Positions 1 to 64,000 of a DNA stretch of 64,000 nucleotides are shown here, in pieces (within the stretch, counting starts at the first letter, position 1; every line of letters starts with the position of its first letter). The notes below the pieces were generated by a model. The model made no database searches, was not told the DNA's origin, and saw only the letters and a list, made by a program, of their open reading frames with translations. Both the position numbers and the translations under genes were made by a program. Source of the stretch: Leptolyngbya ohadii IS1. GTDB lineage: Bacteria; Cyanobacteriota; Cyanobacteriia; Elainellales; Elainellaceae. Location of the stretch: assembly GCF_002215035.1 (NCBI RefSeq), contig NZ_NKFP01000001.1, forward strand, positions 1,361,501-1,425,500. The letters are read 5' to 3'.

Positions 1-1260
1 GATTTGTGCCAGACTCTCTGACGTGAACAGATCGCCGACGACTGGATTGAGCGCAATAATCTGAGCGATCCGCTCATCCTGTAGGATAGGCAGATTATCG
101 GGTAAGTCTGCGGCAGTGCATTGCAGCCAGTCGGCAGGAATTAGCCCAACCTGATCGGAACGATTGCAGAAAGTCCTGAGCTGATTCAAATCTAGTTCTG
201 CGCCTGCCAGTGCCAGCGCCGTGTAGCCACCCAGCGAGTGTCCAATCACCGTCACTTGCTCGGTATTGAATAAATTAGAAAATCGCGATGACTGCCGTTC
301 CAGTTGCTCCAGTTCGTTCAGCAAAAACTGGATATCTCTGGGGCGATCGACAAATTCTGAGGCAGGCAGAATGGCGCGTTGCTCGTCGGGAACCCATCTA
401 CCGCTCGTCAGTCGATCGAACCAGCTGAGGCTGCTGCCTGGATGCTCGATTGCTGCCACTGTAAAGCCGTGCGAAGCCAGATGCTCCCCCAGGTACCCTA
501 AAAAACGGCGATCGGCTGCAAATCCGTGGGAGAGAACAACGAGCGAACCGTGACGCCGACTGCTCCAGTACAGGTCAGCAGAAATCGTGCGATCGCGCTG
601 CCAATCTCGAAAGGTCAGCGTCCGCTGCCGTACCTCAGCCGTGCCAGGAGCAGCCGGGTCAAGTGAATGCCGAAAGGGCAGGGTAAAAAGGGATAGTCCT
701 TGATCCAAAGCTGTTCCAACTGCGCTTCGCGATTGATTCATCTGAAAGAGCAGGGCGATCGCTGCTTCCAAATCAACCCTTATTTGGTCTTGCGGATACT
801 GGCGCAGAATTTCAATCAGGCTTAAGCCTTCGGGCTGCTGAGCCGCTTGAGTAATGGCGGTCGTAATATCCTCTCTGGTACTGCCAACGATCAGCCGTTG
901 CAGCAAATTTAGCAGGCGATCGCCGTTTGTGGAGTCGAGCAAATCATAAATTAAATCGTCGCTGACAGACGGGTTTAGATTTGCCGTATTGCTAAGAGCC
1001 TGGCGGACTTCCTGAGTTAGGACAAAACGGTAGGGTTGTAGTGCAGGTGGCAATTGCCCAGTTTGGAGAAAGGTTTCCAGGTCAGCGATCGACACAGAGA
1101 CCCCGACAGAACTCACTCCAATATTGATTCGTTCAGCAGCGGTAGCTGGAGCAATATTCATGCCGACTGCCAATACTAGCCCGCTGATCACCGCACCCAG
1201 GGTTTGCTTCGCCGTTTCCCTGAGGGAGAATCGTTTCCGCTTCCAAACTCGTTGACTCAC
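1..1260 (-). CDS. DUF1400-type alpha/beta hydrolase (3' end outside window)
   Basis: The reading frame is open from a GTG at 1260 to the window edge, so about 420 residues are visible and the C-terminus is missing. It begins with a basic segment and a hydrophobic stretch ending in ATAAE, a likely signal peptide. An N-terminal region of about 200 residues has the cyanobacterial DUF1400 pattern (ERINIGVSSVGVSVSIADLE). A hydrolase domain follows with the nucleophile elbow GHSLGG (Ser at about residue 342) and a preceding SHGFAADRR oxyanion-type loop, as in platelet-activating-factor-acetylhydrolase-like enzymes. It is probably an exported lipase or esterase; the substrate is unknown. The gene at 43546-45234 is a clear paralogue with the same order of parts. 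The family is confident, the exact start less so. Confidence 0.85.
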   Translation of the reverse strand, partial: MSQRVWKRKRFSLRETAKQTLGAVISGLVLAVGMNIAPATAAERINIGVSSVGVSVSIADLETFLQTGQLPPALQPYRFVLTQEVRQALSNTANLNPSVSDDLIYDLLDSTNGDRLLNLLQRLIVGSTREDITTAITQAAQQPEGLSLIEILRQYPQDQIRVDLEAAIALLFQMNQSRSAVGTALDQGLSLFTLPFRHSLDPAAPGTAEVRQRTLTFRDWQRDRTISADLYWSSRRHGSLVVLSHGFAADRRFLGYLGEHLASHGFTVAAIEHPGSSLSWFDRLTSGRWVPDEQRAILPASEFVDRPRDIQFLLNELEQLERQSSRFSNLFNTEQVTVIGHSLGGYTALALAGAELDLNQLRTFCNRSDQVGLIPADWLQCTAADLPDNLPILQDERIAQIIALNPVVGDLFTSESLAQI

Positions 1261-1372
1261 AGTGCTACCCTATTGATCCAAATGGTAAGACAAAGCAGGA
1301 CGGGAGCAAAGCCCGACACCGCAAATGCTTCTTCACTCAGTGTTTGCGATATGGGTAAATGCTGAGTGAAAC

Positions 1373-1489
1373 ATGGATGAAAAAATTTTTATCTTTGATG
1401 GAGTCGATTTAGATGAGCTGCTGGCAAGAATTCGGGCACTGTTGCGACAAGGAATAGAGCAGCGATCGCCTGTTCTTTTAGCACGGTAA
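1373..1489 (+). pseudogene. Remnant of an OmpR-type response regulator receiver end
   Basis: A 38-codon frame contains DLDELLARIRALLRQG, nearly identical to the alpha-5/linker segment of OmpR/PhoB regulators; the intact regulator at 9313-10005 has DLDELMARTRALLRRG here. The receiver core before it and the winged helix after it are absent. I read it as a decayed fragment left by deletion, not a functional gene. The resemblance is seen directly; the origin is inferred. Confidence 0.6.
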
Positions 1490-1570
1490 TAAACCGATGG
1501 GGACAACAGAAGAACGGCAGGAGCGAAGCTGCACTATTGGATATTTTCCAATTCACACTACAAACGATGA

Positions 1571-1756
1571 CAACAATTCTTCCGCGCCGATGAACTGAAC
1601 TATGTCGAACTGGCTCAAGCGGTTGTCAATCTGATGGCAAGCATCGTCCGCTATGGTTTCGACCCTCTCCGCCACATCGTTCTCAACTTGGATCACAAGC
1701 TGGATCACAAGATGAATGATTTCCGCCACGCTCTACAATTTTTGTCCTGTACTTAG
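1571..1756 (+). pseudogene. Open fragment of unknown family
   Basis: A stop-to-stop frame of 61 codons has protein-like composition (for example ELAQAVVNLMASIVRYGFDP) but no start at its beginning. The first in-frame ATG is at 1634. It contains a direct duplication of the 12-mer CTGGATCACAAG giving LDHKLDHK. I do not recognise the family. It lies just downstream of another gene fragment, which suggests decay of a former locus. Confidence 0.3.
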
Positions 1757-1866
1757 GTGTATGGTATAGAAGCCAGCAATTGGATTGCGAGTATTCATGG
1801 CATGGACGATCGTGCAGCATCCAGGCGCAGGACAAATAGATTCATGTAATTAGAAGGCGATGAGCA

Positions 1867-2583
1867 ATGTACGTTGTGATTGGGGGCGCAGGGATGATGG
1901 GGTTAAGTCTGGCTCAGCAGCTTCTCAAGCTGGGTCATACCGTCGCCATCATTGATATTGATCCGCTTGCCTGTCGATTTGCGCGGGAAAAGATTGGCGT
2001 GATGGCGTTTGAGGGCAGTGCCGTCAGCACAGCGATTCTGCTGGAAGCAGGCATTCGACAGGCAGACGCGGTGGTTGCTGCTCTGAGGAATGATGCGCTA
2101 AACCTGGCATTAATTACCCTCGCTCGCAGCTATGGAATTTCCCATATTGTGGTGCGAATGCGCGATCGCGAATTTCTGGAAGCTTACCGTTTGGCGCAGG
2201 CGAGCCACATTATCAGTACGGTTGACCTAGCCGTTGCAACGATGGCAAATGCGATCGAATATCCTGAGGTTGAGTCAATGATGCACTTTGAGCAGGGGCA
2301 GGTCGAAGTGCTCAAGCTGCCCCTTCCCGAAGATTGCTATGCCACAGGTCGCACCGTTGCCCAGATTGCCCAAGATCCGCGCTTTCCGACGGGTTCTCTG
2401 ATCATCGGCTATCAGCGTTATCCCCATGCCAATCTGGAAATTCCAAATGGTAACACCGTCCTGGAACCTGGCTCAACAATTTTGGTTGTCACCCGCCCTG
2501 AACTGGTGCATCCGATGATCGATTTCCTGGGCATTGAGGCTAGTCGTCTTCCAACGTTAGAAGTTTCTCATCCAAATCTTTGA
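1867..2583 (+). CDS. TrkA/KtrA-type RCK domain potassium-transport regulator
   Basis: The 238-residue protein has an N-terminal Rossmann RCK domain (about 1-120) with the nucleotide-binding glycine motif IGGAGMMG and the acidic end of strand 2 (IIDIDP). A TrkA-C domain follows (about 140-225). Proteins of this layout are cytosolic subunits that bind NAD(H), ATP/ADP or a cyclic dinucleotide and gate K+ uptake systems or cation/proton antiporters. No membrane subunit precedes it. Its 3' end overlaps the convergent Na+/H+ antiporter gene by 44 bases, so the antiporter is a plausible partner, but this is inference from position only. Confidence 0.88.
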   Translation: MYVVIGGAGMMGLSLAQQLLKLGHTVAIIDIDPLACRFAREKIGVMAFEGSAVSTAILLEAGIRQADAVVAALRNDALNLALITLARSYGISHIVVRMRDREFLEAYRLAQASHIISTVDLAVATMANAIEYPEVESMMHFEQGQVEVLKLPLPEDCYATGRTVAQIAQDPRFPTGSLIIGYQRYPHANLEIPNGNTVLEPGSTILVVTRPELVHPMIDFLGIEASRLPTLEVSHPNL

Positions 2584-4180
2584 CGTAGGGCTGCACCAGG
2601 TCTTCTGGGACAATGCGTTTGCGAAGGGCATCATTCACTGCGCCTTTTTCAGCAAGCAGCAGTCGGCGTCGAATGGTATCCAACCCAGGACGACCGCTTC
2701 GCGCAGCCCCCTCTGGCGGATCGCTTCCTAGTTGGTTCGCCCGATATTGGTTATAAAAGTCTCGCAGGGTACGTTCAGACTCAGCGACTCTTGCCTGGTA
2801 AGACGCCCACAGTTCCTCGTAAACTGCCTTGGGCAATACGCCGGATTTGAGTAAACTATCCAGTTCATCTTGAGCCGCTTTTGCTGCAATGAGCTGAATC
2901 TGCAACTTTCCAGCCTCCTGCATCCTCTGGGAGACACGACCGATGTTGAGCCGCTTGATCAGCCAGGGTAGGGCTAATCCTTGAATGACTAGCGAGAATA
3001 AAACGGCACCAAACACCAATTCAATAATAAAATTCCGTCCGGTTAGCGTGAGCGGAATCGCAACCGCAAGTGCCATGGACAGCGATCCTTTGATATTTCC
3101 CAACACCAAAACGTGCTGCCAGCGGAAGGGAATTGGGCGATCGAACCATCGTAGTCCTGCTAATAGTAAATAGACTGAGAAAATACGTCCAAGTTGATAT
3201 GCCAGAATTACCAACAGAATGGACGGCAGAATTCTCCAGAGCGTCAACGGATTAATCTCAATGCCAATCAGCAGGAAGATAAACGTATTTACGCCAAACC
3301 CTGCATATTCCCAAAAGCTTAGCAGCGTCATGCGATCGGAGGCAGACGAACTGCGCGGTAGCCCCAGGTTGCCAAAAATAAGTCCCGCGATCACCACCGA
3401 CACTGCGCCCGATACTCCCAGAAATTGCCCAATCTGAAAGGTTCCTAATGCCAGGGCAACGGTCAGTAAGAGGCTGCTGAGGGAATCATCCAAACGAACA
3501 AAGATTGGCAGGCTCAGATAGCCCAAAATGGCTCCCACGATCGCCCCACCCACTGAAACGACCAGCAGTTCTCGGACCCCCTGTACGACCGTCAGCGATC
3601 CCGTCGCGTAGATAACCAGAATCAGGTTAAAGGAAACCAGGGCAGCGGCATCGTTAAATAGAGTTTCCCCTTCCACAATCGTAGACAACCGGGCAGGCAC
3701 CCGAATCTCCTTGAAGACGGCAATAATCGAAACTGTATCCGTATTTGCCAGAATGATGCCAATGAGCAACGCCGGAATCCAGTCCAGCCCCAGCCCGTAT
3801 TTCACTAGCACAGCAATAATGCCGGAGGACAAAATTGAACCGGGACCTGCAAGCAGGGCGATCGGTTTAAAGGTGCTGCGAAGACGGCTGATATCGGTAT
3901 TAATTGCTGCCTCAAAGATGAGAATCGGCAGAAACAGATTGAGAACGAGAGCCGGATCTAACCCGATACGACGCGATAAAACTTCAGTAATGGGTAGACC
4001 CGCGAGAACCAAACCTGTGATGTAAGGAATGCGTAATCGCTGAGTCACAAGGGCAACCAGCGTTGCGATCATCAGCAGAATAATCAGAATAATCACAAGT
4101 TCTGGAATGTTTCCCGCTGCCTGACTGTCGATCGCCGTCCGATCGTTCAAGGAAGCCTGTTGCGCTAAAATCCACTCCAC
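2540..4180 (-). CDS. CPA1-family Na+/H+ antiporter
   Basis: A polytopic membrane protein with about 12 hydrophobic segments over the first 420 residues and the CPA1 signature FNDAAALVSF, whose Asp belongs to the cation-binding site. A charged, helical cytosolic tail of about 130 residues follows. Such proteins exchange Na+ (or K+) for H+ at the plasma or thylakoid membrane and support salt and pH tolerance. I place the start at the GTG at 4180 because GGAGGA lies just upstream (4187-4192); an in-frame TTG at 4219 is the longer alternative. The stop lies inside the end of the convergent TrkA-like gene. Confidence 0.88.
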   Translation of the reverse strand: MEWILAQQASLNDRTAIDSQAAGNIPELVIILIILLMIATLVALVTQRLRIPYITGLVLAGLPITEVLSRRIGLDPALVLNLFLPILIFEAAINTDISRLRSTFKPIALLAGPGSILSSGIIAVLVKYGLGLDWIPALLIGIILANTDTVSIIAVFKEIRVPARLSTIVEGETLFNDAAALVSFNLILVIYATGSLTVVQGVRELLVVSVGGAIVGAILGYLSLPIFVRLDDSLSSLLLTVALALGTFQIGQFLGVSGAVSVVIAGLIFGNLGLPRSSSASDRMTLLSFWEYAGFGVNTFIFLLIGIEINPLTLWRILPSILLVILAYQLGRIFSVYLLLAGLRWFDRPIPFRWQHVLVLGNIKGSLSMALAVAIPLTLTGRNFIIELVFGAVLFSLVIQGLALPWLIKRLNIGRVSQRMQEAGKLQIQLIAAKAAQDELDSLLKSGVLPKAVYEELWASYQARVAESERTLRDFYNQYRANQLGSDPPEGAARSGRPGLDTIRRRLLLAEKGAVNDALRKRIVPEDLVQPYVKDLDEKLLTLEDD

Positions 4181-4370
4181 CACTAATCCTCCAATAGGAC
4201 ACTCTGCAAACAATGACAATTACGGAACTGGCTCAAGACTAACAACCCCACCCGTTTATAGGGGGCACCTTGAAAAATAGCGAAAGAAGGATTTCGGCTT
4301 GAAACAGAGGTTCTATTGCAGAAATGGTTAAAGAACAAACAATTAAATTAAAACTGCTATGACTGCGCTT

Positions 4371-5573
4371 CTAGCTTTGATCCAGCTGCAAGGCACGTTC
4401 TAACACAGCTTTTTCTTGCGCTCGTTGAGCATAAAGCCGAAGTTGTACAATAGCAAATCCCGTCAGCAAGCTCAACTCTTCCAAGCTGATGCCTTTTGTC
4501 AACATCTCTACGCACCAAGTTGCCTGAGCCTGTTCAATCTGGGGGGGCTGACTGGTTGCCGTGCGTAAATCTGCGACCCAAACCTGCCAGCGTAATCGCA
4601 CTTCCACTTCCGACAGCGGATTGCCCGCCTCGTTGATAAACATCGCAGGCTGATCATCTTTGCGGCTTTTGAGCCACTGCGACAGCGGATTGCGCTGGTA
4701 GGAACCGTAGCGTTCTCCTAAAATCCATTGATTGACAGGCACTTGCCGCGATCCGGCTCGATCGAGATACAGCACATGCTGATGCCGATCGCTTTGGGAG
4801 TGTAACCGACACAAGCCAGCCATTTCGGCAGCACTTAAGCCTGCGGCAAACAGGAGGTAGGCAAGCGCATAATCCTGAAGGCTACTCTTCTTAGCCTGCT
4901 GCAACAGCGAATGCACGATCGCGTCTGGCAGATCGGCAACTGCGGCGGGAGCGGGAGGTAAACCAGCAGCAGGGATTAACTGTGCCAATACCCCCTGTTG
5001 AAACAGGACTCCCAGTTGATTGAGAAATTCGGTGCGGTTTTCTTCTAGCGAGTCAGGGGGAGTCGTCACTTCCAGGACAGCATAGCCCAGCAGCAGGCAG
5101 TTTAAGAGGGCGGCGATCGTGGCGACGGGCAAACGGGGAGCGGGCTGATCCTGAAGTACCGTTGCCAGATATTCGGCAGCATAGTGATTGATTTGCTGGA
5201 AAGCTTGCCCCAGCGCTTCAGCCGTTTCGCGGGAGTACTGTCCTGCCTCACCAATAATCGATCGCAGCAGTTCGGGTGCCTGATCGATCGCCTCTAGCTG
5301 TATTTGTCCGTAACGGTAGAGTGCGTCATCGAGATGAGCGGCTTGAGTTGCCTGTTGTCCTAATGCCTCGCCGAGGGGAGTAAGCAGGGCGGCGTCTTTG
5401 AGTAGCGTTAGCAGCAAGCCTTGCTTCGTGCCAAACTGCCGAAACAGCGTAACTTCATTGACGCCTGCCAGTTCTGCAATCTGCCGGGTCGTGGTGGCAG
5501 TAATGCCCTGGGATACAAATAGCTGCATTGCCGCCTGGATCAGGCGTTCCGTAGAGCGAGATCGGTTTGGCAT
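4371..5573 (-). CDS. TetR-family regulator fused to a degenerate tyrosine-recombinase fold
   Basis: The N-terminus is a TetR helix-turn-helix (STERLIQAAMQLFVSQG, then TTTRQIAELAGVNEVTLFRQF) followed by a TetR ligand-binding-like region to about residue 200. The last 170 residues follow the XerC/D catalytic-domain pattern: AGLSAAEMAGL for TGLRxSELxGL, a VPVNQ strand, and LTKGISLEELSLLTGFAIVQLRLYAQ for the HxLLxxGxxLxxVQxLLGHxxxxTTxxY segment. The first catalytic Arg is Ser, and the HxxR and LGH motifs are degraded, so DNA cleavage is not expected. The ATG at 5573 is preferred to the TTG at 5600, because the TTG would place a perfect 17-bp palindrome inside the gene. It is divergent from the desaturase, which it probably controls. 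The TetR part is confident; the recombinase-like part is my motif reading. Confidence 0.82.
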   Translation of the reverse strand: MPNRSRSTERLIQAAMQLFVSQGITATTTRQIAELAGVNEVTLFRQFGTKQGLLLTLLKDAALLTPLGEALGQQATQAAHLDDALYRYGQIQLEAIDQAPELLRSIIGEAGQYSRETAEALGQAFQQINHYAAEYLATVLQDQPAPRLPVATIAALLNCLLLGYAVLEVTTPPDSLEENRTEFLNQLGVLFQQGVLAQLIPAAGLPPAPAAVADLPDAIVHSLLQQAKKSSLQDYALAYLLFAAGLSAAEMAGLCRLHSQSDRHQHVLYLDRAGSRQVPVNQWILGERYGSYQRNPLSQWLKSRKDDQPAMFINEAGNPLSEVEVRLRWQVWVADLRTATSQPPQIEQAQATWCVEMLTKGISLEELSLLTGFAIVQLRLYAQRAQEKAVLERALQLDQS

Positions 5574-5580
5574 ACCAAAA

Positions 5581-5597
5581 TGCAAGTAATACTTGCA
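5581..5597. promoter_or_regulatory. Perfect 17-bp palindrome, probable TetR operator 1
   Basis: TGCAAGT-AAT-ACTTGCA is a perfect inverted repeat with 7-bp arms, 7 bases upstream of the preferred TetR-family start (5573). Size and position are typical of an autoregulated TetR operator. A second copy with the same arm and spacer lengths lies at 5628-5644. Confidence 0.7.
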
Positions 5598-5627
5598 CAA
5601 AATCAGGAATGGCTGTTACAGTATAAA

Positions 5628-5644
5628 TGTAAGCGGCACTTGCA
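5628..5644. promoter_or_regulatory. Imperfect 17-bp palindrome, probable TetR operator 2
   Basis: TGTAAGC-GGC-ACTTGCA has the same 7-3-7 layout as the palindrome at 5581-5597, with an identical right arm and two changes in the left arm. The two centres are 47 bases apart in the divergent TetR/desaturase intergenic region, so one regulator could control both directions. Confidence 0.6.
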
Positions 5645-5756
5645 TCCACTGTAGCGGCTTTTCCTCAAATTTGTCGCTCCCTTCCGGATCAGTGCAGTCG
5701 ATCGAGGTTAACGCGCAAGGCATCGATCGCGCTCTAGCATTTCACAAGGACTATTT

Positions 5757-6635
5757 ATGACCCCTCAACTATTTCCATCGGCTGAGGCAGCCCAGTCGCC
5801 TGCCTTGAACTGGCGCAATGTGTTTTTCTTTGGAACGATTCACGTTCTGGCGTTGTTGGCTTTCTGGCACTTTTCCTGGTCGGCTCTGGGTGTGACGATC
5901 GCGCTGTACTGGCTATTTGGCAGCATTGGCATTTGCCTGGGCTATCATCGCCTGTTGACCCATCGCAGCTTTCAGGTGCCCAAACTTTTGGAATATGCAA
6001 TCGCGCTAATTGGCTCACTCGCGCTTCAGGGCGGTCCGATTTTCTGGGTTGCGGGTCATCGTCAGCATCACGCTTTTACTGAAGACATCGACAAAGACCC
6101 CTATTCTGCCCGTCGCGGTTTTTGGTGGAGCCACATTCTTTGGATTATGTATCCCCGCGCCGAATTCTTCACGTCTGCCAGCTATCGCAAGTATGCGCCC
6201 GATTTAGCACGAGATCCGTTCTATACCTGGCTCGATCGCTATTTTCTGCTGCTGCAACTGCCGCTGGCGATCGGACTCTATGCGCTGGGGGGCTGGTCGT
6301 TTGTGATCTGGGGCGTATTTGTGAGAATGGTGCTGCTGTGGCACACGACCTGGTTAATTAACTCCGCAACGCACCTGTTTGGCGATCGTCCCTTTGAGAC
6401 CGAAGACAATTCGCGCAATCTCTGGTGGGTTGCTCTCCTGACGTTTGGTGAAGGCTGGCATAATCACCATCATGCTTATCCGAACGTGGCTCCAGCAGGC
6501 TGGCATTGGTGGCAGATTGATATGACCTGGTGGTCGATTCGTGCCCTACAGGCGCTCGGACTGGCGAAAAAAGTGGTGATGCCGCCGAAGCAATTTCAAA
6601 CCAACCGTCGCGCCAATCCGACCAGAAATGCCTGA
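5757..6635 (+). CDS. desC: Acyl-lipid/acyl-CoA Delta-9-type fatty-acid desaturase
   Basis: The 292-residue integral membrane di-iron enzyme shows all three histidine boxes: HRLLTHR, HRQHHAF and HNHHHAYP. Hydrophobic pairs lie before box 1 and between boxes 2 and 3. Length and motifs fit the DesC/stearoyl desaturase family, which places the first cis double bond in membrane acyl chains using reduced ferredoxin in cyanobacteria. AAGGA at 5746-5750 supports the ATG at 5757. The divergent TetR-family gene and the two palindromes suggest transcriptional control by a small ligand, possibly an acyl compound (inference). Whether it is the housekeeping DesC or an accessory paralogue cannot be decided here. 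Confidence 0.85.
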   Translation: MTPQLFPSAEAAQSPALNWRNVFFFGTIHVLALLAFWHFSWSALGVTIALYWLFGSIGICLGYHRLLTHRSFQVPKLLEYAIALIGSLALQGGPIFWVAGHRQHHAFTEDIDKDPYSARRGFWWSHILWIMYPRAEFFTSASYRKYAPDLARDPFYTWLDRYFLLLQLPLAIGLYALGGWSFVIWGVFVRMVLLWHTTWLINSATHLFGDRPFETEDNSRNLWWVALLTFGEGWHNHHHAYPNVAPAGWHWWQIDMTWWSIRALQALGLAKKVVMPPKQFQTNRRANPTRNA

Positions 6636-6688
6636 GCTGCAAAAAATTCCTGGCTCTGTCAAGATGACCCATGATGGGAATGCCAGAC

Positions 6689-7672
6689 TCAACCTGAAGT
6701 CGGCGGTTCCGGATTGACAGACGGGGGAGTGGGCTGTCGCCGCCAGCGCTGAATTGCGATCGCCCCCCCAACTAAGACCAGCCAGTAGGGGCTGTAAACC
6801 AACAGCCATAAGCCCAGCTTCATCAGTCCAACCGTAAAGCGGCTGACCGAGCGGGTTGCCTGCTCCCAGGTTTCCTGCATCTGATCTCCAAGGGCGGGCT
6901 GAGGCGGAACGGTTGCGATCGCTTCCTGGAACGTCACGCTGAAGGTAGAGTAAGCAACACGGTTTTGCAGATCCTTCACCTGGGCATCGACCTGTTCGAT
7001 CGAATCTCGCACCTTACCCAGTTCCTGCGCCACTTTCAACACATCGTTCATGCTGCCAGAGCGCTCCATGATTTCCAGTAGCGTGGACTCTGTTTTCCGC
7101 AGGTTCCGCAGGCGTGCCCCATAATCCACGAGCTGGCTGCTCACATCCTCGGCAGCGATCGTCTGTTGCTGCACCGTGCCTAGCTGCGTCAGTGCCTTCA
7201 GGGTAGCGTCCAGGTTTTGTTGTAGTACCCGAATTTGTAGCACGGCGATATGACGACTGGCAGGATCGTCAGGGGACTGGTCTTGAAGTCCGAGCAGATC
7301 TCCCTGCTGCTGGCGGGCAATGCCGATCGCTTTCTCCAGGCTTTCCTGAACAGAATCCACTGTCAGCGTGATACTTCCCGTTTTTGCAAGCTGCGGCTGC
7401 GATCGCGGCACAGTGGACTGATTAACGGACTGGTTAACGGACTGATTAACGGACTGGTTAACTGCCGCAATATCCCCAGTCTGCTCAGCGTTCACCGGGG
7501 GAGCCGCCACCGAAGCCATTTCTGAAGGTAGGGGTGCTTCGCTCGTTGTAGAGGATGGAGCGGACGAGCAGGCAGTCATCATGCCCCCCAACAGGGCGAT
7601 CAGCAGGAGCGATTGCTTCGCAGTTTTCTGCAAGGGAACTTGCCGCATCCGGTGAATGGGAGCATTGTGCAT
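6689..7672 (-). CDS. DUF4349-domain lipoprotein
   Basis: The N-terminus has a basic segment and LLLIALLGGMMTACSS, a lipoprotein signal with lipobox TAC, so the mature protein should be lipid-anchored. A DUF4349 domain (from KTGSITLTVDSVQESLEKA to about STFSVTF) contains a coiled coil, followed by a C-terminal transmembrane segment (LGLWLLVYSPYWLVLVGGA) and a short tail. Between the lipobox and the domain the motif NQSV is repeated four times, encoded by a short tandem DNA repeat. The ATG codons at 7672 and 7648 are both possible starts; the second still gives a complete signal. Function unknown. It follows the CHASE3 kinase gene on the same strand. Confidence 0.8.
   Translation of the reverse strand: MHNAPIHRMRQVPLQKTAKQSLLLIALLGGMMTACSSAPSSTTSEAPLPSEMASVAAPPVNAEQTGDIAAVNQSVNQSVNQSVNQSTVPRSQPQLAKTGSITLTVDSVQESLEKAIGIARQQQGDLLGLQDQSPDDPASRHIAVLQIRVLQQNLDATLKALTQLGTVQQQTIAAEDVSSQLVDYGARLRNLRKTESTLLEIMERSGSMNDVLKVAQELGKVRDSIEQVDAQVKDLQNRVAYSTFSVTFQEAIATVPPQPALGDQMQETWEQATRSVSRFTVGLMKLGLWLLVYSPYWLVLVGGAIAIQRWRRQPTPPSVNPEPPTSG
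7409..7461 (+). repeat. 12-bp tandem repeat encoding NQSV units
   Basis: GACTGATTAACG/GACTGGTTAACG units alternate about four times inside the DUF4349 lipoprotein gene. The 12-bp period keeps the frame and gives a repeated NQSV tetrapeptide in the linker after the lipid anchor. Confidence 0.8.
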
Positions 7673-7737
7673 GAGCGGTCTGAAAGATAAGTGACGAGCT
7701 AAGTATGGCAAGCTCATCCATTTGCAATGACCGGGTT

Positions 7738-9141
7738 TCAAATTATGAAACGCAATCCAATTTGATCAGGCTGCGATATTCTGATCGTAAATATTGTGCC
7801 TGCCCCAACCTGGCTCTCTAGCAGCAGTTCACCCTGATGCAAATCTAAACATCTTTTTACCACTGCCATTCCCAGCCCGCTCCCGGTTGCACTTCCTACA
7901 TTTCTGCCCCGGCAAAAGGGTTCAAAGATAGCTGCCTGTTCGTCTTCAGGAATTCCGATTCCCTGATCTTTTACTTCAAAAATGACAATATCGGGTTCAC
8001 AAATAACGGTGAAATCGATCGCCGACTCAGGTGAAGAATATTTGATTGCATTCGATAGCAGGTTGCTAAGGGCGGAGTAAATTAGTTTTTCATCTAGATA
8101 GGCGTAGGTGCGAGTACCGTATTTATAGAATTTGATTGTTCTTGGCTGTTCGCTAAAAAGCTGGACATCTTCGATCAGATTGAGACAAAAAAACTGGATT
8201 TCCAGCAGCTCTGGTTTGCACTGCAATTTTCCGGCGTCTGCCCTTGCCAGGGTTAAAATATCGTTCAGCAGTTGGGTCATCAATTTAGCGGATGCCTGGA
8301 TCTGAGTCAGGTTTTTCAATTTATTGGGTTCTACTACACTTCTCAGGTTTTCTTGCAGCAGTTGCGCTGATCCAACAATTACGCTGAGAGGCGTGCGAAA
8401 TTCGTGGGAAACCATTGAGAAAAACTGGAGCTTTAGTTCGCCTAATTCCTTTTCCTGCGCTAATTTCTGCTGAATCTGCTCCGACTGCTGACGCTTAAAC
8501 ATCTGGCGATAGAGCAGAACATAAACGCTAAGAAGCCCAGCAAATGCCAGCACATTCCCCAGATTCTCGATCGCCATTCTGATTTGAGAATTTGCCTGCG
8601 ACTGTTCGACCTGGGATTGCAGAAGCTGTTCCTCCTCATTCTGTAATTCCGTAATAATCTGACGAATCCGAGCCTGGTTTTCGTTGGTTTGAATGATAAG
8701 CGGATTGTCAGCAGGAAGGGAATTTCGCTGCTGATACAGTGCCGTTGATTGTTCAAACAGGAATTGTCGCTGCTGAATTAAATTCTCTAATGCATCGAGC
8801 CGCTGTTCCTGTGCGGGAGTGTCTGCCAGGGGTTGCCGCAGTTCTTCCAGCTGGAACGTAAGGCTCTGCATGACTTGATTGTAGTCTTCTAATTCAGTGC
8901 GATCGTTCAGCAAAAAATATCGCCAGCGTCGCGCTTCACTATCGGTTAGTGCTTCAGAAACGTTGGTTAGTGCAGTCAGTATTTCGTGAGTTTGCTTGAC
9001 CTGCGCGGCGCTATTAATCAGCTGAGTTGCATTTTGATAAGAAATAAAATTGACCAATCCCATGAGCAGCAGTGCCAGACAAAATGCCGCTGTCACCCAT
9101 TTTCGTTCTACAGACCATTTCAGCGCACCGAACGTCGTCAT
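7738..9141 (-). CDS. CHASE3-domain sensor histidine kinase
   Basis: The 467-residue protein has a first membrane segment at about 13-33 and a CHASE3-type extracytoplasmic four-helix domain to about 185, then a second membrane segment and a short coiled coil. HisKA follows with FFSMVSHEFRTPLS (phospho-accepting His), then HATPase_c with LLSNAIKYSS, DQGIGIPEDE and GSGLGMAVV. It should autophosphorylate in response to an unknown signal at the outer face of the membrane. It is divergent from the OmpR-type regulator at 9313, 171 bases away, which is probably its partner. Its stop lies 65 bases upstream of the DUF4349 lipoprotein start on the same strand. Confidence 0.9.
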   Translation of the reverse strand: MTTFGALKWSVERKWVTAAFCLALLLMGLVNFISYQNATQLINSAAQVKQTHEILTALTNVSEALTDSEARRWRYFLLNDRTELEDYNQVMQSLTFQLEELRQPLADTPAQEQRLDALENLIQQRQFLFEQSTALYQQRNSLPADNPLIIQTNENQARIRQIITELQNEEEQLLQSQVEQSQANSQIRMAIENLGNVLAFAGLLSVYVLLYRQMFKRQQSEQIQQKLAQEKELGELKLQFFSMVSHEFRTPLSVIVGSAQLLQENLRSVVEPNKLKNLTQIQASAKLMTQLLNDILTLARADAGKLQCKPELLEIQFFCLNLIEDVQLFSEQPRTIKFYKYGTRTYAYLDEKLIYSALSNLLSNAIKYSSPESAIDFTVICEPDIVIFEVKDQGIGIPEDEQAAIFEPFCRGRNVGSATGSGLGMAVVKRCLDLHQGELLLESQVGAGTIFTIRISQPDQIGLRFII

Positions 9142-9177
9142 ACAGGCTGTGAGATTGATATGAATTACATTAAAGTG

Positions 9178-9227
9178 AATGAAAGGCGAGAAAGTAAATG
9201 AAAGGCGAGTGAAAGGCGAGTGAAAGG
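9178..9227. repeat. Short tandem repeat GAAAGGCGAGT between kinase and regulator
   Basis: GAAAGGCGAGT-like units of about 11 bp are repeated in the 171-base divergent gap between the CHASE3 kinase and its probable response regulator. A small palindrome, CTCTA-AGATC-TAGAG at 9286-9300, lies just before the regulator start and could be a control site, but support is weak. Confidence 0.55.
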
Positions 9228-9312
9228 CGATCCCGTAGCCCTGAGGGCATCAGTGCCCGATCGCCGTTTTCCCCTGATGTCCTTACTCTAAGATCTAGAG
9301 CTTTAAATCTCA

Positions 9313-10005
9313 ATGCGTGTTCTGGTTGTAGAAGATGATTTGCGAATTGCCAATATGCTGGCGGAAGCCTTCACCAACCGTCAGTATGAGGTAGATGTTG
9401 CTGAGGATGGGGAGTCTGCCTGGGATTGGGTCAATACCCACGATTATGACCTGATTGTGCTGGATTTAACCCTGCCCAAGGTGGACGGAATTCGGGTTTG
9501 TCAACAGCTTCGAGCCAGAGGTGCCGCAGCGCGAAATGCTGCCATTCCCGTCATGATGCTCACTGCACGGGATACGATCGCGGACAAAATCATTGGGCTG
9601 GATGCCGGAGCCGATGACTACATGGTCAAGCCGTTTGACCTGGATGAACTGATGGCGCGAACTCGTGCCTTACTGCGGCGGGGCAGTCCCAGCGTGAACC
9701 CGACTATGACCTGGGGTGATTTGCACTTAAACCCAGCCACCTGTGAGGTCACTTATGGAAATACGCCTCTGACTTTAACGCCAAAGGAATTTGCGCTGCT
9801 AGAGCTGCTAATTTCCAGCGGTCGGCGGGTGATGAGTCGTCCAATTATCATTGAAAAACTCTGGACGCGAGAAGAATCTCCCACGGAAGAAGCGGTCAAA
9901 ACCCATATTAGAACCCTCCGCCAGAAATTGAGAGCGGTAGATGCACCGGATGATCTGATCGAAACCGTGCATGGGATGGGCTATCGGCTGAAGCAGTTTT
10001 CCTGA
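9313..10005 (+). CDS. OmpR/PhoB-family response regulator
   Basis: The 230-residue protein has a receiver (1-120) with acidic pair ED at 7-8, phospho-acceptor Asp51 (LIVLDLTLP), Thr in MMLTAR and Lys in YMVKPFD. A winged-helix DNA-binding domain follows (about 130-228: LTPKEFALLELLISS, then TEEAVKTHIRTLRQKLR and GMGYRLKQF). All switch residues are present, so it should be a phosphorylation-controlled transcription factor. Its probable kinase is the divergent CHASE3 protein. The target genes cannot be told from sequence. Confidence 0.92.
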   Translation: MRVLVVEDDLRIANMLAEAFTNRQYEVDVAEDGESAWDWVNTHDYDLIVLDLTLPKVDGIRVCQQLRARGAAARNAAIPVMMLTARDTIADKIIGLDAGADDYMVKPFDLDELMARTRALLRRGSPSVNPTMTWGDLHLNPATCEVTYGNTPLTLTPKEFALLELLISSGRRVMSRPIIIEKLWTREESPTEEAVKTHIRTLRQKLRAVDAPDDLIETVHGMGYRLKQFS

Positions 10006-10297
10006 GAGTGGTTTTCCTGAAAGCGGTTTTCTGAGAGTGGTTTTCCTGAAAGCAATTTTTCCTGAAAGACGCGATCCCCCCGAAATCCCCCCGATTTCCT
10101 TCTGGCATCCTGACTTTGAGTTGGTAGGCTTTGGGAAGCACAGTGCTGCGGGGATGGACGTAGCTCCCCCTCGCCAGTCCGTTGCACTCCTTACAGCTTC
10201 TGTAGCAAGAAGCCTACGTTATCCAGGACTTTAGGACACTCCTCCCTGAAGTTCTGGACTTTTCCTCATTCGCAAGTACAGTTTTCCTCCAAAGGCT
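10002..10297. repeat. Tandem repeat and promoter region before the P-type ATPase
   Basis: Units built on TTTTCCTGAAAGCG and TTCTGAGAGTGG recur from the stop codon of the OmpR regulator to about 10070. The rest of the gap shows no gene and should carry the promoter of the ATPase at 10298. Confidence 0.6.
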
Positions 10298-13069
10298 ATG
10301 CAAACCGCTGTGAATCACGCTGCATCAACTGCAACCTATCACGATCGATCGGGTGGAGATGTTGCCCGATTGCTCGAAAGCCACGCTGAGCGGGGGCTAA
10401 CGGAACGGGAAGCGATGCAGCGCCGCAGACACTACGGTTTGAACGAACTGGCAGTCAAGCCGGGAAAACCTGCATGGCTAAGGTTTCTGCTGCAATTCAA
10501 CCAGGCATTGCTGTACATTCTGCTGATTGCCGGAGCGATTAAAGCATTTCTGGGATCGTGGACAAATGCGATCGTCATCTGGGGCGTAACGTTAATTAAC
10601 GCCATCATTGGCTATGTGCAGGAATCGAAGGCAGAAGGGGCGATCGCGGCTCTGGCAAAAGCGGTGACAACGGAAGCGACGGTAATTCGCGAGGGCAAGA
10701 AGCAGGTAATTTCTTCCCAGGAACTCGTGCCGGGGGATCTGGTTTTGCTGACCTCCGGGGATAAGGTTCCGGCAGATTTGCGATTGCTCACAGTGCGCGG
10801 ATTGCAGATCGATGAATCTGCCCTGACCGGGGAATCGGTTCCGGTCGAAAAAAGTGTTCAACTGTTGGGCAGCGGCACACCGCTAGCTGAGCGCACAAAC
10901 ATGGCGTATGCGGGTAGCTTTGTTACCTTTGGGCAGGGGAGCGGTGTCGTGGTAGCGACGGGGAACAGCACGGAAGTCGGACAGATTTCGCAGTCGCTGG
11001 ACAATAGCCATAGTCTCAGTACGCCTCTGACGCGCAAGTTTGCCAAGTTTAGCCAGACATTGCTGTACGTTATTCTCTCCCTGGCATCGCTCACCTTTTT
11101 TGTAGGGTTGGGGCAGGGGCGCTTCTGGGTCGAAATGTTTGAAGCGGCGGTGGCTCTGGCAGTGAGTGCGATTCCTGAAGGATTGCCCGCAGTGGTGACA
11201 GTAACATTGGCGATCGGGGTCAATCGGATGGCACGCCGACACGCAATTATTCGTAAGTTACCTGCCGTCGAAACGTTGGGCGGTGCAACGGTCATTTGCT
11301 CTGATAAAACCGGAACGCTCACCGAAAACCAGATGACGGTGCAGGCAATTTATGCAGCCGCACAGCGGTATGCGGTCAGCGGCGTGGGGTACGACCTGGA
11401 AGGAGAGATTCAACCTATTACGGAAGAGACGACTGCTCATGAACTTCTTCCGTCGGTCATCGGTTCTCCTGCCCATACTGCTCTAGAAGATTGCCTGACT
11501 GCGGGTGTGCTCTGTAATGATAGCTACCTGGAATGGAAGGAAGACCGCTGGTTAGTGGTGGGCGATCCGACAGAGGGCGCGTTGATTGTGGCGGCTCGGA
11601 AGGCAGGCATTGATCAGCCTGAGATGAACGATCGACTACCTCGTCTGGATACCATTCCGTTTGAATCGCAGTATCAATACATGGCAACGCTGCATCAAGC
11701 TGAGAGCAGCAATACTATCGGCAATATCGGCAATATTATCTATGTCAAAGGTTCCCTGGAAGCTATCCTGCGGCGGTGTCAAAAAATGCGCGATGCTTCC
11801 GGGCATAATGTGCCGCTGTATGGGGGAGTTTTGAACATTGAAGCTGAACGTTTAGCAGCGCAGGGTTTGCGGGTGCTGGCGTTTGCCGAAAAAAACGTGC
11901 CCAAACAGCAAACGACCCTGGATCACGCCGACCTCGACAGCGGACTCGTATTTCTCGGCTTACAGGGCATGATTGACCCCCCTCGTACCGAAGCGATCGC
12001 CGCAGTCAAAGCCTGTCAGTCTGCGGGAATACAGGTGAAGATGATCACCGGAGATCATTTGACGACGGCAACCGCGATCGCCGATCGAATTGGACTGCAA
12101 AGCAAAGGCAAACTGGTTGGGTTTACCGGACAGCAGCTCGCAGATATGACGGATTCCGAACTATCGCTAGCCGTTGAATCGGGTTCAGTGTTTGCCAGGG
12201 TGGCTCCGGCACAAAAGCTGCGGTTAGTAGAAGCCCTGCAATCCAAAGGGGAAATTGTGGCGATGACGGGGGACGGCGTGAATGATGCCCCTGCCCTCAA
12301 ACAAGCGGATATTGGGATCGCAATGGGCAAAGGCGGAACAGATGTTGCCAGAGAAGCGGCGGATATGCTGCTGACGGACGATAACTTTGCCTCGATCGAA
12401 GCAGCGGTGGAAGAAGGGCGTACCGTTTATCAAAACCTGCGAAAGGCGATCGCGTTTATTCTGCCGGTGAATGGCGGCGAGTCAATGACGATTCTCATCA
12501 GCGCTCTGCTTGCCAGGGATTTGCCGATTCTCTCGATCCAGGTGCTTTGGCTCAACATGGTGAACTCCGTTGCAATGACCGTTCCCCTCGCCTTTGAACC
12601 CAAAACCGATCGAACGATGGCAAAGCCACCCCGCGATCCGAGAGAGCCGTTGCTGTCGGGCAAGCTGTTTCAGCGCATTGCGGCGGTTTCGATCTTTAAC
12701 TGGATTTTGATTTTTGGCATGTTTGAGTGGGCGCGACGCACAACCGGAGACATTGCAGTTGCCCGCACGATGGCAATTCAGGCACTCGTCGCCGGACGCA
12801 TTGTGTATCTGCTGAGCGTTAGCCATTTGGGTCGGGCGATCGTCGCTAAACTCCGGGGTCGAAAGGCTTCGGTGAGCGATGCACGGGCGATCGGTCTTGG
12901 AATTGTGGGTGCGATCGTTCTGCAAGTTTTGTTCAGTCAGTGGAATGTGATGAATGCGCTTTTTGCAACGGCTCCTCTCAGCCTGACGCAATGGCTAATT
13001 TGTCTCATTCCCATGCTCCCAATGCTGTTTCTAACGCTATTTGTCGATCGAATTGATCCAACAGAATGA
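10298..13069 (+). CDS. P2-type cation-transporting ATPase
   Basis: The 923-residue P-type ATPase has an N-terminal cation-ATPase domain, the actuator motif TGES, PEGLPA in helix M4, the phosphorylated Asp at residue 336 (SDKTGTLTEN), the hinge motif GDGVNDAPALKQADIGIAMG, and a six-helix C-terminal membrane part. PEGLPA and the M5-M6 region (NGGESMTIL, LNMVNSVAMT) place it in the P2 group with bacterial Ca2+-, Na+- or K+-moving pumps such as PacL and Pma1; the transported ion cannot be fixed from sequence. AAAGG lies before the ATG. A small acidic gene follows 19 bases downstream and may be co-transcribed. Confidence 0.9.
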   Translation: MQTAVNHAASTATYHDRSGGDVARLLESHAERGLTEREAMQRRRHYGLNELAVKPGKPAWLRFLLQFNQALLYILLIAGAIKAFLGSWTNAIVIWGVTLINAIIGYVQESKAEGAIAALAKAVTTEATVIREGKKQVISSQELVPGDLVLLTSGDKVPADLRLLTVRGLQIDESALTGESVPVEKSVQLLGSGTPLAERTNMAYAGSFVTFGQGSGVVVATGNSTEVGQISQSLDNSHSLSTPLTRKFAKFSQTLLYVILSLASLTFFVGLGQGRFWVEMFEAAVALAVSAIPEGLPAVVTVTLAIGVNRMARRHAIIRKLPAVETLGGATVICSDKTGTLTENQMTVQAIYAAAQRYAVSGVGYDLEGEIQPITEETTAHELLPSVIGSPAHTALEDCLTAGVLCNDSYLEWKEDRWLVVGDPTEGALIVAARKAGIDQPEMNDRLPRLDTIPFESQYQYMATLHQAESSNTIGNIGNIIYVKGSLEAILRRCQKMRDASGHNVPLYGGVLNIEAERLAAQGLRVLAFAEKNVPKQQTTLDHADLDSGLVFLGLQGMIDPPRTEAIAAVKACQSAGIQVKMITGDHLTTATAIADRIGLQSKGKLVGFTGQQLADMTDSELSLAVESGSVFARVAPAQKLRLVEALQSKGEIVAMTGDGVNDAPALKQADIGIAMGKGGTDVAREAADMLLTDDNFASIEAAVEEGRTVYQNLRKAIAFILPVNGGESMTILISALLARDLPILSIQVLWLNMVNSVAMTVPLAFEPKTDRTMAKPPRDPREPLLSGKLFQRIAAVSIFNWILIFGMFEWARRTTGDIAVARTMAIQALVAGRIVYLLSVSHLGRAIVAKLRGRKASVSDARAIGLGIVGAIVLQVLFSQWNVMNALFATAPLSLTQWLICLIPMLPMLFLTLFVDRIDPTE

Positions 13070-13088
13070 GAAATACAAGGACTCAACA

Positions 13089-13316
13089 ATGTCACAAACT
13101 GACCCCGATAATCATCCCGATATAGAGGTTGAAAATTACCCTTCCTACGCTGGATGGGAAGTCCATTGCCTCGCTCCCCTTCATGAATTTCGTGAGTCTC
13201 CTGAAGAAGCTGTAGAACAAATTCCCGAATCAGCGGATGCATTCAAGGAAAAATCAAAACCTGAGATTCTTGAGATTCTACCTGTCTCAAATTCTGAAGA
13301 GGCTTGCAACCTGTAA
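13089..13316 (+). CDS. Small acidic protein, unknown function
   Basis: A 75-residue, acidic, soluble protein (MSQTDPDNHPDIEVENYPSY) with no signal peptide or membrane segment. AAGGA at 13077-13081 sits 7 bases before the ATG, which makes it a credible gene. It starts 19 bases after the P-type ATPase and probably shares its transcript. I do not recognise a family. A role connected with the pump is only positional inference. Confidence 0.55.
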   Translation: MSQTDPDNHPDIEVENYPSYAGWEVHCLAPLHEFRESPEEAVEQIPESADAFKEKSKPEILEILPVSNSEEACNL

Positions 13317-13361
13317 AACCCGTTGCAGTTCTGCAAAACTTACTTGAGCCGATTTCCCTAT

Positions 13362-13422
13362 TACCGGTATGACCTTTGCCGGTATGACCTTTGACCGTAT
13401 CACATTTGCCGGTATGACATTC
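13362..13422 (+). repeat. Tandem repeat creating multiple in-frame ATGs
   Basis: Imperfect 15-bp units of the form GCCGGTATGACCTTT occur four times. They span the start of the oxygenase-fusion gene and give in-frame ATGs at 13369, 13384 and 13414, with the encoded repeat MTFAG/ITFAG. Confidence 0.8.
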
Positions 13423-14601
13423 CTTTCCAAAGGTGATCCAGTTCCCTGGTTCACAGCTGCTTCCAGTTCCAACCCTGCCTATCACTTTGAGTCGGTAGGC
13501 GGTTATCGAATCATTCTCTCCTTCCTGGGGCATTGCAGCACCCAATCCTGCGCTAAAGTTCTACAGGATTTTGCAGCACTACAGCCACAGCTTGAGCAGT
13601 ACGAAATTCCCTTTTTTGGAGTCACGATCGATCCCCAAGACATTATTCTGGAACAGCTCATCCGGATTCCAACCTACTTTAAGTTAATCTGGGATTTCGA
13701 TTCCTTCGTCAGCTCGCGGTATGGGGTACTGTCAGATAAATCTAAGCCCGATTTCTATCGCCCAACTACGCTGGTTCTCGATGAGAATCTGCATGTTCTC
13801 AAGGTATTTCCCCTGGAGAATCCTGAGAGCCATGCCGCTGAGGTATTTCGCTTTATCACAAGTCTTCCAGCACCAGAGCCAGAAATGATGGCGGTCAGGC
13901 AGGCTCCTGTCCTGTTGATTCCCCATGTCCTTGATCCGGAATTTTGTGAGTTTCTAATTTACCTTTACCAAACCAATGGCGGGCAGGATTCCGGTTTCAT
14001 GCGGCAGATTGACGGCAAAACAGTAGAGATTTTAGACGCAAATTTTAAGCAGCGCAAAGACTTCCATCTTACGGATACAGCCCATCTGCAAGCTATTAAT
14101 GATCTAATCCTGCGGCGGGTAAAACCAGAGATCGAGAAAGCCTTTCAGTTCAGTATTACTCGCTTTGAACGTTATCTTGTCGCTTGCTATGAAGCCGAAA
14201 ATCAGGGTTTCTTCAATCGCCATCGAGACAATACAACCAAAGGCACTGCCCATCGTCGTTTTGCAATGACGATTAACCTGAATACGGGCAATTATACGGG
14301 CGGCTGTCTCCGTTTTCCAGAATACGGGAATCGTCTCTATCGCCCTCAAACGGGGGAAGCCGTCATCTTCTCCTGTTCGCTGCTCCATGAAGTGACCCCT
14401 GTGTTAAGCGGAGAACGATTTGCCTTGTTATCCTTTTTCTACAGCGATGAGGATGCCAAAGTTCGCGATCGCAACAGGAAGCATGTTGTTCTCAATTCCT
14501 ACAGTCGCCCTGGTTCTCCTGGAGAGCAGCAGTTTGCAGTCAAGTCACTTGGTTTTCAAGCTGGCTCTCAGTCCAAGCCTGGTAAGAAGCGTCGTAAATA
14601 G
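13369..14601 (+). CDS. Peroxiredoxin-like domain fused to 2OG-Fe(II) oxygenase
   Basis: Residues 20-165 form a thioredoxin/AhpC-like fold (GDPVPWF, ILSFLGHCSTQSCAKVLQDF, TTLVLDENLHVLKVF). The canonical peroxidatic PxxxTxxC is not evident, though Cys56 and Cys61 form a CxxxxC pair. Residues 180-360 form a prolyl-4-hydroxylase-type 2-oxoglutarate/Fe(II) domain: metal ligands His285 and Asp287 (NRHRD) and His340 (LLHEVTP), and Arg350 for 2-oxoglutarate. It is probably a cytosolic oxygenase with a redox domain; the substrate is unknown. In-frame ATGs at 13369, 13384 and 13414 lie in a tandem repeat. The last fits the domain start best (LSKGDPVPWF), so the true product may lack the repeat-encoded leader. 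Confidence 0.8.
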   Translation: MTFAGMTFDRITFAGMTFLSKGDPVPWFTAASSSNPAYHFESVGGYRIILSFLGHCSTQSCAKVLQDFAALQPQLEQYEIPFFGVTIDPQDIILEQLIRIPTYFKLIWDFDSFVSSRYGVLSDKSKPDFYRPTTLVLDENLHVLKVFPLENPESHAAEVFRFITSLPAPEPEMMAVRQAPVLLIPHVLDPEFCEFLIYLYQTNGGQDSGFMRQIDGKTVEILDANFKQRKDFHLTDTAHLQAINDLILRRVKPEIEKAFQFSITRFERYLVACYEAENQGFFNRHRDNTTKGTAHRRFAMTINLNTGNYTGGCLRFPEYGNRLYRPQTGEAVIFSCSLLHEVTPVLSGERFALLSFFYSDEDAKVRDRNRKHVVLNSYSRPGSPGEQQFAVKSLGFQAGSQSKPGKKRRK

Positions 14602-14845
14602 TGAAACTCAACAATTGAAATGAGACGAAATCACTGAGACTATCAGTACGATCCAGTGAATGCTCAAGTAAACGTAGCTAAATCAACTGATCACGGCTCT
14701 ACCAGGCAAAATAATTCAGTTTTTACGGCGGCATCTTTAATAAGAATACCCAAGATGCCCCAAACCACAAGATATGTCCTGAGCAAGAGGAAAAAGGATG
14801 CCAGAAGGAATATAGTTTTCTGCGGGAGTTTTTGAGTGACAGATC
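14602..14845. other. Intergenic region before the REC/HAMP-kinase pair
   Basis: No gene or clear repeat is seen in these 244 bases. They should contain the promoter of the two-gene regulator/kinase operon that starts at 14846. Confidence 0.5.
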
Positions 14846-15235
14846 ATGCCTCACGTTCTATTGGTTGATGACGAAGCCCCTTTACGCGATAGCCTGACCT
14901 ATGCGCTGCAAAAAGAAGGGTATGAAGTCACAACCGCAGCGGACGGTGCTACTGCACTAAAACAATTTCATAAGCAGGTTCCGGATATTATCTTGCTGGA
15001 TCTAATGCTGCCGGAGGTTGGCGGCATGGAAGTCTGCTGGCGTATTCGAGCCTTCTCTAATGTTCCGATCGTGATGCTGACGGCAAAGGATCAGGACATT
15101 GACAAAGTCTGGGGGCTGGAAGCGGGAGCCGATGACTATATTACAAAGCCGTTTAATACTCGCGAACTTTTAGCGCGAATTAAAGCCGTTTTACGACGAC
15201 AGGCAGCAGGAGAAGGATCGGCAACCACGAAATAG
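14846..15235 (+). CDS. Receiver-only response regulator with OmpR-type linker
   Basis: The 129-residue receiver has DD at 8-9, phospho-acceptor Asp52 (IILLDLMLP), the switch Thr (VMLTAKD) and Lys (YITKPFN). It ends in ELLARIKAVLRRQAAGEG, the linker that normally leads into a winged helix in OmpR regulators, but the frame stops there. It therefore resembles an OmpR regulator that lost its DNA-binding half. The kinase gene starts 5 bases after the stop, so the pair is co-translated and almost certainly cognate. Output must be by protein contact or phosphotransfer. Confidence 0.88.
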   Translation: MPHVLLVDDEAPLRDSLTYALQKEGYEVTTAADGATALKQFHKQVPDIILLDLMLPEVGGMEVCWRIRAFSNVPIVMLTAKDQDIDKVWGLEAGADDYITKPFNTRELLARIKAVLRRQAAGEGSATTK

Positions 15236-15240
15236 GGGCG

Positions 15241-16659
15241 ATGCAACTTAAACGATTTCGTTTCATCAAGTGGAATTCGCTCCACACAAAGCTGCTCATC
15301 ACCTATTGGCTGCTGACGGGGCTGGGAACCTCACTGATGGCTGGGTTTCTGCTGCGATCGCTCTCCGGGTACTTTTTGCAGCTGCGGCAGACGGACTTAG
15401 CCAACTGGGCTGCTGCGGTCAGTGAAAATGTTGCTGATGAATTGGAGCAGCAAAATCTTCAGCGGGTACAGCAGCTCATGCGGCGTCACGGTCAGTCCGA
15501 AACGGTGACAGTGCGAGTCTTAAGTCCGCAGGGTCAACTGCTTGCTTCTTCTTCGACGGAGGATCACCGGATTACAAACTGGATGGCGGTGCCGGGAATG
15601 CAAGAAGCACTGCAAAATCAGGTGGTGCAGGGAACAGCAAAAGGGGTGTTGTCGGGGGACGATCGCCTTTATGTGGCGCGACCGATATCGCGGAACGGGC
15701 AGCTTTTAGGGGTGCTGCGAATGTCTGTAACGCTGGAGCAGTTCCAGCAGCAGATTGCGTTCTTGTGGTGGGCGGTAATGGGGGCACTGCTGCTCACGAT
15801 GGTTCTTTGTGCGGTGATTAGCGATCGGCTAGCCAGCAGTTTCTCGATCCCGATCCAAACGATGCGGAATTTTGCAATTCGCTTGGGTGGCGGTCATTTT
15901 GGCGATAAGTTAAGTATTCGGCAAAGCAACGAATTAGATGAACTGGCGATCGAACTCAATCGCATGAGCGAACGGTTAGCCTCGCTGGATCAGGAGCGTC
16001 GTGCGTTTCTGGCAAACGTTTCGCATGAGCTTCGCACCCCCATTAGCAACATTCAAGTTACCGTAGAAGCCCTGCAAAATGGAGCGGTCGAGGAACCCCA
16101 CCTGCGCGATCGATTCTTTCAGACGATCGAAGATGAAACGCGACGGCTCGCCCGGTTAATTCATGATCTGCTAGATTTAGGACGGTTAGAGGCAGGGGCA
16201 ACGCTGTTAGAGCATCAGGCGATCGACCTTCAGCAATTGATCGATCGAGCGGTACGAGCAGTTGAAACGCGAATGCAAAGCCGTCAGATGTCGCTGCGTC
16301 TCAATGTTGCAAAAGTGTCGCTGATTGGCGATCCAGAACGACTGCTGCAAGCGTTTCTGAACATTCTGGACAACGCTATCAAACATTCCAAAGAGAATAC
16401 TCAGGTGGCGATTACGGGTATCCGAGACGGACAACAAGCGGTGATTACCATTCAGGATCAGGGACCGGGCATCGATCAAGCCGCACTGCCCCGCATCTTT
16501 GAGCAGTTTTATACGGGCGATCCGTCGCGGAAGGGAAGCAGTACAGGCTTGGGACTGGCGATCGCTCAACGCATTATCCAGGCGCATGGCGGTACAATTA
16601 CGGCAAGCAGCTCTGTGGGGCAGGGGGCAAAATTTACGATTTGCTTACCGCTGCATTAG
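15241..16659 (+). CDS. HAMP-domain sensor histidine kinase
   Basis: The 472-residue kinase has a membrane segment at about 17-37, a periplasmic domain of about 130 residues with a PAS/CACHE-like pattern (TVRVLSPQGQLLASSS), a second membrane segment (about 175-197) and HAMP (about 200-250). HisKA contains ANVSHELRTPISN, and HATPase_c has ILDNAIKHSK, DQGPGIDQAA and GLGLAIAQ. It overlaps functionally with the receiver-only regulator immediately upstream. The signal is unknown. Confidence 0.9.
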   Translation: MQLKRFRFIKWNSLHTKLLITYWLLTGLGTSLMAGFLLRSLSGYFLQLRQTDLANWAAAVSENVADELEQQNLQRVQQLMRRHGQSETVTVRVLSPQGQLLASSSTEDHRITNWMAVPGMQEALQNQVVQGTAKGVLSGDDRLYVARPISRNGQLLGVLRMSVTLEQFQQQIAFLWWAVMGALLLTMVLCAVISDRLASSFSIPIQTMRNFAIRLGGGHFGDKLSIRQSNELDELAIELNRMSERLASLDQERRAFLANVSHELRTPISNIQVTVEALQNGAVEEPHLRDRFFQTIEDETRRLARLIHDLLDLGRLEAGATLLEHQAIDLQQLIDRAVRAVETRMQSRQMSLRLNVAKVSLIGDPERLLQAFLNILDNAIKHSKENTQVAITGIRDGQQAVITIQDQGPGIDQAALPRIFEQFYTGDPSRKGSSTGLGLAIAQRIIQAHGGTITASSSVGQGAKFTICLPLH

Positions 16660-16664
16660 ACGGT

Positions 16665-16746
16665 TTGAGTCAAACAGTTTGAATTAAGCAGCTTGAATTA
16701 GAGAGTTTGAATTAAGCAGCTTGAATTAAGCAGTTTGAGCAGACGG
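16665..16746. repeat. Tandem repeat between convergent kinase genes
   Basis: Units of about 14 bp, (A)AGCAGCTTGAATTA and close variants, are repeated about six times between the ends of the HAMP kinase (16659) and the hybrid kinase (16726). The last unit supplies the stop codon and final residues of the hybrid kinase. Confidence 0.75.
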
Positions 16747-18423
16747 TTTAAGCAGTTGGGCGATCGTGTTTACCAGTTCCTCAGCATTGATCGGCTTTGG
16801 GACATAGGTGTGAAAGCCAGCATTCAGAGCTTGACGGCGATCTTCGGGTCGGGCATAGGCGGTCAGGGCAATGGCTGGGATCTCCTGGTGGGAGGCGCGC
16901 ACCTGGCGAATAAACTGATATCCATCTTCTCCCGGCATCGCAATGTCGCTGATAATGACATCGGGCTGAGTGGATTCCAGAATTGAAAGCGCATCCCCGG
17001 CACAGCAAGCCGCCATCACGGAAGCTCCAGCCTCTTCCAGCACTTTCTGAATAAACTCGCGACTGTCCGCATGATCTTCAACCAGGAGAATTCGCAGGGG
17101 AGCCAGGGAGGGAAATTTTTGTGCTGCAATTTCTGGGGAGCTAAATTTTGCGCTCGTAAAATTCATAATTTCGGCTAAAGGTTCGACCGTTTCCTCCGAA
17201 TGCCAGCTCGCAATGGGCAGATGCACCGTAAACGTTGTGCCCTGATGCCGACCGTCGCTGTGTACCTCAATCTTGCCGTTGTGCAGTTCGACCAGCTGCC
17301 GCACGATCGCCAGTCCTAATCCTAAACCGCCCTGTAGGCGCGTCGAAGAGCTATCCGCCTGCCGAAAGTGATCAAATACATGGGGCAGGAATTCTGGATC
17401 GATGCCAATGCCCGTATCGCTAATATGCAGTTTCATCCAGCCCTTCGCCGGAGATGCAATCCGTAAGCTGACGGTTCCGCCTTCCGGGGTAAACTTAATC
17501 GCATTGTTGAGTAAATTCCAGACAATCTGGTGCAATCGCACAGAATCCGCCTGAATTTTTTCGGGCATGGGGTGGGGCGGTACGTCGAGATGAATTGATT
17601 TAGCCTCCGCCTGAGGACGAATGGATTCGATCGCTGCCTCAATGAAAGAAGGGAAATTAATTGGGCGAATCGACAGCTGTACCTTGCCGCGCATCAGTCG
17701 GGAAATGTCGAGAATATCTTCAATTAATCGCACCTGGGTCTGGGCATTTCGTTCGATCGTTTCCAGGGCTTGCCGCATTCGATCAGGGTCAAATTCGCGC
17801 CTCAGCAAAAGCTGTGCCCAGCCCAGAATAGAATTGAGGGGAGTTCGCAGTTCGTGGGAGACGACGGCGAGAAATTCGTCTTTGAGACGGTTGGCATCCT
17901 CGGCTTGCTGGCGAGCGGCTTCCGCACGAATGATTTCTGCGTTTTTGGCGATGAGTTGGGCTGCCTGCCGCTGGACTTCCAGATTTTTCTTAAATAAATC
18001 AATAAATACAGAGACTTTAGAGGTGAGAATGGCAGGCTCGATCGGCTTGTAGAGATAATCAACCGCACCCAGCGTATAGCCCTGCGATCGTAGATCATCG
18101 CTTTCGGTGTATGCCGTGATAAAAATAATGGGCGTATGCTGCGATCGATCGCGCTGACGAATCAGCTGAGCAGTTTCAAACCCGTCCATACCGGGCATTT
18201 GCACGTCGAGCAGAATCACCGCAACATCATGATCTAACAGATATTTGAGGGCAGCAGCACCCGACTGCACCTTGACTAAGTTCTGCCCTAAGCCCTGGAG
18301 TACACGCTCCAGCACTACTAAATTTTCCGGGCGATCGTCCACGAGCAGGACATTCACTGTAGATTCCGGCTGGGTTAGAGGGGAGGCAGAAGGTGAGAGT
18401 CTGGGCTGGATTTGGTGATTCAT
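16726..18423 (-). CDS. Hybrid histidine kinase, REC-HisKA-HATPase-REC
   Basis: A 565-residue soluble protein. The N-terminal receiver (about 20-145) has phospho-acceptor Asp in ILLDVQMPGMDG and Lys in YLYKPIE. A coiled coil leads to HisKA ([15 protein letters not shown]), HATPase_c (LLNNAIKFTPEGG, DTGIGIDPEF, GLGLGLAIV) and a C-terminal receiver (IISDIAMPGEDG, YVPKPIN). It should receive a phosphoryl group at its N-terminus and relay through its own kinase core to the C-terminal receiver. The ATG at 18423 is chosen because AAGGAG lies just upstream; the longer TTG start at 18462 would overlap the CheR gene. It is the last gene of a three-gene operon after the HAMP-array kinase and CheR. Confidence 0.9.
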   Translation of the reverse strand: MNHQIQPRLSPSASPLTQPESTVNVLLVDDRPENLVVLERVLQGLGQNLVKVQSGAAALKYLLDHDVAVILLDVQMPGMDGFETAQLIRQRDRSQHTPIIFITAYTESDDLRSQGYTLGAVDYLYKPIEPAILTSKVSVFIDLFKKNLEVQRQAAQLIAKNAEIIRAEAARQQAEDANRLKDEFLAVVSHELRTPLNSILGWAQLLLRREFDPDRMRQALETIERNAQTQVRLIEDILDISRLMRGKVQLSIRPINFPSFIEAAIESIRPQAEAKSIHLDVPPHPMPEKIQADSVRLHQIVWNLLNNAIKFTPEGGTVSLRIASPAKGWMKLHISDTGIGIDPEFLPHVFDHFRQADSSSTRLQGGLGLGLAIVRQLVELHNGKIEVHSDGRHQGTTFTVHLPIASWHSEETVEPLAEIMNFTSAKFSSPEIAAQKFPSLAPLRILLVEDHADSREFIQKVLEEAGASVMAACCAGDALSILESTQPDVIISDIAMPGEDGYQFIRQVRASHQEIPAIALTAYARPEDRRQALNAGFHTYVPKPINAEELVNTIAQLLKPSAQTA

Positions 18424-18458
18424 TCTCCTTTTTCCTCGAGTGACGAATTGCCTGGCGA

Positions 18459-19295
18459 TCAAGCAACTCTTCGGTAGAGCGGTACCTGAGGCTCCACTGG
18501 CTCATAGCACCGCTGGTACGGCGAAAACTTAAGGCTTTCCTGCTGTCCTAACCCTAGAATTCCAAATCTCCTTAAACTGTCGTGAAATAGCTGATGAACC
18601 CCTGCCTGAAGCTGGGAATTGAAATAGGTGAGAACATTGCGACAAAGAATAACATTAAATTCATTAAAAGAAGCATCTGTGACTAGATTGTGCGCTGCAA
18701 AAACAATCCTCTCTCTTAAGAATGAGTGAATAACAGCTGTGTCATAACTAATGGCATAGTAATCGGAAAGCTGCTGTTTTCCCCCTGCCTGCTGGTAGAG
18801 GAAACTATACTCCTGCATCTGCCGAAGGGTAAAGCTCGCCGATCGGGCTTGGGTTAGAGATGCTTCATTCAGATCGGTTGCATAAATCCGACAGCGATGA
18901 TAGATGCCCTCCTCATACAGCAGGATTGCCATTGAATATACCTCCTCCCCTGTGGAACAGCCCGCGTGCCAGATCCGGAGCGAGGGATAGGTTCGCAGCA
19001 GCGGCACCACCTGATTCCTGAATGCCAGATAAAAGCCTGGATCACGGAACATACTGGTCGTGTTGACCGCCAACTTCAGCAAAAACCGCTCCAGATAGGC
19101 AGGCTCATGCAGAATTTTTTCCTGAAGCCGAGAGACATTTGGCAACTGATGCTCCTGGAGGAAATGCTGAATTCGCCGTTTGATTGACGCCAGCGAGTAG
19201 CTGCGAAAGTCAAACCCATAGTAGCGATGCACTCCCTCCAGAAGAAGCTGAATTTCGAGATCTTCAAGTTCGGCAAGCTGCATGAGTGAGAACAT
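18459..19295 (-). CDS. cheR: CheR-type protein-glutamate methyltransferase
   Basis: The 278-residue protein has the CheR N-terminal helical domain (about 10-75) and a SAM-dependent methyltransferase domain. Its SAM loop is HAGCSTGEEVYS, with the acidic strand IYATDLNEASL and the motif NVILCRNVLTYFN. CheR enzymes methylate Glu side chains of chemoreceptor coiled coils. No chemoreceptor or CheB esterase is in the window, but the upstream kinase (19366-23547) has a long HAMP/coiled-coil array that could be a target, as in cyanobacterial loci where CheR sits between hybrid kinases (inference). The gap from the upstream gene is 70 bases and contains a tandem repeat. Confidence 0.88.
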   Translation of the reverse strand: MFSLMQLAELEDLEIQLLLEGVHRYYGFDFRSYSLASIKRRIQHFLQEHQLPNVSRLQEKILHEPAYLERFLLKLAVNTTSMFRDPGFYLAFRNQVVPLLRTYPSLRIWHAGCSTGEEVYSMAILLYEEGIYHRCRIYATDLNEASLTQARSASFTLRQMQEYSFLYQQAGGKQQLSDYYAISYDTAVIHSFLRERIVFAAHNLVTDASFNEFNVILCRNVLTYFNSQLQAGVHQLFHDSLRRFGILGLGQQESLKFSPYQRCYEPVEPQVPLYRRVA

Positions 19296-19329
19296 GGAAT
19301 TTGCTGAGGAATTTGCTGAACAAGAGATA

Positions 19330-19366
19330 AGCCAGAGGTCAGCCAGAGGTCAGCCAGAGGTCAGCC
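19330..19366. repeat. 11-bp tandem repeat AGCCAGAGGTC
   Basis: Three exact copies of AGCCAGAGGTC plus a 4-base partial copy lie between the HAMP-array kinase and cheR. The end of the array forms part of the kinase stop codon. Confidence 0.85.
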
Positions 19367-22300
19367 TAATGGTGAAGCCAAACCCGCAGCACAGATAGAA
19401 GCTGGTCGGTTTCAACGGGTTTCGTAATGTAGTCCGATGCCCCTGCTTCCATGCATTTCTCCCGATCGCCCCGCATTGCTTTTGCCGTCAGCGCAATAAT
19501 CGGCAAATTTGTAAACTGGCTAATCTGACGGATTGCCCGCGTTGTTTCATAGCCATCCATTTCCGGCATCATCACATCCATTAACACCAGATTAATATCG
19601 GGATGATTTTGCAGCATATTAATCCCTTCTCGACCATTTTCGGCATACAGAATCTCCATTTGATAGCGTTCTAAGACACTTGTCAGAGCAAAAATATTCC
19701 GCACATCATCATCCACAATCAAGATTTTCTTGCCCGCGAGCATCGGATCTTGCTGCTGCGATCGTTCCAGCATTTGTCGCTGCATTTCGGGGAGATCTGC
19801 CTGAACTCGATGCAGGAACAGGGCAGTTTCATCCAGCAATCGTTCCGGCGATCGGACATCCTTGAGGATAATCGTGTCAGAAATGCAGCGCAGTTCCCGT
19901 TCTTCCTGGGCAGATAGCTCCTTCCCGGTGTAGATAATAATGGGCAGATGGCTCAGGTTCGGGTCTTGTTTAATCTGGTCAATGAAGACAAACCCATCCA
20001 TATCCGGCAGCCCTAGATCGAGGACGAGGCAGTCGAAACGACCCGATCGCAATGCCTCCAGTGCTTCTGCGCCCGTTGCCATCGCCGTAATTGCCACATC
20101 GCTGCTGCCAATCAGTTCGACGAGCGTTTGCCGCTGAAGGTCGTCATCTTCAACAATCAGCAAATTCTTCATCGGACGCTCAACAAACTCCTTCAGGCTT
20201 GCCAGCGCATTTAGCAAGGATTCACTGTTGACGGGTTTTTGCAGATAGGCAAGCGCACCCTGGCGTAAACTGCGCTGTAGACCTTCCTCCACCGACATAA
20301 TGTGAACCGGAATATGGCGCGTATCCGGATGATGCTTCAGCCGATCCAACACCATCCAGCCATCCAGCACCGGGAGGCGAATATCGAGCATGATTGCGGT
20401 CGGTTTGAACTGCTGTGCCATCTCCAGACCTACATTGCCGCGCGTGGCAACCAGTCCTTTGAAGCCCTGCTCTCGCGCCAGATCCAGAAGAATGCGGGCA
20501 AAGTTTAGGTCATCCTCAATAATCAGAAGGGTTAAATCGTCCGGCTGAATGGTATCGCGATCGTCCTCAATAGCGCGATCGAGCATGACGGTTGCGGTTG
20601 CAGGCTGCTCGTTACCTGCGGGTTGCGGAACAGAGGAGATGGCGATCGCTCTTGCTGCGGACTGGAACGCCGAGGGTGGGAGAGACGACGTATCCGGCTC
20701 AGAGCCTAAGCCCCAGCGTCCGCTTTCTATTTGCGGCACATAGAACGTAAACGTGCTGCCCCGACCCAGTTCACTCTGGAGGCGAATCTCACCGCCCAGC
20801 AGACGGGCAATCTCGCGACTGATCGACAAGCCCAAGCCCGTTCCCCCATATCGGCGAGAGGTGGTTCCATCTGCCTGCTGGAAGGCTTCAAAAATGACCT
20901 GCTGTTTATCGGGGGCAATACCAATGCCCGTATCCGAAACCGAAAAAGCAATCACGCGATCGGCGCGGTTCAGCGTCTCTTTGTCAAAACTCCAGCCTCC
21001 GGTTGCCAGACTCACGCTCAGGCGGACTTGACCCTGCTCCGTAAACTTAAAGGCGTTCGAGAGCAGGTTTTTCAGCACTTGCTGCAATCGTTTTGCATCG
21101 GTGTAGATGCTGCGCGGGAGCTGCGGGTCAAACTGCATCTGAAATTCCAGATTGCGATCCTGTGCCACCTGCCGGAAGGTGCGATCGAGATGATTGCGGA
21201 GGTCGGTCATCGACATGGATTCCGACTCGATCGACATAGTGCCCGATTCAATCTTCGCCAGATCCAGAATGTCGTTAATTAGCCCCAGCAGATCGTTCCC
21301 GGCAGAATAAATGGTTCGTGCGTATTCAATTTGCTTGTCGGTCAGGTTGCCATCGCTGTTGTCAGCAAAGAGTCGTGCCAGAATCAGTAAACTGTTGAGC
21401 GGCGTTCGCAGTTCGTGGGACATATTCGCCAGGAATTCCGACTTGTACTTGGAACTGAGGGCAAGCTGTTCGGCTTTTTCTTCCAGCGATCGTCGTGCCT
21501 GTTCAATTTCCTGATTCTTACGCTCCACTTCCCGATTTTGCACCACCAGCAGTTCCGCTTTTTCCTCCAGCTCCTCATTGGTTTGCTGAAGCTGTTCCTG
21601 CTGATTCTTGAGCAGTTCCTCAGAGGCTTTGAGCGACTGTGCCTGCTGCTCTAATCGCTGGTTGGTTCCCGTTAGCTCTTTCTGCTGGGTTTGCAGCTCC
21701 TCTGCCAGGGATTGGGACTGTTTCAGCAGTTCCTCTGTTCTCATACTGGCGGCAATCGTATTCAGCACGATCGCGATACTTTCGGTTAATTGATCGAAGA
21801 ACGTGAGGTGAATATCGCTGAACCGGGAGAAGGAGGCAAGCTCAATTACCGCCGTCACCTGTCCCTCAAACAGGACGGGCAGCGCAACGGCATTGAGCGG
21901 AGTAGATTCGCCCAATCCAGAGCTGATCTTGATGTAGTCCGCCGGAACTTCGGTGAGCAAAATCCGCTCCTTCTCCAGGGCACACTGCCCGATCAGTCCT
22001 TCGCCAAGTTGGAAGCGGTTGCCCAGGTGCTTGCGCTCCCGATAAGCATAGGTGCTGATCAGTTTGAGATAGGGCGTATGGTTCTCGCCCGCATCCATCA
22101 GATAGAAGACGCCGTGCTGTGCTGAAACCAGGGGAGCCAGTTCCGACAGAATCAGCTTGGACACTGTTTCGAGATCGCGCTGACCTTGCAGCATTCGGGT
22201 AAATTTCGCCAGGTTTGTCTTCAGCCAGTCCTGCTCGGTATTCTTCTGCGTGGTTTCGCGCAGGTTTTCGATCATCTGGTTGATGTTGTCCTTGAGGACG

Positions 22301-23547
22301 GCAACTTCCCCTTTTGCTTCGACGGAAATCGATCGCGTTAAATCGCCCTTGGTTACTGCGGTTGCCACTTCGGCGATCGCTCTTACCTGAGTGGTCAAAT
22401 TGGCTGCCAGCTCGTTCACGTTGTCCGTGAGGTCGCGCCAGGTTCCCGATGCGCCCGGTACTTTTGCCTGTCCGCCCAATTTGCCTTCGCTGCCCACTTC
22501 CCGCGCCACCGTCGTCACCTGCTCTGCAAAGGTTGCCAGGGTATCGATCATTTCGTTGATCGTGTCGGCTAGCGTTTCAATTTCGCCTTTGGCATCCAGC
22601 ATTAGCTTCAGCTTCAAATTGCCGTTTGCCACAGCGGTCACAACTCGCGCAATCCCTCGTACCTGTGCCGTCAGGTTGCTTGCCATCGAGTTTACGTTAT
22701 CGGTGAGATCCTTCCAGGTTCCCGCCACCCCGACCACCTGCGCCTGACCGCCTAGCTTACCCTCAGTTCCCACTTCCCGCGCCACCCGCGTTACCTCAGA
22801 GGCGAAAGAGTTGAGCTGATCCACCATCGTATTGATTGTGTTCTTCAGCTCCAGGATTTCGCCTTTCACATCCACGGTGATTTTTTTGGACAGATCGCCA
22901 TTTGCTACTGCCGTCGTCACTTCTGCAATGTTTCGCACCTGAGCGGTTAAGCTGCCTGCCATGAAGTTCACGCTATCGGTCAGGTCTTTCCAGGTTCCCG
23001 CAACCCCCTTAACCTGTGCCTGTCCTCCCAGTTTTCCTTCTGCGCCTACCTCTCTCGCGACCCGCGTTACCTCAGAGGCGAAGGAGTTGAGCTGATCCAC
23101 CATCGTATTGACAATTCGAGCGGTCTGCAAAAACTCGCCTTGTAGCGGTCTGCCCTCAATTTCGGTGGCGATCGTCTGCGTCAAGTTTCCGGTTGCCACT
23201 GCCCGAATCACCCGCGTCGTCTCCGTCATGGGCTGTACCAGATCGGTGATCAAATCATTCACCGAGCCGATCGATGCCTTCCATGCCCCCTTTGCATTCT
23301 CGATCGAGGCGCGTTCGCTAATTCTGCCCTCCTTGCCAACAACTCGGCTAATATGTTCCAGTTCACCTGCCATTTGCTCATTCATCTCAATGATGTCGTT
23401 GAGCGTGTCAGCAATCTTGCCTGCAATGCCTGTCTGATCGAGCGGCATACGGGCAGAGAAGTTGCCTTTTTTGACTTCAACCAGCGTTTTGAGAAGCTGC
23501 TGAAGATCCAGGCTATCGGAGTTAGAAGAGCGGGATGCAGTGGTCAT
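19366..23547 (-). CDS. Soluble HAMP-array hybrid kinase with GAF and three receivers
   Basis: The 1393-residue protein has no transmembrane segment. About five HAMP-type units fill residues 20-460, recognisable by repeats of [16 protein letters not shown]...GTWxDLTDxVN and AVANGDLxxKI; this resembles group III (Nik1/Os-1-like) kinases. A GAF domain (about 470-620), a long Gln/Glu-rich coiled coil (620-740), HisKA ([15 protein letters not shown]) and HATPase_c ([30 protein letters not shown]) follow. Three receivers come next, with Asp in [16 protein letters not shown] and LVLMDVMMP; all three look phosphorylatable. It heads the operon with cheR and the REC-kinase-REC gene. HAMP arrays of this kind often sense osmotic or envelope stress in fungi; the bacterial signal is unknown. 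Confidence 0.92.
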
Positions 23548-24028
23548 GGCGGGTGAAACTTGTGCTCCAGGTCAAAGTCGGTACGTTCTTAGGCTGATCC
23601 ATGCCTAAAGACATACTTCGCCTCATTATCCGTTCTCTATCCCTATAGATGGCTTCTACCTATAGGAGTAACTCCTGCGGTTCTGTCTCAAGATAGAAGA
23701 CTTTTTCAAAAGATTAATTAGCGCTGTCTATGAGCAATATTCTTCCTTGATATCAGCTATTCGTTTTATTACAGAAATAGAATAAATAATCGCTTTGATG
23801 CTCTATTGCGATCGTTTCCTGCGATCGTTTCCTGCAATTGTCTCTGCAAATAACCATTTTCGCAGAGTAAAGGCTATGCAGAATAAAGGTTACATAAGAA
23901 AAGAAGATATATCGCTGGAGAAATAATTTAGATAAGCTGCGATATTGCTGGCTATACGATGAATTTTCTGATTGCGCTACAATCACGTTGATGTAGCCTA
24001 ATATTCTGGTGAATAAAGGAATTGCTGC
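23548..24028. other. Divergent intergenic region
   Basis: This 481-base gap separates the divergent HAMP-array kinase and the small gene at 24029. It is AT-rich compared with its neighbours. A short direct repeat, GCGATCGTTTCCT, occurs twice near 23808-23835. No gene is supported; promoters in both directions are expected. Confidence 0.5.
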
Positions 24029-24358
24029 TTGCAAAATCAACCATCGAATCAAACACCAAGTGCTGAAGATCTCAATCATGTGACTGAGGCTGTCGTCAAC
24101 GCGATTTTAAAGGTGGGGCATACTCAAGACCTGGAAGAAGCGCTAATTATTCGCAACGAGCTGCGCCGCTTGCCAGACCAACTGCTGACTGAAATCCTGA
24201 ATCAGGTCATCCTGCGGCTGGTGCCGATCGATCCCCTGCTCTGTCGCTGGTTTATTATTGATGTCTTTCTCCGCGACGCCCCGCCGGAGGGTAGAGCCGA
24301 TGTTGCAGAACGAATTAACATCCTGTTAGCAGACCTGCAATCGTCCCAGTCCTCATAA
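24029..24358 (+). CDS. Small conserved-looking protein of unknown function
   Basis: A 109-residue, probably all-helical soluble protein (TEAVVNAILKVGHTQDLEEA, LPDQLLTEILNQVI). The start is taken as TTG at 24029 because AAGGA (24016-24020) lies 8 bases before it and no in-frame ATG fits. It has a Leu-rich amphipathic pattern suggesting a helical-bundle adaptor, but I do not recognise a family. It is convergent with the split kinase gene and divergent from the HAMP-array kinase. Confidence 0.55.
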   Translation: MQNQPSNQTPSAEDLNHVTEAVVNAILKVGHTQDLEEALIIRNELRRLPDQLLTEILNQVILRLVPIDPLLCRWFIIDVFLRDAPPEGRADVAERINILLADLQSSQSS

Positions 24359-24392
24359 GTTTGCAGGCAATCCAGCCCACGGCTGATCGAAC

Positions 24393-26078
24393 TCAGCGGT
24401 TTTCAACTAAATCGGCGATCGTCCTGATCAGTTCTTCGGGTTCAACGGGTTTTGCCAGATGACGCTGAAAGCCAACCTGAAGAGCTTGCTCCTGGTCGTA
24501 TTCCCCCGCATAGGCAGTGAGCGCGATCGCAATGATTTGCCCTCCCTGGTCTATCGGCAGAGCGCGAATTTGCTGCATTAGCGTATAGCCATCGATGTCA
24601 GGCATTCCAATATCGCTTAGCACGACATCGGGCTTAAACTGCATGAGCTGGGTCAGGGCTTCCCTGGCAGAAGCAGAGACCCTCACGATGGCTCCCGTTT
24701 GTTCCAGGCAGTATTGAATGAAGTCTCTTGTATCCATTTCATCGTCCACCACCAGAATTTGGACGTTCTTCAAATCGAGGCATTCCTGGCATCGCTGAGG
24801 ACTAAGATTGACGATTTCTGGACTCGCCATGAGGGGAAGGTTAACCGTGAAAGTTGCTCCCAAACCCTCTCCTGGACTATCGGCGCGAATGGTGCCGCCA
24901 TGCAGTTCCACCAGGTGCCGCACGATCGCAAGTCCTAGCCCTAAGCCGCCAAACTGCCGAGTGGTTGTGCTATCTGCTTGGCGGAAGTAGTCAAAAACGT
25001 AGGGAAGAAAGTTGGCAGAAATCCCCTTTCCTGTATCCCTTACCGTGATTTGCGCCTGGTTCCCGATTTGCGCGAGCTGCACCTCCACTCGTCCCCCGGC
25101 GGGCGTGAATTTAACCGCATTAGAAAGCAAGTTCCACACAATTTGCTGTAAGCGGGTTGAATCGCCTGAAACAAGCCCGACCTGCGGTGCCAATTGAGCC
25201 TCGATCCGAATTGCTTTCGCATCTGCCGCCAGATGCACGGTTTCCATCGCTGCCCTCACAGTAGACGCCAGATCAACCGGACTCGTTGTGAGGTTGAGTT
25301 TGCCCTGCAAAATTCGGGAAATATCGAGCAGATCCTCGATCAGTCTGGCTTGCAGTTCCGCGTTGCGCTCGATCGTTGCCAGGGCTTGCTTTGTCCGGGA
25401 CTCGTCAAGTTTGCCGCTTTGCAAGAGCTTTGCCCAGCCCAGAATCGGATTCAGGGGAGTTCGCAGCTCGTGGGACAGCACCGCCAAAAACTCATCGCGG
25501 GTGCGGTTTGCCGCTTCGGCTGCTTTTCGTGCCGCTTCGGTCTGCTGGAGTAATGTTTCTCGCTCGGCTTCCGCCTGCTTTCGTTCTGTTAAGTCGATAT
25601 AAAAGGCAATCATTTCCTGCTGCTGGTCGTAGGGTTCCTGAAGCAGGGCTGCCCCAATCAAAATGGGAACGCGGCTTCCGTCCTTGCGAATGTATTCCTT
25701 CTCAAAGGGCACGGCTACCCCCTGGGTTCTCAGTTCTATGACGGCTCTTTCATCAAGGTAAAGCTGTTCAGGCGGAGTAATGTCTGTCCATCGGATCTCT
25801 CCTGCATTAAATTCCGAGCGGGAATAGCCGACCATGTTGAGAAAATAGTCATTGACATAGCCAATGCCGCCTGAAAAATCACCGAAGGCAACGCCAAACA
25901 TATTGGATTCCACCAGCCGCCGAAAGCGCCGCTCACTTTCCCGCACCTCTTCTTCCGCCCGTTTGCGATCGCTGATATCAAGAATGAAGCTAATCACCTG
26001 TTCTGGATCATCTTGGCTTTGTTGCATGATGAGAGAAGGTGAGACCTGCCTTACGGTCTTCCTGGTATTAAGCTTCAA
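24393..26078 (-). CDS. Kinase half of the split gene (PAS-HisKA-HATPase-REC)
   Basis: This open frame holds the last part of one PAS domain, a full PAS domain, HisKA, HATPase_c and a C-terminal receiver, all with intact key motifs. Its first 20 or so codons come from the IS end: a TTG at 26078 overlaps the transposase stop (GCTTAA) by 11 bases, and an ATG lies inside the IS terminal repeat at 26025-26027. Expression would depend on read-through or translational coupling from the transposase. If made, it would be a soluble kinase without the DUF4118 membrane domain. Confidence 0.6.
   Translation of the reverse strand: MKLNTRKTVRQVSPSLIMQQSQDDPEQVISFILDISDRKRAEEEVRESERRFRRLVESNMFGVAFGDFSGGIGYVNDYFLNMVGYSRSEFNAGEIRWTDITPPEQLYLDERAVIELRTQGVAVPFEKEYIRKDGSRVPILIGAALLQEPYDQQQEMIAFYIDLTERKQAEAERETLLQQTEAARKAAEAANRTRDEFLAVLSHELRTPLNPILGWAKLLQSGKLDESRTKQALATIERNAELQARLIEDLLDISRILQGKLNLTTSPVDLASTVRAAMETVHLAADAKAIRIEAQLAPQVGLVSGDSTRLQQIVWNLLSNAVKFTPAGGRVEVQLAQIGNQAQITVRDTGKGISANFLPYVFDYFRQADSTTTRQFGGLGLGLAIVRHLVELHGGTIRADSPGEGLGATFTVNLPLMASPEIVNLSPQRCQECLDLKNVQILVVDDEMDTRDFIQYCLEQTGAIVRVSASAREALTQLMQFKPDVVLSDIGMPDIDGYTLMQQIRALPIDQGGQIIAIALTAYAGEYDQEQALQVGFQRHLAKPVEPEELIRTIADLVENR
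26006..26014. repeat. Target-site duplication, left copy
   Basis: GATCATCTT directly abuts the left IS end and is repeated exactly at 27077-27085. A 9-bp duplication is typical of the IS903 subgroup of the IS5 family. Confidence 0.92.
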
Positions 26079-27076
26079 CTTTGTAGCTATTGGGCTTGGC
26101 GATCTGGATCATACGGTTCAGTGCAGCACATTTGATGAACAGTTCCACCGCCTGGTTGTCAAATTTACGCGCACTCAGATTACCACCCAAAATGGTCTTC
26201 AGCCGAAACATTGTGGTTTCTGCAATTGAGCGACGATGATAGCCCGAATCCTGTTTCCAACGCTTGCGTCCATGCTTGCGGATATGGCGCAGGTTCTCGT
26301 CACGCGGATGCGGATTGCCCTTGCAATTGCCATGCTGCCAAATCACCGCATCCTGGCGCGGCGGAATCACCGCTTTGGCTCCTTGGGCGGCAATCTCGTC
26401 ATAGCAATGACGATGGTCATATGCCCCATCAGTTGAGACTTGTTCTATCGGCTCATCAATGGCTTCCAGTACATCGTTGAGCACTTCTCCATCATGGAAA
26501 TCATTGGTGGTCGCCACTGCTGCCAAGATTTCACCGGTTGCTTCATCCACGCCTAGATGCAGCTTGCGCCAAGTGCGTCGCTTGCTCACTCCGTGTTGAC
26601 GGGTTTTCCATTCCCCTTCCCCATACACTTTCACCCCCGTTGAATCCACCACGACATGGCGAGCGCCTTCTTTCGGCAAAACGGGTAATTCAATGGATAA
26701 GTGACCCAGTCGCCGAGACAGGGTGCTGTGGTCTGGCACCGGTAGGTCGATTCCCATCAACTGGAAAATCGATTCGAGAAAGCCTTGGCACTGCCGTCCA
26801 GCAAGACGATAGACGGCTTTAACGGTCGCCATTGTTTGAATGGCAAGGTCACTGTAGAAGACAGACGCGCCTGGTTTGCCACTCAACTCTTCGATGACCC
26901 ACTGCTCTAGGACAGATTCTTCAAGCCAGAAGGTGAGGCTTCCCCTCTGCTTGAGTCCAGCGTTATACTCAGACCAGTTGCGGATGCGGTATTGAGGTTC
27001 CATGGCTTGTTTTGGTGTGGTAATTGAAACTTACCATGTGCCTACCCTCCGCAACCCCTCTTCATGCAACAACGCC
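26015..27076 (-). mobile_element. IS5-family (IS903-type) insertion sequence, 1062 bp
   Basis: The ends are imperfect inverted repeats: GGCTTTGTTGCATGATGAG at the left and, read inward, GGCGTTGTTGCATGAAGAG at the right (18 of the first 21 bases match). The terminal GGCTTTGTTG is the hallmark of IS903-like elements. The element encodes one complete transposase and is flanked by a perfect 9-bp duplication, so the insertion looks recent. It interrupts the PAS region of a hybrid kinase gene. Confidence 0.93.
26068..27003 (-). CDS. IS5-family transposase
   Basis: The 311-residue DDE transposase is intact. Catalytic residues are visible as Asp in HVVVDSTGVKVYG, Asp in EQVSTDGAYDHRH, and Glu in RRSIAETTMFRLKTILGG with the Y-x(2)-R-x(3)-E signature (YHRRSIAE). 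Length and layout match IS903-type enzymes. With intact ends and gene, the element is probably still able to move. Its stop overlaps the TTG that opens the downstream kinase fragment. Confidence 0.93.
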   Translation of the reverse strand: MEPQYRIRNWSEYNAGLKQRGSLTFWLEESVLEQWVIEELSGKPGASVFYSDLAIQTMATVKAVYRLAGRQCQGFLESIFQLMGIDLPVPDHSTLSRRLGHLSIELPVLPKEGARHVVVDSTGVKVYGEGEWKTRQHGVSKRRTWRKLHLGVDEATGEILAAVATTNDFHDGEVLNDVLEAIDEPIEQVSTDGAYDHRHCYDEIAAQGAKAVIPPRQDAVIWQHGNCKGNPHPRDENLRHIRKHGRKRWKQDSGYHRRSIAETTMFRLKTILGGNLSARKFDNQAVELFIKCAALNRMIQIAKPNSYKVEA

Positions 27077-27752
27077 GATCATCTTCTAAAAGTGCGGCTC
27101 CCACCATGACGGGCACTCGCTGCCCCTGCTTGCCGATAAAGGCTTTCTCGTAGGCAGTATTTTTACCCTTGGTAATCAGCTCATCATAGGCAGGAACATC
27201 AAGATGCTTTATGTCCTCCGGAGTCATTGCATCCCATCGAATTCGTCCCGCTAATAAATCTTCGCGGGTGTAGCCGAGGCTATTCAACAGTGCGTCGTTG
27301 GCATCGGTTACAGCGCCGTAAATATCGCAGGAAACTACACCGATAATATTGGAATCAGCTAGACGACGAAACTTCGCTTCGCTGGCTTTTAACTGGCGCA
27401 GGTTTTCCTTAATTTGGTGCTGAGCATGGCGGAGACTACCGATAAGAATGCTAATTAAGGTGCCTTCCAGGAAAAAGATGAAGGTTCTTCCACCGCCGAC
27501 CAGATCGAGCGAAAAGGAACGGGCTGGGGGGATAAAGAAATAATTGGCAAGCAAGGCGCACAGCACAGTTGCAATAATGCCGCCCCGTCGTCCCAGATAA
27601 AGTGCTGCGATCGGGACTGCCCCAAAAAATAGTAGAAATGGGGTTTGGGTCATGCCTAACCAGGGATCGAGTCCGAGCATCAACAATAAAGCGATCAGGA
27701 CGATCACGGTAGCGAAGACACAGTCCTGCGTTAAAGATTGAAGCTTGAGCAT
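27042..27752 (-). CDS. Sensor half of the split gene (DUF4118-PAS)
   Basis: The 236-residue frame has four membrane segments (FATVIVLIALLLMLGL, FLLFFGAVPIAALYLG, IIATVLCALLANYFF and LEGTLISILIGSL), the DUF4118 layout of KdpD-like sensors, then a PAS domain. The last 11 residues (RRCCMKRGCGG) are encoded by the IS end. Without a kinase domain it should be inactive as a sensor kinase, though it could still sit in the membrane. Confidence 0.7.
   Translation of the reverse strand: MLKLQSLTQDCVFATVIVLIALLLMLGLDPWLGMTQTPFLLFFGAVPIAALYLGRRGGIIATVLCALLANYFFIPPARSFSLDLVGGGRTFIFFLEGTLISILIGSLRHAQHQIKENLRQLKASEAKFRRLADSNIIGVVSCDIYGAVTDANDALLNSLGYTREDLLAGRIRWDAMTPEDIKHLDVPAYDELITKGKNTAYEKAFIGKQGQRVPVMVGAALLEDDRRCCMKRGCGG
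27077..27085. repeat. Target-site duplication, right copy
   Basis: GATCATCTT directly follows the right IS end; it matches the left copy at 26006-26014 exactly. Confidence 0.92.
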
Positions 27753-28029
27753 GATCGGCAGTGGAAAAGGCGGACAGAGGAAGGACTGCGGGAAAAAATC
27801 AAGCTGGTGGATAATTACACTTCAGCTGGAAACGGGCTGTGTCTATGACTGATGCTGTCACTAGGACATAGGTTGGGAAAATAATATTGAGAAGCTATGA
27901 TACTTGGTATATTAATCATCCGCCAAAGAGTAGAATTCGGAATCAGCCCCAGGATAGACCCTCCGGAGGCACAGTTATCCTTAGAGCCGTAAGAGCCGTA
28001 GGAAACCAGGCGGCACCGCCCGATCGCTT

Positions 28030-31000
28030 TTAAGCGGAACGCAGCAGCTGAACGATCGCCCGAACCAGCGTTTCCGGATCGATGGGTTTTGAGATGTGCT
28101 TCTGGAAGCCTGCGGCAATCACGCGCTGCTGATTTGACTCTCCAGCATAGGCAGTCAGGGCGATCGCTAAAGTTTGTCCCCCCTGATCGGCGGGCAGTGC
28201 CCGAACCTGCTGAACGAGGGAGTAGCCATCGACGTCCGGCATCCCGATATCGCTGATGAGCAAGTTGGGCTTTAGGGAGGGCAGCACTGCCAGCACTTCC
28301 GCCGCAGAGGTAGCGGTAATAACTTCTGCACCATACTGAGTCAAAACGACTTCCAGCAGATCGCGGGCATCGGGTTCATCGTCTACCGTCAGGATACGAA
28401 TGCCCGTTAAATCGGGAGCCTGCTCTGCATTGACTTCTATAAGCTGGGGTTCGGGTTCAGCATTCAGGAAGGGCAATCGCACCGTAAAGGTTGACCCTAG
28501 CCCCTCGCCTAAACTATCTGCTGTAATCGTGCCGCCGTGGGCTTCCACCAGATGACGGACGATCGCCAATCCCAGCCCCAGTCCCCCAAATCGGCGCGTC
28601 GTAGACGCATCTTCCTGGCGGAAGGACTCGAACAGGTGGGGCAGGAATTCGGGTTTGATGCCTTTGCCCGTATCGCTGACGGTAATTTGAATCTGTGCGT
28701 CCCTTTGCTCTAATCGAATCTCGACCCTTCCGTGGGCAGGCGTAAATTTAATGGCGTTCGATAACAGATTCCAAAACACCTGCTGGAGCCGCACCACATC
28801 GCCATAGACCTGTCCAACCTGGGGCAGAACGGTGTAGAGGTCAATCTGTTTTGCGGTCGCTGCGCCCCGCACAGTATCGATCGCCGCCTCAATCACAAAG
28901 GTCAGATCAACGGCTGCCATCTCCATGCTGAGTTTGCCCCGCAGAATTTTGGCAACATCCAGCAGATCGTCAATGAGCTGGGTTTGCAGCTTTGCATTGC
29001 GTTCGATGATGGCAAGCGCTTCCGCTGTTTTCGCCGCATTAAAGTCCCGCGTTTGCAGTAGCCTCGTCCAGCCCAGAATGGGATTGAGCGGAGACCGTAA
29101 TTCGTGGGAAAGCACGGCTAAAAACTCGTCCTTGATCCGGTTCACCCGTGCCAGTTCCTCGGTCTGCTGCTGGAGGGAGGTTAAAAGTTTAGCGCGTTCC
29201 AGAGCGATCGCAACCTGGTCGCAGATGGCGCGGAAAAGAGACTCTTCGGATGCTGTAAATTCGCTGCGGCTGCGGCTGGCAAACCCCACGGTTCCAAACA
29301 GTTTGCCCTGAGCGATCAGGGGTTGGCAGGCACAGGCAGTAGCGCCGACCGATCGTGCCAGTTGCAGTTTGGGATCGCTGGAATCCTGAATATTCACCTT
29401 CACAATCTGACGACGCTCTTGAGCCACCGTGCCGCACAACGCCTGCCCAACATCCAGCCATTCGATCGCTTGAGCCTCCTCCTGCCCAATGCCTCCATAA
29501 AAGGCGAGACGCAATTTCTGCTGCTGTTCATCCAGCATATAGTTGAGGTAGACATCCAGCCCGGTGAGCGTTCTCAGCTTCTCAAAGATGGTTTCTAGCA
29601 GGGTAAGCGGCTGCGTCGAAGAGAGTAAATCGCGCGTTGTTTCGTACAGCAGTTGAATGTGGTCATTGCGCTCTTGCAGGTCGGCTTCTGCCTGTTTGCG
29701 CTCGCTTAAATCCAGAATAAAGGCGACGGATTCTTCCCGCGCTTCTCCGACCAGGGAATAGCCCACCAGAACGGGAACCCGGCTGCCATCCTTGCGGATA
29801 TATTCCTTTTCGTAGGGCGTACAGGCACCCTTTGCCTGCGCTTCTGCGATCGCCTGTGCATCCAGGGGCAGGGATTCGGGGGGAGTGATGTCGATCCAGC
29901 GCAGTCTGCCCGCTTGCAGGTCTTCTCGCGTATAGCCAACAATCTTTAATAGTTCATCATTTGCGTCATTGATGTTTCCATAGATATCTCCATAGAGCAT
30001 CCCTACCACATTCGCATCCACAAATCCTCGTAGCTTTGCTTCGTTGGTCGCAATCACTTCCTCAATTCGTTTTGTGTCGTGAATGTCAACACTGCATCCA
30101 AACCATTTTTCGATCACGCCGACGCTGTTTCGTTGCGGTAAAGCCCGGAAGCGATACCAGCGATATTCACCGTCCTTCTGGCGATAGCGCACTTCTCCTT
30201 CGTAAGGCTCTCCCGTTTCGCAGCAGCGTTGCCAGTAGGGCAAAATTCTAGCCATGTCGTCCGGGTGCATCATGTCTGACCAGCCGAATCCGGCGGCATC
30301 TTCCAGGCTTTGCCCAGTTTGTTCATACCAGCGTTCGTTCATAAAACTGATCTCGCCCGTTGCCAAACAAACCCACACAAAGGCAGGGGCAGCGTTGGCA
30401 ATTGTGCGGAACTGGGCTTCGCTGATACGCAGGGCTTCCTCCGATCGCTTCCGGTCATCAATGTCTTCGGTGGTGCCATACCAGCGAATGATTTCACCCT
30501 GCTCATTCCGGCGAGGAAAGGCACGCGATCGCATCCAGAGATAGGAACCGTCTGCCAGCTTCGCCCGATGTTCGACATCGTAGGGTTCGCCCGTCTCGAC
30601 AGAATGCATCCAGGCTGCTGTCATCATCGGCAAATCGTCCGGGTGCACAATTTGCGTCCAGCCTTCTCCTAACGCCTGCGATCGAGTGAGTCCAACCATG
30701 CTCAGCCATCGATCGCTGCACCCTTCCAGTTCACCCGTTGGGGTTGCAGTCCAGGGTGATTGAGAACTCAGTTCAACCGTGTAGCGCAGATGCTCTTCCG
30801 ATTCCCGCAGCCTTGCTTCTGCCATTTTGCGATCGCTGATATCCACCGTCGATCCCACGATGCGGACAATCCGCCCCCGGTCATTCCGCAGCAAACAGCT
30901 CCGCTCCCAGACATTAACCCAGTGCCCATCCTGATGACGTACTCGGTACTCTGAGTCAACCAGTTCCAGTGGTTTTAGAACAGGGGCAAACATCTCCTGC

Positions 31001-33195
31001 ATTCGGGACTGCATTCGAGCAATATCCTCTGGATGAATGCGATCGTGCCACCAGCTCGCCGTGGGGGGAACCTCTTCTGGATGAACGCCGACGATATCAA
31101 AAAGCTTTTCAGAACGGTAAACGCTGTTTGTTTCCAGGTTCCAGTCAAAAATGAGTCCATTGACTGCCTGTAAGACCAGACGCAATCTCTCCCCTAGCTG
31201 CGTTTGATCATCCACATCAGTAATGGTGCCAATCCAACCCGTCACCTGGTTCTGATGATTCCGGATGGGAAGCCCCCGCGAGATAAACCAGCGGTAAACG
31301 CCATCCCGACGACGAACTCGATACTTGATCTCAAAGGACTCCTGGCGACTAACGGATTGACCCCACTCTTCCAGGGTGCGATCGCAGTCCTCTGGGTGAA
31401 CAGCGTTAACTCCTGCCAACCCCATTGATTCAGCTTCGCTCAATCCCGTGTACTCATACCAGCGCGAGTTCCAGTAATTGACAGCTCCTGTAGCATTAGC
31501 CGTCCAGACCATTTGCGGCATCGCTTCTGCTAGCTCTTGGTACCGCTGCTGGCTAGACTGGAGGGCGACTGTGAATTGGTTCCGTTCTGTGATGTCTACA
31601 AAAGCTCCAACCGCACCTCGAATCTGATTCTGTGCATCCTGAAGGGGAGTTGCGTAGGTTAATAGCTGGCGCACCGTGCCGTCAGACAGCAAAATATCAA
31701 ACTCTGCTTCTCGCACCTCTATCCCCAGTCTCGCAGCAGCCTGCATGGGCAGATCTTCGGCAGCCAGTTCCTGTCCGTTTTGAAAAACGCGGTAGGGCGG
31801 TTGTTCCAAGGCAGGGGCACTCTTAGAAATATTGACACCAGAGGGAACACCGAGCATTTGCCGCAGGTAAGCATTGCACTGCATGGTGGTACAGGTTGAA
31901 TCAGAGGCAATTGCAATGCCGATCGGAATAATGTCCAGCAAGGATTCCAGCTCAGCGACTCGATGCATCAAATCCTGATTGAGCTGTTGAATAGTGGCTT
32001 CAGCCTGCTTCTGCCGGGTCAGATCGATCGCAAATGCCACATGCTCATCCGCTCCCTCTACCCACTGAGTCGCGCTGACCCAGATTGGCACCCGCGATCC
32101 GTTTCGCAGCAGCAGCTCCTTTTCTTCGGGGGGTAGAAAGCCTTCCTGCCGCAACCGTGACATGGCTGGCTCAATCCGATCGATAAATTCCGGTGCCGTG
32201 AAATGATGCCAGTTCATGCCGTACTGCTCAAATTCCTCCCGCGTGTAGCCGTGCAGCCGCAGCATTTCATCGTTGATCGTTTTCACTTCCCCATTGGCTG
32301 ACCCAATGCCAATCCCGATCGGGGCGTTATCAATTAGCCGCTGAAGTCGGTTCTGGTGCTGTTGCAGGGTTGCAACCGTCTGGCTCAGCTCCAGTTCCAG
32401 CAATTTGCGATCGGTGACATCGCGCCAGGAAGCCACAAAGCCATCGTTCAGTTTACTGGCTCGAATATCGAATGCTCGCTCTAACCGCTGTTCGCCATAG
32501 TTGTCTGCATAATAGTTGTCTGCATAGATGAGCGATTCTTTGATTAAGGGTTCTCCCGTTTCAACCAGCTGGCAATATTCGTCAAATAAACCGGATTCCC
32601 GGTGTCCGGGCAGCACTTCACATAGCCCTCGCCCAATCTGCGCCTCCCTGGGCAACCGATTATTTTCACAAGCCGCCGCATTCAGATAATCAATCCGAAA
32701 GTCTACAATTTGCCCTGCCTCATCCCGCATCGCGGAAAAAATCCCAAAGCAGTCCAGCATATTCTCAACGGAAGTCTGAAACTGTTCCTGGCTGTGTTGG
32801 AGTTCTTGCTGGATTCGGGCATTTTCGATTGCATGCCGCATGGTCAGGCGCAGGTCATCGATCGTCATTTGCTCCTCAACCAGGTAGTCCGTCGCCCCGT
32901 TTTTAAACGCCTGTATCGCGATCTCAACATCCCGGTTGCCGATGACCACCACGGGCGGACAGTTCTCCCCCATCTGCCGCTTTAACTGACCCAGAGAATC
33001 AAGGCGGCTGTACTGGGGCGAGGACAGTTCCAGGAGAATCCCATCAATCTGTTGGGATTGGCAAACTTGAGCGATCTGAGTATCCTGCCGTTCAGTCAGC
33101 ACCGTAAAGGTTTGATCCAGCTCTAGCTGGCGGACACAGCTCTCCTGTTCGGCTCGGCTGTCAATCACCATCAGAATTTGGTAGGGCTTTAGCAT
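28030..33195 (-). CDS. Giant hybrid kinase, REC-8xPAS-GAF-HisKA-HATPase-REC
   Basis: The 1721-residue soluble protein opens with a receiver-like domain whose phospho-acceptor is Glu56 (ILLELSSP) and whose usual Lys is also Glu (DYLVEEQ), so it is a pseudo-receiver. Eight PAS/PAC units follow (about 135-1170), each closing with a D(I/V)(T/S)(D/E)RK-like motif. Then come a GAF domain (about 1190-1345) with an ACACQPL stretch, HisKA (FLAVLSHELRSPLNP), HATPase_c (LLSNAIKFTPAHG, DTGKGIKPEF, GLGLGLAIV) and a canonical receiver (LLISDIGMPDVDG, HISKPID). The PAS array may bind several cofactors or transmit one signal. No membrane segment is seen. A 278-base gap separates it from the split kinase, to which its PAS8 and kinase core are closely similar. 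Confidence 0.92.
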   Translation of the reverse strand: MLKPYQILMVIDSRAEQESCVRQLELDQTFTVLTERQDTQIAQVCQSQQIDGILLELSSPQYSRLDSLGQLKRQMGENCPPVVVIGNRDVEIAIQAFKNGATDYLVEEQMTIDDLRLTMRHAIENARIQQELQHSQEQFQTSVENMLDCFGIFSAMRDEAGQIVDFRIDYLNAAACENNRLPREAQIGRGLCEVLPGHRESGLFDEYCQLVETGEPLIKESLIYADNYYADNYGEQRLERAFDIRASKLNDGFVASWRDVTDRKLLELELSQTVATLQQHQNRLQRLIDNAPIGIGIGSANGEVKTINDEMLRLHGYTREEFEQYGMNWHHFTAPEFIDRIEPAMSRLRQEGFLPPEEKELLLRNGSRVPIWVSATQWVEGADEHVAFAIDLTRQKQAEATIQQLNQDLMHRVAELESLLDIIPIGIAIASDSTCTTMQCNAYLRQMLGVPSGVNISKSAPALEQPPYRVFQNGQELAAEDLPMQAAARLGIEVREAEFDILLSDGTVRQLLTYATPLQDAQNQIRGAVGAFVDITERNQFTVALQSSQQRYQELAEAMPQMVWTANATGAVNYWNSRWYEYTGLSEAESMGLAGVNAVHPEDCDRTLEEWGQSVSRQESFEIKYRVRRRDGVYRWFISRGLPIRNHQNQVTGWIGTITDVDDQTQLGERLRLVLQAVNGLIFDWNLETNSVYRSEKLFDIVGVHPEEVPPTASWWHDRIHPEDIARMQSRMQEMFAPVLKPLELVDSEYRVRHQDGHWVNVWERSCLLRNDRGRIVRIVGSTVDISDRKMAEARLRESEEHLRYTVELSSQSPWTATPTGELEGCSDRWLSMVGLTRSQALGEGWTQIVHPDDLPMMTAAWMHSVETGEPYDVEHRAKLADGSYLWMRSRAFPRRNEQGEIIRWYGTTEDIDDRKRSEEALRISEAQFRTIANAAPAFVWVCLATGEISFMNERWYEQTGQSLEDAAGFGWSDMMHPDDMARILPYWQRCCETGEPYEGEVRYRQKDGEYRWYRFRALPQRNSVGVIEKWFGCSVDIHDTKRIEEVIATNEAKLRGFVDANVVGMLYGDIYGNINDANDELLKIVGYTREDLQAGRLRWIDITPPESLPLDAQAIAEAQAKGACTPYEKEYIRKDGSRVPVLVGYSLVGEAREESVAFILDLSERKQAEADLQERNDHIQLLYETTRDLLSSTQPLTLLETIFEKLRTLTGLDVYLNYMLDEQQQKLRLAFYGGIGQEEAQAIEWLDVGQALCGTVAQERRQIVKVNIQDSSDPKLQLARSVGATACACQPLIAQGKLFGTVGFASRSRSEFTASEESLFRAICDQVAIALERAKLLTSLQQQTEELARVNRIKDEFLAVLSHELRSPLNPILGWTRLLQTRDFNAAKTAEALAIIERNAKLQTQLIDDLLDVAKILRGKLSMEMAAVDLTFVIEAAIDTVRGAATAKQIDLYTVLPQVGQVYGDVVRLQQVFWNLLSNAIKFTPAHGRVEIRLEQRDAQIQITVSDTGKGIKPEFLPHLFESFRQEDASTTRRFGGLGLGLAIVRHLVEAHGGTITADSLGEGLGSTFTVRLPFLNAEPEPQLIEVNAEQAPDLTGIRILTVDDEPDARDLLEVVLTQYGAEVITATSAAEVLAVLPSLKPNLLISDIGMPDVDGYSLVQQVRALPADQGGQTLAIALTAYAGESNQQRVIAAGFQKHISKPIDPETLVRAIVQLLRSA

Positions 33196-33378
33196 ACGTG
33201 GGATTAGGGGCTGAGAGAGGCTGAGGATTAGGGGCTAGATAAGTCGTCCGAGGCGATGTCGAATCCGATTCGATACAGTGACTTGAGCGGCAGGGGAGTC
33301 AGGGGTCATAACGGAGCTGCAAGGTGGAAGGGCTGTTAAAACAGAGGCAGCAGGAGCGCGGCACAGAGCAACGCATAA

Positions 33379-33442
33379 CCAGGGAAAGTATTACCCAGGG
33401 AAAGTATTACCCAGGGAAAGTATTACCCAGGGAAAGTATTAT
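33379..33442. repeat. 16-bp tandem repeat CCAGGGAAAGTATTAC x4
   Basis: Three exact copies and a fourth with one changed base at its end. The fourth copy supplies the stop codon (TAA, 33439-33441) of the small HTH gene. Confidence 0.92.
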
Positions 33443-33744
33443 CCACAAATAGACTGCGATCGCCGTTTCCGGATAGAAGCCCCTGACGATTCGACCAGTT
33501 CTACCGATTTCAGCACTTTCAGCACTTGTCGCACACTCGACTTGTTAAGCTGCGTTTGCTGGGCGATCGCGTCTATGGTCATCGGTTGGTCTGTACTACA
33601 GCATTCCAACACCTTAAGTGCGGACTGGTAGGGCTGTGCCAAATAGGGACGAAGCTGCTGCTGTAGCTCCTGTGGCAAACTGGAACGAAACCAGAGTAGA
33701 AATGAACTCGCAGACTCGATCTTGTTCAGACTGACGTGGTGCAT
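33439..33744 (-). CDS. Small winged-helix-type DNA-binding protein
   Basis: A 101-residue protein with a C-terminal helix-turn-helix (MTIDAIAQQTQLNKSSVRQVLKVLKSVELVES) of the MarR/IclR winged-helix kind, and an N-terminal helical part (FLLWFRSSLPQELQQQLRPY). The ATG at 33744 is preferred to a TTG at 33756. Its stop lies in the last unit of a 16-bp tandem repeat, so its C-terminus may have been altered by the repeat. It sits between the giant kinase and the 7TM-HD gene, all on the minus strand. Targets are unknown. Confidence 0.6.
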   Translation of the reverse strand: MHHVSLNKIESASSFLLWFRSSLPQELQQQLRPYLAQPYQSALKVLECCSTDQPMTIDAIAQQTQLNKSSVRQVLKVLKSVELVESSGASIRKRRSQSICG

Positions 33745-33756
33745 TGGCAAGGGCAA

Positions 33757-34292
33757 GGGTAGTCAGGAAGAAGGACAGACGGGAAGGGGCAATGAGTGCC
33801 CGTTAATAGCAAGTGTTACCCGAAACGGGGCACTTTTCACTAAAATATTTCATTAGTGGGATAAATATATCTGTCCAGGGAGAGGCAAGAAATCCCTAAA
33901 TTCAGGTTATTTGTAAAGCATATTTTACGTACACTCGGCAGCAATTTGCCGCAGGGGAGATTCCTGGGCAGCATCGGAACAGCGAAGAGGTTACTATGCC
34001 AAAGCCACGCTATCGGCTCCCTCAGGAAATCCGGGGCTGTAAGAAGGTGCAGGATTGAGCTGAAAAGATGACTGGCTGAGGGCTTGGCAGCAAAAACGAT
34101 CCACCGCATATCAGAAGCAGTGATCGCTCGTGATGTTGGTAGGTTGATATATTGGCAGGTCGATATATTGGTAGCCTGCTAGCGCTTTCTGCATCAGAAG
34201 AAGTTAATTGTCAGAGGCAGCAAGGCATAAGACAGATTCGATCGTGCCGTCTGCGCCTATTTAATGCTTCTTCGCGACGCAGCCCAAACACG
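33757..34292. other. Intergenic region, no gene recognised
   Basis: These 536 bases hold no supported gene. A duplicated element around TTGATATATTGGCAGGTCGATATATTGGTAG is present near 34146-34176. The stretch lies downstream of the 7TM-HD gene and upstream of the small HTH gene. Confidence 0.45.
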
Positions 34293-36599
34293 CTATTTGG
34301 GATAAACAATTCGCTTATGGTGGAACTGCTGCCAGACCTGCACAAAAATATGGGAAATCTGCGATAAATCCTGCTGGGTCAGTCCGGAATCGACTAACTG
34401 CTGATCCTGCCATCGCGCTCTGAAAATTTTATTGACCATCGCCAGTGCTTCTGAGGGCGTAGCGTCTCCTAGCGATCGCAAAGCGGCTTCACAGGCATCT
34501 GCCAGCATCACAATTCCGGTTTCTCGCGATTGGGGTACGGGACCGTCGTAGCGGAAGTCTAATTCGTGCAGTATATGCCGGGAACTTTGCTGGCTTTGCT
34601 GCTGTGCCTGATGATAGAAGTAGGCAATTAAAATTGTGCCCTGGTGTTCCGGAATAAAGGCTTGAACGGCACTGGGAAGTTTATATTGACGGGCAATGGT
34701 TAACCCTTCGCTGACGTGCTTTTTGATGATGTCAGCACTCTTCCAGGGATCGTTAATGTCATTGTGTTTATTCAGACCACCCATCTGATTTTCAATAAAA
34801 GCGAGCGGATCATGCAGTTTACCGACGTCGTGATACAGCGTGCCTGTTCGTACCAGTTCCGCGTTGCATCCCAGTTGTCGGGCTGCGGTTTCTGCCAGCG
34901 TCGCCACAAATTGAGTGTGTTGAAAGGTGCCGGGCGCTTCTTGAGCCAGCCGCTTAAGTAAGGGTCGATTGGGGTTTGCCAGCTCCGCCAAACGAATGGG
35001 GGTGACTAAGTCAAAGAAACGCTCCAGATAGGGACTGACGCCGATCGCCACAATACTCCAGCCAATTCCCGTCAGCGCACTCATGGCAGCCCCACGAAGG
35101 GCATCAGACCAGAGCGGTGCGATCGGGGCATTAATCAGCAGATAAACAATGCCGCTGGTTAGCCCAATTAACACGCCCAAAACGGCTAAATCCTCTCTGG
35201 TGCGGGATGAACCTCCATGACGCAGACGCCATTGCCCTGCCATAAGGCTACCCAATAACCCACCCGCTGCACTGGGAACGAGATAATTCCAATTTGCCTC
35301 TGTCCCAATCGACAGCAGGACAGGCAATAAGCCCATGACGATCCCACCTATGCCAGAACCATAAAAACTGCCCAGCAGTAGCCCGATCGCAGGCAGAGCC
35401 GTGAAGGATTGGGTCAGCGCAATCACCAGGGGGGCGCTCAGCGTTAGACCAATGATCAGGCAGTAGTCCTGGTAGCGGAGTTTCGGTTTTAGCCAACGCT
35501 CGCCCCGTCTAAAGCCATAAATTGCCAGCCCCACTAAGCCCGAAAAGCCCAGCAGTCCTAGCCAATCAATCCTGCGCTGGCTCAGATCAAGGTGGTCTAA
35601 TAAGGCAAAGTCTGCCGGTGTAATTTCCTCTCCCGCCCGAACAATGACCTCTCCTCGATTAACCGTAATCAGGGCAGGTTCGATCGCCTGAACTGCTTGC
35701 TCGATCCGCTCTCGCGTTCGTTCTGGATCTTTTACCACATTGGGAGATAGGGCGGTGGAAAGAAGCTGGGCTGCCAGGGGTTGAGCGGCGATCGGAACAG
35801 AAGCCTGAACCTGTGAGGCGATCGCCTGCTGAAATTGGGACTCCGAGAGTCCGGGATAGATGCCCTGGATCAGGATTCGTGCTGCGGTCTGCTCAATTTC
35901 AATTCGGGCTTGCTGCCAGTCACTATCCGACAAATTCAGAAAGGAGGGGTCATCGCGAAAGCGATCTTCTGGAGAGGATGACGCGGTTAGCATCAGTAAA
36001 GCAGCCGGATAGCGGCGACGTGCCTCCCTGATGGAATCTAAAAGCTGAGAAAAAGCTTGAGAAGCGGCAAATTGGCGGTAACGTTGCAGTTCTCGGATTG
36101 CCTGCTGCTGCATTGTTTCGGGGCGGGACAAAGAAGACTGGGCATTAAACGATCGCCCCTGTCCAGCCTGACCGATCGACTGCTGGATAGTTTGCCACTC
36201 CTGCTCGGTTGCCTGCCGCAGATAGATTTGGACGGGCGTGGAAAGAGCGGAAGTTTTGGTGTAAGGAAAGCTGCCTAACGCCTGACGGATCTGCGTGCCC
36301 TGCTCTAATTGCTGTTGAAGCCCCTGCTGAATTTGCTGCGTGATGTCTGGATCAACGCTAACGGCAGGTAAAATTCCTCGACGGACTTCCCTTCGCTTTT
36401 CCTGAGTTACCTCCACATCTTCAACCGTAGCGGCAGCAGGGGCAACGATCGTCTGAGGGGCGACTTTACCGACCACAAGTTTGGGTTGACGATAAAAGCG
36501 GTAGCCTAACCCACTGGTTAGCAGCAGCAGCACAGCGACCAGAATTCCAATCCGGTAGAAACGTTTTGCCAGCTTCGATCGCCGCCCTTCCAGCTTCAT
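34293..36599 (-). CDS. 7TM-HD family phosphohydrolase (PgpH-like)
   Basis: About 768 residues from the ATG at 36599. A first membrane helix follows the basic N-terminus (MKLEGRRSKLAKRF), then a large extracytoplasmic domain (7TMR-HDED type, Gln-rich), about seven membrane helices, and a cytosolic HD domain. The HD motif is TLYHDVGKLHDP, with HTQFVATLAE before it and FIPEHQGT after. PgpH proteins of this layout hydrolyse cyclic di-AMP, which controls K+ and osmotic balance; the same role here is inference by family. A longer in-frame opening to 36749 has a poor start and would disturb the membrane topology. It is divergent from the HPP-family gene. Confidence 0.85.
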   Translation of the reverse strand: MKLEGRRSKLAKRFYRIGILVAVLLLLTSGLGYRFYRQPKLVVGKVAPQTIVAPAAATVEDVEVTQEKRREVRRGILPAVSVDPDITQQIQQGLQQQLEQGTQIRQALGSFPYTKTSALSTPVQIYLRQATEQEWQTIQQSIGQAGQGRSFNAQSSLSRPETMQQQAIRELQRYRQFAASQAFSQLLDSIREARRRYPAALLMLTASSSPEDRFRDDPSFLNLSDSDWQQARIEIEQTAARILIQGIYPGLSESQFQQAIASQVQASVPIAAQPLAAQLLSTALSPNVVKDPERTRERIEQAVQAIEPALITVNRGEVIVRAGEEITPADFALLDHLDLSQRRIDWLGLLGFSGLVGLAIYGFRRGERWLKPKLRYQDYCLIIGLTLSAPLVIALTQSFTALPAIGLLLGSFYGSGIGGIVMGLLPVLLSIGTEANWNYLVPSAAGGLLGSLMAGQWRLRHGGSSRTREDLAVLGVLIGLTSGIVYLLINAPIAPLWSDALRGAAMSALTGIGWSIVAIGVSPYLERFFDLVTPIRLAELANPNRPLLKRLAQEAPGTFQHTQFVATLAETAARQLGCNAELVRTGTLYHDVGKLHDPLAFIENQMGGLNKHNDINDPWKSADIIKKHVSEGLTIARQYKLPSAVQAFIPEHQGTILIAYFYHQAQQQSQQSSRHILHELDFRYDGPVPQSRETGIVMLADACEAALRSLGDATPSEALAMVNKIFRARWQDQQLVDSGLTQQDLSQISHIFVQVWQQFHHKRIVYPK

Positions 36600-36828
36600 T
36601 GGTTTATTGCTGTGCCTTCTTTGATGCTGCCGCAAATGTAGCAGAAAAAATCTAAATCTGGTAATCGCACTATCAATGTACGAACAGAATAAATATGCAA
36701 AAAGATAGATGCAGCTTGCAGTTCTTGCGAATTCGTTCACACTGATCAATATTACGTTGCTCTGGCATTCCGGGCGATCGCGATGAAAACATCACAATTA
36801 GACTATTTAGACTATAAGGATGCAACCG

Positions 36829-37386
36829 ATGATACGAGAAAAACAGCGAGTCACTCAGGGCGATCGTCACTCAAAAAATTGGATTCGTCAGATTCCTGAC
36901 ATTGTTTGGGCACCCTTTGTTGCTGGACTGTTGATCCTCATTGTCGGTTTGTTGGGGCTTGCCTTTGGTCAGCCCTGGCTATTTCCCAGTTTGGGACCAA
37001 CTGCTTTTCTACAGGCGGAACAGCCAAAACAGCCGACTGCTCGATTCTATAACGTCGTGGTTGGACATTTGCACGGACTGGCTGCTGGTCTACTGGCTGT
37101 TGTCCTGCTGGGTGCGACCACTGCGCCTCCTGTGCTGTCAACGGGTGAGCTGACTGCCGTGCGAGTTTGGGCTTCAGTTCTGGCTATGTTCCTGAATATG
37201 CTGTTTGGATTTCTGCTCAAAGCACCTCACCCGCCCGCCGCTGCAACGACGCTCCTCTTCAGCCTGGGTGGTTTTAAGCCAACTGCTGCTGATGCCATCC
37301 ACGTTGTTATTGGCGCGATCGCGATCGCTGTTGCAGGTGAACTATTGCGGCAAATCCGGCTCAAAGCAAAATTATCAGAAGCTTAA
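36829..37386 (+). CDS. HPP-family membrane protein
   Basis: The 185-residue protein has four to five membrane helices and the family motif HPPAAATTLL, plus FPSLGPTAFLQ after helix 2. Some cyanobacterial and chloroplast HPP proteins have been linked to nitrite transport, but this member has no nitrogen genes next to it, so the function is open. The ATG at 36829 is chosen over that at 36820 because AAGGA (36816-36820) is correctly spaced for it. It is followed 51 bases downstream by the ion-channel gene. Confidence 0.82.
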   Translation: MIREKQRVTQGDRHSKNWIRQIPDIVWAPFVAGLLILIVGLLGLAFGQPWLFPSLGPTAFLQAEQPKQPTARFYNVVVGHLHGLAAGLLAVVLLGATTAPPVLSTGELTAVRVWASVLAMFLNMLFGFLLKAPHPPAAATTLLFSLGGFKPTAADAIHVVIGAIAIAVAGELLRQIRLKAKLSEA

Positions 37387-37437
37387 TCTTGGGTCAGCGT
37401 TTGCCATACTCCCGTTACCCGGTAAGAGGATAAACTG

Positions 37438-38253
37438 ATGAGCCGTGACGCAAATCCTTTCCCAAAACGTGCCCTGGAGCAGGAACAAAACGAGATTCTG
37501 CAACAGGTGGAGAACTGGCTGGAAATTCCCATGCTGCTGCTCAGCTTTGTGTGGCTGGCTTTGTTTGTGGTTGAGCTAATCTGGGGACTTTCGCCCCTGC
37601 TGGACGCACTGGGAATCACGATTTGGATTGTGTTTATCCTTGACTTTGGGCTGGAATTGTTTTTGGCTCCGCGCAAAGGCATTTATCTGAAGCAGAATTG
37701 GCTGAGTGTTATTTCGCTCATGCTGCCTGCTTTACGAGTGCTGCGCGTTGTAAAAGTGGTACGGGCATTCCAAACTGCTCGTGCCGTCAGAGGACTGCAA
37801 TTGTTGCGAGTGATGACCCGTGCAAATAGCGGGATGCGTGCATTGGCTGCAAGCTTTACTCGGCGGGGCTTCGGCTATGTAGTGGGATTAACCGCAGTCA
37901 TTACCCTCCTGGGAGCCGCCGGAATGTTTGCCTTCGAGCGAGAGGCTGCTAACTCTACTCTGACAGACTTTGGGGCTGCTTTGTGGTGGACGGCGATGGT
38001 AATGACCACGATGGGAGCCGATTATTTTCCCCAAACGCCAGAGGGACGAATCCTGTGCTTTCTGCTGGCGCTCTATGCCTTTGCCGTCTTCGGCTATGTC
38101 ACGGCAACCCTGGCAACCTTTTTTGTCGGTCGGGATGCCGAAAATCCAGATGCAGAAGTGGCAGGTACAAAGGCGATCGCTGAATTACAGGCAGAGATTG
38201 CGGCATTGAGAACTGAACTACAAATGTTGCTGAAGCAAAAGCAGGAAAAATGA
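37438..38253 (+). CDS. Voltage-gated-type cation channel (6TM)
   Basis: The 271-residue protein has six membrane segments. S4 carries regularly spaced Arg/Lys (LRVVKVVRAFQTARAVR), and the pore loop WWTAMVMTTMGADYFPQTPEGR sits between S5 and S6. A C-terminal coiled coil (IAELQAEIAALRTELQML) suits tetramer assembly. The selectivity-filter segment reads TTMGAD where K+ channels have TVGYGD, so ion selectivity should not be assumed to be K+. AGAGGA (37425-37430) supports the ATG. It lies between the HPP gene and an MscS gene on the same strand. Confidence 0.85.
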   Translation: MSRDANPFPKRALEQEQNEILQQVENWLEIPMLLLSFVWLALFVVELIWGLSPLLDALGITIWIVFILDFGLELFLAPRKGIYLKQNWLSVISLMLPALRVLRVVKVVRAFQTARAVRGLQLLRVMTRANSGMRALAASFTRRGFGYVVGLTAVITLLGAAGMFAFEREAANSTLTDFGAALWWTAMVMTTMGADYFPQTPEGRILCFLLALYAFAVFGYVTATLATFFVGRDAENPDAEVAGTKAIAELQAEIAALRTELQMLLKQKQEK

Positions 38254-38378
38254 GGGCTGGCGCGGTGATCGGGCATGGATGGGTTATCCACTTCCGATAG
38301 AGGGTAATCTGACGGCTTTTGGAGCATACTAGGACGTGCTTTAAAGCTTGAAAATACCCCCTGGCGGTAAAAGCGAAC

Positions 38379-38411
38379 GCAAGGTTTAACGCAAGGTTTA
38401 ATGCAAGGTGT
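38379..38411 (+). repeat. 12-bp tandem repeat AACGCAAGGTTT
   Basis: Almost three copies lie directly before the MscS-type gene; the last copy contributes the AAGG that serves as its ribosome-binding site and a spare ATG at 38401. Confidence 0.7.
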
Positions 38412-38415
38412 CAAA

Positions 38416-39414
38416 ATGAACGTTGAAATTTCTGCTGCCTGGCAAAAGGTGCAGGGCATGATTAACGGCTTCATCGCCCTGATTCCAAACATCGTGCTGG
38501 CAATTCTGGTCTTTGCTATCTTCTTTCTGGTTGCCGGAATGGTTCGGCGATTCGTCGGACGGTTAACCCGGAAGCGTCGTCATGCGCGTAACCTGGGATT
38601 AATTCTGGGACGACTTGCCCAGTGGATTATTCTCTTAGTCGGGTTATTTGTCTCACTCTCGATCGTGATTCCCACCTTGCGAGCAGGGGATCTGGTTCAG
38701 CTCTTAGGAATTAGCGGGGTGGCGATCGGCTTTGCCTTCCGGGATATTCTGCAAAACTTTCTGGCAGGGATTCTGATTCTGCTAACGGAACCCTTTCAGC
38801 TGGATGATCAGATTATTTTCAAGGATTTTGAGGGCACGGTGGAGAATATCCAGACTCGCGCTACCACGATTAGAACCTATGATGGTCGCCGAATCGTGAT
38901 TCCCAACTCGGAGCTATTCACCAACTCTGTCACCGTTAATACTGCCTTCGATCATCGTCGCCTGGAGTATGATGTGGGAATTGGATATGGCGATGATATC
39001 GAGGAAGCCAAACGGCTAATTCTAGAAGCAATTCACGAAATAGAAGGCGTGTTGCAAGATCCTGCACCGGATGTGATCGTCGTTGATTTAGCGGCAAGCT
39101 CTGTGAATATTCGTGCCCGCTGGTGGGTGAAGCCGCCTCGTCGAGCAGATGTACTGGCTTTACAGGACAGGGTACTCACGGCGATTAAGAATAAACTGGT
39201 TGCCAACGGCATCGATCTTCCCTTCCCGACTCAGCAAATTCTATTCCACGACCAAACCGAGGAAACGGATGGCGATCGTTCCCGGCAGCGAGAAGGCTGG
39301 TCAGCAGGCAAGCAGGACGTTCCTAAACCGCGCAGCATTAGCGGCTCACTGCGAAAATTAGCAGAAATTCGATTGCAGCAGGACGGCAATGGTCGGACGT
39401 CAGATGACGCATGA
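38416..39414 (+). CDS. MscS-family mechanosensitive channel
   Basis: The 332-residue protein has three membrane helices. The pore-lining TM3 pattern is GISGVAIGFAFRDILQNFLAG, followed by the beta domain (DDQIIFKDFEGTVENIQTRA) and the alpha/beta C-terminal domain. Such channels release solutes on osmotic downshock. The ATG at 38416 is preferred to 38401 because AAGG is 7 bases upstream. Its stop overlaps the DUF2254 start in an ATGA, so the two are translationally coupled. The tail after residue 290 is polar and variable. Confidence 0.9.
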   Translation: MNVEISAAWQKVQGMINGFIALIPNIVLAILVFAIFFLVAGMVRRFVGRLTRKRRHARNLGLILGRLAQWIILLVGLFVSLSIVIPTLRAGDLVQLLGISGVAIGFAFRDILQNFLAGILILLTEPFQLDDQIIFKDFEGTVENIQTRATTIRTYDGRRIVIPNSELFTNSVTVNTAFDHRRLEYDVGIGYGDDIEEAKRLILEAIHEIEGVLQDPAPDVIVVDLAASSVNIRARWWVKPPRRADVLALQDRVLTAIKNKLVANGIDLPFPTQQILFHDQTEETDGDRSRQREGWSAGKQDVPKPRSISGSLRKLAEIRLQQDGNGRTSDDA

Positions 39415-40724
39415 ATCATACAAAGCTGAGTAAACTTTGGGATAGCCTGCGATCGAGCTACTGGTTTTTGCCCACGCTGATCGCAGGAATTGCGTTTGTG
39501 CTGGCGCTGGGACTGCTAGAAATTGATCGATCGGGGAATGCGCCGGGCTGGTGGTGGCTTTACACGGGAGGTCCGGATGGGGCTAGATCGATGCTTTCCA
39601 CCATTGCAAGTTCAATGGCAACCGTTGCCGGAACCGCATTTTCGATCACGATCGTTGCGCTTCAGCTCGCGGCTTCCAACTTCGGACCTCGCCTGCTGCG
39701 AAACTTTATGCAGGACATGGGCAATCAAATCGTTCTGGGAACCTTCCTGGGAACGTTTCTCTACTGTTTGCTGGTTCTGCGAAATATTCGCAGCGAAGGC
39801 TTTAATCAATTTGTACCGCAGCTTTCGGTCTCGATCGGCATTGTGCTTGCGATCGTCAGTGTTCTGGTGTTGATTTACTTTATTCACCACGCCTCAACTA
39901 TTATTCAGGCTTCCCAGGTCATTACCGATGTGGGCAAAGAATTCGATCGCGCCATCGATCGTCTATTTCCAGAGCGGCTTGGACACCAGGCACAGCAGCA
40001 TCAAAGACCCGTGGGGGAAATTCCCAGTGATTTTGAAACGCGATCGGTGCTGGTGCGTTCGCAGGATAAGGGATATCTACAGGCGATCGACGATGCGGAA
40101 CTGATGAAAATCGCCTGTCAGACCGATGGGCTGCTGTGGCTGAAGACCCAACCTGGCAAGTATGTAATTTCCAGTAGTCCAGTCGTTTCGTTTTATCCGA
40201 AAGAACGTTATTCCCCCGAAATCGCCAAGAAGATTAATCGCGTCTTTATTTTCGGCAAGGAACGCACTGAGCAGCAGGACATTGCCTTCCCGATTCAACA
40301 GCTCGTTGAGGTGGCGCTACGGGCAATTTCTCCGGCGGTGAATGATCCCTATACGGCGATTCGCTGTATCGATCGACTGAGTGCAGGATTCAGCCAGCTG
40401 GTGCAGCGCGATTTTCCTTCACCTTACCGCTACGATGAGTTTTATAATCTGCGCGTGATTGCCGAACCTGTAAAGCTGGAATCTCTGTTTGACTGTGCCT
40501 TTAGCCCTATTCGTCAGTACGCCCAATCGGATTCGGCAGTCACAGGACATCTGCTGGACGCGATCGCTCTGATTGCAGATCATGCGAAAACGTCAGAACA
40601 AAAGCGAGCTTTGCGCCATCACGCAGATATGATTCTACGAGGCAGCCAGCAGGGATTGTCTGAGGAATGCGATCGACAAACGATCGAAGAACGGTATCAG
40701 GCTGTTTTAAGGGCGTTGAGTTAA
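39411..40724 (+). CDS. DUF2254 membrane protein
   Basis: The 437-residue protein has four membrane helices in its first 170 residues, including the family stretch MATVAGTAFSITIVALQLAA and NFGPRLLRNFMQD. A soluble region of about 260 residues follows, with AISPAVNDPYTAIRCID. DUF2254 proteins have no established function. The ATGA overlap with the MscS gene makes a shared role in membrane stress or ion flux plausible, by context only. Confidence 0.88.
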   Translation: MNHTKLSKLWDSLRSSYWFLPTLIAGIAFVLALGLLEIDRSGNAPGWWWLYTGGPDGARSMLSTIASSMATVAGTAFSITIVALQLAASNFGPRLLRNFMQDMGNQIVLGTFLGTFLYCLLVLRNIRSEGFNQFVPQLSVSIGIVLAIVSVLVLIYFIHHASTIIQASQVITDVGKEFDRAIDRLFPERLGHQAQQHQRPVGEIPSDFETRSVLVRSQDKGYLQAIDDAELMKIACQTDGLLWLKTQPGKYVISSSPVVSFYPKERYSPEIAKKINRVFIFGKERTEQQDIAFPIQQLVEVALRAISPAVNDPYTAIRCIDRLSAGFSQLVQRDFPSPYRYDEFYNLRVIAEPVKLESLFDCAFSPIRQYAQSDSAVTGHLLDAIALIADHAKTSEQKRALRHHADMILRGSQQGLSEECDRQTIEERYQAVLRALS

Positions 40725-40805
40725 AGCTAAGACTGACGTTGACAACTGCTGCGACCGATGATCCAGTTGGTTTGCGAATCGCGATCGGCAGTGCTGATGC
40801 TCACT

Positions 40806-40896
40806 GTAAATTTGCTTATTGTGAATTTGTTTACTATGAATTTGTTTACTATGAATTTGTTTACTATGAATTTGCTTACTATGAATTTGCTTACTG
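40806..40896. repeat. 15-bp tandem repeat TGAATTTGTTTACTA, about six copies
   Basis: Five near-exact units at 40822-40896 plus a diverged leading unit fill the gap between the convergent DUF2254 and MscS genes. The last unit runs into the final codons of the minus-strand MscS gene. Read as protein the array gives a meaningless TMNLF repeat, so it is not counted as coding. Confidence 0.9.
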
Positions 40897-42180
40897 TGAA
40901 TCTTCAGAGTGATTGGAGGATTGGGACGAGAACTGGTTTAAGGTGTCTCTCAGGGCAGGTTCTACCTGAACGGAACGCAGGTGCAGGTCTCGCTGGGGAA
41001 ACGGAATTTCGATTTGCCATCGCTGCAATGCTTCAAAAATCAGAAAGTTCAGGTCGCTTTTGAGTATGAATTGACGACTGGGTGTTCCTGTCCAAACCAG
41101 CAAGTCAAAGTGGAGTGCGCTATCCCCAAAGCCGTGAAACAGAACTTTTGGCGGCGGCGATTGCAGAACATCTGGATGACTCTGCGCTGCTTCCAGTAAT
41201 GCCTTCTGAACTATCTTCGGATCTGAACGATGAGTTACACCGATCGGAATATGCAGCCGAGACACAGGATTGCGGTGGCTCCAGTTAATCACCTCTTTTT
41301 CTAAAAAGCGGGAATTAGGCACGATAATAGAAACGTGATCCAGCGTTCTAATTTCTGTACTGCGGGCACCAATCCGCTCAACCGTACCCTCAAACTCTCC
41401 AACTTCAACAAAGTCTCCGACTTGAATCGGTCGTTCAAACACTAAAACAAGCCCGCTGCCAAAATTCTTTGCGATATCTTGCAGTCCAAATCCAATTCCA
41501 ACGCCCAGTGCGCTTGCCAGGATAGTCAAAGAACTGAGATCCAGTCCCCAAATCTGGAGCAGGATGATGGTGGCGATCGTCACGACGCTATACTTCGTGA
41601 GCATCGCAATGACTTCTTGCAGTCCGCGATTAATCCCTGCACGCTGCAACACGCGAGAGCGCAGGAGGTTGGTGAGAATGCCTGCCAGGATAATGATGGC
41701 AAAGAGGAGGGCACCGAGAATGAGCAGATCGATAATAGAGTATGCGCGTCTGCCCAAAGTTAGTACAGGAGCCGTGAGGCTTGAAATAATCGAATAAATT
41801 GCCTGATTGCTCCAGCGGCGCGTTGCCGGAAACAAATTGGTAATGTACAGCGCAACGCCAACCCACAGTCCTGTCCGAGCGGTACTCACAAGCAATCTGA
41901 GAAATAGCTCCAGCGGCGCATGAACTTCAGATTCAGCCGCATGGGTTTGGGTACGCTGATGTACGATCGCCAGTAATCGAAGCTTCAATCTGCCCAGAAA
42001 AGCGTGAAGGACGATCGCACCCCCTATCACGAAAGCCATCTGGATCAGGACGAAGGGTAGGCTCATATCAGAATTGAGGATTGCTGGATCGGCAGCAGGC
42101 TGTGCGGCAGTCGGCAAAACCAGGCGACCTGACATTAGGCTAATAAAGCTTAGGGAGAACAATAACAGTTTAATACGCAT
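40891..42180 (-). CDS. MscS-family mechanosensitive channel with signal peptide
   Basis: The 429-residue protein starts with a signal peptide (MRIKLLLFSLSFISLM to about TAAQPAAD), then about five membrane helices. TM3 reads ALGVGIGFGLQDIAKNFGSG, followed by the beta domain (VGDFVEVGEFEGTVERIGAR) and the C-terminal cage domain. It is larger than the plus-strand MscS and belongs to the extended subfamily with extra helices, so it is not a recent duplicate. No clear ribosome-binding site precedes the ATG. A cytosolic tail ends in a Ser/Gln-rich stretch next to the tandem repeat. Confidence 0.9.
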   Translation of the reverse strand: MRIKLLLFSLSFISLMSGRLVLPTAAQPAADPAILNSDMSLPFVLIQMAFVIGGAIVLHAFLGRLKLRLLAIVHQRTQTHAAESEVHAPLELFLRLLVSTARTGLWVGVALYITNLFPATRRWSNQAIYSIISSLTAPVLTLGRRAYSIIDLLILGALLFAIIILAGILTNLLRSRVLQRAGINRGLQEVIAMLTKYSVVTIATIILLQIWGLDLSSLTILASALGVGIGFGLQDIAKNFGSGLVLVFERPIQVGDFVEVGEFEGTVERIGARSTEIRTLDHVSIIVPNSRFLEKEVINWSHRNPVSRLHIPIGVTHRSDPKIVQKALLEAAQSHPDVLQSPPPKVLFHGFGDSALHFDLLVWTGTPSRQFILKSDLNFLIFEALQRWQIEIPFPQRDLHLRSVQVEPALRDTLNQFSSQSSNHSEDSQ

Positions 42181-42639
42181 GGAGGAAAATCGCTCAGTAG
42201 CATAATCATGCCAGCAAAACCGTTATAGAAGCGGTTCCGTCCAACAAGTTCAACCCTGAGGATGAGTTTGGACAGCTTGCGAACTCCTGCTTTGGGTTTG
42301 TATATGAAATGCTTTTAAAGGCTAATTTGATATCGTTTATTTTTATGGGTTAGATGTGCTAGATATAATCCAACCCTAACTTGTGATGAAAAAATATTTG
42401 AAATAAACGAATGGAATTACTCAAAAATTGAACTGATTTTCAAAGCCATTAATAGAGACTTTAGAATTCAAAATAAATATGATATTCCTAGCCTACTTTT
42501 AATCGTGACAGTTAAAGTTACATCAATCTCAGGGACAAATGGTGAATAGAGCAACTCTAAGTAGCAGAATTAGCACCAAACACCAAAACCGAACGGCGGT
42601 ATCACTTCCTACCACTGAAACGGCAAACAGGTATATCTG
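42181..42639. other. AT-rich intergenic region, nothing recognised
   Basis: These 459 bases lie upstream of the MscS gene and downstream of the DUF3611 gene, both on the minus strand. The centre is AT-rich. GGGTT and AACCC about 20 bases apart near 42345-42378 could form a weak hairpin. No gene or repeat is supported. Confidence 0.45.
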
Positions 42640-43269
42640 TTAAACCGGGTCTGAAGGGCGATGGAGCCAGTTATACACCCCTGCTGCAACAACGGCTCCT
42701 ATAAAATGGGCAGTTACTGCGGTTGTGTTAGCTGCCGCAACAAAAATGTCCAGCGATCGAATAATTCGATTTGGGTCATAGATGGCAACTCCCTGCGGCT
42801 GGGCAACTGATTTCGCTAAAAGCACTGCAAGCGTTGTTCCCGTTCCTAGAATTGCCAGGAGCATTCCCACAAAACCGACGATAGTTCCTAACCGCACCAC
42901 TTCTATAACTTTCATTCGATGGGGATGGATTACAGGGTCAGGATGCCGAAGTCGCTTACCAAATCGAATCAGCCGAAATGCCAGGTAAATTCCAAACAGC
43001 AGAACTAACACACTGCTGACTGCCCAGAAGATGCCCACGCCCAAACCAGGCGTTGTAGCCTGCGTAGCGACAGCCGCGCCAGGAATTCCAGGAGGAGCAA
43101 CGATCGCTTGATTAAAAGTTCGCCCAGAAGCCGCTAATATCAACAGCACGCTGGAAGTTGCCGCAAGCGCAATCTGAATCACAAAGCTTGACCATCCAGT
43201 AATTCGTAAAATGGTGGCAACCCGTTCGAGATGATTGCCCGGCGATTTTACCTCTACGTTAGTTTGCAT
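42640..43269 (-). CDS. DUF3611-family membrane protein
   Basis: The 209-residue protein has four membrane helices: FVIQIALAATSSVLLILAAS, LGVGIFWAVSSVLVLLFGIYLAF (read as one span), VGFVGMLLAILGTGTTLAVLL and a C-terminal one near FIGAVVAAGVYNWL. The pattern matches DUF3611, a cyanobacterial and plastid family that includes Tic21/PIC1, which has been linked to plastid protein import and iron transport. The function here is unknown. It lies in the block of channels and transporters at 34-43 kb. Confidence 0.72.
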   Translation of the reverse strand: MQTNVEVKSPGNHLERVATILRITGWSSFVIQIALAATSSVLLILAASGRTFNQAIVAPPGIPGAAVATQATTPGLGVGIFWAVSSVLVLLFGIYLAFRLIRFGKRLRHPDPVIHPHRMKVIEVVRLGTIVGFVGMLLAILGTGTTLAVLLAKSVAQPQGVAIYDPNRIIRSLDIFVAAANTTAVTAHFIGAVVAAGVYNWLHRPSDPV

Positions 43270-43545
43270 CGCTTGTTGATCCGCTTCGTCTAGGGGGCTT
43301 GGCTACTTACCAGCGTATCGAACCGGGAATTTTACTACGTCTGTCTAACGTTGGAAATGAGGCGATGGAAATGAGATGCAGGGTTACGAGCTGTACTCTC
43401 TATGCAGAGAAGGCTGTTAGAGGAATGCCGGAACTGTTTAGGAGGAACCGTGCAGAAAATGTGATTTGCTGTAATGCCCTGGGACAGAGTTGGATTTCGT
43501 TGTGCTTTCGCTAGGGTGGATAAGACCTAAGAATAAAATGATGCT
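43270..43545. other. Divergent intergenic region
   Basis: A 276-base gap between the DUF3611 gene and the second DUF1400 hydrolase. No gene is supported. It should hold both promoters. Confidence 0.4.
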
Positions 43546-45234
43546 GTGAATGTTTTCTGGCTTAAAGTCTTCTGGCTGAAAATCTTCTGGCTCAAAGTCT
43601 TCCGGCTCAAAGTCTTCCGGCTGCAAGTCAAATTTCTCCTCCAATGCATGAGTTTTGGCGTCTTTTTTCTGCCCCTGGCAGCTTTCCCGGCACAGAGCGC
43701 AGAACGCATTACGCTGTCCTACGGAATTTTGCAGCGATCGATTTCTATTGATTCGCTAGAAGCCTATGCCCGAACGGGAGAAGTGGATGAAGAGTTAGAA
43801 GTTTACATTGAGAACGTTAGTCCAGCGCAGGTTGCCCAGCTTCGACAGGTGTTGCAGACTCCGATCACCCTCAGTCCGGTCGAGGTGACGCAGTTTCTCT
43901 ATACGCCAATCGGGGAACAGCTGCTAGAACGGATTAGCACCCTGATTCGCACAGATGCGCCCAGGTCAGGCTTTTATGCGCTGCGATCGGCTCTTATTCT
44001 GGCGGCGGCTGATCCGGATGGCTTTACCCCCTTAACGGTATTACAGCAGTACCCGCTGGAGAATCTGGATATTAACCTGACTCGCAGTTTACGAACGGTG
44101 GATGCGGTACAAAGCCTAGTTAACGAGACGCAGCAGGCGATCGCACAAATTAATCAGCAGTCTCAGGTACAGGCAAATCAGTCTCCCCTCAATACCGCTC
44201 TGCTCTCGGCGATGAACCCCTCCCGACCAGGAAATTTTACCTGGACAAAGGAAACGATCGTCTTAAATGACTCATCACGCGATCGAACCCTCCCCGTTGA
44301 TATTTATTTGCCCGTTTATTTGCCCGTTGCTTCCAGTCCGCGTCCAGTCATTGTGATCTCGCACGGGCTTGGCTCCGATCGTGCCAGCTTTGCCTACTTA
44401 GCGCAACATCTTGCCTCCTACGGTTTTGTGGTTGCAGTTCCAGAGCATCCCGGTAGCAGTGCCGCCCAACTGCAAGCCCTGGTGGAGGGCAGAGCCGATC
44501 GCGTTACCGACCCCAGTGAATTCGTTAACCGACCGCTGGACGTGAAATATTTGCTGGATGAACTCAGCCGTTTGTCCCAGTCCGAGCCAGTCTTTCAGAA
44601 TCGCTTGAATCTGCAACAGGTGGGCATTGTGGGGCAATCCTTTGGTGGCTATACTGCCCTTGCACTCGCGGGAGCTAAACTTCAGCTTGATCAACTTCAA
44701 ACGGACTGCCAGAATTTGAGAAATTCATTAAATCTATCGCTGGTGCTTCAATGCCTCGCTCAGCGCTTACCGCAGTCCCAGTACGATTTATCGGATTCTC
44801 GCATCAAAGCAGCGATCGCAATTAACCCCGTCAGCAGCAGTATTTTGGGGCAAGCTGGATTAAACCAAATTCGGATTCCCGTCATGGTTATTGCAAGCGG
44901 CAATGATACAGTCTCTCCAGCCTTACCGGAGCAGATTCAGCCTTTTAACTGGATTGCGAGTTCCAATAAGTATCTGGTTGTCATCAACAATGCAACCCAT
45001 TTCTCAACCGTTGATGCATCTCCTAATGCGGTGCTGTCTGTTCCCCCTGAAGTCATTGGGGCAGATCCTGCGCTTGCCCGTCAGTATGTTCGGGCGTTAA
45101 ATGTCGCTTTTTTTGAAACCTTTGTGGCAAACCAGCCCGGCTACCAGCCCTACTTGAGTGCTGCTTATATTCGCGCAATCAGCCAGGAGCCTCTTCCACT
45201 CAGCCTGGTGCTTGAATCAGCGCTAAAGTCCTAG
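43546..45234 (+). CDS. DUF1400-type alpha/beta hydrolase with repeat-extended N-terminus
   Basis: The 562-residue protein from a GTG at 43546 begins with five FWLKV-like pentapeptides encoded by a 15-bp tandem repeat, then a signal-like segment (FGVFFLPLAAFPAQSAE). The DUF1400 region follows (ERITLSYGILQRSISIDSLE), then a hydrolase domain with SHGLGSDRASF and nucleophile elbow GQSFGG (Ser365) and His in NNATHFSTVD. Exported lipase/esterase is the likely role. An ATG at 43648 would give a conventional signal peptide without the repeat, so the extension may not be translated. It is a paralogue of the gene at 1-1260. Confidence 0.85.
   Translation: MNVFWLKVFWLKIFWLKVFRLKVFRLQVKFLLQCMSFGVFFLPLAAFPAQSAERITLSYGILQRSISIDSLEAYARTGEVDEELEVYIENVSPAQVAQLRQVLQTPITLSPVEVTQFLYTPIGEQLLERISTLIRTDAPRSGFYALRSALILAAADPDGFTPLTVLQQYPLENLDINLTRSLRTVDAVQSLVNETQQAIAQINQQSQVQANQSPLNTALLSAMNPSRPGNFTWTKETIVLNDSSRDRTLPVDIYLPVYLPVASSPRPVIVISHGLGSDRASFAYLAQHLASYGFVVAVPEHPGSSAAQLQALVEGRADRVTDPSEFVNRPLDVKYLLDELSRLSQSEPVFQNRLNLQQVGIVGQSFGGYTALALAGAKLQLDQLQTDCQNLRNSLNLSLVLQCLAQRLPQSQYDLSDSRIKAAIAINPVSSSILGQAGLNQIRIPVMVIASGNDTVSPALPEQIQPFNWIASSNKYLVVINNATHFSTVDASPNAVLSVPPEVIGADPALARQYVRALNVAFFETFVANQPGYQPYLSAAYIRAISQEPLPLSLVLESALKS
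43555..43629 (+). repeat. 15-bp tandem repeat TTCTGGCTCAAAGTC x5
   Basis: Five contiguous 15-bp units, each with one to four substitutions, at the start of the DUF1400 hydrolase gene. In frame they encode FWLKV, FWLKI, FWLKV, FRLKV and FRLQV, a basic amphipathic stretch before the signal segment. Confidence 0.92.
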
Positions 45235-45298
45235 CCTGTTTGTCTCCCGTCTGTCTTCCGTCTGTCTTCTATTTGTCTCCTACTGGGCAATTGAAACG

Positions 45299-45715
45299 CT
45301 AGCTGCCGATCGCCAATCTTCCAGCATCAACTGACTTTGTACCGTCTACTTCGCTAGCGACTTCCACCAGGCGATCGAATGTTTCCTGATCCGGCACAGA
45401 TCCCTCTAGAACAATTCTGCTGCCGTCCTGCTTCAGCGTTGCAGTCTCTACCGATCGCAGTTCAGGAATTGCATCGAATGCGGCTGCAACTCGTTTTGCC
45501 AAACCCTGAACGTCAAATTCTCCTTCCAACCCCATTTTTTCCGGCACGACTGGAGGTTCATGCTGTCCCGCTTTTTCCCGCAGATCCCAGTCATATTGAC
45601 CCGTCAGCCCAGGACTCATCTGCGAGCCTTGGACACTGCTGCTCCGCTTCATCTTCATCTGCTGCGCTTCTGTACCAGGTGATTCTATGCCGAACAGTCT
45701 TTGTAACCATCCCAT
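45299..45715 (-). CDS. BON-domain protein
   Basis: The 138-residue protein has an N-terminal polar, low-complexity half and a C-terminal BON domain (about 67-135: LAKRVAAAFDAIPEL, IVLEGSVPDQETFDRLVEVA). BON domains bind membranes or ligands and are common in stress-induced periplasmic or cytosolic proteins such as OsmY and LysM-BON proteins. No signal peptide is seen. GGAGGA lies just before the ATG. It is downstream of the rhodopsin gene on the same strand, but a 379-base gap with repeats makes co-transcription uncertain. Confidence 0.8.
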   Translation of the reverse strand: MGWLQRLFGIESPGTEAQQMKMKRSSSVQGSQMSPGLTGQYDWDLREKAGQHEPPVVPEKMGLEGEFDVQGLAKRVAAAFDAIPELRSVETATLKQDGSRIVLEGSVPDQETFDRLVEVASEVDGTKSVDAGRLAIGS

Positions 45716-46094
45716 ATTTCTATCCTCCTGGTCAGTATTTTCAAGGGTTGAGCGGCTGTTAATGCAGTTGCTAATGCAGTTGTTGATTTGGTTACTGATT
45801 CGGTTATTGCTTTGGTTATTGATTCAGTTAAGAATGCGGTTGCCCAACTGATATTGGTTTACGCTCACCTATCCTAAAACTCTGCTTGGAGAAGTTCATC
45901 GCCCACTTGAGAGATAACGGAAATGGGACAAATGAATTGGAGCTGCCAGCGAAGAAGGTGCAGGGGTGGGGTTCGTTGTCTCCTTCTATTCGCCAGCGGT
46001 CTCCGGCTACTTTTGCTGATGTTTCCAGATCTTGTACAGATTCCTTTTCAAATTCTTTTACAGATCCTTATTTCCTTATTACAGATTCACAGAA
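45716..46094. repeat. Intergenic region with degenerate repeats
   Basis: Near 45760-45845 there are GTTACTGATTCGGTTATTG-like units, and at 46025-46105 units built on ACAGATTC(T/C)T recur about five times. The second array ends inside the rhodopsin gene and forms its last codons and stop. No gene is supported. Confidence 0.6.
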
Positions 46095-46919
46095 TTACAG
46101 ATTCTTGGAGAGAACTCTTGGTCTTCTACGCGATCGCCTGGGCTGTCCAAACGGTGAGATTCCGTTCAGAAAATGCATTGTGCGGCTCACAAACTCTTCC
46201 TCTGCGCTTTGCGCTTCTCGATGTCCTAAACTCCGTAATCCATTTAAATCGAGGAAGCTAAACACAACCTTTGAGAAAAAGGGAACGAGGCAGAACAAAA
46301 AGGTATCCACGTTCTGATCAAACAGACGCAATCCAGAAGGACCCGTAATCCAGATTAGCGGATAGCAAATCCAGGTGATAGTAAAGAAAGTGGTGAGTCC
46401 GTTGTAGAAGCTGGCTAACTCCGCATCGCCCCTGGTTTTATCGCGCAGAGGTCCCCAGATGCCCCACAGCACAACCAAAAACGCGACACAGCCGATCGTG
46501 TACCACAGATACCGCACCCAGGGAACATCAGAAAGGTCAGCGATTAAGCCTGTGACAATCACAATCACCTGCGTTGCCATCAGGGAAAAGATCAGTGTCC
46601 AGTCCTTGGATTTGTGGTGGTGCATTGCCGTCCAGGACAGCGACATCAGAAGCAGTGGGGTTGTCACGATCCAGTCGCAGTAGCGGGCGAAGTGGGTGAT
46701 TTGCCCTGCAATTTCAATCTTGCCTTGCTCCAGTCCGTCTCCGCTGGTTGGCAGCGTCATGAGCAGATACATTAAGCCCGACCAGAGGGGAATAAAGGTT
46801 GCAACAAAGTATTCCAGTCGGGGAATCCCACGCGGATTTCGACCGAGTAGGGCAAAGTAAATTGCGCCGATCGACATCCCGCCAATATAGAGCCAATGCC
46901 AAAGACTCTGCCAATCCAT
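46095..46919 (-). CDS. Microbial rhodopsin, Anabaena-sensory-rhodopsin-like
   Basis: The 274-residue, seven-helix retinal protein has helix C RYCDWIVTTPLLLMSLSW and helix G FCLVPFFSKVVFSFLDL, with the Schiff-base Lys217. In bacteriorhodopsin (BR) numbering it keeps Asp85 (Asp82) and Thr89 (Thr86), has Ser at Asp96 (Ser93), Pro at Asp212 (Pro213), Ser and Asp at Glu194 and Glu204 (Ser195, Asp205), and keeps Trp182 (Trp183). This set, with the same spacing, is the signature of Anabaena sensory rhodopsin, a photochromic sensor, not a pump. AAGGAG supports the ATG. The C-terminal tail is Arg-rich (RRSRRRPR). No gene for the soluble transducer ASRT is adjacent. It is divergent from the regulator at 47574. 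Confidence 0.93.
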   Translation of the reverse strand: MDWQSLWHWLYIGGMSIGAIYFALLGRNPRGIPRLEYFVATFIPLWSGLMYLLMTLPTSGDGLEQGKIEIAGQITHFARYCDWIVTTPLLLMSLSWTAMHHHKSKDWTLIFSLMATQVIVIVTGLIADLSDVPWVRYLWYTIGCVAFLVVLWGIWGPLRDKTRGDAELASFYNGLTTFFTITWICYPLIWITGPSGLRLFDQNVDTFLFCLVPFFSKVVFSFLDLNGLRSLGHREAQSAEEEFVSRTMHFLNGISPFGQPRRSRRRPRVLSKNL

Positions 46920-47573
46920 CCGCTGTTTCTCCTTGTTAGTTAAAAATAGATTTATCGCTGTTGAATTTGTCGCTGTTGAATTTGATGATCAGTCAGGTCG
47001 AGAAGGGTCTGCCATAATGGTGTTAATTTTTACCCCTTGCTACAGAAGAAATCGCAATTCTGCCTCTATCCATTGGGTGAACCATTGACTAAACCATTGG
47101 ATGAATTATGAGAAATTTATCTGATCATTAACTTCTTGATAGGTCTTTCAGTATTAAGCATTCTACGTGAATGTGATATAAAAATGACAGTATGATTGCC
47201 TTAACAAAATTAGAAGTTTCTCTCATTTAATCTGTCTACATCAGGCATTTTGGACTTGCTTTGCTGCTGTTTATAGAGCGATCCTTTCTGTCTTGTATTT
47301 GAGGTGCAGGGATGGAACTCTGTACGGGGAGAAAGCCCCATACTCCCTTTCCCACCAATCATTTGTGATTGCTATAGTTCTCATCTGTTTTTTATGACAT
47401 CTACTCTTGGCGAGTTTAAGGGCGAGTTTAAGGAGGTTTGCGAACTGTTTATTTCTATCGCGAAGCGTCTGTTAATTAATGAAGATTGCCCTAATGGGGA
47501 GTGCCTTTCCTACCATTTTCATACCTTTAAATGGGCATAATATTGTGGAGTGTTATGGGGCAGGTAGTCGGTC
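46920..47573. other. Long divergent intergenic region upstream of the rhodopsin
   Basis: These 654 bases are AT-rich and carry no convincing gene. Immediately upstream of the rhodopsin (46950-46985) the unit TCGCTGTTGAATTTG occurs twice. An open stretch at 47304-47540 has no ribosome-binding site or recognisable similarity. The region is unusually long for this gene-dense window and may hold complex, for instance light- or colour-dependent, promoters (speculation). Confidence 0.5.
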
Positions 47574-49559
47574 ATGAAAATTCTACTGGTGGAGGATGAT
47601 TCATTTACGAGGGAAGCGATCGCCGCAATGTTGACCTCGCATCACCACGCAGTCGATCAGGCTAACGATGGGCAGATGGGGTTAGAGCTGGTGAGCCTGT
47701 GGAATTATGATCTGATTCTGCTGGATGTTGACCTTCCGAAGCTGACCGGAATCCAGCTTTGCAAACAGCTTCGATCGCAGGGATGTACAGTGCCGATCCT
47801 GATGTTGACCGTTCACGGTTCCGATGAGTCTATTGTTCAGGGTTTAGACGCAGGTGCCGACGATTATGTCGTGAAGCCCTGCGAACCCGCTCAACTTCTG
47901 GCACGAATCCGGGCGATCTCTCGACGGGGGGGCACTGTTGTTCCCTCAGCCCTGTTGACCTGGGGCAATCTCAGTCTCGATCCCGCTGCTGCCGAAGTCA
48001 CCTATCATCAACAGCCCATTTCCTTAAGCGCCAAGGAATACAGTCTGCTGGAGCTATTCCTGCGTCATCCCAAACAGATCTTCAACCGGGATGCCATTCT
48101 CGATCGCCTCTGGTCAATTGATGCAACGCCCACAGAAAAGGCCGTGACGAATCTGGTAAAAGACCTGCGACACAAGCTTAAAGCTGGAGGAATGGCTGAA
48201 GAAATCGTGGCGACGGTTTATGGTTTGGGCTACCGCCTGACGGAAGAACCCCAAAAGTTTGCCCTATCCGACTCAGAACCGTTACGGTTTGCCCCAGAGT
48301 CTTTGGCACAGGAGCCTCTATCCCAGAACGGGGAGCGGCAGATAAATGAGCAGTGGGACAAATGGCAGAATGGAGCAGCCCAGCTAGCAGCCCGATTTCA
48401 GGCATCTCTGGAGCAGCGACTTGCAGTTTTAGAAGCGGGAGTTCAAGCTGCCCAGACTAATACCCTGGATGACGATCGCCGCCGAGCTGCAAAAGCAGAG
48501 GCACACCGTTTGGCAGGGGCGTTAGGCACATTTGGCTATGAGCAGGGGTCGGTTCTGGCACGAGCGATCGAACAAATCCTTGAAAAAAAAGTACCGGTAC
48601 GGCAAAAACACCTTTCCCAACTGTCCCAGCTTCTAACAGACCTGAAACAAAGCCTGGCTCAACCCGCTACTTCGCCCCAATTTATGTCACCTCAGGGGCA
48701 ACCTTCGGAGCAGCCTTCCGCTTCAGCCGCTGCGCTACCGCAGGATATTGTCATTCTTGTGCTTGATGCTGATCCCCACTTCACGCCCGATTTGAAGAAA
48801 CTGCTGCCCCAAGCCATTCAGACGATTCATGCGCGAGATTGGACAACAGCGTTTAGCCAGAATCTAGACAGTTCTCCAGCGCTCATTTTACTCAACCTCG
48901 ATTGGGTGAAAGCACCGGACGGCATGAGCCAGTGGCATCGCCTCAAACGAACCTATCCCGATGCAAAAGTGCTGATTCTTGCAGACCAGGATCACCTGCC
49001 AGATCGGGTGCTTGCTGCTCAACTTGGAAGCGATCGCTACATTGTAAAAACCGCAGAGCGAGGCGATCTCTCCGCCATGATGACCCAGGTTATTACCCAG
49101 TTTGGGGTGCAGACAAGGTGTGCCCAGGTTCTCATCCTGGATGACGATAAAACGTTCCTGAGGCTTCTGACCCATCTGCTAAAACCCTGGGGACTGGAAG
49201 TGACTGGACTCTCCGATCCCACTCAGTTCTGGGATCTTCTAACTACGGTTAACCCTGACCTGCTTTTACTGGATGTGGAGATGCCAGGGTTCAGCGGACT
49301 GGAACTGTGCCGGGTTGTGCGACAGGATGCCTACTACGGCGATATGCCGATTCTAGTGATTACCGCCCATATCGATCGTGAGTGGGTTCAGCAGGTCTTT
49401 GCCGCCGGAGCCGATGATATGATCACTAAGCCAGTCGTTGGTCCAGAACTGGTAACACGAGTTCTCAGCCGCATAGAACGATCGCGATCTCGGCAGCGAC
49501 TCGATCAGCTGCATCGCCTGAACGCTTTGTCCAGCAGTACGGGGGACAAACCTGGATAG
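47574..49559 (+). CDS. Multidomain response regulator, REC-wHTH-HPt-REC-REC
   Basis: The 661-residue protein has a receiver with Asp51 (LILLDVDLP) and an OmpR-type winged helix (about 130-222, LSAKEYSLLELFLRH, GLGYRLTEE). A histidine phosphotransfer domain (about 255-350, His in AEAHRLAGALGTFG) follows, then a degenerate receiver whose acceptor Asp is Asn (LILLNLDW) and a canonical receiver (LLLLDVEMPGFSG, MITKPVV). One polypeptide can thus receive, relay and bind DNA. This architecture is known in cyanobacteria. It is divergent from the rhodopsin gene, and three receiver-only genes lie just downstream. Confidence 0.92.
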   Translation: MKILLVEDDSFTREAIAAMLTSHHHAVDQANDGQMGLELVSLWNYDLILLDVDLPKLTGIQLCKQLRSQGCTVPILMLTVHGSDESIVQGLDAGADDYVVKPCEPAQLLARIRAISRRGGTVVPSALLTWGNLSLDPAAAEVTYHQQPISLSAKEYSLLELFLRHPKQIFNRDAILDRLWSIDATPTEKAVTNLVKDLRHKLKAGGMAEEIVATVYGLGYRLTEEPQKFALSDSEPLRFAPESLAQEPLSQNGERQINEQWDKWQNGAAQLAARFQASLEQRLAVLEAGVQAAQTNTLDDDRRRAAKAEAHRLAGALGTFGYEQGSVLARAIEQILEKKVPVRQKHLSQLSQLLTDLKQSLAQPATSPQFMSPQGQPSEQPSASAAALPQDIVILVLDADPHFTPDLKKLLPQAIQTIHARDWTTAFSQNLDSSPALILLNLDWVKAPDGMSQWHRLKRTYPDAKVLILADQDHLPDRVLAAQLGSDRYIVKTAERGDLSAMMTQVITQFGVQTRCAQVLILDDDKTFLRLLTHLLKPWGLEVTGLSDPTQFWDLLTTVNPDLLLLDVEMPGFSGLELCRVVRQDAYYGDMPILVITAHIDREWVQQVFAAGADDMITKPVVGPELVTRVLSRIERSRSRQRLDQLHRLNALSSSTGDKPG

Positions 49560-49594
49560 AAAGCCATTTACCATTTAGGGGAGGGCAGCCCCTT

Positions 49595-49650
49595 TTATCT
49601 CACACTGCTTATCTCACACTGCTTATTTCACACTGCTTATTTCATACTGC
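49595..49650. repeat. 14-bp tandem repeat TTATCTCACACTGC x4
   Basis: Four contiguous units, the last two with one and two changes, lie between the multidomain regulator and the receiver-only gene. A looser AT-rich series (TTTAAGTAATGTCTAA-like) continues to about 49770 and reaches the next start codon. Confidence 0.88.
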
Positions 49651-49765
49651 CGCTTGAGTTCTTGTATGATGTTTAAGCGATATGTAAATAGCATCTAAAT
49701 AGCATAGAACAACGTTTAAGGAACATCAAATATTATCTAAGTAATATCTCAATAATGTTTAAGTA

Positions 49766-50143
49766 ATGTCTAAAAATATTCTGATTATTGACGATGAACA
49801 AGACCTGCGTGAGCTGGTGCAGCTTTCGCTCAACTGTTTTACGAATTGGCAGGTACAAACGGCGGCAACGGGGGCAGAAGGAATTCAGAAGGCGATCGCC
49901 CACCCCTTCGATGCCATTTTGCTGGATATTTCCATGCCGAATATGAACGGATTCCAGGTCTTTGAACAGCTGCAATCGTACAGCGCAACCCAGGCTATCC
50001 CGGTGATTCTGCTAACGGCAAAGGTGCAGCCAAACGATCGCCGTCGATTTCTGGAGATGAACGTTGCTGGCATTATTACAAAACCATTTGCCTCAGAAAC
50101 TATTGCTGCCCACGTTGCCGAACTCCTGGGATGGCAGACGTAA
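49766..50143 (+). CDS. Receiver-only response regulator
   Basis: The 125-residue CheY-like protein has DDE at 9-11, phospho-acceptor Asp54 (AILLDISMPNMNG), switch Thr84 (VILLTAK) and Lys (GIITKPFA). It is a close relative of the proteins at 51021-51392 and 50235-50699, all three ending in LLGW or VLGW. It probably acts as a phosphate shuttle for a nearby hybrid kinase or the HPt regulator upstream. No DNA-binding domain. Confidence 0.9.
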   Translation: MSKNILIIDDEQDLRELVQLSLNCFTNWQVQTAATGAEGIQKAIAHPFDAILLDISMPNMNGFQVFEQLQSYSATQAIPVILLTAKVQPNDRRRFLEMNVAGIITKPFASETIAAHVAELLGWQT

Positions 50144-50234
50144 AGTGAATATTGTCGCGGGTTCTTGCAGAGTCATGCTGGATCATTGTGCAAATGATCT
50201 GTATGTTCTAACCCGCTGGGTCAATCTGCTGCCA

Positions 50235-50699
50235 TTATGGCTTGTCCCAGCCTAGAAGCTCGCTAATCTTCTCCGGCAGCGTCACCGGATTGAAAGGTTT
50301 GGCGATCGCCCCCACGATTCCCAGCGATTCCATCTGTTGCAGGGTCATCCAATGAGCGGTGTCAATCAGCAGCAAAATTGGAGTGGCTTGGGTAAGCGGA
50401 TATCGTCTGATCTGCTGAACGATTCGCTTTTGAACAAAACTTAAACCATATTGACGGGACAACTGGGCATTAAAAAGAATGGCATCCGGCTTCTGCTGGA
50501 GCGGCAGAACCAATTCTTGCGCGGTCTGGGACACAGAAACAATTTGCCAGCCTGCAAGATGCTCCAGGCAGACGCCTATAATTTGCTCAATATCTGCGTC
50601 GGCACGCTCGTTCACCAACAGAATGAGGCGAGAAGAAAGTGATGAGGCGGCGACGTCTCCTGTGAAGGCTCGAATATTGTGTAATTTCCAGAAAGCCAT
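50235..50699 (-). CDS. Degenerate receiver-only protein (pseudo-receiver)
   Basis: The 154-residue protein has a receiver-like fold from about residue 23. The acidic pair is Asn30/Glu31 (LLVNERAD), the acceptor Asp is Asn77 (AILFNAQLS) and the Thr segment is altered (ILLLIDTAH), although the Lys (AIAKPFN) is kept. It is unlikely to be phosphorylated. It shares the C-terminal pattern with the two neighbouring receiver-only genes and probably arose from the same ancestor. Possible role as an anti-regulator or scaffold is inference. The first 20 residues may not be translated. Confidence 0.75.
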   Translation of the reverse strand: MAFWKLHNIRAFTGDVAASSLSSRLILLVNERADADIEQIIGVCLEHLAGWQIVSVSQTAQELVLPLQQKPDAILFNAQLSRQYGLSFVQKRIVQQIRRYPLTQATPILLLIDTAHWMTLQQMESLGIVGAIAKPFNPVTLPEKISELLGWDKP

Positions 50700-51020
50700 C
50701 GCTGTAGCCCGGTGCTCATTTGAGGGGTGATCATTGGCTGACCGATATTATTTGCCGACCGATCCTCTGCCGACTCACAATATCGCTATAGCCCGTTTAT
50801 AGTTACGTTAAAACTTATAGTTACGTTAAAACAAGAAATATAGGGGTTGTACCTTCTATCGGCTACCTGGGAATCGCCCATAGGAGGCATATATATACAC
50901 GAAAATCGCCCGTAGGGGCACAACGAATACACTCTGTTCTGGATTCAATTCTCATACAATACGGCAGTTATATGACAAAACTGTAAGAAACCGATAAGCA
51001 ATCTGCGCTTTACGCTAACT
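50700..51020. other. Intergenic region with short duplication
   Basis: A 16-17-base unit, ATAGTTACGTTAAAAC, is duplicated at about 50799-50831. ATCGCCC(A/G)TAGG appears twice near 50874-50915. No gene is supported. Confidence 0.5.
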
Positions 51021-51392
51021 TCACCAACCTAAAACTTTTGCCACTTGCTGCCAAACCCCGATCGGATCAAAGGGTTTTGTAATGACTCCAGCAATCCCCA
51101 TTTCTGCAAAGCGGCGATGATCGTTAGGGAGGATCTTTGCCCTCAGCAGAATCACCGGAATCGATCGCGTCAGCGGATCAGACTGAAGCTGCTCAAATAC
51201 CTGAAAGCCATCCATATCGGGCATAGAAATATCGAGCAGAATGGCGTCCGGAGCATTCGTTCTTGCCTGGCTAATGCCTTCTATACCGCTGTCTGCTGTC
51301 ATGGTTTCCCAGCCAGTAATCTTGCGAATCGCAACCTGGATAAAAGCCTGAATTGCCTGGTCGTCGTCAATCAGAAGAATCTTCTGGGTCAT
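51021..51392 (-). CDS. Receiver-only response regulator with Thr-to-Arg change
   Basis: The 123-residue CheY-like protein has DDD at 9-11, Asp54 (AILLDISMPDMDG) and Lys (GVITKPFD), but the switch Thr/Ser at position 84 is Arg (VILLRAK). It starts 9 bases after the end of the 7-PAS kinase frame, so it is in that operon and probably the cognate partner. The Arg could lock or alter the output conformation. Its paralogue at 49766 keeps Thr here. Confidence 0.88.
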   Translation of the reverse strand: MTQKILLIDDDQAIQAFIQVAIRKITGWETMTADSGIEGISQARTNAPDAILLDISMPDMDGFQVFEQLQSDPLTRSIPVILLRAKILPNDHRRFAEMGIAGVITKPFDPIGVWQQVAKVLGW

Positions 51393-51652
51393 GGTTTCCG
51401 ACTATTGTTCCAGAGCGATCGGCAGCGTGAAATAAAAGGTACTTCCCTGTCCGATCTCACTCTCCGCCCAAATGTCTCCCCCATGCTGCTGCACAATACT
51501 CCTGCAAATTGCCAATCCCAGTCCTGTTCCTCCTTTCTGGCGCGAATCGGAAGAATCGACCTGCTGAAACCGTCCAAAAATAGACTCTAGCTTCTCTGAA
51601 GGAATGCCGCGCCCTTCGTCGGTGACAGAGAAGAGGAGGTGGGGGGGGAGGA

Positions 51653-51708
51653 GTGGATGGGTGGATGGGTGGATGGGTGGATGGGTGGATGGGTAAGGGG
51701 GTAAATGG
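51653..51708. repeat. 8-bp tandem repeat GTGGATGG x5 inside kinase gene
   Basis: Five exact copies (51653-51692) followed by two diverged units (GTAAGGGG, GTAAATGG). Because 8 is not a multiple of 3, each gain or loss of a unit changes the reading frame of the kinase. A run of eight G lies just before, at 51641-51648. Confidence 0.95.
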
Positions 51709-51712
51709 GTGC

Positions 51713-51768
51713 TTCCCCTGCTCCCCTGCTCCCCTGCTCCCCTGCTCCCCCGCTCCCCTGCTCCCCTG
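51713..51768. repeat. 8-bp tandem repeat CTCCCCTG x7 inside kinase gene
   Basis: Six CTCCCCTG units, one with a substitution, preceded by a TTCCCCTG variant. It encodes the GAGEQGSRG-like low-complexity stretch between the N-box and G1-box of the histidine kinase ATPase domain. Confidence 0.95.
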
Positions 51769-54700
51769 CCCACAGTTCTGCCTTCAGCCATACCGTTCCG
51801 CCTGCTGGAGAAAACTTAATGGCGTTGCTCAGGAGATTCGTCAGGGTTTGCACGATCGCATCCGGGGCTGCCTGAATCTGGGCTGCCAGGGGATCTAATT
51901 GCAGTTCAACGCTGGCTTGGTCAGCTAAAACCTGTACAGCATCGATCGCCTGCTCCATCAAATCGGTGATACAGCAGACTTCCTTCATTAGAACTGCCTT
52001 ACCCGACTCCAGCCGCTCCAGATCGAGAATGTCGTTTACCAGACGCACCAGCCGATCGGTACTGCGGAGGGCAAGGTTGAGCATTTGCTGCGCGGTTTCT
52101 GGCTCGTCGTTCAGCACGCCTGCATTCAGAAGTCCCAGGGAGCCGCGAATCGAGGTGAGGGGAGTTCGCAGTTCATGGCTCACAACGGAAATAAATTCAT
52201 CCTTGATCACGTCCAGCCGATGCCGCTCGCTCATATCCACAATTTGAGCAATCAGATAGAGGGGACGATCGTCCGGATCGCGCATGAGGGCAAGATTCAG
52301 CAGTCCCCAAACGGAATGCCCCTCTCGGCGTAGAAATCGTTTTTCAACCTGATAGCCTGGGATCTCTCCTGCCATCATTTGTTCCATCGCAGCCAGACCC
52401 AGCTTGTGATCCTCAGGATGAACAATGTCTTGCAGCCGCAGGGCGAGCAGTTCTTCTGCGGAGTAGTCCAGCATTTGGCACAGGCTGTCATTGACCTCCT
52501 GAAATCCGCCCGCCAGCGACACCAGTGCCATCCCTGCGGTAATTGTGTCAAACGCGCCTTTGAACTTTCGCTCGCTTTGGCGCAGGGCAAGTTCTGTCTG
52601 TCTGCGATCGGTAATGTCTCTGGCAGCGGCATAGATCAGATTACCGACCGGGAACGATCGCCACTCAATCCAGCGATAGGAGCCGTCATGGCAGCGGTAG
52701 CGGTTCACAAAGTTGAGGCTAATGTTTTGGTCTGCCAGGATTGAAATTTCACTCAGCGTTTTTTCAACATCGTCGGGATGGACAAAATCCAGGAAGCGGT
52801 TTCCCTCCAGTTCCGCCAGGCTGTAACCGAGCGTTTCTTCCCACTGCTGGTTAAGGCGGCGAAAACAGCCGCTCGTATCGGCAATGCAGAGGAGATCCAG
52901 GGCAACGGTGAAAAAGCGATCGAGTTCTTCTGTTTTTTGCTGAAGCGCCAGTTCGATCTGTTTGCGATTGGTGACATCTTGAATAATGCCGTGAGCGGCA
53001 ACATTGCCGTTTTCGCGCTGCTCTAGCAGGGACTCCGCATGGAGCCACTTCAGCCTGCCGGAAGGCGTAATAATTCGCCACTCGTGCACAAATGGAGTCA
53101 GGTTTGCCGCACAGTAGCCTGCGATAGCATCGTAATCTTCGATATCTTCGGGATGAAATTGACGATAGATCAGGGAGAAATCTGCGTAGGCTTGCTCCTG
53201 AGTCAGCTCGTGAATTTCTTCGACGGCTGCGCTGACGTACTCAAAATAGGGCATCCCGTCGGGCGGTATAACAACTGTGTACAGCACTCCTGGCACATGG
53301 GTTGCCAAATGCTGAAGCCGGGCTTCACTCTGCTGCAAAGCTGCTGCTGCCTGTCTGCGTTCTTCTTCAACGCGCTTGCGATCGGTGACATCTAACGCAA
53401 CTCCAAACCACAGGACATCCTGATTCGGTAATGCTTCAGGACGGGCATAGGTCTGCACCCACTTAATTTTGCCAGAGGGCGTAATGCATCTCCACTCATA
53501 GTAGAACGGTTCTAGGATGGCAACGCTCTGCAAATAGGCTGCGGTGTAGCCTGGGGTATCGTCAGGGTGAAACATCTCAAACACAACATTGGGGTCTGCC
53601 ACGATCGCCTCCGGCGGGACTTCCAGCAGCTCCGTCACAAACGCACTGATATAGGTAAACCGGACGAGCGGGCTATCGGTTCGACCCATAGAGGTGTAGA
53701 GAACACCCGGTAAGGTAGCCGCAATTTTTTGAAATCGGGCTTCGCTGGCAGCAAGCTTCTGTTCGCTCAGTTTGCGATCGGTGACATCCAGGGTTGTTCC
53801 CATCAGCCGTGCCATGTTCCCTGCACGATCAAAAACGGGTTCGCCCTTGGCAGTGATGTAGCGCGTAGAGCCATCTGCCAGCCTGATCCGAAAATCCTGT
53901 TCTGCGGGCTGTGCCTGAGTGAGGCGAGCGACAAAGGATTCAAAAACAGCCCTATCTTCTGGGTGAACAAATCGAGTCACAACTTCTTCAAGGTTAGGCG
54001 GCGGCTGATGGGAGTCGCATTGATAAATCCGATAAAGCTCCTCTGACCAGAAGGTGGTTTGGGTGGCTACCTCATGTTCCCAGCTGCCGACATGGGCGAC
54101 TCTTTGTGCCTCCCGCAGCGCGGCTTCACTCTGTTGCAGGGCAAGTTCTGCCTGTTTACGATCGGTAATATCAACTGAAATCGCTGTCAGGTTCCAGCAC
54201 TGCTGCACCTCATCCCAGGTGGAATTATTGGTTTGCGAGACCCAGCGCAGATGTCCCTCCCTGTGCCGCAGCCGATATTCATAGGTGTAGGTTGTTCCTG
54301 CAAAAATGTGGGCAAAGACCCGGTCTGCACATGCCTGCCAGTCTTCTGAGTTAATCAGACTGAGCCAGAGATGGCTGTCCTGGGTTAAGGCTTCAGCGCT
54401 GTATCCACAGAGCAACTCAGTTCCCGCAGACACCTGATCGATAATCCAGTTCCCGTTTTCAAACACCCGCATCCGGGCAATGCCAGCGATCACGCTATTC
54501 AGGATGTCCTTCGTTCTGGATTCCGATTCCTGGAGCGCCAGTTCAAGCTGTTTCCGATCGCTAATGTCGGTCAACCGGATCAGGTGCATAGTTTCTCCAG
54601 CCACCGTGATTGGCTTTGCTGCCAGGTTCGCCCAAAAACTTTTGCCCGATTGGGTGATGTACTCTATCTCCCGGCTCCAGTAGCCCTTCTTTGCCACATC

Positions 54701-56342
54701 AGATCCAATGGTATTCACTTCCTCCTGGGTAAAGGGATGCTTTTGCAGTGAAGTTCCCAGCGTCCCAATTAGCTCAGCTTTACTGGCTCGCTCAAACATT
54801 GCGACCGCCCGCTGATTGCAGTCCACAATCAGGGTAGAGGGTGGGGTACTGACCAGGAAGATCGCGTCGGTCGATTCGTTAAAGATGACTTCGCGCAGAT
54901 CTCTTGCCTGTGCTAGCTCGGCGGTGCGTCTAGTAACCTGCTGTTTCAGCTCTTGCTCGTAGTCTGTTCGCAGTTGAAAAGAGAGCCGCAGCTGTTCTGC
55001 CATCTGGCGAAAACTCTCGGATAGCTGCTTTACCTCCCCCAAGCCCGTGACGGGAACTTCATAATCGAACTGGTTTTGGGCAATGCGATCGGCGGCAAGG
55101 CTGAGTTGTCCTAGGGGGTCGGTAATGCGACGGGCAGCCAGTACCCCCAAAGCACTGGTCGCCGCCAGAGTGCCCAGGCACAGCAAAGCAGTCCAGGCGT
55201 TTTGCGTCTGAATCCGCGTCATGAAATCTGATTCGGGAATGGTTGTCACCACGAGCCAGTCCAGCCCATAGTTGTCCCGATAGGGCGTGACCTGCACAAA
55301 CTGCTGCTGCCCCTCAACCCTCAGCCTGACCTGTTGCGAGGTCTGAATCTCGCTGAGGGTATTAAACTGCTGAAGTAAGCGCTGAGACACCGATCGCAGA
55401 ACCGGGTTTTGGCTATCGATCGCGGAGAGCTGGACAGGCTTGCCATTCACCTTCGCGGTTGCCGATGCCTCAGATGGATCGGAGGTTGCAATCAACTTTC
55501 CCGATCGCTCCACGATAAAGAGCTGTCCTCCAGGGGAAAAGTGTAGTGTGTGAAGAAATCGGCTAATTTCGGGCAGCAGATAAGTCGAAGTAAACAATCC
55601 TTGAAATTTGCCTGCTGAATCGTAGGCGGGTGCAACCGCCATAACCTGTAAAGCGGGTACGATCGCACTAATGGATACGGGAGTCCAGTGCTGTTGCCCA
55701 GCGGATTTTGCCTGCTTATACCAGTCCAGATTGCTAAAGTCCCCCTTCGCGGTGTAAAGCAGTTGCTGCGGCTTTCCCTGGGAATCGACTGAATAAAACT
55801 GTCGCTGATTCAGGCTTCTAACGCTAAAGTACAGCGTTTTCATGGGAATGGGTTTTCCCGTCACCCTGGTCGCAAAAGTTTGTTCTTCCTGGGACAAGAT
55901 GCGCCCATAGGTGAGACCAATTCCCCGATCGCGCCAGAACGCATTGGCAGGTAGCGCAGGGTTGAGAGCCATATGCTGCCAAAGCTGTTGCCGCAATTGT
56001 TCCGGGTTGCTCAGGTTTAGCATCCCCTGCTTTGCGGAAAGTTGATTGGCTGCTACAACCTGCTGAGGCTCTTGTAAGTAGCTGCTGAGGCGATCGCTCA
56101 CTCTTTCGGAGGTTTGCTGCAAAAGCTGGTTTGCCAGGGTCTCAATGGCTTGCTGTCCTGCCTGGTAGGAAAAATAGCCGACCAGTGCTGTCGCTCCTGT
56201 CGTTAGCAGCACAAAGGGAACCACCAGCATCCAGCGCAGCGGAATTTGTGCCGAGTCAATTTTCAGATTTGTCAGATAACGGAGCGAGGACATAGGCAAT
56301 CGTGAATGCGTCAGAGCAGGGAAGGGCGATCGGTATTCCAAC

Positions 56343-56400
56343 TTTTTGGCGCAATTTTTGGCGCAATTTTTGGCGCAATTTTGGCGCAATTTTTTGGCGC
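56343..56400. repeat. 12-bp tandem repeat TTTTTGGCGCAA x5
   Basis: Three exact 12-bp units followed by an 11-bp and a 12-13-bp variant, just upstream of the 7-PAS kinase start at 56293. An upstream frame through it would encode an NCAK repeat, so I do not include it in the gene. Confidence 0.88.
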
Positions 56401-56413
56401 ATAAAGTGCCCAC

Positions 56414-56827
56414 GCTGCTGTTGCAATGAAGTTGACTCAGCAGGCGGGAGCCTTAGCCCGTGAGCAAGCGAGGCAACGACCAGCGATCGCTTTGACTGCT
56501 AATTCTAAAGATACCCATCAATGCTGGGGGCTTGCTGCATTGATCCGGCGGGAATGGTTCAGGCAATGGCTCACTGAGCTGATCTAAATTATCTCTCGTC
56601 CGGGTGCGTCCAAAGCCTCTCTATAAAAGTCTTATCTTTCTGCCCTATTGTTCTTTCGGCGTTGCTGGACTGACGTATGATTCGCCCATTCAGCAACACC
56701 AATTTTCATTCTTTAACATTCCTTATGAATTTTCCTACTTAATCGATCGCATATTTTTCTCATATGTTATTGCTCTAACTTCTTACTATTTAGGTTCCAT
56801 TCGCTGAACCCCTCCTCCTTATCATCT
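56414..56827. other. Divergent intergenic region
   Basis: A 414-base gap between the divergent 7-PAS kinase and CtpE-like ATPase genes. The open stretch at 56604-56807 has no ribosome-binding site or recognised similarity, so I do not call it. Promoters in both directions are expected. Confidence 0.45.
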
Positions 56828-59335
56828 ATGAACCTTGCCACAACCACTGCTTCTCTCTCTGGCTTAACCGAACAGGAAGCTGCCGCACGTCGGGCTGCGG
56901 GTCAGGGAAACAATTTGCCGCTGCAAACGAGCCGTACCTATGGCGCGATCTTCCGAGAGAATTTGTTCACATTTATTAACATTGTTCTGTTCTTTATCAG
57001 TCTTGTTCTGATTGCGCTGGGACGGATCGATGATGTGGGCGTGATTGCCTTCGTGATTGGTACGAATGTCATTGTCAATATTTATCAAGAGATTCGCGCT
57101 AAGAAAAAGCTGGATAAAATTGCGCTGGTGTCCCGTCCGACGGTGACGATCGTGCGAGAGGGCAAGGAACGAGTTGTTGATCCGAATGAGATTGTGGTGG
57201 GCGATCTGCTGATAGTGCGTCCGGGCGATCAGGTCGTGGTGGATGGCTCGGTGGTGGGCAACGGGGAAGTGAACATGGACGAGTCGCTGCTGACGGGAGA
57301 ATCGGATTTGATTCCCAAGCAGGCGGGTAAACTGCTCTATTCGGGGAGTTTCTGTGTTAGCGGCAAGGCGTATTACGAGGCGGAGAAGGTCGGGAAGGAC
57401 AGCTACGCTAATCAGCTGACAGCAGGGGCTAAGTCTTTTCGGCGCGTCCTGACTCCCCTGCAACAAGAAATTAACCTGATTGTGCGGATGCTGCTGGTAG
57501 CGGCAATCTTTCTGTGGCTGCTGGCGGGAATTTCCCTGCTGATGGGTCTGACGCCTTTCCCGCGATCGGTTGAGAATGCGGCAGTGATCGCCGGACTGGT
57601 TCCCAGCGGACTGTTTCTGATGATCACGCTGGCATATGCAATGGGTTCGGTACGGATGGCAGACCGGAATGCTCTGATTCAGCAGTCGAACGCAGTGGAA
57701 TCGCTCAGCCATATCAACGTGATGTGTCTGGACAAAACGGGAACGCTGACGGCAAACCGGATTCAGCTTCAGACCCTACTGCCGATCGAGATAGACGAAA
57801 ATAAACTGCGATCGATTTTGAGTGACTATGCGGCAAGTGCGTCGTTTAGCAATAAAACCAATGATGCGATCGTGCAGGCGTATCCGGGTCAAAAGTATCC
57901 CCTAAAGGAAGAAATTCCCTTTGCTTCAGCTTACAAGTGGAGTGCAGAGGCATTTGATGATCCGGCATTACCGGGAGCCTATGTGCTGGGTGCGCCCGAT
58001 GTGCTGATTTCGGCTGTGCCGTTGACGGAGGATCTGCGGCAGGCAATTCAGTCTGGTACGGATCAGGGGTTGCGGGTGCTGCTGTTTGCCCATGCGCCTA
58101 CCTGGACACCGATGCGAACCGAGGATGCCAATAATCCCAATTTGCCGAATGGGCTGAAGGCGATCGGGCTGCTCTTTTTTGGCGATGAACTGCGTCCCCG
58201 CGTGCAGGAAACCCTGAGCCGATTTCGTGATGGTGGCATTGAAGTCAAAGTGATTTCGGGAGATAACCCCAATACGGTGGCGGCTCTGGCAGCGCAGGCA
58301 GGTCTGGGCGGTGCGGATATCAGGCTGATCTCCGGGCAGGATTTAGCGGAGATGGACGACCTGGAATTTGCCCAGGCAGCGGCAGAAACCACCGTGTTTG
58401 GACGAATTACGCCCGACCAGAAAGCCCGACTGGTGCAAGTCTTCCAGAGTCAGGGCAAATATGTGGCGATGATGGGCGACGGGGTAAACGATGTACCTTC
58501 GCTGAAGCAGGCAAATGTGGGCATTGCGATGGAGAGCGGCAGCCAGATTACGCGCGGCGTGGCAGATATGGTGCTGCTCAAGGATTCCTTTGAGGCGTTG
58601 CCCGATGCCTTTCTGGAAGGACAGCGAATCCGCAACAGTATCCGGGACGTCACGAAGATTTCGCTGGTGCGTATCTTTTCCTTTGTGATTCTGATGCTGG
58701 CACTGGTAATGCCCGGTATCATTTTCCCGCTCACGATTAAGCACAATGCGATCTTAACGCTCCTTACAGAAGGAATTCCGACGCTGGGCGTAACGCTCTG
58801 GGCGAAACCGGGTCGAGAAACTGAAAAGGGATTGCTGCGATCGATCCTGCCCTTTGTCCTGCCTGCAATGGCATTCTTAGCCCTGTTTAGCCTGCTGGTT
58901 TACATGGCTTACACCGTGAAGCAAATTACGCCGCTGCTGGGTCTGCTGGACGGCAATATGCCACTGCGGGATATTGGTCAGGTCGTGACTCGCGAAAAGG
59001 TGGTAGAGGCAATGTTCCTGGCTCGCAATGCGCTGGTTGCGTTTCTGGTGTTCTGTGGGCTGCTGCTGATCCTGTTCGTCAAACCGCCGACTCGTTTCTG
59101 GACGGGAGGTTCGCTGCTGAGTGGGGACTGGCGATATGCCCTGATGGCGCTGGCAATGCTCGGTGTTTATATCGTGTTGCTGGTTGTACCGGGACTGCGA
59201 TCGCTCTTCGATCTGAACCTGCTGGAGCCGATCGACTATCTGATTCTGGCGCTGGTGGCGTTTTTCTGGGCGCTCCTGGTTCGGACCTCATGGCGCAACC
59301 GATGGCTGGAGCGATTCTTGCAGGGAGGCTCTTGA
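56828..59335 (+). CDS. CtpE-like P-type cation ATPase
   Basis: The 835-residue P-type ATPase has TGES in the actuator domain, helix M4 GLVPSGLFLMITLAYAMG, phosphorylated Asp302 (CLDKTGTLTAN) and the hinge GDGVNDVPSLKQANVGIAM. The C-terminal membrane part has about six helices. The M4 sequence (VPSG in place of PEGL) and overall length fit the CtpE group, whose mycobacterial member moves Ca2+; selectivity here is unproven. It differs clearly from the P2-type pump at 10298. No good ribosome-binding site precedes the ATG. Confidence 0.88.
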   Translation: MNLATTTASLSGLTEQEAAARRAAGQGNNLPLQTSRTYGAIFRENLFTFINIVLFFISLVLIALGRIDDVGVIAFVIGTNVIVNIYQEIRAKKKLDKIALVSRPTVTIVREGKERVVDPNEIVVGDLLIVRPGDQVVVDGSVVGNGEVNMDESLLTGESDLIPKQAGKLLYSGSFCVSGKAYYEAEKVGKDSYANQLTAGAKSFRRVLTPLQQEINLIVRMLLVAAIFLWLLAGISLLMGLTPFPRSVENAAVIAGLVPSGLFLMITLAYAMGSVRMADRNALIQQSNAVESLSHINVMCLDKTGTLTANRIQLQTLLPIEIDENKLRSILSDYAASASFSNKTNDAIVQAYPGQKYPLKEEIPFASAYKWSAEAFDDPALPGAYVLGAPDVLISAVPLTEDLRQAIQSGTDQGLRVLLFAHAPTWTPMRTEDANNPNLPNGLKAIGLLFFGDELRPRVQETLSRFRDGGIEVKVISGDNPNTVAALAAQAGLGGADIRLISGQDLAEMDDLEFAQAAAETTVFGRITPDQKARLVQVFQSQGKYVAMMGDGVNDVPSLKQANVGIAMESGSQITRGVADMVLLKDSFEALPDAFLEGQRIRNSIRDVTKISLVRIFSFVILMLALVMPGIIFPLTIKHNAILTLLTEGIPTLGVTLWAKPGRETEKGLLRSILPFVLPAMAFLALFSLLVYMAYTVKQITPLLGLLDGNMPLRDIGQVVTREKVVEAMFLARNALVAFLVFCGLLLILFVKPPTRFWTGGSLLSGDWRYALMALAMLGVYIVLLVVPGLRSLFDLNLLEPIDYLILALVAFFWALLVRTSWRNRWLERFLQGGS

Positions 59336-59447
59336 TTGCCCCGAAATCTCACCCCAAAGGGACGGAGGCACAGAAGCAGAGTTTGATAGAAGCCCGTAAA
59401 CTATTGGAAAGCGAAGCGTCAATTGAATCAAGCCAAGAGTTGCGACT

Positions 59448-60947
59448 ATGCCCTCGCCCCGCTATCCCACCCCACGACATCCCTCACTCTATCAGGTGAA
59501 TACCCGCGTCCTGCTGCGGAATCTGTCTCGACAGCTCGATCGTCCTGCCACCCTGGATGATATTCCGGATTGGATGCTGGATGCGTGGGCAAAGATGGGG
59601 TTTGACTGGATCTATTGCCTGGGAGTTTGGCAGGATGGAATCGTTGCACCGCAGGTCTCCCGATCGAATCCCATCTGGCTGGAAGAATATCATCAGCTTT
59701 TATCGGATTTGCAGGATGAGGACATCTGCGGTTCCTGCTTTGCGGTGACGGGCTATACGGTACAACCCGCGATGGGCGGTAATGCGGCAATGGAACGGCT
59801 GCGCGATCGGCTTCACCAGCGGGGACTGAAGCTGATGCTGGACTTTGTCCCCAACCACACCGCTCCCGATCATCCCTGGGTGCAAGCTCATCCTGATTTT
59901 TATGTTCACGGTACAGAGGAACAGCTAGCGAGAGAACCACAAAACTACTGTCGTGTAACGATCGGGACTGGAGAACAGATTTTTGCCTACGGACGCGATC
60001 CCTACTTTCCCGGCTGGTGCGATACCCTACAGCTCAACTACGGCAATTCCAACCTGCAAGTCGCGCAGCTCAACCAGTTGCTGTCGATCGCCCCACTCTG
60101 CGACGGACTGCGCTGCGATATGGCAATGCTGATCCTGCCGGATATCTTTCAGCGAACCTGGGGGATTGCAACGGAGCCGTTTTGGAACAGGGCGATCGAG
60201 AAGGTGCGATCGATTCACCCTGGCTTTGTATTCATGGCAGAGGTCTACTGGGATCTGGAGCGGACGCTTCAGCAGCAGGGCTTTGACTATACCTATGACA
60301 AAAGGCTATACGATCGCTTGCGCGAACAGCACGTCCGTCCGGTGCGAGAACATTTCCGGACAGATCTGGACTATCAGAACAAATCCGCCCGTTTTTTGGA
60401 AAACCACGATGAACCCCGCGCGGCTACGGTCTTTCCCCTGGAGGTTCACAAAGCGGCTGCCGTTATCTCTTTCTTCTGTCCCGGCTTGCGCTTTTTCCAC
60501 CAGGGACAGCGGGAGGGCTATCAAAAACGAATTTCAGTGCACCTCAACCGGGGACCCAGGGAACCCGTAGACGGACGGCTGGAGGAGTTCTACGATCGCC
60601 TGTTCGTGACCCTGAAGCAGCCTCTCTTTCGGGAGGGAACCTGGCAACTGCTGGAAACCCACGCGGCATGGGAGGGAAATTGGACGGTCGATTGCGCGAT
60701 CACCTTTGGCTGGACAGACGAAAAGGACAGACAGGGCTTAGTCGTCGTGAACTATGCGCCAAACCAGAGCCAGTTCTATGTGCGGTTGCCCTACGAGAAT
60801 CTGGAGGACGGTACGATTTGCTTCAAGGATTTGATGAATGCGTCCCATCTGTACAATCGTCCGGGCGTTACCCTACGACATCCGGGACTCTATCTGGATT
60901 TGCCGCCCTGGGGCTATCACGTTTTTGAAATCAGCCGCATTGCGTAA
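59448..60947 (+). CDS. GH13 alpha-amylase-family glycoside hydrolase
   Basis: The 499-residue protein carries the four GH13 regions: DFVPNH (133-137), GLRCDMAML with nucleophile Asp224 and Arg222, FMAEVYW with acid/base Glu265, and FLENHDE with His320 and Asp321. No signal peptide is present, so it is cytosolic. A domain-C-like beta region closes the protein. Substrate could be glycogen-derived maltodextrin or a related alpha-glucan or sugar phosphate; motifs alone do not decide. It begins 112 bases after the ATPase gene on the same strand. Confidence 0.88.
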   Translation: MPSPRYPTPRHPSLYQVNTRVLLRNLSRQLDRPATLDDIPDWMLDAWAKMGFDWIYCLGVWQDGIVAPQVSRSNPIWLEEYHQLLSDLQDEDICGSCFAVTGYTVQPAMGGNAAMERLRDRLHQRGLKLMLDFVPNHTAPDHPWVQAHPDFYVHGTEEQLAREPQNYCRVTIGTGEQIFAYGRDPYFPGWCDTLQLNYGNSNLQVAQLNQLLSIAPLCDGLRCDMAMLILPDIFQRTWGIATEPFWNRAIEKVRSIHPGFVFMAEVYWDLERTLQQQGFDYTYDKRLYDRLREQHVRPVREHFRTDLDYQNKSARFLENHDEPRAATVFPLEVHKAAAVISFFCPGLRFFHQGQREGYQKRISVHLNRGPREPVDGRLEEFYDRLFVTLKQPLFREGTWQLLETHAAWEGNWTVDCAITFGWTDEKDRQGLVVVNYAPNQSQFYVRLPYENLEDGTICFKDLMNASHLYNRPGVTLRHPGLYLDLPPWGYHVFEISRIA

Positions 60948-60999
60948 AGGCAATGTCAACTTCCTAGTTTTTTGATCTAGTCTGTTCAAGCTAATTTAT

Positions 61000-62259
61000 T
61001 CAGGGTTTCAGCACCATTAATCCTTGCGGAATACATTCGACTTCAACCGGAGTGGTGCCAATAATTTCACCGTCAACAACAACCTTCTGCGGTGGATTAG
61101 TTGTGACTTTGATGCTCCGGGTTCGCCCATGGGCAATATTTTCCTGCTGTGGATCCGTCTTAGTAATGGCAGAGCCAAGCATATTCAGCATGGTTCCGAT
61201 CGCTTCCATTTTGCTTGTCACACTGGTAACGGTGACATCCAGTAAACCATCATCAAAAATTACGTTGCCTGCGCCCTGCGCCAACATCGAACTGGGCGGT
61301 GCCGCATTCGCGATCGTAATTGCATTTGCCTGAATGCGGAACGTTTTTCCTTCTGCTTCAATTTCTGCGTCAAATAAACTCTGTTCATTCAACTCCTGCC
61401 AGCCTGCCATTAAATAAGCCAACGCGCCCCATTTTTGCTTTAGCTCACGGCTTGCCTTCTCAACGGTTTTAGCTTCATAGCCGATGCCCGCCAGCAGAAT
61501 CATTGGGATGCCGTTAATTCGAGCTGCATCTACAATATGGCTCTGACCCGACAGAATTACCTGACAGGCAGTCCGAAGCGGCATGACTCTGGGGATTCCC
61601 AGCGTTGCAGCAAAGGCATTCGCCGTTCCTCTGGGAATGATGCCGAGGGGAACTCCTGTGCCAATCAGCGCCCCTGCCACCGTAGAAACCGTCCCATCGC
61701 CTCCAGAAGCAATCACAAGATCGGTGCGGTTGGCGATCGCTTCCTTCACTAGATCTGCGGGATCGGTCTCGGCGGTCGTCATGTGAATATGGAGATCCAG
61801 GTGGGGTTCTAGAAGCTGCCGAACTAGCTCTAGCTCTTGATTGGCGTTACCACTTCCAGCTACAGGATTAAAGATCAGGTAAGCTACCCGTGTTTTAGCT
61901 ATCTTAAAGGCGATCGCTTCCGCCGTTGCCAGATTCGTGGCGATCGGAACATTATGGACGCTGCAAACTTGCAGGAGGGACTGCACATCGGCTTGCTGAA
62001 ACTGAGCGTGAAGCGAATCCGCCAGCAAAAATACTGCCACTACATTCCCGGCAGCAACCTCGGCAGCAATCTGCAAAGTGCCTCCCAGCAGTTCCGGCAG
62101 TACGAGTTCAACCTTTAACCCCGTAACGTTTTGAATCAGCTGTCCGGTTGCCTCTGCCGCAATCAGCCGATAGCGAGCCAGCGTCGGGGTGTGCTGCTGA
62201 ACAAAGGTAACGAGCTTTTCGGTTTGGGAATCGGGGGCAATGAGGGCGATCGTTGCCAT
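61000..62259 (-). CDS. MGS-like domain fused to diacylglycerol/lipid kinase
   Basis: Residues 1-120 align with the methylglyoxal-synthase-like fold (IALIAPDSQTEKLVTFVQQH, ATGQLIQNVTGLKV, VHNVPIATNLATAEAI). The catalytic positions appear lost: GGDQ is GGTL, and the His/Lys of HDHCK are absent. Residues 128-419 form a DAGK/YegS catalytic domain with VIASGGDGTVSTVAGAL and PLGIIPRGTANAFA. It should phosphorylate a lipid such as diacylglycerol, with the first domain perhaps sensing a phosphorylated metabolite (inference). It is convergent with the GH13 gene, 52 bases apart. Confidence 0.88.
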   Translation of the reverse strand: MATIALIAPDSQTEKLVTFVQQHTPTLARYRLIAAEATGQLIQNVTGLKVELVLPELLGGTLQIAAEVAAGNVVAVFLLADSLHAQFQQADVQSLLQVCSVHNVPIATNLATAEAIAFKIAKTRVAYLIFNPVAGSGNANQELELVRQLLEPHLDLHIHMTTAETDPADLVKEAIANRTDLVIASGGDGTVSTVAGALIGTGVPLGIIPRGTANAFAATLGIPRVMPLRTACQVILSGQSHIVDAARINGIPMILLAGIGYEAKTVEKASRELKQKWGALAYLMAGWQELNEQSLFDAEIEAEGKTFRIQANAITIANAAPPSSMLAQGAGNVIFDDGLLDVTVTSVTSKMEAIGTMLNMLGSAITKTDPQQENIAHGRTRSIKVTTNPPQKVVVDGEIIGTTPVEVECIPQGLMVLKP

Positions 62260-62779
62260 AGCTGAGGTAATGCTCCCACAAAGGTCTTTCGTTTGCTTCA
62301 GGATTTGCTGCCTCGAAATTAGCTGAGGTTAGCCTATCAGGAGAAGCTAAGAAAGTTGTATGATTCTGCAATTCGTAAAAACGTTGTCTAACGCGACCTG
62401 ACGGTTTCAAGTTTTGCAGTTTGCGATCGCGTGAGCCTGTTTGAGAATTGAAAAACATTCCAGAAAGTCCAATCATGAAGGAAAGTTGCGAAGATGGAAA
62501 CCCTCTCGCGTAAGCCTGTCAGCCCTTCTTATAAGTTTCTTACTTTATTTCACTAGCCTTCAAATTATTGACTGCAATCAGCACGGCACCGCATCAGTGG
62601 AGATTTACACCCGCGATCGGAAACGCAGCGCCCAAGAAGCCTTAACACTTCTGCGTCAGGCAACTATGCCGAAGGAAAATAGCCCCGAAGGAAAATAGCC
62701 CCGAAGGAAAACAGCAAAAGCGCTAACGTATCCTACCTCTTCCCCAGACAAGTTTTTTCAGACCAACAAGGAGATCCAA
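62260..62779. other. Intergenic region with a doubtful small ORF
   Basis: An open frame at 62441-62698 (85 codons, TTG start) contains one hydrophobic segment (VSLSALLISFLLYFTSLQII) but no ribosome-binding site or recognised family, so I leave it uncalled. At about 62668-62715 the 16-bp unit CCCGAAGGAAAATAGC is repeated three times. AAGGAG before 62780 belongs to the next gene. Confidence 0.5.
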
Positions 62780-63313
62780 ATGACTCAATCCTATTTCACC
62801 GAAAGCGAATGGTCGATGTTGATGCAGGCTCCTGTGCAGGCACTCAGCGCCGTAATTCTGTCCGACAAAAGCGATCCGGTTGCGTTCATGAAGGAAGTCA
62901 GGGCAGCGGTTCAAATCATGCTGGCAGAACAGCAGCGAGAAGATCTCTCGACCGATTTAGGACGATCGCTGATGCAGTCGTTTAAGGACAAGATGGCGGC
63001 AGAATCTCTGCAAGGGGATGAACTGCTGATGAAGAAAGTCTTTGAATATCTGGGAAGCATTGCCAATTTGAAGAATGCCAGCGAAGGACGCAAACAGGCG
63101 ATGAATCACCTGAATGAGGTGTCCAAAATTCTTGCCGCTAAAGTGACCGTTGTGCAGGCAAATGAGTTCCGGCAATGGTTAACCTCCCTGTCGCGCAAAG
63201 TTGCAGAATCAGTCAAAGAGGAAGGATTTCTCGGTGGCATCGGTGGCGAGCGCATTAGCTCCCAGGAATCCGCAGCCCTGCGCGATATTGAAAAAGCGCT
63301 ACAGGTTATTTAA
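62780..63313 (+). CDS. Helical soluble protein of unknown function
   Basis: A 177-residue, mostly helical protein (MTQSYFTESEWSMLMQAPVQ, SEGRKQAMNHLNEVSKILAA, RQWLTSLSRKVAESVKEEGF) with no signal or membrane segment. AAGGAG (62769-62774) gives a strong start. I do not recognise a named family. The next gene, a membrane protein, begins within a few bases of its stop, so the two are co-expressed and may act together, perhaps in metal or stress handling. Confidence 0.7.
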   Translation: MTQSYFTESEWSMLMQAPVQALSAVILSDKSDPVAFMKEVRAAVQIMLAEQQREDLSTDLGRSLMQSFKDKMAAESLQGDELLMKKVFEYLGSIANLKNASEGRKQAMNHLNEVSKILAAKVTVVQANEFRQWLTSLSRKVAESVKEEGFLGGIGGERISSQESAALRDIEKALQVI

Positions 63314-63317
63314 TTCT

Positions 63318-63983
63318 TTGCTCAAAAAGTCCTTCGTCCAAAAGTATCTTGAACCTGCCGATAGTCTGTCTGAGATATTCTTCGGACTGATCATGGTGCT
63401 GACTTTTACCCTGGGTGCCGGACTTTCTGCTGGGGACGAAGCGGTTAATACTCGCACAATGCTGGTGGCGATCGTGGGCTGCAATATTGCCTGGGGCGTG
63501 ATCGATGGCGTGATGTACATTATGGGCAGCCTATTTGAGCGGGGAAGTCAGGCGCGAATTGTGCGGGCACTGCGTCAAGCATCCGATGAAAAGCAGGCAA
63601 TTAGCGTGATTCGGCAGCACCTTGATCCCACCCTATCACCGATTCTGGACGAAGATGAACGAATCGCTTTCTATCATCGCCTCCTTGATCGATTGCAGCA
63701 AATGCCTCCCCAGCGAACCCGAATTGAGAAGGAGGATATCTACGGCGCGATCGCCAGTTTTTGGCTTGTCCTGCTCGCCACAATTCCTGCCATTCTCCCT
63801 TTTATTTGGATTCAAGAATTTCATGCTGCACTGCGTATTTCTAACTGCCTTTCACTGGCGCTGCTGTTCATCGTCGGCTATACCTGGGCGAAATATACCA
63901 ATACCAATCGCTGGATTGCCGGGTTTTCCCTGCTGCTGCTGGGACTGGTTTTAGTGGCAGTGGCGATCGCTCTGGGAGGATGA
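63318..63983 (+). CDS. Probable VIT/CCC1-like membrane protein
   Basis: From about 63318 (TTG) the product is about 221 residues with five membrane helices: SEIFFGLIMVLTFTLGAG, MLVAIVGCNIAWGVIDGVMYIM, FWLVLLATIPAILPFIW, CLSLALLFIVGYTWA and LLLLGLVLVAVAIALG. A cytosolic helical insert lies between helices 2 and 3. The layout resembles VIT1/CCC1 iron or manganese transporters, but I cannot confirm the metal-binding residues. The frame is open upstream to 63201, inside the previous gene; the region after that gene's stop fits the family start better. Confidence 0.68.
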   Translation: MLKKSFVQKYLEPADSLSEIFFGLIMVLTFTLGAGLSAGDEAVNTRTMLVAIVGCNIAWGVIDGVMYIMGSLFERGSQARIVRALRQASDEKQAISVIRQHLDPTLSPILDEDERIAFYHRLLDRLQQMPPQRTRIEKEDIYGAIASFWLVLLATIPAILPFIWIQEFHAALRISNCLSLALLFIVGYTWAKYTNTNRWIAGFSLLLLGLVLVAVAIALGG

Positions 63984-64000
63984 GTAATCAAGACAACCAC

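What the first reader, a model, noticed from the sequence alone, without database searches (positions are those of the whole stretch)
46095..46919. Anabaena-sensory-rhodopsin-like photoreceptor without an adjacent ASRT transducer
Helix C and helix G carry the full ASR residue set in BR numbering: Asp85, Thr89, Ser at 96 and Pro at 212. The spacing is the same as in ASR (11 from Asp to Ser, 4 from Pro to Lys, 135 from Asp to Lys). ASR in Nostoc PCC 7120 is co-transcribed with a soluble transducer, but none of the neighbours looks like ASRT. The closest genes are a BON protein downstream and a divergent REC-wHTH-HPt-REC-REC regulator upstream, so signalling may run through a different partner. 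The Arg-rich C-terminal tail is a candidate docking or DNA/RNA contact.
Basis: partly seen in the sequence, partly recalled or inferred. Interest (0 to 1): 0.8.

Follow-up and report, generated by a model that had tools for sequence, protein, structure and literature searches.

The report
Cyanobacterial sensory rhodopsin without ASRT partner
This is a genuine relative of the Anabaena light-sensing rhodopsin; lacking the textbook partner protein turns out to be normal for the family, while an arginine-rich tail is kept in most relatives and is the better candidate for how the signal leaves the protein.

Summary
Window 46095-46919(-) encodes a 274-residue rhodopsin with the ASR residue set (D82, T86, S93, P213, K217, at ASR's spacing). 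Its best solved relative is ASR 1xio, and a tree places it inside a cyanobacterial ASR clade, apart from chloride and xanthorhodopsin-type pumps. No ASRT (PF07100) was found in the 7.9-Mb genome, even at E up to 10.

The "orphan" reading is not surprising. Ugalde et al. 2011 already reported ASRT missing from other xenorhodopsin genomes. Here 10 of 55 cyanobacterial genomes reached through ASR-like loci have any ASRT match; at 6 loci it is next to ASR.

New here: ASR-ASRT adjacency needs at least 4 changes on the tree, tail length only 2. 50 of 59 cyanobacterial rows keep a long tail, 49 of those 50 basic, although tails are 30% identical against 72% for bodies. 41 of the 50 come from genomes without detected ASRT. 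This favours the tail as conserved output device.

The BON neighbour is not conserved; the divergent regulator is RppA-like, a weak candidate. The genome also has a 93%-identical ASR paralogue and a urease-operon CyHR-type rhodopsin. Light response and pumping remain untested.

The parts
46095..46919 (-). ASR-type rhodopsin gene, 274 aa, stop codon included; AAGGAG ribosome-binding-like site 9 bases before the ATG
46641..46676 (-). codons D82 to S93 of helix C (ASR D75, T79 and S86 equivalents)
   Evidence: alignment to 1xio
46269..46283 (-). codons P213 to K217 of helix G (ASR P206 and the retinal lysine K210)
46098..46232 (-). C-terminal tail, residues 230-274 (cytoplasmic by analogy with ASR)
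46158..46205 (-). predicted extra helix of the tail, residues 239-254 (block pLDDT 79, 87, 71)
   Evidence: AlphaFold2 model; amphipathicity calculation (not significant for this sequence taken alone)
46116..46139 (-). Arg cluster of the tail, residues 261-268 (RRSRRRPR)
47150..47228 (-). upstream block shared with the paralogue on contig C3 (74% over 84 columns); possible regulatory element
47574..49559 (+). divergent REC-wHTH-HPt-REC-REC response regulator, RppA-like N-terminal part; candidate partner, weak
45299..45715 (-). downstream gene with a sub-threshold BON match; linkage not seen elsewhere

Best explanation
The protein is a retinal-binding, ASR-type membrane photoreceptor. Inferred mechanism: light isomerises retinal on K217, the Schiff-base proton moves towards the cytoplasmic E36/D224 pair as described for ASR, and the cytoplasmic end rearranges. 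The change is passed on not through ASRT, of which the genome shows no trace, but through the protein's own C-terminal tail, a short helix (residues 239-254) followed by an arginine cluster (261-268). The tail most likely makes light-dependent contact with a negatively charged partner, DNA first, as proposed for ASR itself. Where ASRT is present it would be an optional addition. Shown here: residues, predicted fold, tree place, no detectable ASRT, conservation of a basic tail. Inferred: photocycle, signalling direction, DNA contact.
For: ASR residue set and predicted fold: closest solved structures are ASR 1xio and 4tl3. E36 is invariant and D224 at least 90% conserved over 51 sequences. Purifying selection on the body against the C3 paralogue: 79 synonymous and 8 non-synonymous codon differences. 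Tail: 50 of 59 non-redundant cyanobacterial rows have 36 or more tail residues; 49 of 50 have at least 4 Arg/Lys in the last 20, against 66 of 342 neighbouring proteins' C-termini; at least 4 Arg: 47 of 50 against 12 of 342; Arg plus Lys 29% against 9%; Arg:Lys 7.9 against 1.5. Charge is kept although tails are 30% identical and bodies 72%. 41 of the 50 long-tail rows (the window and its paralogue share one genome) come from genomes with no PF07100 match. ASRT adjacency needs 4 changes on the tree, tail length 2. Retinal supply is plausible: four RPE65-family matches in the genome.
Against: No functional data. The tail evolves fast: 13 synonymous and 12 non-synonymous codon differences between the two copies of this genome. 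A charged tail could serve membrane anchoring, oligomerisation or targeting as well as DNA contact. 9 of 59 cyanobacterial rows lack the tail, and 11 of 11 Hymenobacter rows have tails of 23 residues or fewer, so the photoreceptor core can persist without it. The membrane position makes direct DNA contact mechanically odd. The model gives the Arg segment low confidence (pLDDT 65 for residues 261-270), and the tail's best segment is not significantly amphipathic in this sequence (shuffle p 0.205). Rows are related by descent, so counts are not independent.
Confidence: 0.42

Rival explanations
1. It is a light-driven inward proton pump, like other xenorhodopsins; the tail is an accessory and no signalling partner is needed.
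For: The nearest solved non-ASR structures are the inward pump BcXeR (TM-score 0.96 by target length, 40% identity). The diagnostic helix-G proline and the cytoplasmic E36/D224 pair are present. One change (D217E) makes ASR itself pump inward (PMC3198991 text; title of 4tl3). The FurA paper suggests an energy role for ASR under iron limitation (PMC4005646, passages).
Against: The residue at the D217 position is Asp, as in wild-type ASR, said not to transport ions detectably (PMC7541481); but BcXeR has Asp there too, so this does not decide. Sequence and fold cannot separate the two functions. The tail, not present in the solved BcXeR chain and short in Hymenobacter, would have no role.
Confidence: 0.25
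2. It signals through a different protein partner, the divergent RppA-like regulator at 47574 or an RppB/RppA-type two-component system elsewhere.
For: The window's regulator scores over the RppA cut-off (266.6 bits against 250). A related response-regulator gene lies within 5 genes of ASR in 13 loci, the window included, of 75 with a called ASR gene. Of 9 other regulators scanned, 4 pass the RppA cut-off, 3 have RppA as best model but fall below it, 1 is of another type and 1 partial one gave no match. The C3 paralogue of this genome lies near such genes too. RppA is described as acting on photosynthesis gene transcription (PMC9321951 passages).
Against: The multi-domain regulator itself is not a recurrent ASR neighbour. 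654 bases separate the two start codons and the genes are on opposite strands. OmpR-type regulators are common in cyanobacteria (general knowledge), the loci are not independent, and no chance baseline was computed.
Confidence: 0.15
3. The tail is only a structural element: membrane-surface anchor, oligomer contact or targeting signal; the protein's output is unknown.
For: A predicted extra helix before the Arg cluster; the best tail segment is more amphipathic than shuffles at p<0.05 in 15 of 50 rows, where about 2.5 are expected. Acidic lipids would be adequate partners.
Against: The strong preference for Arg over Lys (7.9:1 against 1.5:1) fits phosphate or nucleic-acid contact better than a simple positive-inside role. 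A recalled report (Irieda et al. 2012, not read here) says the C-terminal arginines of ASR matter for its repressor effect.
Confidence: 0.18

Closest known systems
Anabaena sensory rhodopsin (ASR, alr3165, PDB 1xio)
   Same: Helix C and G residue set, cytoplasmic E36/D217 pair, fold, Arg-rich C-terminal tail
   Different: 59% identity in the structure alignment, longer B-C loop, N instead of H at the ASR 219 position, no ASRT found in operon or genome
Xenorhodopsins (BcXeR, PDB 7zmy)
   Same: Helix-G proline, fold
   Different: 40% identity; those are inward proton pumps and the solved chain has no long Arg tail
ASR-like rhodopsins of cyanobacteria listed as XeR in surveys (15 in PMC7541481, 35 in PMC11528372; passages)
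   Same: By the tree this protein would be counted there
   Different: The word 'transducer' does not occur in either main text; the passages I saw do not discuss the tail
Cyanobacterial halorhodopsins (SyHR, MrHR)
   Same: Microbial rhodopsin fold; one such relative occurs in this genome
   Different: About 30% identity by structure alignment to MrHR; outside the ASR clade in the tree

Membership tests
ASR-type (cyanobacterial xenorhodopsin) photoreceptor | Retinal-binding Lys in helix G and microbial-rhodopsin fold | tested here: met
   K217 invariant; Pfam PF01036 191.6 bits; model matches 1xio, TM-score 0.97 by target length
ASR-type (cyanobacterial xenorhodopsin) photoreceptor | Pro at the BR Asp212 position, named as diagnostic in PMC3198991 | tested here: met
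   P213, invariant in 51 sequences; paper text
ASR-type (cyanobacterial xenorhodopsin) photoreceptor | Asp, Thr and Ser at BR 85, 89 and 96 | tested here: met
   D82, T86, S93; the majority residue at the last position is Ala in relatives, also in the C3 paralogue
ASR-type (cyanobacterial xenorhodopsin) photoreceptor | Tree place with ASR and apart from pumps | tested here: met
   inside a 58-row cyanobacterial clade with ASR (SH-aLRT 87, partly unresolved inside; quick tree); CyHR and XLR rows outside; CyR and NaR rows not included; the window's 12-row subclade (99) is not ASR's own subclade
ASR-type (cyanobacterial xenorhodopsin) photoreceptor | Photochromism and lack of ion transport | not testable with these tools
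   needs expressed protein
ASR-ASRT signalling system | ASRT (PF07100) gene in the operon or at least in the genome | tested here: not met
   0 matches in the whole genome at E<=0.001 and at E<=10
Inward-pumping xenorhodopsin | Light-driven inward proton transport | not testable with these tools
   sequence and fold do not separate it from ASR
Cyanobacterial halorhodopsin or xanthorhodopsin-type pump | Tree place with CyHR or XLR rows | tested here: not met
   (two CyHR and two XLR rows)

The most novel reading that the evidence does not exclude
Across cyanobacteria the ASR family is a one-component, membrane-bound, light-gated regulator whose inherited output device is its own eighth-helix-plus-arginine tail. 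ASRT is a repeatedly gained or lost accessory. One natural clade has dropped the tail and, in part of its members, sits between a P-type cation ATPase and an RppA/RppB-like two-component system.
Probability: 0.28. Interest if true: 0.8.

Novelty: new member of a known kind. Interest (0 to 1): 0.42.

Why it matters
How ASR signals has been open for two decades. The usual answer rests on ASRT in one strain. A family-wide comparison shows that ASRT comes and goes while the arginine-rich tail mostly stays, which points experiments at the tail and supplies natural controls: ASRT-free species, a paralogue pair in one genome, and a naturally tail-less clade.

Tried and rejected
BON protein as partner: no relative at E<=1e-6 in the other loci then held and the Pfam match is below cut-off. 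Operon of ASR with the BON gene: 379 bases apart; promoter- and terminator-like sites are no more frequent than in shuffles, so undecided. Hidden ASRT homologue: none at E up to 10. Mobile origin: no close relative among plasmid records (9 records match, all under 60% identity) or phage records (none); whether contig C3 is a plasmid was not tested. Shared upstream motif across the family: the 80-bp block is clear only in the two copies of this genome and weak in L049. N in place of ASR H219 as the mark of ASRT loss: rejected, because many ASRT-free relatives keep His. Fold comparison as a test of pump against sensor: not informative. The key paper on ASR as transcriptional regulator is not held; what I say of it is recalled, and only its title was seen, in reference lists.

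Rows dropped before counts: the tree used 75 rows after leaving out re-fetched copies of the same loci, 14 identical sequences, weak matches (under 180 bits) and fragments under 220 aa, except that the partial rows L049 and L108 were kept. The 59 cyanobacterial rows include the window and its paralogue from one genome. In the tree input four rows (L012, L049, L070, L071) were not cut at the tail as intended; columns filled in under 30% of rows were dropped by the program. L056's start was set about 14 residues late. The row I labelled NsXeR is the 7zng chain, titled only xenorhodopsin; the titles of its siblings (7zmy and others) name BcXeR. Genomes reached through named loci have no completeness figure, so absence of ASRT in metagenome bins is weaker evidence. 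L082's genome was not held and is not counted for ASRT. Neighbour genes were called by a simple longest-ORF script and may include spurious frames.

Full report
What is there. The ORF at 46095-46919(-) encodes 274 residues. It matches Pfam Bac_rhodopsin with 191.6 bits. The best match in a set of 177,635 distinct PDB sequences is Anabaena sensory rhodopsin 1xio (E 3.6e-100, aligned over ASR residues 1-261), then two further ASR chains (one of them 4tl3, with Glu at the D217 position), then xenorhodopsin chains at E 5e-52. D82, T86, S93, P213 and K217 sit at the ASR positions D75, T79, S86, P206 and K210 with the stated spacings of 11, 4 and 135. E36 and D224, the counterparts of ASR E36 and D217, are invariant and at least 90% conserved respectively in 51 sequences. 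A review describes proton release to the cytoplasm through that pair (PMC3267196, passages). AlphaFold2 gives a confident model (mean pLDDT 90.5) whose best PDB match is 1xio (TM-score 0.97 by target length). The inward pump BcXeR fits almost as well (0.96), so the fold does not decide function.

Genome context. The genome holds three rhodopsins: this one; a paralogue on contig C3 (93% identical; 85% at the DNA level); and a CyHR-type rhodopsin on contig C4. ASRT (PF07100) was not found at E<=0.001 or at E<=10. Four RPE65-family matches could supply retinal. Between the two ASR copies the body has 79 synonymous and 8 non-synonymous codon differences, the tail 13 and 12: the body is under strong purifying selection, the tail is looser.

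How unusual is the missing ASRT? Among 98 related genomes (own included), 29 have a rhodopsin of any kind and 4 an ASRT; two of those four have no rhodopsin match (G068, G086), one has only rhodopsin fragments (G073) and one has ASR far from ASRT (G059). A scan of named genomes gave 75 ASR-like loci. Of 49 and 19 genomes behind those loci that were searched, 8 and 2 have an ASRT match. The second set includes 13 Hymenobacter genomes, none with a match, so 10 of 55 cyanobacterial genomes have one; in one of these (behind L122) the match is a fragment. At six loci ASRT lies directly next to the ASR gene on the same strand (L056, L059, L063, L065, L080, L116); at L116 the ASR frame is incomplete. 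This agrees with Ugalde et al. 2011, who found no ASRT in other xenorhodopsin genomes (PMC3198991), and goes beyond their inference that the pairing is specific to one strain. The orphan state is therefore normal and, in substance, already published.

Tree. With tails removed (four rows excepted, see Tried and rejected), 75 rows were placed by a quick search. The window protein and its paralogue fall in a 12-row subclade (SH-aLRT 99) of Leptolyngbya-like and related cyanobacteria. ASR itself falls in another subclade. Both lie in a 58-row cyanobacterial clade (87). The xenorhodopsin chain and 11 Hymenobacter rows group outside it, and CyHR and XLR rows further out. One cyanobacterial row (L010) branches before all of them, and many inner forks are unresolved. 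CyR and NaR pumps were not included as rows.

The tail. 50 of 59 cyanobacterial rows have a tail of 36 or more residues; 49 of these 50 have at least 4 Arg/Lys in the last 20 residues, and the exception has 3. Control: 66 of 342 neighbouring proteins' C-termini reach 4 Arg/Lys; for at least 4 Arg it is 47 of 50 against 12 of 342. Arg plus Lys make up 29% of the tail positions against 9% in neighbouring proteins, and Arg outnumbers Lys 7.9 to 1 against 1.5 to 1 (rows are related, so the Fisher p-value is not a true probability). This persists at 30% mean tail identity against 72% for bodies. The model shows a helix at 239-254 before the Arg cluster; amphipathicity beats shuffles at p<0.05 in 15 of 50 rows, but for the window's own tail p is 0.205. 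41 of the 50 long-tail rows come from genomes without an ASRT match, 6 have it adjacent (the 1xio ASR counted so from the literature), 2 have it elsewhere and 1 was not searchable. The fewest changes on the tree are 2 for tail length and 4 for ASRT adjacency; holding the ASRT-adjacent rows together is rejected (the group is defined by gene adjacency, but I had seen the tree, and the tree is a quick one). The simplest reading is that the tail, rather than ASRT, is the part selection keeps.

The tail-less exception. Nine cyanobacterial rows lack the tail: eight form one clade (100) and one is L010. At four of the clade's loci (L090, L094, L095, L108) the gene lies between a divergent P-type cation ATPase and an RppA/RppB-like two-component system. 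At L012, held with short flanks, a response regulator lies downstream on the same strand. Against this, no regulator was seen downstream at L087 and L088 (short contigs, other genes there) or within the short flank of L013. The kinase of L095 is closest to RppB (311.4 bits) but under its cut-off of 400. The C3 paralogue of this genome, which keeps the tail, lies near a similar set (ferric-reductase-like gene, regulator and kinase, P-type ATPase further off).

Neighbours of the window gene. The BON-like gene was not found at other loci. The divergent regulator scores above the RppA cut-off in its first part, but the multi-domain protein is not a recurrent neighbour. Other recurrent ASR neighbours within five genes are AI-2E family transporters (18 loci), DUF389 (14), ferric-reductase-like (12) and P-type ATPases (11), of 77 loci examined, 75 with a called ASR gene. 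None of these four is beside the window copy. No chance baseline was computed for these counts.

Regulation. In Nostoc PCC 7120 asr/asrt is listed as a FurA target (PMC12282138, passages) and asr as strongly induced under iron limitation (PMC4005646, passages). I did not find a family-wide upstream element. The window and C3 copies share an 80-bp block about 230-310 bp upstream.

Verdict. The orphan status is ordinary. The useful result is comparative: the tail is the inherited candidate effector. Direct DNA contact remains a hypothesis; as I recall, it was proposed for ASR by Irieda et al. 2012, which I could not read. Literature searched for prior statements about tail conservation or ASRT distribution: no paper; listings, and passages of the papers named above. 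None that I saw describes the tail analysis, but the library lacks most subscription papers.

Noticed in passing
L003/L038 (G000:C4:9485-10192, minus strand); L040:8577-9299 in the congener G001: A CyHR-type rhodopsin with Thr-Ser-Thr in helix C, where the solved CyHR chains shown have Thr-Ser-Asp, lies between ureF- and ureG-like genes; in the congener genes that look like a urea ABC transporter follow (ure and urea-transporter names are mine, read from the translations). The relatives in G004, G017, G018 and G020 have the Asp. 6 of 36 family genomes, own included, have such a relative at E<=1e-40; no paper on it was seen (listing only).
   Followed up: partly
L037:12766-13587(-) (contig C3 of the same genome): Second ASR copy, 93% identical, with Pro194 and Gly196, nearly invariant elsewhere, changed to Thr and Cys, and Ala instead of Ser at position 93.
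   Followed up: partly
L090, L094, L095, L108: Tail-less ASR loci with the order P-type ATPase, ASR, a small 133-aa reading frame on the opposite strand (not called at L090), RppA-like regulator, RppB-like kinase; not seen at L087 and L088 of the same clade.
   Followed up: partly
L049, L058, L068, L100, L105, L108, L116, L118, L121, L122: ASR reading frames that look split or cut short (several ORFs or partial matches at one place), suggesting frequent decay of ASR genes, or sequencing and assembly errors.
   Followed up: no
L103, L104, L106, L107, L109-L115, L118, L121: Hymenobacter (Bacteroidota) carry ASR-like xenorhodopsins, 46-51% identical to the window protein; the 11 in the tree have short tails, and none of the 13 genomes has an ASRT match.
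   Followed up: partly
window 47150-47228: Upstream block conserved between the two ASR copies of this genome and weakly in L049, possibly a regulatory site.
   Followed up: partly
window 49766-56413: Three further single-domain response-regulator-like genes follow the multi-domain regulator (49766-50143 +, 50235-50699 -, 51021-51392 -), then a large multi-sensor kinase-like gene (51587-56413 -). Only the first two were scanned; the second is below the Pfam cut-off; the last two are judged from the translation.
   Followed up: no
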